22,959 nt of DNA from a virus, in IMG/VR virus record IMGVR_UViG_3300006923_000135, positions 1 through 22,959 of that record; one strand, written 5' to 3'. This document shows, piece after piece, positions 1 through 22,959 of this stretch; within the stretch, counting starts at the first letter, position 1, and each line of letters opens with the position of its first letter. The notes below the pieces were generated by a model, which was not told the origin of the DNA, ran no database searches, and saw only the letters and a list, made by a program, of their open reading frames with translations. The translations under genes and the position numbers were made by a program.

Positions 1-314
1 AGTGATATTAAATCAACTTGTGCTAAGTCCCCGTCATTTGCTAAGTACACCATATCGTGAAATACTTGAGGATCCCATTTTGATGGATCATAAACATACA
101 TAAATACATCGTACCCCTGGTTTCCAACTTTAGCGTGTTCTACTAAGTCTTCGTAAGGATGTACTCCTAATCTAAACGTAATCTTTTGATTTGTTCTTGC
201 GTGCTTTGCGTATGGACAAACAGCCATGCCATTCATTGATGGTGTTGGAACTTCGATCGAGTTTTTAAGCCATAGCTCAGTATCTTTTTGTGCTTGTTGT
301 AAATCTATTTTCAT
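1..314 (-). CDS. conserved hypothetical protein, 3' end cut by the window
   Basis: An open frame starts at ATG 314-312 and runs off the left edge after about 104 codons with no stop. The start is supported by AAGGAT about 8 nt upstream on the minus strand. Near residues 30-40 there is a CPYAKHA motif followed by a beta-type stretch (KITFRLG) and an acidic, aromatic region. The WL...CP(Y/F)A arrangement is loosely like the DUF1415 family, but this is a weak impression. No function can be assigned. It is the last gene of the leftward series seen here, separated from the preceding Cys-rich gene by 123 nt that contain a 16-bp palindrome. Confidence 0.75.
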   Translation of the reverse strand, partial: MKIDLQQAQKDTELWLKNSIEVPTPSMNGMAVCPYAKHARTNQKITFRLGVHPYEDLVEHAKVGNQGYDVFMYVYDPSKWDPQVFHDMVYLANDGDLAQVDLIS

Positions 315-437
315 AGTGAGAAATCCTTATAGTTGTTAATGTATATTCCTTTGTACTTATTCGTATTACATAGGTGCCGAAAATAAACCTTACTATTTCT
401 ATGGGTTTCTTAACATATGTTAAGGATTTTTAAGTTT
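315..437. other. intergenic gap with a 16-bp palindrome
   Basis: This non-coding stretch separates two minus-strand genes. It contains the perfect palindrome CTTAACATATGTTAAG at 409-424, overlapping a copy of a short motif (417-431) that also follows the gene ending at 938. AAGGAT lies just ahead of the downstream start codon. No clear TAAATA-type promoter box was seen and no RNA gene is recognisable. Confidence 0.5.
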
Positions 438-812
438 TTAGTTGCAGGTGATTGTTTTTTGATTTTTGTTCATAAATTTACAATCACCTTCGGATCCAGG
501 AGTACCGTAACGTTGATGTGCCGCACACAATTCCTTTTTAGGTTTCCATTTATTTTCATTGCAATAAACCTCAGGCGGTATTACTACTTCTTTGTTTATA
601 TGTTTCTTGTTGTCATGAAAACATTCGTAAATGATAATTTCTGTTGGGTCTTCTTTTTTCTTTTTAAGAAAATTGCACAATCCACAAAGTGTATCGCTAA
701 TCCAATCAATTGTTATTTCGTCGTCGCCTTGGAATACTTGTCGCTTTGCGTGATATGTGTAAGGAATTGTCCTGTCATATCTCGATTTAAGAAAATTAGT
801 TAGTATATTCAT
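438..812 (-). CDS. hypothetical cysteine-containing phage protein (124 aa)
   Basis: A 124-aa soluble protein with no recognisable family. It has several cysteines in pairs or short spacings: CGLC near residues 43-46, then single cysteines spread to the C-terminus, with histidines among them. This could form a metal site, but no classic zinc-finger spacing is complete. A lysine-rich patch follows CGLC. The start at 812 is supported by a late-type box AATAAATA at 847-854, giving a predicted leader of about 30 nt. The antisense frame over the same region has no supporting signal and was discarded. Confidence 0.65.
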   Translation of the reverse strand: MNILTNFLKSRYDRTIPYTYHAKRQVFQGDDEITIDWISDTLCGLCNFLKKKKEDPTEIIIYECFHDNKKHINKEVVIPPEVYCNENKWKPKKELCAAHQRYGTPGSEGDCKFMNKNQKTITCN

Positions 813-846
813 AATATTAAAAATAGTGTACGTATAAGTATATATA

Positions 847-854
847 TATTTATT
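847..854 (-). promoter_or_regulatory. T4-late-type promoter box AATAAATA
   Basis: The minus strand reads AATAAATA, one base from the T4 late consensus TATAAATA. It is about 35 nt upstream of the start at 812, so a transcript would begin near 841. The surroundings are very AT-rich, which raises the chance of coincidence. Confidence 0.45.
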
Positions 855-880
855 TACGCATTACTTAATATAACTTTTTG

Positions 881-917
881 CATTACACATCCTTCAATGT
901 TGAACTAGTTGTACTAT
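881..917 (-). pseudogene. relic of the 3' end of a gene like 2086..2445
   Basis: These 37 nt match positions 2084-2120 with two mismatches. On the minus strand they encode STTSSTLKDV, a stop, and an overlapping TAATG, exactly the end of the 119-aa protein at 2086..2445 plus the start codon of its downstream neighbour. Here nothing upstream encodes the rest of the protein, and the ATG opens only a 9-codon frame. The simplest reading is the remnant of a further tandem copy of the small gene and its junction, left after deletion or recombination. Confidence 0.7.
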
Positions 918-937
918 GTTAAGGATTTTTGAATATG

Positions 938-2086
938 TTAGGATTGGTGTTGTTTAAACGTAGGGACGTTATCAACTAATTCCACTGACATGGTGTCGAC
1001 GATATAATCAAACAAGTCGTATCCGGCTCCTGTTGATTCGCATATCCACACACCAAGTGCATCGGGGTATTCGTACGCCATCATCGTGAACCCACCATTA
1101 TCAACTAGTCTTTCTCGTTGGGAATCCATCATTTCAGTAACTGATTCGGAGAGACTTTCTGCATTCCACCCTTTCATATCTTTGATTAATTGTTTAAAAT
1201 CAGCAACAGCACTTTTGTCACGAGAGGTATCTACATAATTTTCTATAATGTATTGCTCATTACTAATAATGAGTTTAATCATAGCATCGAATATTTCTAC
1301 AGTGTCGTACCAAGACATATAATCAGTAAGGTACCACGCGTTTCTGTCATATTTACCGAACACTTCTTTAAGATTTACTGTTGGAAATCTGCCAGCAATA
1401 TCAATTATACTAACAGGAGAATCTGTTTCATCCATCCAATCGCCGCTGGTTACTTGAACTTGGTACTTCTCACCTTCGTGAGTTGGTTGTTTTGGAATTA
1501 GTATAAACAGTGGCCAATCATACGAATCAAACATATTATTATTTTTTGCAGAGGTACACCACTGCGTACCTTGTCCGTAATAACATGCCGCCTTTTCGTC
1601 ATTTGGGATGATGATTCTTACTTCACTGTTGTTGAATATTTCTTTAGCATTGCCTTTTTGAATTTCTTCTTTCTTATTCGTGACATCGGATATTAATATT
1701 TCACGAATACTGTTGAAAAACTTGTTTAAACTTTCTCTTGATTTAAATTTATTAATATCCATTAAATCAGAGGGTATCTTTCTGCGAATCTTCAATTGGT
1801 GGTACTCGTATAATAAATCTGCCCATGTACTTAGTACATCTTCGAACAATGTAATTGAATCATCTATGTAACGCCTAGTTAACCACACGGTGTATTGTTT
1901 GTTCGGCGTAGGGTCTGCTTGTTCAACTTTACTAAGGTACATGTGTATGGCTTCTGTTGGATTATCCATATCAATACTTTCATTATCTACACTTGAATCC
2001 TTATTCGTAAGTTTTTCTAAAAACTTTTCGCCTAAATTATTAGCAGTTATGTCGCGTTTATACTCTAAGAGTTCACTGTATCTCAT
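938..2086 (-). CDS. phage protein with conserved YGQGTxWCT core, paralogue of 2435..3799 (382 aa)
   Basis: A 382-aa protein clearly paralogous to the 454-aa protein two genes upstream. Shared features are the N-terminus (M-R-x-x-ELLEYKRDITANN), DPxPNKQYTxW near residues 58-69, EVRIIIPxDxxAACYYGQGTxWCT near 155-178, and GEKYQ...MDExDSP near 205-224. The C-terminal halves differ. I believe this core recurs in hypothetical proteins of marine T4-like phages, but I know no established function. The ATG shares one nucleotide with the stop of the preceding gene (TAATG), implying translational coupling. The ELLE N-terminus resembles a T4 capsid-targeting peptide (see findings). Confidence 0.8.
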   Translation of the reverse strand: MRYSELLEYKRDITANNLGEKFLEKLTNKDSSVDNESIDMDNPTEAIHMYLSKVEQADPTPNKQYTVWLTRRYIDDSITLFEDVLSTWADLLYEYHQLKIRRKIPSDLMDINKFKSRESLNKFFNSIREILISDVTNKKEEIQKGNAKEIFNNSEVRIIIPNDEKAACYYGQGTQWCTSAKNNNMFDSYDWPLFILIPKQPTHEGEKYQVQVTSGDWMDETDSPVSIIDIAGRFPTVNLKEVFGKYDRNAWYLTDYMSWYDTVEIFDAMIKLIISNEQYIIENYVDTSRDKSAVADFKQLIKDMKGWNAESLSESVTEMMDSQRERLVDNGGFTMMAYEYPDALGVWICESTGAGYDLFDYIVDTMSVELVDNVPTFKQHQS

Positions 2087-2445
2087 TACACATCCTTTAA
2101 CGTTGAACTAGTTGTACTATATGCTTTGTCTCTCGTTACTTTAGCAGTGTCTCTTAGTGCAGGAATCTCATCTACAAACCGATGGTTTTCTAATTCCTTC
2201 GCTTGATCGTTCCAGTCTTTAGCAGTTAACCATTTAACAGTAGCGCCTTGTTTAACCCATTGATTAATAATCATTTCAACAGTAGCAACTTGAAACTCTC
2301 CTGCATCATCGTAACCGTACTCGTCTTTAATTGTTTTCCATTCGTCTTTAGTAACGTGCATTGTTACTATTAAACCAACATCTTTGCCGCCGTACGATCT
2401 GTTTGCTACTAACTTACCGTCGTTTGTTTGTACACTAGTTGACAT
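2086..2445 (-). CDS. hypothetical phage protein between two paralogues (119 aa)
   Basis: A 119-aa soluble protein, mixed alpha/beta by eye, with a Ser/Thr-rich tail (STTSSTLKDV). No family is recognised. It overlaps the end of the 454-aa gene by 11 nt and the start of the 382-aa gene by 1 nt, so the three form a coupled unit. A relic of its last ten codons lies at 881-917, after the 382-aa gene. This suggests that the small gene and a large neighbour were once a repeating two-gene module. Confidence 0.75.
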   Translation of the reverse strand: MSTSVQTNDGKLVANRSYGGKDVGLIVTMHVTKDEWKTIKDEYGYDDAGEFQVATVEMIINQWVKQGATVKWLTAKDWNDQAKELENHRFVDEIPALRDTAKVTRDKAYSTTSSTLKDV

Positions 2446-3799
2446 AAGTCTTCTCCGCTACTTTATATTTTTTCCATTTAGTTCGGCCATCGACCATTTG
2501 TTGATGCTCGTAGAATAATGTCCATCCTGCTGGCATTTTGGAATCATCGCTGTCTTGTACTACAAGTGCTAAATTCTTTTCTATTTGGTCTGCAATATGT
2601 CCTTTGAAAGTTTCACCTCTGCTTTCCGAACTCCTTAGTATAGATGACACTACATACGGAAGTTCTTTTAATGTGTATGATTCATCGTCTTCCCAATATC
2701 CATCCCATTCCGAAACATCTTCTTTTGAAATATTGACTTCATTCATAATGTCGTTGTATATCCTAGATGCTTCGTCGTTATACTCCATATAACTAGGAGC
2801 ATCGTCATCTATGTCGCCTTTGTCGTCTGTATGATTGTCGCGTAGAAAATCTTGATAGTATTCATCGCTAACTTCCCACTCGATCATTTCGTCGTATACG
2901 TAATTACTAACCTGTTCTCTGATTGCTTGTACAATATCCTCAAAGACTTGATCATTTGCAAATGGTAACATACTTGACAAGGCGCCTTTTTTATCAAAGA
3001 AATTAAATGTACTAGGGTCCGTAAAGCGATCAGTAAACAACTTTTGTAAATTAATAGGACTGTCGCCTTCGTCCATGTACTGACCACTTTCAAAATGTAG
3101 TTGATATTTTTCACCTTCGTGCTTTGCTTTCTTAGGAATGATAATATACAATGGACCATCTTTACTATAATGATCAAAATAATTAGTAGACGTTGTTGAT
3201 GCAGTACACCACGCAGTGCCTTGGCCATAATAACAAGCCGCTTGTTTATCTTGTGGTATAATTATACGTACTTCTTTATTGTCAAGAACTAATTTAGAAT
3301 TGCCCTTTGAGAGTTGGGTTTTTTCCCCGCGTTTTTCTTCAAACTCATCATGAAGTTGCATAATGTTTAGATAAAAGTTTGTTAAGTTAGCACTTTTTAC
3401 TTGACCAATATCAGCAAATTTTGCTGGTAATGCTCTATGTATTTTTAATTCATGGTACTTACGTAAGAGTGTTTCTACTGTTGTTAAAATATCTTCGTAT
3501 CTTTTAACAGCTTTCTCTAAGTAACGCATTACTACCCATTGCGTGTATTGTTTGTTTGGACTAGGGTCTTTCCCTTCAATTGTACGAAGTGCAAAGTCTA
3601 AAACTTTATCTTTATTTTCTTCAATCCAGTTCTCAAACCAACCTTCAATTTCACGGTAGTTAGAATCAATTGCTTGTGGGAATTCAGTTTGTAGTATTCT
3701 AATAAACGATGGATCATTTAATGCACGGTCCATTAACTTATTGCCAAAGTTATTAGCAGTTATGTCACGTTTGTACTCTAGTAGTTCTCTAAATCGCAT
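2435..3799 (-). CDS. phage protein with conserved YGQGTxWCT core (454 aa)
   Basis: This is the larger member of the paralogous pair. Residues about 1-17 match the shared N-terminus, and the core spans about 79-250 with DPSPNKQYTQW, EVRIIIPQD, YGQGTAWCTA (191-200) and YMDEGDSP. The C-terminal 200 residues are acidic (many D/E and Y) and have no counterpart in the paralogue. No catalytic signature is recognised. It is first in its transcription unit, behind a late-type box CATAAATA at 3829-3836. There is no convincing Shine-Dalgarno sequence. The protein could be a virion or injected protein, given the N-terminal similarity to capsid-targeting peptides, but that is inference. Confidence 0.8.
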   Translation of the reverse strand: MRFRELLEYKRDITANNFGNKLMDRALNDPSFIRILQTEFPQAIDSNYREIEGWFENWIEENKDKVLDFALRTIEGKDPSPNKQYTQWVVMRYLEKAVKRYEDILTTVETLLRKYHELKIHRALPAKFADIGQVKSANLTNFYLNIMQLHDEFEEKRGEKTQLSKGNSKLVLDNKEVRIIIPQDKQAACYYGQGTAWCTASTTSTNYFDHYSKDGPLYIIIPKKAKHEGEKYQLHFESGQYMDEGDSPINLQKLFTDRFTDPSTFNFFDKKGALSSMLPFANDQVFEDIVQAIREQVSNYVYDEMIEWEVSDEYYQDFLRDNHTDDKGDIDDDAPSYMEYNDEASRIYNDIMNEVNISKEDVSEWDGYWEDDESYTLKELPYVVSSILRSSESRGETFKGHIADQIEKNLALVVQDSDDSKMPAGWTLFYEHQQMVDGRTKWKKYKVAEKTYVN

Positions 3800-3828
3800 A
3801 ATTTATTATGTTAAGTTTTAATTTAACG

Positions 3829-3836
3829 TATTTATG
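3829..3836 (-). promoter_or_regulatory. T4-late-type promoter box CATAAATA
   Basis: The minus strand reads CATAAATA five nt beyond the stop of the glycosyltransferase-like gene and about 30 nt upstream of the 454-aa gene. The predicted transcript start is near 3823. It probably drives the three-gene unit down to 938. Confidence 0.6.
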
Positions 3837-3840
3837 CTGT

Positions 3841-4971
3841 TTAGTTAGTGACTAAGTCTATGTGTTCTATAACTTGATCAATTGTATGTTGATTAATAAT
3901 TTCGCAGTCTTTGTAGAAGCGCCCGCCTTTGATATAATTGAAGTTATACTCGGACGACTCCTTTGTTCCGTTGTAAATTTCGTATGCGGACATTTCAGAA
4001 AGCTCTTTAATCAATTCAACAATTGCAACAAGTCTGTCGTTATCATGAATAATATTATCAAACGATGTATTAAAGTTATAGTCAAACTTAAAGCCAACTC
4101 TCTTAAGACATTCGTATGTGTTGTATTGTCCAATGGGAACAAACGCGGTTCTTCCCATTAAGCACTTGAGTGTCTTTTCTGTTATAAACGGTCCAGGATA
4201 CATGCACAGCGAAGAACTATAAGGACTATCTATTAAATGTAAGTACGTAGTATCAAAACTTTCGTTTGTGAAGTGTACTGCACAATTCTGATATGCTGGT
4301 TGCCACGGATTAGCAGTATGTTTTTGAAAGTTTAAATCGTTTGTAAAGTCGTCTATTGTGTATGAGTTTCCGTAGTATTTTTTAAAAAATACCTTAAACA
4401 ATTTTGCTAGAACATCTGGAACATGTTGTTCGCTATTGTATATATTTTTTGTTTCGAGCCAGTTATGTAACACTAACATACAATCGTCAGTGCCTATATA
4501 TTCTGCAAGTGCAGTAAATGTTATTAATTTTGAGCTTGAAATTCTATTGCAAAAGGCACTTGCTTTGTGTGTGATAGTTTTTGGCTTCATGTCATTGTGG
4601 CCAAACCACTCCAACATTTTATTTAATTGTACATGCCAATAATAGTACGGTAAGAAGCGAACTCTTGGTATAGTGTAATTATTTGCAGAGCCGTCAAAAA
4701 GTACTATTATTTCGCCATTGTTTTTTTTAGATTGGTCTTCTAACCATTTTACATCTACTGCTTCTAAATGAAAACTAACAATATATAAATCGTAATCGCT
4801 TGGTAAATTGTACGACGTTGCATTTGGCCAGGATTGGAATAGCGAAAGATAAATCTTTTTAGTTCTAGACAAAGTTAAAATCCACTCATATCCTTTGTGT
4901 AGATCTGTTCTTGTATTAAACTCATTTACATTACCATTGAAATTCAATGGCACAAGCATGTTATGCTCCAT
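3841..4971 (-). CDS. glycosyltransferase-like protein (376 aa)
   Basis: A 376-aa soluble protein. The C-terminal part (about residues 260-320) has the pattern FITEKTLKCLMGRTAFVPIG followed by L-x-x-x-GFKFDYNFNTSFD. This resembles the donor-binding end of family 10 (fucosyltransferase-like) glycosyltransferases, where a conserved (S/T)EK precedes a short helix and a GF-x-x-F...(D/E)xSYD stretch. The N-terminal half is too divergent to assign. If correct, it would transfer a sugar to a surface glycan, phage structure or modified base. It overlaps the upstream 68-aa gene by 11 nt. The start at 4971 is preceded by AGGA; a second in-frame ATG at 4959 also has GGAG upstream, so the true start could be either. 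Confidence 0.6.
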   Translation of the reverse strand: MEHNMLVPLNFNGNVNEFNTRTDLHKGYEWILTLSRTKKIYLSLFQSWPNATSYNLPSDYDLYIVSFHLEAVDVKWLEDQSKKNNGEIIVLFDGSANNYTIPRVRFLPYYYWHVQLNKMLEWFGHNDMKPKTITHKASAFCNRISSSKLITFTALAEYIGTDDCMLVLHNWLETKNIYNSEQHVPDVLAKLFKVFFKKYYGNSYTIDDFTNDLNFQKHTANPWQPAYQNCAVHFTNESFDTTYLHLIDSPYSSSLCMYPGPFITEKTLKCLMGRTAFVPIGQYNTYECLKRVGFKFDYNFNTSFDNIIHDNDRLVAIVELIKELSEMSAYEIYNGTKESSEYNFNYIKGGRFYKDCEIINQHTIDQVIEHIDLVTN

Positions 4972-5167
4972 TTATTCCTAAGTTGGATAAAGTATTTGGA
5001 TTACTTTTTTTATGTGCTGATTTATGTAACAACGGTGGCTTACCATCTTTATCTAATTTGTGTCCAAATTTAGCCGCTTCTATTTTTGTTTGGTTTGGCC
5101 CAACATCATGTGTTTGATTTTGTTTGGTAATTATACCAACACCTTCATATATTTCATACATTCTCAT
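4961..5167 (-). CDS. small conserved phage protein (68 aa)
   Basis: A 68-aa, basic, Asn/Lys-rich protein with no membrane segment. Its pattern (TKQNQTHDVGPNQTK...AAKFGHKLDKDGKPPLLH) resembles short uncharacterised proteins I associate with marine T4-like phages. No function is known to me. A late-type box ends only five nt before the ATG at 5167, so the mRNA may be leaderless. A second in-frame ATG two codons on (5161) is an alternative start. It overlaps the downstream glycosyltransferase-like gene by 11 nt. Confidence 0.65.
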   Translation of the reverse strand: MRMYEIYEGVGIITKQNQTHDVGPNQTKIEAAKFGHKLDKDGKPPLLHKSAHKKSNPNTLSNLGINGA

Positions 5168-5172
5168 AAGTG

Positions 5173-5180
5173 TATTTATG
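5173..5180 (-). promoter_or_regulatory. T4-late-type promoter box CATAAATA five nt from the start codon
   Basis: The minus strand reads CATAAATA, then CACTT, then ATG at 5167. With T4 late geometry (box about -13 to -6) the transcript would start at or beside the A of the ATG. The box overlaps the final codons of the upstream gene. Confidence 0.5.
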
Positions 5181-5625
5181 AATTATCGAACAACCACATA
5201 TGCACAGGTGTCTTGAATATAAATCTAGCAGTACCGTTAAACCCCATTATTGGGTCGTAATAATGTATTGTTGGCTGTTCTATTTCATTATTATTACTGT
5301 GTGTGTATGATGCAATATCCTTATTCATAGAAATTATATCAGAAACATTTGTATTGTCTACTAAGAAATTTGTTATTTCAATTTGCGCTGACGAAACTAT
5401 TTCGTTGTTCGACAATACTGTATGACTATTATTTTTTCCACTTAGTGTTACACTAATGTCATGTAGTGAATCCCCCACATTTAAAAAATCAACACCAATG
5501 TTAAATGTTTCTTTGTTAGTAATCGTATCAAGAACCACATTATTGTTTGACTCGACCAAAAGATTCATTGGTTTTGTGGGGTCACTTACTACTATATTAA
5601 ATGATACTTGAAACTTTTTACTCAC
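5176..5625 (-). CDS. hypothetical beta-rich protein with GTG start (149 aa)
   Basis: A 149-aa protein rich in Asn, Val, Ile and Thr with an alternating hydrophobic pattern typical of beta-sandwich folds. It ends in a compact aromatic segment (GFNGTARFIFKTPVHMWLFDN). No signal peptide or catalytic motif is seen. It could be a virion decoration or carbohydrate-binding module, but nothing proves that. The only start giving the whole conserved-looking frame is GTG at 5625, which overlaps the stop of the 54-aa gene by 8 nt (GTGAGTAA), consistent with coupled translation. Confidence 0.65.
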   Translation of the reverse strand: MSKKFQVSFNIVVSDPTKPMNLLVESNNNVVLDTITNKETFNIGVDFLNVGDSLHDISVTLSGKNNSHTVLSNNEIVSSAQIEITNFLVDNTNVSDIISMNKDIASYTHSNNNEIEQPTIHYYDPIMGFNGTARFIFKTPVHMWLFDNS

Positions 5626-5782
5626 TAATTTCTACCATAATGCCCGGTACTCCAACTAACTCAGTAATGATTGCTTCTAATTGTTCCATTACACTTTCGG
5701 TTAACAACGCATCGTTTTCTTCCGAGTCCTTTTGGAGCTTACTAATTTTAATTTTAATTTCTGTTTCGTTTATTCTTGCCAT
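5618..5782 (-). CDS. small acidic hypothetical protein (54 aa)
   Basis: A 54-aa frame starting MARINETEIKIKISKLQKDS and ending GIMVEISE. It is acidic and probably forms one or two helices (EENDALLTESVMEQLEAIITEL). Support comes from its fit in the gene series: it begins 23 nt after the clpA-like stop and overlaps the next gene by 8 nt. There is no Shine-Dalgarno sequence; the leader is the pentanucleotide repeat AAAAT. I know no function. Confidence 0.6.
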   Translation of the reverse strand: MARINETEIKIKISKLQKDSEENDALLTESVMEQLEAIITELVGVPGIMVEISE

Positions 5783-5812
5783 ATTTTATTTTATTTTATT
5801 TTATTTTATTTT
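5783..5812. repeat. pentanucleotide simple repeat (ATTTT)x6
   Basis: Six perfect copies of ATTTT (plus strand). The repeat contains the stop codon of the ClpA-like gene and fills the whole space before the ATG of the 54-aa gene, where it stands in place of a ribosome-binding site. Changes in copy number would alter that spacing and could be generated by polymerase slippage. Confidence 0.9.
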
Positions 5813-8115
5813 GGTTTAAATTGATTCAATACTATTAAACCGTCTGTGTTAACTTCGCTCTCTGCTGTTATGTTCGCCGAAGTAATATCATCAACAATTC
5901 CAACATAGTCATCATGAACAATTTCAAAGTGAACTTCGTCATTGTTGCATATTGTATTAATACTACAGTTTTTAAGTTTTTCAAAAAGTATCTTTTTACT
6001 TAATGGTACACGCAAAACTTCGTCGATTTTTCTATTAATAGGTCTAGCACCCATCTTAGAGTCATAACCGATATTCGCTAAATGACTAATTATTGGTTCA
6101 GTAACATTGAGTTTAATGTTCTTTTTGCTTAATGAGTCTTTAAGCTCATTAATAAATTTAACAACTACTTTCTTAATACTTAACTCATTGAGTTTATTGA
6201 ATTTAATAGTAGCGTCGATTCTATTACGTAATTCCGGCTTAAAGAACTCCTTTACTGCTTTATCTTCTTCGCCGGATTTTTCTAACTCTTGACCGAAACC
6301 AATTGCATTAGTTTCGTTTGCTTGAGCACCCAAGTTAGATGTTAAAAGAATAATAGCATTTGACACATCTACTGTTTTGCCTGCGGAACTTGTAATAGAA
6401 CCTTCGTCAAGCATTTGTAAAAGAATATTGCTTACGTCTGGGTGTGCTTTTTCAATTTCGTCAAACAAAATAATTGAGTACGGGTCTTTGCTTAAATCGG
6501 AAATTAATTTACCGCCACTTAATGCACCGTCTTCAAAGCCCACATAACCAGGAGGAGCACCGATCAATGTACTTACAGTGTGTTTTTCTTGGAACTCCGA
6601 CATGTCGTAACGTAATAATTCCATATCCAAATTAGAACTTAGTAATTTTGCTAATTCTGTTTTACCTGTTCCTGTTGGACCTAGTAGTAAGAAACTAGCA
6701 ATAGGTTTTCCTTCTTTACCAATACCACTAAAGTTAACATAAATTTGTTCTAGAACTTGATCTACTGCTTTGTCTTGTCCGTATAATTTTGCTTTAACGT
6801 TATCTTCTAATGATGAAATCATACTATCATTTTCATTTGTTAAACGCTCAACAGGAATATCCGTTAATTTATTAACTTGTTCGTATATACGTTGTTTTGT
6901 GATGCGACCGTCTACATTACCATTTGCACGTTGTTTAGCACATGCAGAATCCAATAAATCAATACCTTTATCTGGATTTTTTCTGTCATGTATGTAGCGT
7001 TTACTTAACTCCACCGCGACGTCAATTGCTTCTTCATCAATAGTAACGTTATGAAAGTCACCTAAACGTTTTGCTACGCCTGTTAGAATTTTGGTAGTTG
7101 TGTCGTCATTTGGTTCATCAATGTTTAAAATATAAAAACGACGCATCAATGCTCTGTCTTGTTCAAATGTTTCGTAGTACTCTTCCCACGTTGTACTCGC
7201 TACTACTTTTAAATTTCCTTTAGTAAGTGCAGGTTTAAGCATATTTGCAAAATCCAAACTTCCGCCTGACGTCGAGCCTGCACCAGTCATCGTATGTGCT
7301 TCGTCAATAAACAGAATGCCTTTTTCGACTGTCTCTAATGACTTAATAATTTTCTTGAATTTTTCTTCAAACTCTCCTCTGTACTTACTACCTGCAACAA
7401 TATCACTAATTTCAAGTGACCATACTTCGTGATCTTTCAAAAATGCAGGAACATTATCCAATTCAATTAATTGTGCTAAACCTTCAGCAATGGCAGTTTT
7501 ACCTACACCTGGATCACCCACCATTAATACATTACTCTTGAACTTTTTAGCAAGAATATCAATTGAATCACGAATTTCATCTGCTCTACCAATTAATGGT
7601 TCAAGTTTTCCATCACGTGCTAATACATTTAAATTAGTACAAAACTCTTCAAGTGTTTCTGATGCTTGGACGTCCGATAATTTAACTGAGGTTTCTTTGT
7701 AATTTGTATTCCAGTGGGTTGTGAATCCTGCTTTATCGACGTTATGTTTTAATAGATAATACGATGCATGGCTCTGCGTTTCACTTGCAATGCTCAAGAA
7801 TAAATCAATTGTTGTAACATAACGTCTACTTGTAAACAGTACCTGTGTTACTGCTCTATTAAATACACGTTCCAAAGCATTTGTCTTTTTTGGAGAATCC
7901 CCTTTACTAATATTGTCAACGTTATTTAGGTACTGTTCTATGTCGCTATCCAACGCTTCTATTTCCACTCCGTAACTAGTCAAACAGTTTGAAAATGGTG
8001 TGTATCTAATTAAACTCAACAGTAAATGTTCAACTAGTACGTATTCGTGTTCATGCTTCTTTGCTATTTGTATTGCGTAGTCTGTTATTTGTTCAATTTC
8101 AGGATTGGTTTGCAT
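5806..8115 (-). CDS. clpA: ClpA-like AAA+ unfoldase (769 aa)
   Basis: A complete Hsp100 protein with two ATPase domains. The N-domain occupies about 1-140. D1 has Walker A GDPGVGKT (200-207), pore loop KYRGEFE (244-250), Walker B LFIDEAH (268-274) and the arginine-finger region RALMRRF (321-327). D2 has GPTGTGKT (479-486), pore loop GYVGFEDG (523-530), Walker B LFDEIEKAH (550-558) and the sensor-2 GAR motif (689-691). The long coiled-coil middle domain of ClpB is absent. An IGF tripeptide (605-607) sits where ClpA has its ClpP-docking IGL loop and ClpX its IGF. It therefore probably unfolds substrates and feeds them to host ClpP, as no clpP is seen here. A perfect 20-bp palindrome and a late-type box lie upstream. 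The ribosome-binding site is weak (AAAGAAA). Confidence 0.9.
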   Translation of the reverse strand: MQTNPEIEQITDYAIQIAKKHEHEYVLVEHLLLSLIRYTPFSNCLTSYGVEIEALDSDIEQYLNNVDNISKGDSPKKTNALERVFNRAVTQVLFTSRRYVTTIDLFLSIASETQSHASYYLLKHNVDKAGFTTHWNTNYKETSVKLSDVQASETLEEFCTNLNVLARDGKLEPLIGRADEIRDSIDILAKKFKSNVLMVGDPGVGKTAIAEGLAQLIELDNVPAFLKDHEVWSLEISDIVAGSKYRGEFEEKFKKIIKSLETVEKGILFIDEAHTMTGAGSTSGGSLDFANMLKPALTKGNLKVVASTTWEEYYETFEQDRALMRRFYILNIDEPNDDTTTKILTGVAKRLGDFHNVTIDEEAIDVAVELSKRYIHDRKNPDKGIDLLDSACAKQRANGNVDGRITKQRIYEQVNKLTDIPVERLTNENDSMISSLEDNVKAKLYGQDKAVDQVLEQIYVNFSGIGKEGKPIASFLLLGPTGTGKTELAKLLSSNLDMELLRYDMSEFQEKHTVSTLIGAPPGYVGFEDGALSGGKLISDLSKDPYSIILFDEIEKAHPDVSNILLQMLDEGSITSSAGKTVDVSNAIILLTSNLGAQANETNAIGFGQELEKSGEEDKAVKEFFKPELRNRIDATIKFNKLNELSIKKVVVKFINELKDSLSKKNIKLNVTEPIISHLANIGYDSKMGARPINRKIDEVLRVPLSKKILFEKLKNCSINTICNNDEVHFEIVHDDYVGIVDDITSANITAESEVNTDGLIVLNQFKPK

Positions 8116-8142
8116 ATTTTTTTCTTTTTATAAAATTATTAA

Positions 8143-8162
8143 AAATGCATTATAATGCATTT
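8143..8162. repeat. perfect 20-bp palindrome upstream of clpA
   Basis: AAATGCATTATAATGCATTT is its own reverse complement and lies 28 nt upstream of the ClpA-like start codon, inside the predicted leader. Its centre contains TATAAT, so it might also form a -10 element, but no matching -35 was found. It could be an operator or an mRNA hairpin. Confidence 0.75.
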
Positions 8163-8173
8163 ACGACATTAAT

Positions 8174-8181
8174 TATTTAGT
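8174..8181 (-). promoter_or_regulatory. late-type promoter box variant ACTAAATA before clpA
   Basis: The minus strand reads ACTAAATA at the stop codon of the APS-kinase-like gene. The same 8-mer occurs at 8875-8882 and 14482-14489, each time between genes. A transcript from here would have a leader of about 53 nt that includes the 20-bp palindrome. Confidence 0.4.
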
Positions 8182-8639
8182 TAAAAACCGTTTTGTGGGT
8201 TTAAAACATCATTAATTATGTTCTGTACGTGTTTTTCGTTATCGGAGTCCTGTACTCTGTAATCATAACATAAGGGATCTAGAAAAAGTTGCTGTGTATC
8301 ATCAAATCTACATTCGTTAATTGTGTCCATCCAAATAAGATAGTCAGGAGAGAATATACTACGTGATTTTTGATTAGGAGCCACGAAGTCAACGACAGCA
8401 ATGTCTTCAGTTCTTTTTTTGCTATAACCGTCCTTCCATTCACAAAAATTAAACATACGTTGTGCTTGTCTTAAACGTCCTTCGAGGGTAAAATCCCAAT
8501 CGTGGTACTTTTGTCGTTGCTCATCAGCATTTAAACGTACTACGCTGTAAGATTTTTCTAAAAGGGATGCTGTTATTTTGTCAGATAACGTAGTTTTGCC
8601 AGAACCCGGCAAGCCCATAATTAATATCTTAAAAAGCAT
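8181..8639 (-). CDS. adenylylsulfate-kinase-like P-loop protein (152 aa)
   Basis: A P-loop kinase with Walker A GLPGSGKTT (9-17). It then has LNADEQRQKYHDWDF (36-50), a GRLRQAQRM helix (54-62) matching the dR-x-E-x-x-R region of APS kinases, and VVDFVAPNQKSR (82-93) matching their SFISP-x-x-x-xR strand. The family phosphorylates adenylyl sulfate to PAPS, the sulfate donor. At 152 aa it is shorter than typical cellular CysC (near 200 aa), and the C-terminal substrate region is divergent. A different nucleotide or polynucleotide substrate is possible. No clear ribosome-binding site precedes the ATG; a long structured leader does. A sulfotransferase-like gene lies in the same window. Confidence 0.75.
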   Translation of the reverse strand: MLFKILIMGLPGSGKTTLSDKITASLLEKSYSVVRLNADEQRQKYHDWDFTLEGRLRQAQRMFNFCEWKDGYSKKRTEDIAVVDFVAPNQKSRSIFSPDYLIWMDTINECRFDDTQQLFLDPLCYDYRVQDSDNEKHVQNIINDVLNPQNGF

Positions 8640-8757
8640 TTGTTGAAATACTGTTGTTTAATATATCTAATGTTGTTAAACAACAGCATGAAAATTCCTT
8701 TTGCATCTTGGTTATAGTTGACTTTGAAGTGACCTTACACATTCCTTTTCGCTTCAT
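8629..8757 (-). CDS. possible small protein in the long intergenic region (42 aa)
   Basis: A 42-codon frame (MKRKGMCKVTSKSTITKM... with a CCC run) starts at 8757 and ends inside the APS-kinase-like gene, overlapping it by 11 nt. That overlap size is also seen for two accepted gene pairs in this window. Against it: no ribosome-binding site and no recognised homology, and the same DNA may serve as a structured leader. Treat as doubtful. Confidence 0.2.
   Translation of the reverse strand: MKRKGMCKVTSKSTITKMQKEFSCCCLTTLDILNNSISTNAF
8651..8686 (-). promoter_or_regulatory. 11-bp inverted repeat (hairpin) ahead of the APS-kinase-like gene
   Basis: CTGTTGTTTAA (8651-8661) and TTAAACAACAG (8676-8686) are perfect reverse complements with a 14-nt loop, 12 nt upstream of the ATG at 8639. 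No U-tract follows, so a leader structure or protein-binding site is more likely than a terminator. Confidence 0.7.
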
Positions 8758-8874
8758 GGCGTACCGTCTTGCATTATTTTTTGCAGAGTTTTCGTCTTGC
8801 CTATGTGCTACTTAACTACGATAAGGTTAGTTTTTGTTAAACTTAACTAATGCCTCCAAGGGAGTTTGCAAAAG

Positions 8875-8882
8875 TATTTAGT
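8875..8882 (-). promoter_or_regulatory. late-type promoter box variant ACTAAATA
   Basis: This is the second exact copy of ACTAAATA (minus strand), 12 nt past the stop of the oxygenase-like gene. A transcript starting near 8869 would have a leader of about 230 nt before the APS-kinase-like gene. Confidence 0.4.
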
Positions 8883-8893
8883 TAATTTGGTTG

Positions 8894-9604
8894 TTAAATG
8901 CAGTATTTGGCATCTTTATTGCCTTTCTTAACGATATCCCATGTTTCCCTTGACCCTGTTCCAGTTAACTGTAAAGCCATACGTTTATACCAACTACCAT
9001 TCCATGTAACGTGTGGTAATGTGCTCCAATCCCATGTAAAGATAGTACCTGCTCTCCATTGCGTGTACACAATATTTCCGAACTGTGCTATTTGTCCTGG
9101 TTGATGGTCCTCTAACATAATAAGAAATCGTAACTTATTGGGTTCTTGATACTTAAAATCTTTGCTGTGTACAAACTCTTTAGTAGGGTTGCCTGGTAAG
9201 TTATCAATGTGCCACATTAACTGATCATTAGGCATTTGATCATCCAACTTCTTGGTAAACTTTTTAGATAAGTCAAACTTAAAAAAGTCAGTCATTGCTT
9301 GTGTTTTTGGTAATTGATCTTCATATCCGCCGAACTTAAAATGACTAAAGATTCTAGCGGTAGGATCGCCGTCTGGGTTTTCTGCATCTTCCTTGATATG
9401 GTTTTCACTAGGGATATTTGCGGCATGTCCGTAGCCTTGCTTGTTATAAACCTTTTCGTTAAACTTAGTAACAAGATCGCCACGCATAAGTTCAATTTCG
9501 TCTGACCAATCGCCAACAAATCTGCCTACGATCTTTACGTATTCGCCTTCTTTATCTTCTCTAAATTTATCAAAATGCCAAGGGCTTTTAAATGGACTAT
9601 TCAT
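8894..9604 (-). CDS. 2-oxoglutarate/Fe(II)-dependent oxygenase-like protein (236 aa)
   Basis: The sequence shows the iron-binding HxD...H pattern: WHID (H132, D134) and LPHVTWNG (H198), with a basic residue ten positions on (R208 in WYKRMALQL) where such enzymes bind the 2-oxoglutarate carboxylate. A WRAGTIFTWDW strand precedes the second histidine. The family hydroxylates proteins, nucleic acids or small molecules; the substrate cannot be told. The start ATG at 9604 is preferred over an in-frame TTG at 9631, because the TTG lies next to the terminator hairpin of the preceding tctC gene. No Shine-Dalgarno sequence is visible at the ATG. Confidence 0.7.
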   Translation of the reverse strand: MNSPFKSPWHFDKFREDKEGEYVKIVGRFVGDWSDEIELMRGDLVTKFNEKVYNKQGYGHAANIPSENHIKEDAENPDGDPTARIFSHFKFGGYEDQLPKTQAMTDFFKFDLSKKFTKKLDDQMPNDQLMWHIDNLPGNPTKEFVHSKDFKYQEPNKLRFLIMLEDHQPGQIAQFGNIVYTQWRAGTIFTWDWSTLPHVTWNGSWYKRMALQLTGTGSRETWDIVKKGNKDAKYCI

Positions 9605-9633
9605 ATATATAGCAATTGTTGTACTCAGCAAGA

Positions 9634-9653
9634 AGCCCGCAATAAAGCAGGCT
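9634..9653 (-). terminator. hairpin terminator after tctC
   Basis: On the minus strand AGCCTGC-TTTATT-GCGGGCT forms a 7-bp stem (one G-U pair), followed by TTCTTG, 24 nt beyond the tctC stop. The U-tract is imperfect. On the plus strand the stem has a C-A mismatch but is followed by CTTTTGTTT. The GC-rich stem stands out from the AT-rich background. Confidence 0.65.
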
Positions 9654-9676
9654 CTTTTGTTTGGTTTAGTTACTTA

Positions 9677-10804
9677 TTATTTAAATAAACTATTCCAAAA
9701 TCCTTCTTTAGTTTCCGAAGTTGTAGTAACAACTTCTCCTGAAACCATTTCCGGCTTGTATACTGAGTTAAGACCTAGTGCTTCTTTGTTGAACTTAACT
9801 AGTGCAGTTAAAGCATCTTTAGTAATTAACGAGTGTAGCACGTCGATAGTCTTGTTACCATCTTCACCTACTACCCAGTCGTACTTGCCAATCTTCTTAT
9901 TAAAGATTGCAATTGACTCTGGATTGTTAGCCATTTCATTACATGCTTGTCTGAACTTAGCAGTATTAGGATTGCCTTTGTTTACCCATAGTGCTTTTTG
10001 AATAGCATCTCTCCATGAGTGAATTAATGCATATGCACTGTATAATTCGCCTGATGGTGCTTCGCCCCATTTTGCTTCAAACACATCTTCAAAACGTTTG
10101 CCTAAGTAGTTAGGATCATCCTTAGTTAATCCCGTTTCAATATCTAAGATGCCATGGTGTAACCATGTTGTTACTTTGCCTTCGTCAACTAATGGCTGTA
10201 CTTTAGCAATGTACTGTGCAGGGTTAGCACGTGTTGCAGTTAGTTCTGCACGTGTAAATGCTAAGTGACGCTCAGAACCTTTAAGTCCGTTGATCCAAGT
10301 AACTTTATCAGTAAAGATATCAATGTACTCGTCTACAGTTTTACCAGGACCGCCAATCATCATAGCAATTGCTAAACCTTCTGGAACCATACCAGAACCA
10401 GCCGCGTGCGAAATACCTTCATTTTCATTAACGCCTTTGTGCTTACTCATAATAATGTTTAAGTTCTGATGACATACAGAATCATATTCTTTGTAGTTGT
10501 ACTTAACGTTTTCTTGTACATATGAAATACCATTACCACCATGCGAAATCATAATAACGTTATCATCAAAACGCTTAGTAGTATGGAACTTATTAGGTCC
10601 TGCCATGTCACGTGCGCCTGGGTTGTACGAAATAACTACGTTCTCGCCTTGTAGTGCTGGCGCTTTGGCGAACTCTGTTGCTACGATATTAGCCCATACT
10701 GATGTACCAGAACCTGGTTTTTGAGGTGACATTAATTCGATATCTGCCACTGCCATTGTTGAAATTGCCGTTGCTACGGCAAATGCTACACTTTTAATTT
10801 TCAT
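9677..10804 (-). CDS. tctC: TctC-like periplasmic solute-binding protein (375 aa)
   Basis: The protein starts with a Sec-type signal peptide: basic MKIK, a hydrophobic run, and a likely cut after AVA (about residue 20). Mature residues 1-90 follow the TctC/Bug pattern: an opening beta strand, PGSGTSVWANIVATEF where the family has PGG-x-x-D...A, then VVISYNPGARDMAG matching the family's N-K-PGA-x-G. These proteins capture carboxylates and similar organic anions in the periplasm and deliver them to TctA. At 375 aa it is longer than the usual 300-330 aa, with a Thr/Ser-rich tail. AAGGAAAG lies 4 nt upstream of the ATG. It follows tctA by 29 nt, so the two are one operon, ended by the hairpin at 9634-9653. 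The ligand is unknown. Confidence 0.75.
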   Translation of the reverse strand: MKIKSVAFAVATAISTMAVADIELMSPQKPGSGTSVWANIVATEFAKAPALQGENVVISYNPGARDMAGPNKFHTTKRFDDNVIMISHGGNGISYVQENVKYNYKEYDSVCHQNLNIIMSKHKGVNENEGISHAAGSGMVPEGLAIAMMIGGPGKTVDEYIDIFTDKVTWINGLKGSERHLAFTRAELTATRANPAQYIAKVQPLVDEGKVTTWLHHGILDIETGLTKDDPNYLGKRFEDVFEAKWGEAPSGELYSAYALIHSWRDAIQKALWVNKGNPNTAKFRQACNEMANNPESIAIFNKKIGKYDWVVGEDGNKTIDVLHSLITKDALTALVKFNKEALGLNSVYKPEMVSGEVVTTTSETKEGFWNSLFK

Positions 10805-10833
10805 TTACTTTCCTTATTTTATTTAAATTACGA

Positions 10834-12441
10834 CTACGAGTAGTCAACTTTACCTTTACTTACAAAACTCCAAACTAGTACTACTAGAATTAAGACACTT
10901 ACAACTACAAACACTGGGTGCTGTAGCACATCATTTCCATCACGCAAAGCCATAGCAATTCTACCATTGCCTACTGTTTTGCCTGAGAAAAATTCAGTTA
11001 GTTTAACAAGTGGATAACCACCAATATTAAACATACTAAAAAACTGCATTCCTAACATTTCGATTTTATCTCCTAAGATAAATCCAATCATCAATGCAGG
11101 TCTACTAAACTTCCATTTGCGCATTCCTAAACCCAGTACAGTAAACACGCCTAATAAAAATACATTTTCAAATCCATATACGCCAAATCCTGCTGTATAT
11201 GTTGCCCATACAATAAATGCTAATATTACAGGAAAATAATACTTGTACGGAACATATGCTATTGCTGTTAAGTACTTCATCAAGTACAAACAAATAACAC
11301 CAGTAATTAGTGTAGATGCTAAGAAGCCAAAGCTTAATGAGTCAAAGAATAAACTATTCTCCATTAAGTTGTTATTCATTACGTCTGTGCCTAGTGATAA
11401 CTCAAAGCCAATAGCACCAAATAAACCAATTACAATTGCCGCGAATGGTGCACCAGGAATACCAAACAGTACAGTAGGAATAAACGCTGATGCTTTTTGT
11501 GCATTGTTTGAACCCTCTGGTCCAATTACACCCTTAATATTACCTTTACCAAACGGTATCTTCTCGTTTGGGTTAGTTGCTACTGTCTGTCCGTATGCCA
11601 ACCAATCAGACATACCACCACCAAGTCCTGGTAAGAAGCCAACAATAGCACCAATAATACCACCCCTTGCTGATAGTTTCCATTCCTTGAACGAAATTTT
11701 AATTCCGTCATTTAGTTGTTGTGTGTGGTTTGTAGCGGAGCGTGTTGATGTTAGTACTTTGTTCTTTAATGCTAATATCATTTCTGGCATAGCGAATATA
11801 CCTGCAATAACAGGAATCATTGAAATACCTTTACTAGCACCATCTCCTATTAAGAAATCCCAACCCATTGTAAATCTAGGCGATGCTGTAATAGGGTCTG
11901 TGCCCACCAGCGCCAAGAACACACCAAGTGACAATGCTAGTATCGAACGTACCCAAAACTTATTAGATACAAGACTAACTGTTACAAATGCTAATATACA
12001 TAATACAAACAATTCTGCTTGTCCTATTCCGCCTTCTGTTGGTGGCATAATAATAAAGTTGTAGTACCAAGGCATTAACAAGAATGCAATTGAGCCCCAT
12101 ATTAAGCCATTAACTGTTGATGTTGTAACTGCGGCTGATAATGCGTATGTTGCTTTACCTTGCTGTGCTAATGGAAACCCATCTACCATAGTTGCGGCAG
12201 ATGAGTTTGCTCCAGGAATGCCCAATAACACTGATGTAAAGGTGTCTCCTGTTGTACTAGACGCTACTACAGCAACGATAAAGATAACCGCTATATAAGG
12301 GTCAACTGATTTAAGAGATACTATAAATGGAAATAGTGCAACTAAACCTGTAGTTGCACCTGCGGCAGGAATAATACCAATGATTAGTCCGTAAATAATG
12401 CCTGCAAATAATGCTAAGGTTGCGAGTAAATAAAATTCCAT
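10834..12441 (-). CDS. tctA: TctA-like tripartite tricarboxylate transporter membrane subunit (535 aa)
   Basis: A polytopic membrane protein with about ten or more hydrophobic segments and the family's signatures. Near the N-terminus GLIIGIIPAAGATTGLVALFPF is followed by SVLLGIPGANSSAATMVDGFPLAQQGKA; mid-protein GAIVGFLPGLGGGMSDWLAY and VLFGIPGAPFAAIVIG form the repeated second half. The length is normal for TctA. It forms the ion-coupled channel of the tripartite tricarboxylate transporter in the inner membrane. The small TctB subunit, normally required, is not encoded nearby nor visibly fused here. The start codon has only a weak ribosome-binding site, but a 136-nt upstream region carries three inverted repeats. 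An antisense frame of 273 codons across this gene is a shadow. Confidence 0.9.
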   Translation of the reverse strand: MEFYLLATLALFAGIIYGLIIGIIPAAGATTGLVALFPFIVSLKSVDPYIAVIFIVAVVASSTTGDTFTSVLLGIPGANSSAATMVDGFPLAQQGKATYALSAAVTTSTVNGLIWGSIAFLLMPWYYNFIIMPPTEGGIGQAELFVLCILAFVTVSLVSNKFWVRSILALSLGVFLALVGTDPITASPRFTMGWDFLIGDGASKGISMIPVIAGIFAMPEMILALKNKVLTSTRSATNHTQQLNDGIKISFKEWKLSARGGIIGAIVGFLPGLGGGMSDWLAYGQTVATNPNEKIPFGKGNIKGVIGPEGSNNAQKASAFIPTVLFGIPGAPFAAIVIGLFGAIGFELSLGTDVMNNNLMENSLFFDSLSFGFLASTLITGVICLYLMKYLTAIAYVPYKYYFPVILAFIVWATYTAGFGVYGFENVFLLGVFTVLGLGMRKWKFSRPALMIGFILGDKIEMLGMQFFSMFNIGGYPLVKLTEFFSGKTVGNGRIAMALRDGNDVLQHPVFVVVSVLILVVLVWSFVSKGKVDYS

Positions 12442-12577
12442 TCGTGCTTATATGTTAAATTTAAATTATATTATATACATTAGTGTATATAAAATTTATA
12501 AAATTTAAGCACTCGCTTATGATATTTTCGATCGAAAATATTTAATTGTAACGACGTTACAATGATGTTTTTATTTA
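12442..12577 (-). promoter_or_regulatory. tctAC control region with three inverted repeats
   Basis: Three separate dyads lie here: TTATATACA/TGTATATAA with 4-nt loop (12471-12492), the perfect 20-bp palindrome ATATTTTCGATCGAAAATAT (12522-12541), and ATTGTAACG/CGTTACAAT with 1-nt centre (12545-12563). A late-type box AATAAATA overlaps the end of the methyltransferase gene at 12572-12579, and a weaker TATAAATT is at 12493-12500. No other intergenic region in the window is so rich in symmetric elements. Confidence 0.65.
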
Positions 12578-12579
12578 TT
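12572..12579 (-). promoter_or_regulatory. T4-late-type promoter box AATAAATA before tctA
   Basis: The minus strand reads AATAAATA, overlapping the methyltransferase stop codon. A transcript from near 12566 would have a leader of about 125 nt carrying all or most of the three inverted repeats. Confidence 0.4.
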
Positions 12580-13273
12580 AATTTTTCCGAAACACAAAAT
12601 AAAAACGTTCTCCGTTTAATGCCTTCTCTGGCACATCACGTCTTAGTTGTAGAACTTCGCAATTTAATGATTGTGCAACATTCATTATAAATGTCGGTGT
12701 CCAATCAAAAAAATCAATCCACTGACTTTCGTATGCTTTATGTTGGACACCTGGGTTAACACGAAATATTAATAACCCATTTTGTTTAGTTAAATGTACA
12801 ACTCTTTGTAGTTCTTGAATAATCTTGTCAGTACTACCAAAATTAATACTCCCTAAACAGATAGTAACATTGTATTTTATATTTGTTTCGTAATCCAACG
12901 TATGCGCTCTTATATCTGCACGTTTATTGTACGGATCAATGCCTGTTAAGTTTTGTATTTTTCCTTTGAATTCGTTATAACCACAACCTACATCCAGTAC
13001 ATTATCTGGGTTTAATGCATTTACTTCATCAATAATACTAAGACCACTGTATTTGTATTTTTTAGTTTCCGGTTGCCATACTTCGGAAAAATAACGTTCC
13101 ATTACTGCTTCGTCTATTTGGTGAACTAGTTGTCCAATCCCAGAAATATCAATATTATCGATATCAATGCAAAACTCGCCATTTAATGCTTGTTTTAGTG
13201 CATTTATATCTAGCAATAATTGCGGACTATCTTTAACCATTTGGTTAAGTTTATTAAATATTTTGGTGTTCAT
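12578..13273 (-). CDS. class I SAM-dependent methyltransferase (231 aa)
   Basis: The Rossmann-type motif I NVLDVGCGYNEF (91-102) binds the SAM methionine end and is followed by LTGIDPYN (109-116), where the acidic residue contacts the ribose. A later strand (NVTICLGSINF) and GLLIFRVNPG fit motifs post-I to III. The first 80 residues are a separate helical region. The substrate is unknown. The ATG overlaps the upstream stop as ATGA, so it is translationally coupled to the sulfotransferase-like gene and is third in the SGNH-sulfotransferase-methyltransferase trio. Confidence 0.8.
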   Translation of the reverse strand: MNTKIFNKLNQMVKDSPQLLLDINALKQALNGEFCIDIDNIDISGIGQLVHQIDEAVMERYFSEVWQPETKKYKYSGLSIIDEVNALNPDNVLDVGCGYNEFKGKIQNLTGIDPYNKRADIRAHTLDYETNIKYNVTICLGSINFGSTDKIIQELQRVVHLTKQNGLLIFRVNPGVQHKAYESQWIDFFDWTPTFIMNVAQSLNCEVLQLRRDVPEKALNGERFYFVFRKN

Positions 13274-13842
13274 TTAACTATTGTTACTAATATGTCTTTG
13301 TATTCTGTATTTACTTCGATATCCAAGTCAAATGTTTTTTTAATCCATTCTGTTGTAAAGTAGTTCCATGTTGCGTTATGCTTATGTGCAAAATTTAAAA
13401 TATTGCTATTTTGATCTGCAATGGCTTTGCGCATACCGTTATTATCTTTATATGCAGTGTAATCTGGGTATGCAATATTAAACCCACCTGCTTCATGCCA
13501 CCAATCGTTACTAACTTCGTTTGGTCTATAAACTAACATAACCCAATCATTAATAAATCCTGGCTTAATAACATCTAGCATATAAGCCCAGTCATGACTT
13601 TTTGCTATTTTAATTCCTTTGCCGTCGCCCCAGGCTTGATCTATTTTCATTGGATCGGGATAAAACTCCATACCTCTACCGAAGTATGCACCTTTATGTC
13701 CGGAGTATTGACTGTGACTATATTCTCTTTCGGGTGTTCTGTCGGATGTGTTAAATGCTTCGTGTGATTCGAGTATTTGTGCAATCCCTGACCATTTACT
13801 GCCTGGAACTCCAGTGAAAAATATTCTATTTGGTAACTTCAT
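13270..13842 (-). CDS. sulfotransferase-like protein (190 aa)
   Basis: The N-terminus RIFFTGVPGSKWSGIAQIL (6-24) has the position and shape of the PAPS 5'-phosphosulfate loop of sulfotransferases (a P-loop-like turn after the first strand). Further on, GIKIAKSHDW and DWVMLVYRPNEVSNDWW match the strand plus (Y/F)R-P-x-x-x-S...W pattern of the 3'-phosphate site. The protein is short for the family. PAPS is the expected donor; the acceptor is unknown. It overlaps the SGNH gene by 17 nt and the methyltransferase by 4 nt. Another P-loop transferase or kinase is possible. Confidence 0.6.
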   Translation of the reverse strand: MKLPNRIFFTGVPGSKWSGIAQILESHEAFNTSDRTPEREYSHSQYSGHKGAYFGRGMEFYPDPMKIDQAWGDGKGIKIAKSHDWAYMLDVIKPGFINDWVMLVYRPNEVSNDWWHEAGGFNIAYPDYTAYKDNNGMRKAIADQNSNILNFAHKHNATWNYFTTEWIKKTFDLDIEVNTEYKDILVTIVK

Positions 13843-14476
13843 TTATGTACTCAAAAGCATCCTTGTGTGCGTCTTCCATTGGATGCCATTTATCGCTAAT
13901 GGTATATTTGTTTTTTCTTGCCCAATCGTAAAAACCGAGATCGTTAAACCATGTTATATTATCGATTGTATTATTTTGTAAATTCCTTATATACGTTGGA
14001 CAATGCCATCTTGTATCAAATGCTAAACTATCTACACATGTCATTACAAATTTAATATTATTATTATTTTTTAATACTGCTTGTAAAAGATTAATTGCTT
14101 TAAGTGTTTCTAATTTATCCCACAGTTCGCTTTGGAAGTATTTTATATAATCTTTGTAAAATACACTATTTTCTGAATCAGGACGTATTGACTCCCATTT
14201 ATGATCAATTTGATTATAGAAATCCCAACGATTTACCCAAGTCCAATTAACAACTACAAAATCGTCCTTGTTTATTAAATGCAGACTATTAAAGAAATCC
14301 CTAACAATTGTTTGATTGCTTATACCTGGATATGCATGACACACGTACTCCAAAGACTTATTTCTTGCTAATAAGGCAGTCCAGGTATTATTACTATGTT
14401 TATTGTCACTGTCGACGCAGTCGATTAGATCGCTACCGTATGTAAAACTGTCACCGAATGCATGGAGTTTGTTCAT
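13826..14476 (-). CDS. SGNH/GDSL-type hydrolase-like protein (216 aa)
   Basis: The four SGNH blocks are visible. AFGDSFTYG has the nucleophile Ser10. AYPGISNQTIVRDF supplies the oxyanion Gly51. VVVNWTWVNRWDF supplies the block III Asn (N77 or N82). DKWHPMEDAH (195-204) holds the Asp-x-x-His pair (D195, H198). The family removes acyl or acetyl groups from glycans, lipids or proteins. The block I motif begins at residue 6, so the ATG at 14476 must be the start. A late-type box ACTAAATA ends five nt before it, implying a leaderless mRNA. It heads the trio with sulfotransferase-like and methyltransferase genes. Confidence 0.75.
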   Translation of the reverse strand: MNKLHAFGDSFTYGSDLIDCVDSDNKHSNNTWTALLARNKSLEYVCHAYPGISNQTIVRDFFNSLHLINKDDFVVVNWTWVNRWDFYNQIDHKWESIRPDSENSVFYKDYIKYFQSELWDKLETLKAINLLQAVLKNNNNIKFVMTCVDSLAFDTRWHCPTYIRNLQNNTIDNITWFNDLGFYDWARKNKYTISDKWHPMEDAHKDAFEYINEVTK

Positions 14477-14481
14477 GCATA

Positions 14482-14489
14482 TATTTAGT
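14482..14489 (-). promoter_or_regulatory. late-type promoter box ACTAAATA five nt from the start codon
   Basis: The minus strand reads ACTAAATA, TATGC, ATG (14476). This spacing would put transcription start at the ATG. It is the third exact ACTAAATA in the window and abuts an inverted repeat. Confidence 0.45.
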
Positions 14490-14507
14490 AACTATTATGA
14501 ATAGTTA
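14489..14507 (-). repeat. 8-bp inverted repeat between two genes
   Basis: TAACTATT-ATG-AATAGTTA is a perfect dyad with a 3-nt loop. It spans the stop codon of the 176-aa gene and touches the ACTAAATA box. It may be an RNA processing hairpin, a weak terminator or an operator. Confidence 0.6.
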
Positions 14508-15035
14508 TAAAATTCCTGCTTGTTGTTGTATTGTTAATATTTCTGTGTCTTTTGTATAAACTGGAACTGTTTTAATACCTGCTGATTCGCGCATTGTATT
14601 GATATCTGCTTCTTTATTGATTCTGTATTCTCTTGGACTAAGTAATAAACGTGTTTCTAAATAATCAACGTCAAAATCCATTTCGTTATCGTCGTACTTA
14701 ACTGTCCAATCTGATGGTTCGTACTCGGTTAATGATGCTAAATCTCTAACTAACTCTTCGATTTGTTTAGGTAGTGAGCTTCTACGTTTAACTTCTACGT
14801 ACACTAAGTAACGGTTTGGTTTAATTTCACCAGGACTACGGTCTGCATCTAGTACAAAGTCATAACCTTTCTCGAACCACTCAACTAAATCATCTGCTAC
14901 TTTACTGTTCTTGGTATAAAAACTAACAGTAGCAATGTCGTCGTCGTTGCCCATCTTACTTACGAACTCATCGATATGTACAGTAGGCTTAATCAACCCG
15001 ACCATATCTTTATGATTTAATCCTTCGTTTAACAT
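14505..15035 (-). CDS. conserved phage protein of unknown function (176 aa)
   Basis: An acidic, soluble 176-aa protein with alternating strands and helices. The N-terminal half (VHIDEFVSKMGNDDDIATVSF..., VEWFEKGYDFVLDADRSPGE, YLVYVEVKRR) looks like a small ferredoxin-like alpha/beta domain. It resembles uncharacterised proteins I associate with marine T4-like phages; I cannot name a function. There is no clear Shine-Dalgarno sequence. It begins 2 nt after the stop of the preceding gene, so coupling is likely. Confidence 0.7.
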   Translation of the reverse strand: MLNEGLNHKDMVGLIKPTVHIDEFVSKMGNDDDIATVSFYTKNSKVADDLVEWFEKGYDFVLDADRSPGEIKPNRYLVYVEVKRRSSLPKQIEELVRDLASLTEYEPSDWTVKYDDNEMDFDVDYLETRLLLSPREYRINKEADINTMRESAGIKTVPVYTKDTEILTIQQQAGIL

Positions 15036-15037
15036 GA

Positions 15038-15502
15038 TTAGAGGTTATGCCTAGACATTGAACTGATTGGAAAACCGCCCATACCCGTATCTTTATTTGG
15101 GTCTGCCACTGAATAGCCTTCATGTTTACCACATTTAGAACAAGTGCCATTAACGTATTTTTTACTTACATTACCATCAAATACTTTGGCGTCACAGCAT
15201 AGACTCTTACCGTATGGTATATATTGGGTTTCTCGATTAGCAAGCATGATATCTCTGACTTTTTCTCTATCCACTGAATCACCACCACCCCAATTATGGT
15301 TGTCGTCATTCATTAGGGTATCTATTGCTTTGTTGATTTCCCCTATACTAGCACCATCAGCACCATCATCGTTTGTGAAGTACCTAGCATAAATTTCACC
15401 ATCACCATAAAATGATTTTACGTATTTAAAAAAGTCGCTTTTAACATCTTCTGTTAAGTCTAGCCTGTTTAAATCATTTCGGATGCTTTCTTGTAAGTTC
15501 AT
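15038..15502 (-). CDS. hypothetical protein with possible zinc ribbon (154 aa)
   Basis: The C-terminal part has LCCDAKVFDG...GTCSKCGKHEGY (about 101-129): a CC pair and a CxxC knuckle 17-18 residues apart, a plausible four-Cys zinc site. The N-terminal 90 residues are acidic and Gly/Asp-rich (FTNDDGADGAS, NWGGGDS). Role unknown. AGGAAG lies 6 nt before the ATG, inside the end of the preceding gene, from whose stop codon it is separated by a single base. Confidence 0.7.
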   Translation of the reverse strand: MNLQESIRNDLNRLDLTEDVKSDFFKYVKSFYGDGEIYARYFTNDDGADGASIGEINKAIDTLMNDDNHNWGGGDSVDREKVRDIMLANRETQYIPYGKSLCCDAKVFDGNVSKKYVNGTCSKCGKHEGYSVADPNKDTGMGGFPISSMSRHNL

Positions 15503-15503
15503 G

Positions 15504-16031
15504 TTATGCTTCCTGTTCAGTTTCTTCTTTATTTAAATCTTGTTCGTACGCTAAGTTTAAATCCTCTAAGTCAATGTCCTGACCTTCTAATTCTGTACTA
15601 CCTGTTTGGATGTCAGTAATTAAATCTTTTGGCATTGTGATTTCAACTAACCAAATGTCCTTCTTAATAATCTTTGGTTTCTTGGTACCGTCACGGAAAT
15701 CTTCCTGTTTTGCTACTTTAACAGGAATCTGCATTGTTGATTTTTTGTACTTAACTGTACAATCAAATGGAAGTAATCGTTTTGCACCTCGTGGGTCAGG
15801 CATATTGTCTGCTAACCACATAAACGTACATGTTACTGTATAACGACCAATTATTGGGCCTTGTACTAATTCGCCTAAGTCCCAATTTTTAAACGCGTAC
15901 ATGTCAACTTCGTCTAGCACACGTTCAAAATCAAGTAACGAGTTCACACTTCCGTCACTTAGATATAATCCTTTAATGGTTTTCGATACTTGCCAGTAAT
16001 CAATGTCACTGTCTAAAAAATTCTTTTTCAT
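15504..16031 (-). CDS. conserved phage protein of unknown function (175 aa)
   Basis: A 175-aa protein with a helical N-terminus, a beta-rich centre (GPIIGRYTVTCTFMWLADNMPDP) and a very acidic tail (ELEGQDIDLEDLNLAYEQDLNKEE). It resembles proteins of unknown function I associate with marine T4-like phages. It follows the clamp-loader gene but is not the expected partner gp62 by any motif I can see. A perfect late consensus TATAAATA ends 5 nt before its ATG, so its mRNA may be leaderless. It also suggests late, perhaps structural, expression rather than a replication role. Confidence 0.7.
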   Translation of the reverse strand: MKKNFLDSDIDYWQVSKTIKGLYLSDGSVNSLLDFERVLDEVDMYAFKNWDLGELVQGPIIGRYTVTCTFMWLADNMPDPRGAKRLLPFDCTVKYKKSTMQIPVKVAKQEDFRDGTKKPKIIKKDIWLVEITMPKDLITDIQTGSTELEGQDIDLEDLNLAYEQDLNKEETEQEA

Positions 16032-16036
16032 ATATC

Positions 16037-16044
16037 TATTTATA
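16037..16044 (-). promoter_or_regulatory. perfect T4 late promoter box TATAAATA, five nt from the start codon
   Basis: The minus strand reads TATAAATA, GATAT, ATG (16031). The box equals the T4 late consensus. With T4 geometry +1 is the A of the start codon. Confidence 0.7.
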
Positions 16045-16062
16045 CATTTTTAGAAAGAATTT

Positions 16063-16977
16063 TTAGGATGTTAAATCGATTAAACAAGCAGATAAATTAA
16101 TTTCAGGAATAGCAACCAATGTATGATTGACTAAGCCGTCGCGTATTGTAATAATTGCTTTGTCTTTGTCGTCGTCAGTTTCTGCAAATAAATCCAAATT
16201 ATCATACATCCATCGATACATGTCCTCCATTTCGTCATCGCGTACACTATTACAAATTAATGTTCTTGCTTCTTTAATCTTTTTATTTTTGAATAATTCA
16301 ACTGCTTGTAATTTGAAATCGCCACCATTGCTTTCCGTGCCACTAAGTATTGTGAGTTTATTGTCTTGAACATTCATTTGACAGTTATTAAGGCACTTAC
16401 GAAGATCCGGATACGTTGCTTTCACGTAACTATCTAATACGTCAATTTCAAACTCCACATCTTCGTCTATTAATACTTGTGCAATACGAGCTGTAAATTC
16501 GGTTTGGTCAATTCTCTCCATATGAAATCCTTGACATCTACTATGCAACGCTGGAATAATTTTATTTGCGTAATTGCAGGTTAAGATAAATCTAGCACTT
16601 GACGCATATGTTTCCATCACTCCGCGCATCGCCGCTTGTGCGTTTGGACTTAAATAATCTGCTTCGTCCAGTAATACTACCTTAAATTCTCCAAATGGCA
16701 TTGTACTAACAAAGTTGGTAATTTTTATTCTAACGTCATCAACACTATTTTCGCGACTAGCATTAATTTCAAGTACGTCAAAAGTATTAACATTTAACTG
16801 GTTAATTAGAATTTTTGCTAGTGTTGTTTTGCCAATTCCTGCAGAACCACTAAACAATAAATGTGGTATTATTCCGTCGTTAATCCATTTTTGTACTTGT
16901 TGCTTTTGACTATCATTTTGAAATACATAACCGTCTATTGTATCGGGTCTGTATTTTTCAGTCCATAAATCTTTCAT
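16063..16977 (-). CDS. 44: sliding-clamp loader ATPase, T4 gp44 type (304 aa)
   Basis: An AAA+ protein of the RFC-small-subunit/gp44 group. It opens with LWTEKYRPDTIDGYV, has Walker A GSAGIGKTT (44-52), Walker B VVLLDEAD (100-107), a sensor-1 TCNYANKI segment, and the SRC motif (146-148) whose arginine reaches the neighbouring subunit's ATP. Length is close to T4 gp44 (about 320 aa). It loads the gp45 clamp onto primed DNA together with gp62. Neither gp45 nor gp62 is recognisable in this window. An AGG precedes the ATG, and the short upstream gap holds an 8-bp dyad. The upstream neighbour is the lysine-rich HeH/SAP-like protein. Confidence 0.92.
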   Translation of the reverse strand: MKDLWTEKYRPDTIDGYVFQNDSQKQQVQKWINDGIIPHLLFSGSAGIGKTTLAKILINQLNVNTFDVLEINASRENSVDDVRIKITNFVSTMPFGEFKVVLLDEADYLSPNAQAAMRGVMETYASSARFILTCNYANKIIPALHSRCQGFHMERIDQTEFTARIAQVLIDEDVEFEIDVLDSYVKATYPDLRKCLNNCQMNVQDNKLTILSGTESNGGDFKLQAVELFKNKKIKEARTLICNSVRDDEMEDMYRWMYDNLDLFAETDDDKDKAIITIRDGLVNHTLVAIPEINLSACLIDLTS

Positions 16978-16987
16978 ATTAACCTGC

Positions 16988-17006
16988 TAAAATAAAAATT
17001 ATTTTA
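16988..17006 (-). repeat. 8-bp inverted repeat upstream of gp44
   Basis: TAAAATAA-AAA-TTATTTTA is a perfect dyad with a 3-nt centre, 11 nt upstream of the clamp-loader ATG. It is pure A/T, so chance symmetry is possible. It could form a weak hairpin near the ribosome-binding site. Confidence 0.45.
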
Positions 17007-17011
17007 CACTT

Positions 17012-17293
17012 TTAAATATTAAAAAATTTTTTTAAACGGTGCCAAACTGATAACTTCGGTGTGATTGTTTTAGTTGGAGAAGATGGAGTTGGTTTTATAA
17101 CAGTAGGTGCCTTTTTAGCAACCGGTTTCTTTGTTACTGCCTTTTTAACAGGTGCCTTTTTAGCAACCGGTTTCTTTGTTGCTTTTTTCAATTCAGCAAT
17201 TAAATTTTTCTTAGACTGACGTTTGTCTAATTCAATTCCTAAAGTTCTTCCATGTGCTTCTAGTTGGTCTTTTGTCATTTTTTGAAAATTCAT
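17012..17293 (-). CDS. HeH/SAP-like protein with lysine-rich histone-like tail (93 aa)
   Basis: Residues 5-36 (MTKDQLEAHGRTLGIELDKR, then a KKNLI helix) look like the HeH/LEM or SAP-like helix-extended-helix fold found in phage DNA-associated proteins. Residues 37-80 are a Lys/Ala/Pro tail with KKPVAKKAP repeated at 40-48 and 55-63, similar to histone H1 tails. A basic C-terminal helix (WHRLKKFF) ends it. DNA or RNA binding is the natural inference. The ATG at 17293 has AAAGGAG upstream and overlaps the previous stop as ATGA, so it is preferred over an upstream in-frame start at 17365. Confidence 0.75.
   Translation of the reverse strand: MNFQKMTKDQLEAHGRTLGIELDKRQSKKNLIAELKKATKKPVAKKAPVKKAVTKKPVAKKAPTVIKPTPSSPTKTITPKLSVWHRLKKFFNI
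17106..17180 (-). repeat. 45-bp in-frame tandem repeat in the lysine-rich gene
   Basis: A 30-nt segment at 17106-17135 recurs exactly at 17151-17180, a 45-nt period equal to 15 codons. It encodes the repeated KKPVAKKAP. Exact DNA identity suggests recent duplication. Confidence 0.9.
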
Positions 17294-17514
17294 TGTTTCT
17301 CCTTTAATATTTCGAATGTTATTTCTTGTTCCCACTTGTCCTCTAAACTGCCAAAATTGGGACATTTTTTGATAAGTTTATTTAACATAAATTGTATCAT
17401 AACTAAATCTTTTTTATAACCCGACGCGGCCCACCCATCGTTATACGGAGATGTTGCGTTTATATATAAATTATTTAATTGCGTTTCGATTATTTGTCTA
17501 CTATTATTAAGCAT
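17290..17514 (-). CDS. small hypothetical protein (74 aa)
   Basis: A 74-aa, probably helical protein (QIIETQLNNLYINATSPYNDGW..., VMIQFMLNKLIKKC, WEQEITFEILKEKQ). No family is recognised. Its position is well supported: it overlaps the co-chaperonin gene by 8 nt upstream and the HeH/SAP-like gene by 4 nt downstream, and its last codons contain the ribosome-binding site of that gene. Confidence 0.65.
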   Translation of the reverse strand: MLNNSRQIIETQLNNLYINATSPYNDGWAASGYKKDLVMIQFMLNKLIKKCPNFGSLEDKWEQEITFEILKEKQ

Positions 17515-17917
17515 TGTGTGAATTGTGCATAGAACCGTATATTTTATTTTTATCCGATGTAACTACTACTGCATCAGTAAATGTATCGTCGGATTGCATT
17601 TCGTCACTTACCAACAGTATGTCATTATTATCAATGCGTCTAAGTGTGATATCTTCGCTATCTACCTCAATCTTAATTCCACGTGTCCATCGGCCATGCG
17701 ATACTAATACATATTGTCCAACTTTAACATCTGTTTGTTTATTGCCAATTGCATATACTTCTGCCCATCTTGGTCTAATACCCGTTGAGGTTTTGTCGTC
17801 TCCTGGAAGTAATATTCCGTTTGATGTAAAACGTTCCCCAAACTGCATATCTTTAACTAAAATGTTATCATGCAATGCTTTAATTGAATTGATTTTATAT
17901 GTATTAATTGATGCCAT
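17507..17917 (-). CDS. GroES-like co-chaperonin, T4 gp31 analogue (136 aa)
   Basis: The GroES fold order is visible: IKALHDNILVKDM (12-24) corresponds to GroES IRPLHDRVIVK. A mobile loop follows with SNGILLP (32-38), where GroES has GGIVL. Then comes WAEVYAIGN (51-59), DVKVGQYVLV (63-72), and IDNNDILLVSDE (95-106) like the GroES end. In T4, gp31 replaces GroES so that GroEL can fold the large capsid protein gp23; the same role is likely. A 30-aa C-terminal extension is unusual against GroES (97 aa). AAAGGAG lies upstream, and the ATG shares one nucleotide with the preceding stop. Confidence 0.85.
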   Translation of the reverse strand: MASINTYKINSIKALHDNILVKDMQFGERFTSNGILLPGDDKTSTGIRPRWAEVYAIGNKQTDVKVGQYVLVSHGRWTRGIKIEVDSEDITLRRIDNNDILLVSDEMQSDDTFTDAVVVTSDKNKIYGSMHNSHNA

Positions 17918-18375
17918 TATATTTTTTTAACTCCTTTTTTCCCACGTGATTCTTCTCTTGGTGTTTGTGATTTTTTCTGTTCGACTTCTCTAGCCTTGGC
18001 AATAGCAGATGCGAGTCCGCCTTTTTTCTTTTTGGTCTTATTTTCTTTTGAACTATTAGTATTAACAGTTTCGTCTGTTATGGAATTTTCTTCTACAATC
18101 TCATTATCCAAACCTTCAATAACTTCGTCGGTCTTATCAACTTTGGCGTTTGTTAAATTTGGAGGAACATCAATAATTTGATTTTGTATTTGTTTATTGT
18201 ATGTATTATTTACTTGGGTATTGCGTGACGTATTAATATTATTTACTGTATTAATGGTATCGCCCCTAGCATTTACATTCATGTTTCCAACTGCACGAAC
18301 GTCTTCATTTTTTAATAATAATGATCCCATATCAACCTGCTTGCCTAAAGCTGATCTATACATTCTTTGCGACAT
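17917..18375 (-). CDS. conserved phage protein, possibly virion-associated (152 aa)
   Basis: The first 45 residues are conserved-looking (RMYRSALGKQVDMGSLLLKN, VRAVGNMNVNARGD). The middle is Asn/Thr-rich and probably disordered, and the end is highly basic (KTKKKKGG, REESRGKKGVKKI). This layout fits proteins of unknown role I associate with marine T4-like phages, perhaps a structural or nucleic-acid-associated component. GAGGAAA lies upstream of the ATG, and a late-type box GTTAAATA at 18404-18411 gives a leader of about 20-25 nt. Confidence 0.7.
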   Translation of the reverse strand: MSQRMYRSALGKQVDMGSLLLKNEDVRAVGNMNVNARGDTINTVNNINTSRNTQVNNTYNKQIQNQIIDVPPNLTNAKVDKTDEVIEGLDNEIVEENSITDETVNTNSSKENKTKKKKGGLASAIAKAREVEQKKSQTPREESRGKKGVKKI

Positions 18376-18403
18376 AATTTTTTCCTCATGATTTTTATAA
18401 TAG

Positions 18404-18411
18404 TATTTAAC
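18404..18411 (-). promoter_or_regulatory. late-type promoter box variant GTTAAATA
   Basis: The minus strand reads GTTAAATA, overlapping the stop of the polymerase-like gene. The following GAGGAAA ribosome-binding site and ATG at 18375 make it a plausible late start for the co-chaperonin cluster. Confidence 0.4.
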
Positions 18412-18886
18412 GTAGAAATTCAGATACGTCCAAATTATAGAACATACTATCTACTTTATGAACTTCTAATTTGTACAGAACGTAACTTGAAACACTGGAA
18501 CCTCTTCCAACACCCCATATAACATTATTCTCTTTCAAAGTATCAACCAGGTATTTTAAGTATCTTAACAAATTAAATAGATTTCGATCCTGGTACATTA
18601 AAAGTTCCTGACCACAGCGTTGTAGTTCGTGTTGTGTATTACATAATGATAATATATATTCTGCTATGTCCAACTCTTTATATTTTTTGGGCATAAACCA
18701 ATTTTTTTGATTTGTTAAATCAAATTCTTCCAATGATAAATCTGGTTCACAGTAATGAACAATATTTTCAACTGATGATGCATCGGCGGATAGTATTGTT
18801 GTTTTTGATATATCAATGCCTTGCATTATTATATCAAGAATTTCGTCTTCAGAATAAATGTGTTGACCGAATTTATCCTTAATCAT
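18407..18886 (-). CDS. stand-alone fragment related to DNA polymerase III alpha (159 aa)
   Basis: Residues 87-158 follow the stretch of bacterial DnaE that leads into the catalytic palm. ELQRCGQELLMYQ corresponds to ERLEYEL-x-VI. Then comes YLKYLVDTLKENNVIWGVGRGS (DFI-x-WAK-x-x-GIPVGPGRGS in DnaE), and SSVSSYVLY...HKVDSMFYNLDVSEFL (SAAGSLVAY...DIDPL-x-Y-x-LLFERFL). The later catalytic aspartates and the PHP domain are absent, so it cannot polymerise DNA alone. It may bind nucleotide or DNA or act as a regulator. It is not an obvious truncation: start, length and neighbours fit a complete phage gene. It overlaps the upstream gene by 4 nt (ATGA). Confidence 0.75.
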   Translation of the reverse strand: MIKDKFGQHIYSEDEILDIIMQGIDISKTTILSADASSVENIVHYCEPDLSLEEFDLTNQKNWFMPKKYKELDIAEYILSLCNTQHELQRCGQELLMYQDRNLFNLLRYLKYLVDTLKENNVIWGVGRGSSVSSYVLYKLEVHKVDSMFYNLDVSEFLR

Positions 18887-19122
18887 GATATATTAATTTT
18901 ATCAGAGTGACCATCGCCTTTATCTTTGGGGAACATGTCATTTAATTTTGTAGCACGTGCAGAATTATAACTTTCCAATGCCATTTCAATTTGGCTGATT
19001 AACGTTTGATTATTGGTTTGATATGCGAAATTTAACTTACCTGTCAAACTAGATATTTTTTCTTGAAGTTCGTCAAGTGTTAATTCTGCTAAATCAGTTG
19101 TGCTTAGAAACGGATGTTCCAT
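18883..19122 (-). CDS. small conserved phage protein (79 aa)
   Basis: A 79-aa helical protein (MEHPFLSTTDLAELTLDELQ, then two helices ending SYNSARATKLNDMF), likely a helical hairpin. It resembles short proteins of marine T4-like phages without known function. It is the first gene after a sigma-70-like promoter at 19151-19178. An inverted-repeat half-site overlaps its start codon. No good ribosome-binding site is visible, and its stop overlaps the next start as ATGA. Confidence 0.7.
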   Translation of the reverse strand: MEHPFLSTTDLAELTLDELQEKISSLTGKLNFAYQTNNQTLISQIEMALESYNSARATKLNDMFPKDKGDGHSDKINIS

Positions 19123-19172
19123 AGGTTAAAATCACAATATAAAAATACTAATTATATGTAAATGTAACCTAT
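19121..19172. repeat. 8-bp inverted half-sites spanning promoter and start codon
   Basis: ATAGGTTA (19121-19128) and TAACCTAT (19165-19172) are perfect reverse complements separated by 36 nt. One arm lies in the spacer of the sigma-70-like promoter, the other across the start codon region at 19122. Such placement would suit a repressor binding at two sites. Confidence 0.5.
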
Positions 19173-19178
19173 AGTCAA
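19151..19178 (-). promoter_or_regulatory. sigma-70-type promoter TTGACT-N16-TATAAT
   Basis: On the minus strand TTGACT (19173-19178), a 16-nt spacer and a perfect TATAAT (19151-19156) form the best host-type promoter in the window. Transcription would start near 19144, about 22 nt before the 79-aa gene. It leads into the polymerase-like, co-chaperonin and clamp-loader genes, consistent with early expression of that block. Confidence 0.7.
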
Positions 19179-19197
19179 ATAAAACGGTTAAATTAGA

Positions 19198-19938
19198 TTA
19201 CCAAGTAGCGACTGCAACTCTTTTCCAAATACTAGCAACGCCGTCATAATCAGCAGTACATACATACATATAAGATGCATCAAAAGCAGACATTCCTTTA
19301 ATGTCGCCAGAAGCACCAACTGCAGTTGCAGGTGTTCTGAATTCTGGTGTAAATTGTGGTGTGGATACTTCGTTAATAGCGACTGTTGCTCCGCCATCAC
19401 GTGTACTAAGCTCATATACATATGTTCCTGGTGTACTTACAGTAATAACTTGACCTGTTTGGCCAGTTACATTACCAACAGTAACAGATGCAGGAAGTGT
19501 AATTGTTTTAGCAACACTATCAATGATTACTTCTAAACGTACTTTACTATAATTACCTGTTGCTGGCCAATCAGCACTTGAGCCATCACTAAATGCAAGT
19601 GTAAATGATGCATTTGGTGTAATTGTGTGATATGAACCTGCCTTAATACCCATGTTAAGTGGATTTTCTGTAGCAGTGTGTGTAACAACAGTTTCTCTAC
19701 TATCGACCATTTTTGCAGATGTAATAGCAGAACCCGCCATGTCATTATCGAGACTTCCTATACCAACCAATGCACTTTTAAAAATGCCTTTACTTTGAAT
19801 ATCTTCAATTTCTGCTTTTGCTTCGGTGAAGTTATTATTTATATTTGTAAAATTATCTCTAAAACCTTGACTATTGTTATCTTGTCCAGCAACAGGATAT
19901 GCTGTGTCAATTGTAGTTGTATTAATGTTACTTGCCAT
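19198..19938 (-). CDS. virion fibre-like structural protein (246 aa)
   Basis: The N-terminus (FRDNFTNINNNFTEAKAEIED, about 27-47) is an amphipathic segment matching the same region of the 140-aa protein at 22496..22918 ([19 protein letters not shown]), a recurring module in phage fibre-like proteins. The rest is beta-rich with many T, S, V and G. It ends in MYVCTADYDGVASIWKRVAV, typical of fibre tips with a terminal strand-Trp pair. It is probably a trimeric tail or head appendage. A perfect TATAAATA box at 19969-19976 and AAAGGA before the ATG support late expression. Confidence 0.75.
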   Translation of the reverse strand: MASNINTTTIDTAYPVAGQDNNSQGFRDNFTNINNNFTEAKAEIEDIQSKGIFKSALVGIGSLDNDMAGSAITSAKMVDSRETVVTHTATENPLNMGIKAGSYHTITPNASFTLAFSDGSSADWPATGNYSKVRLEVIIDSVAKTITLPASVTVGNVTGQTGQVITVSTPGTYVYELSTRDGGATVAINEVSTPQFTPEFRTPATAVGASGDIKGMSAFDASYMYVCTADYDGVASIWKRVAVATW

Positions 19939-19960
19939 TTTAAGTCCTTTAAATTTATAT

Positions 19961-22402
19961 TTACTTTGTATTTATAATATCTTTCTTTGGAAACATTAAA
20001 TATTTGTCGTATTTATCTGTAATTTGATATGTAGTTAATGCATTTTTATTGCCATTGTCTGCTGTGATATTAATTGTATCTGTTGTTTTAATGCTTATAT
20101 CTGCTTTATTGGCACGAACACCAACAAAAATACAGGAATTGCCGTCAAATGTTGTTTGTAACGTACTAGGATTAACTAAATCAGTACGTACGGTATTTGT
20201 GTCTGATGTTGCATCTATACTATCGGCAGATACACCGTGATTGTATCTATCGAATGTTGTTGAATCTGTTGGGTACCAACGTTGGTCTTCTGCATCCCAA
20301 TTAGATACAAATTGTGATGTCAACGTATACCTATCTGCCATGAAATTAATTTTATTTAATTTATTTTTGAAGTTTTTATTAATACTATATGCTACCGTTT
20401 TGGCTTGGCTAGGCAATGTATATGCTATCACCCATGCTTCAGTAAACCCTAGAATATTTCCATTTTCTTGCTTGGATAGCATCCATTTTGGTAGTTTAGA
20501 TGATACTTTCCCAACTTTGTTAATAATACCGTTGCGCATATTATCTAAACTATTTGGATATACTACGCCGATGTCTGTATTAACTATAGCATCAATGCCT
20601 TCAAGGTTGTCGATTATATCACTATATACTACTTCGTACAGTACGTCTCCGTTGTCATCCAATGCACGTGCTGTTTTAATATCTCCCAATATTATTTGCT
20701 TGTTGTAATGACTTAAATCTATAGATTCTGCATATGTACTTAATAGTTCAGGACTCAATCCATAAGCATGTGTGTAAGTGACATTTGTTGCAACATTATA
20801 ATATGGGTCATTGGGACGATATAGTAGATTGTATTTTATTATGTCTTGGTTTTGTAGTAATGAATCAATTATTTCTCGGTCATTCTGTGAAAGTAATGCA
20901 TTTATTTTTAATTCATGTGTTGGAACTCTTGTTTTTCTATTGACCCTTATGTTAAAAGTTTTAAATGTAGAGATTTGGCCATTATTGCTATATGCCTCGA
21001 CAGTAAATGTAAATTTCTTATCTATTGTTGTGGCGTTATTATCAAATGTGATATCTGTAAAGCCGTTGGTATCTGCTGTGATTATATTAGAATCTGTAGT
21101 TTTGTTACTATCTGTGGTAGGATTATAATCAATTAAACCAAATGTTTCATATCTAACACGCCCTATAATACTTCCAGAAGAATGCAACTCTAAACCTTGT
21201 GGTAATTTGTTATAGGTACCGTCTTGTTTTAGTCTATATTTTAGTGCTTCGCTTGATGTGGTTACTGCGCTAACTTCTAAATTACTAATACTACCATTAT
21301 CAATTATTCCTAAATTCTCATTTGTTTCCCATGTAACATTTGCATTAATATCACCAATAATCTTTATAGTGTAATCAAACGTATTCGACGATAAGATATT
21401 TTCTTTTTTGTATACGGTTATAGAAAAACTATAACTCTGTTCTGTTAGGCCTATGTTTGATAATGTTCCATGTATAAAGCCGGTATTAGTATCAAGCACT
21501 AAGCCACTCGGCAATGTGCCCGTCGTCAATGAGTAATTTAATATATCGTCGTTATAATCAACACCATTGAATTGGTATGAGAAAAAGTTATTATGTAAAA
21601 AAGTACCTAAATCGCTTGTGTAATTATGCATAAACGGCGCTCTTGTTACGATATCTGCAGTTAATGTACTTGAATCTACCGTATATGCTGTTGAATCAGC
21701 AGTAGTAATACCTACATATATTGAAAACGTTCTTAAATTATAGTCAGTTCCGTCAGTAATTCGCAATGCAAATTCATAATTTTTGCTTATAGTACCGGTA
21801 TTGAATTGTAATGGTTGAGAATCCCATGCTTCGTTTTCCCAACTCGAAATTGCATTAACTTCAGTGGCAGGTTCAATATATCCATAAATTAACCCGGATG
21901 AATTAATATTAACACCAGGCGGTAATTCTCCACTAACTAAACTAATAGTTGCAGTATCGCCAGGATCATCGTCATCAAACACTATTTGTTTATTGACTAA
22001 TTGCCCGTCAAAATAGTTACCTAAACTTCCGGCAGGCGTAACAAATTCAGGAGCATTTTGACCTGTGATAGTTATTGTAAATGTTCTATCGTTTAATTTA
22101 TCAATAGAAATAACACCATTTGTGTTTTTTTCTGTATAAACACGTATTGAAAATTTTGATGTTACATTTTCAGATACTACATTTGGAATTCCTTGAATAT
22201 ATGCAGTTGGAGTACCTTCTATGGTACCGTTTGAATTAATTTGAATACCTTTTGGCAAAGAACCTGAAATTTTTGTATATTTTACTTTAGAACTATCAGA
22301 TGGGAAATCTGGGTCATATGCTTCCAAAGAGGCTCGGTAAAATTTTCCTTCCGGTATAGTTCCTAAACTACCAGAACCAGTAATCCAAGATGGTTGTGCC
22401 AT
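19961..22402 (-). CDS. large virion protein with four putative Ig-like repeats (813 aa)
   Basis: Four repeats carry the putative-Ig (He_PIG-like) signature LP-x-G-h-x-h-(n)-s-x-G-x-I-x-G: near 49-65 (LPKGIQINSNGTIEGTP), 160-174 (LPPGVNINSSGLIYG), 297-314 (LPSGLVLDTNTGFIHGTL) and 400-416 (LPQGLELHSSGSIIGRV). Each unit opens with an LG-x-x-x-x-G segment. Residues about 490-813 form a different domain (YRPNDPYYNVATNVTY, GLSPELLSTYAESIDLSHY, LYEVVYSDIID) resembling structural proteins of marine T4-like phages. It is probably a fibre or baseplate-associated adhesion protein. A CATAAATA box and an AAGGGAAG ribosome-binding site precede the ATG. Confidence 0.8.
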   Translation of the reverse strand: MAQPSWITGSGSLGTIPEGKFYRASLEAYDPDFPSDSSKVKYTKISGSLPKGIQINSNGTIEGTPTAYIQGIPNVVSENVTSKFSIRVYTEKNTNGVISIDKLNDRTFTITITGQNAPEFVTPAGSLGNYFDGQLVNKQIVFDDDDPGDTATISLVSGELPPGVNINSSGLIYGYIEPATEVNAISSWENEAWDSQPLQFNTGTISKNYEFALRITDGTDYNLRTFSIYVGITTADSTAYTVDSSTLTADIVTRAPFMHNYTSDLGTFLHNNFFSYQFNGVDYNDDILNYSLTTGTLPSGLVLDTNTGFIHGTLSNIGLTEQSYSFSITVYKKENILSSNTFDYTIKIIGDINANVTWETNENLGIIDNGSISNLEVSAVTTSSEALKYRLKQDGTYNKLPQGLELHSSGSIIGRVRYETFGLIDYNPTTDSNKTTDSNIITADTNGFTDITFDNNATTIDKKFTFTVEAYSNNGQISTFKTFNIRVNRKTRVPTHELKINALLSQNDREIIDSLLQNQDIIKYNLLYRPNDPYYNVATNVTYTHAYGLSPELLSTYAESIDLSHYNKQIILGDIKTARALDDNGDVLYEVVYSDIIDNLEGIDAIVNTDIGVVYPNSLDNMRNGIINKVGKVSSKLPKWMLSKQENGNILGFTEAWVIAYTLPSQAKTVAYSINKNFKNKLNKINFMADRYTLTSQFVSNWDAEDQRWYPTDSTTFDRYNHGVSADSIDATSDTNTVRTDLVNPSTLQTTFDGNSCIFVGVRANKADISIKTTDTINITADNGNKNALTTYQITDKYDKYLMFPKKDIINTK
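19969..19976 (-). promoter_or_regulatory. perfect T4 late promoter box TATAAATA
   Basis: The box sits within the last codons of the 813-aa gene and about 30 nt upstream of the 246-aa fibre-like gene. It exactly matches the T4 late consensus. Confidence 0.75.
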
Positions 22403-22430
22403 TTAGCTTCCCTTGTATATATATTATTAC

Positions 22431-22438
22431 TATTTATG
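22431..22438 (-). promoter_or_regulatory. T4-late-type promoter box CATAAATA
   Basis: The box lies about 30 nt upstream of the 813-aa gene's ATG and after the terminator of the preceding gene, so it gives that gene its own transcription start. Confidence 0.65.
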
Positions 22439-22454
22439 CGTTACTGACATTCAC

Positions 22455-22478
22455 AAAAAATCCCCAATTAAGGGGATT
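22455..22478 (-). terminator. intrinsic terminator after the 140-aa fibre-like gene
   Basis: On the minus strand AATCCCC-TTAATT-GGGGATT forms a 7-bp stem followed by a T run (GGGGATTTTTTG), 17 nt past the stop at 22496. This is the clearest rho-independent terminator in the window. Confidence 0.85.
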
Positions 22479-22495
22479 CGTTTACAAACTAGTAA

Positions 22496-22930
<435 letters not shown>

Positions 22931-22952
22931 TTACTAGTAAATTAATTTATTG

Positions 22953-22959
22953 TATTTAT
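22953..22959 (-). promoter_or_regulatory. late-type promoter box ATAAATA at window edge
   Basis: The minus strand opens with ATAAATA, the last seven bases of the late consensus. Its first base lies outside the window. It is about 35 nt upstream of the 140-aa fibre-like gene. Confidence 0.55.

Follow-up and report, generated by a model that had tools for sequence, protein, structure and literature searches.

A viral record of 22,959 nucleotides (IMG/VR record IMGVR_UViG_3300006923_000135; the whole stretch is referred to as the window) carries a gene pair encoding a TctA-type membrane transporter and a TctC-type periplasmic binding protein, without the TctB subunit of the tripartite tricarboxylate transporter (TTT) family. 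We consider it rather likely that this pair is a virus-specific, TctB-less two-component importer of the TTT type for small polycarboxylates, tied to a cassette of modification enzymes. The secreted TctC-like protein would bind a small polycarboxylate in the periplasm of the host and pass it on to TctA, which would import the ligand without TctB, presumably by ion symport. The pair would belong to a lineage present in many tailed phages and share its ancestry with a cellular operon in which a long TctC is combined with a TctA-TctB fusion. In the viral line TctB is absent. The importer may supply carboxylate to the infected cell, and perhaps also to a 2-oxoglutarate-using enzyme. The predicted fold, the signal-like N-terminus, purifying selection and kinship support the idea of a working importer.

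The TctA-TctC pair and its phage setting

All identifiable genes of the window are located on the minus strand. In reading direction, a piece of a DNA polymerase, a head-morphogenesis/GroES-like gene, a clamp loader and two virion structural proteins are followed by the sulfotransferase-like and methyltransferase-like genes, TctA, TctC, an oxygenase-like gene, a kinase and a ClpA-like protein (Table 1). The clamp loader is nearest to that of jumbo phages of the PA5oct group (56%), and the ClpA-like protein matches several large phages (~40%). The polymerase piece, the clamp loader, both virion structural proteins and the ClpA-like protein share the strand of the Tct pair, which is flanked by phage genes on both sides, in line with the phage-type gene series of the initial annotation. 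Given these neighbours and the identity of the transporter, the pair represents metabolic-type genes within a phage genome, and thus candidate auxiliary metabolic genes that may support host metabolism during infection. Glycosyltransferase-like and SGNH-like genes were seen by eye near the pair. Elsewhere in the window, two neighbouring proteins (938-2086 and 2435-3799, minus strand) are apparently related; their N-termini are alike (RYSELLEYKRDITANN and RFRELLEYKRDITANN), and both match the same two PHROG families of unknown function.

Table 1. Features of the window around the Tct gene pair
Feature	Position	Strand	Evidence and remarks
P-loop kinase	8181..8639	-	APS_kinase 30 bits, phrog_10255; in 6/44 neighbourhoods
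2OG-Fe(II) oxygenase-like	8894..9631	-	TTG start listed, ATG at 9604; HxD...H and R pattern
Terminator-like hairpin after tctC	9633..9654	-	-13.9 kcal/mol, z -3.5
TctC-type periplasmic binding protein, 375 aa	9677..10804	-	Fold match to TctC/Bug proteins, pairing with TctA
Probable signal peptide of TctC, residues 1-20, ...STMAVA-D	10745..10804	-	Read from the sequence, without a signal predictor; low model confidence there
TctA-type membrane transporter, 535 aa	10834..12441	-	PF01970 292.5 bits, viral clade, dN/dS about 0.07-0.11
Gap before tctA with palindromes (e.g. 12522-12541) and promoter-like site 12493-12465	12442..12577	-	
Methyltransferase-like, 231 aa	12578..13273	-	Conserved VLDxGCGYNEFKGKI motif, linkage
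Sulfotransferase-like P-loop protein, 190 aa	13270..13842	-	Weak Sulfotransfer_4 matches, linkage

The identification of the membrane subunit stands: the TctA gene is an intact open reading frame, its Pfam match spans the whole model, and the protein keeps its invariant motifs. A Foldseek search with the TctA model gave no useful match (best E 0.012). The label of TctC was unproven at first because the sequence libraries gave no credible match. Single-sequence searches of Pfam, PHROGs, NCBIfam and PDB sequences yielded nothing credible, and the Pfam model PF03401 matched none of 34 viral TctC members at E up to 10; its cut-off is passed by two of the cellular TctC relatives scanned. The identity of TctC was settled only by fold comparison together with a profile built from the 34 relatives. 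The AlphaFold model (pLDDT 89, pTM 0.86, with the 34-sequence alignment as input) displays a complete two-domain binding-protein fold, and its 17 best PDB matches are all TctC/Bug proteins (E 3e-10 to 9e-7). Judged by this predicted fold, the TctC-type label is correct, in agreement with the periplasmic binding protein of the initial annotation. The two genes lie side by side, as subunit genes of the TTT family do, with 29 bp between them, and both are under purifying selection (dN 0.06-0.18 vs dS 0.8-1.4).

The pair had also been credited with a control region and a terminator of its own. A gap of 136 bp with palindromes indeed precedes TctA and a hairpin follows TctC; however, promoter-like sites are no commoner in this region than in shuffles, and the hairpin was missed by the terminator scan because few T follow its stem.

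Scans of IMG/VR retrieved 313 relatives of TctA and, with the TctC alignment, 536 relatives of TctC. A pattern scan of 84,980 species genomes found only two TctC relatives, one on a contig of a Pelagibacter MAG with genes resembling those of phages and one on a Marine bacterium B5-7 contig, whose genes are bacterial; as such scans detect close relatives, absence elsewhere refers to this subfamily and not to all TctC. The TctC subfamily is nearly confined to viruses. Among INPHARED phages no TctC match was found, and TctA matches occur in only 7 records (four human faecal 'Bacteriophage sp.' and three labelled Salmonella or Escherichia), at 26-31% identity and in each case over less than 80% of the query. 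The pair is TctA-first in 69 of 76 distinct TctA loci and TctC-first in the remaining 7, which rules out gene order as a viral hallmark. In the first 80 TctA loci, TctC mostly follows directly after TctA, often with an 8-base overlap; where no TctC is visible (4 loci), the sequence ends with or just after TctA in three cases and continues for 526 bases in one. At one locus (L040:6214-9891), a single TctA is flanked by TctC genes on both sides.

The bacterial contig from B5-7 (BQJD01000039.1; loci L091, L426 and L427) has a viral-type TctA-TctC pair with sulfotransferase-like, methyltransferase and 2OG oxygenase genes, and also DnaJ-like, YcaO/TfuA-like and DsrMK-like genes recognized by eye. 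As the TctA of this contig falls within the viral clade, a transfer from phage to bacterium may have taken place.

Absence of TctB and cellular kin

According to the initial annotation, TctB is neither between nor beside the two genes, and this is borne out. Pfam detects no TctB in the 23-kb window fragment, the coding strand of the window contains no multi-helix gene besides TctA, and the other hydrophobic reading frames are out-of-frame, inside or opposite genes. A search for tctB elsewhere had been suggested as a check; TctB, which in the TTT family may be separate or fused, is found neither in this record nor, by Pfam, in 67 of 68 viral records searched, which are not necessarily complete genomes and of which TctB-free ones measure 250, 328, 344 and 359 kb, among others. 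The one TctB-bearing record (G017, a 182-kb phage record) has its TctB next to an additional TctA of the canonical kind, with some 46 kb between them and the viral pair. This canonical TctB-TctA pair is followed by a TonB-dependent receptor with a Plug domain (L167:6986-12861), and together they could make up a phage-borne system for uptake across the outer and the inner membrane. A profile of the fused TctB found nothing in 48 viral records, but the same profile missed the known TctB of G017. No small multi-helix protein was seen to recur near the viral pair, and a substitute for TctB between TctA and TctC was rejected, the inserts being oxygenase, methyltransferase or small unrelated reading frames. 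Since TctB is poorly conserved, a diverged copy could escape detection.

Cellular kin were sampled from 240 and 229 genomes of two proteobacterial classes, namely those of the Pelagibacter and B5-7 genomes. Two viral-type copies aside, the best cellular TctA matches are mostly proteins of 650-700 aa. These long TctAs are TctA-TctB fusions, since their C-terminal 170-215 residues contain 4 to 6 hydrophobic segments and a profile of this part matches separate TctB-sized reading frames beside unfused TctAs. Fusions of this kind are described as rare (PMC5812351). In an unrooted TctA tree of 58 proteins, computed with care and with long-branch and truncated rows left out, the viral TctAs form one clade (100/100) and are not placed inside a host chromosome, the outcome against which the initial annotation had cautioned. 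A branch with 96/93 support separates the viral clade and 11 fusions from 4 other fusions and all 25 unfused TctAs. The viral clade is separate in a quicker tree of 107 rows as well, in which the exact neighbour is not fixed. The branch of the viral TctAs is very long (1.91). With the viral TctC profile, binding proteins of the fusion operon type reach 70-123 bits and all others no more than 37. As TctA tree and TctC profile both point there, one cellular operon type is taken as kin. On the unrooted tree, a loss of TctB in the viral line and two separate gains of the fusion are equally parsimonious.

Nine loci of the fusion type were read (L417-L425). A PrpF-type gene is present in six, identified as 4-oxalomesaconate tautomerase in the five loci scanned against NCBIfam, and TcuA and/or TcuB, which are genes of tricarballylate use, are present in three. 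These catabolic genes suggest a polycarboxylate as substrate of the cellular relatives; extended to the viral pair, across a TctC identity of about 21-27% between viral and cellular proteins, the suggestion is less certain.

The enzyme cassette and competing explanations

The cassette around the Tct pair is loose and reshuffled; it comprises a methyltransferase, a sulfotransferase-like protein and, in many cases, a 2OG-Fe(II) oxygenase. We compared 44 distinct neighbourhoods that extend 5 kb to either side, including the bacterial contig L091. Of these, 39 contain the methyltransferase, 32 the sulfotransferase-like gene and 24 the oxygenase, whereas the two virion genes of the window backbone are seen in 15 and 14 and the clamp loader in 11. 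Across 76 distinct loci, some 40 arrangements of the five genes were counted. A shared phage backbone alone was therefore rejected as the cause of linkage, although shared ancestry still inflates the statistics. In each of 24 large records (3.4 Mb in total), no more than 3.8 kb separates TctC from the best match to the methyltransferase. Under independent placement the probability of this would be ~10^-27, the true figure being much larger owing to shared ancestry. The 9 full-length oxygenase matches that are adjacent in score are all found no further than 0.3 kb from TctC. In the reverse direction, two layers can be told apart. Loci retrieved with the methyltransferase alignment carry Tct genes in 26 of 28 cases, a figure biased upward by an alignment built from Tct-linked members. 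Retrieval via the sulfotransferase-like gene gave 44 distinct viral loci (within L252-L345), all with the methyltransferase and only two with Tct genes.

Three of 24 members of the sulfotransferase-like family match Sulfotransfer_4 (best E 1e-4). In the oxygenase family, the HxD...H and R pattern is invariant across 23 sequences, with weak Pfam support, and 2-oxoglutarate is the expected co-substrate of such proteins. The window oxygenase falls into a subgroup of its own and shares 25-30% identity with most of the other members. Among sequences closely related to the window (L002:8392-8589; G002:C1:31265-31913) the oxygenase beside TctC seems short or interrupted; the window copy is intact. 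When the sulfotransferase-like and methyltransferase alignments were used for profile searches of the PDB, no meaningful match appeared; with the oxygenase alignment the best E was 0.14, and AtsK was among the matches at 0.32. There is no obvious carboxylate pathway among the cassette enzymes, and a link of the cassette through 2-oxoglutarate is speculation.

The initial annotation had offered three options for the pair, namely combination with host TctB, replacement of host TctC to change the ligand, or function without TctB. The consistent absence of TctB makes TctB-free working the best supported of these. An assembly of viral TctA and TctC with host TctB into a phage-host hybrid importer is possible too, as TctB is normally present in bacteria (PMC5812351) and TctB genes exist in bacterial genomes, including the Pelagibacter MAG with one viral-type contig (L170). 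We nevertheless find it unlikely, considering that the viral TctA is nearest to TctAs with fused and not separate TctB, and that subunit specificity is reported in the analogous TRAP transporters (PMC5812351). Somewhat more doubtful still is that the proteins no longer feed the cell and, along with the modification enzymes, alter the host surface or envelope, e.g. for exclusion of competing phages or as a source of building blocks for surface or virion modification. The constant company of methyltransferase and sulfotransferase-like protein and the glycosyltransferase-like and SGNH-like genes nearby would fit such a role; yet the invariant motifs of TctA and the complete two-domain fold of TctC suit transport, and the sulfotransferase-methyltransferase pair mostly occurs without Tct genes (42 of 44 loci).

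Chimeric assembly or misclassified bacterial DNA, which the initial annotation had named as a possible refutation, is hardly credible. One related contig (L091) is bacterial, but phage genes flank the pair, the viral clade has full support, and the pair is found in dozens of independent viral contigs of up to 359 kb, a recurrence that contradicts a chimera. What persists of the initial reading is a phage-borne pair without TctB; a simple host cassette taken up for carbon uptake does not agree with a TctC subfamily nearly restricted to viruses, nor with the recurrent methyltransferase, sulfotransferase-like and 2OG oxygenase genes. Carbon uptake during infection may still be the benefit of the importer that we favour. 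A bolder and rather improbable extension would unite the five genes in one viral pathway, in which the cargo of the importer is converted, or attached to a surface or virion component, by the oxygenase, the methyltransferase and the sulfotransferase-like protein. If true, this would be a phage-made uptake-and-tailoring system without known cellular counterpart.

Relation to known transporters and significance

The viral pair resembles the TTT family (TC 2.A.80; TctCBA of Salmonella) in that TctA fits the Pfam model of the family and a protein of the TctC/Bug fold is encoded alongside. It differs in the lack of TctB, a TctC too diverged for PF03401, the usual order TctA-TctC and its location on phages. 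The cellular operons of long TctC and TctA-TctB fusion (L417-L425) are the nearest cellular kin found for both proteins and share with the viral pair the long TctC and a G-G-x-x-x-W-A loop; however, their TctB is fused to TctA, TctC comes first, and catabolic genes lie alongside. Archaeal TctAs mostly stand alone and have been proposed to work without the two other subunits (PMC5898192, PMC5812351). Like the viral pair they lack TctB; unlike it, they are cellular and usually without TctC as well.

In the literature outside most subscription journals, we found one earlier report of viral tctA, on SUP05 viral contigs (Roux et al., 2014, PMC4164917), where a 2OG-FeII oxygenase is among the auxiliary genes listed with it; a review (PMC6359870) mentions this tctA as well. 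In the original report it is graded 'protein domain hit only', and the passage concerned describes neither a TctC partner nor the absence of TctB nor a cassette. Within the same literature, we found neither the TctA-TctC pair nor its lack of TctB nor the cassette described for phages. New here is the pair within a reshuffled cassette of methyltransferase, sulfotransferase-like and 2OG-Fe(II) oxygenase genes.

The role of TctB in TTT transporters is not known (PMC5812351). A large natural family without TctB, consisting of small intact pairs under purifying selection, makes this role directly testable. Our data suggest that the nutrient importer of these uncultured phages represents a lineage of its own and was not copied recently from host genes. 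The tie to modification enzymes provides a lead on what the transported compound serves.
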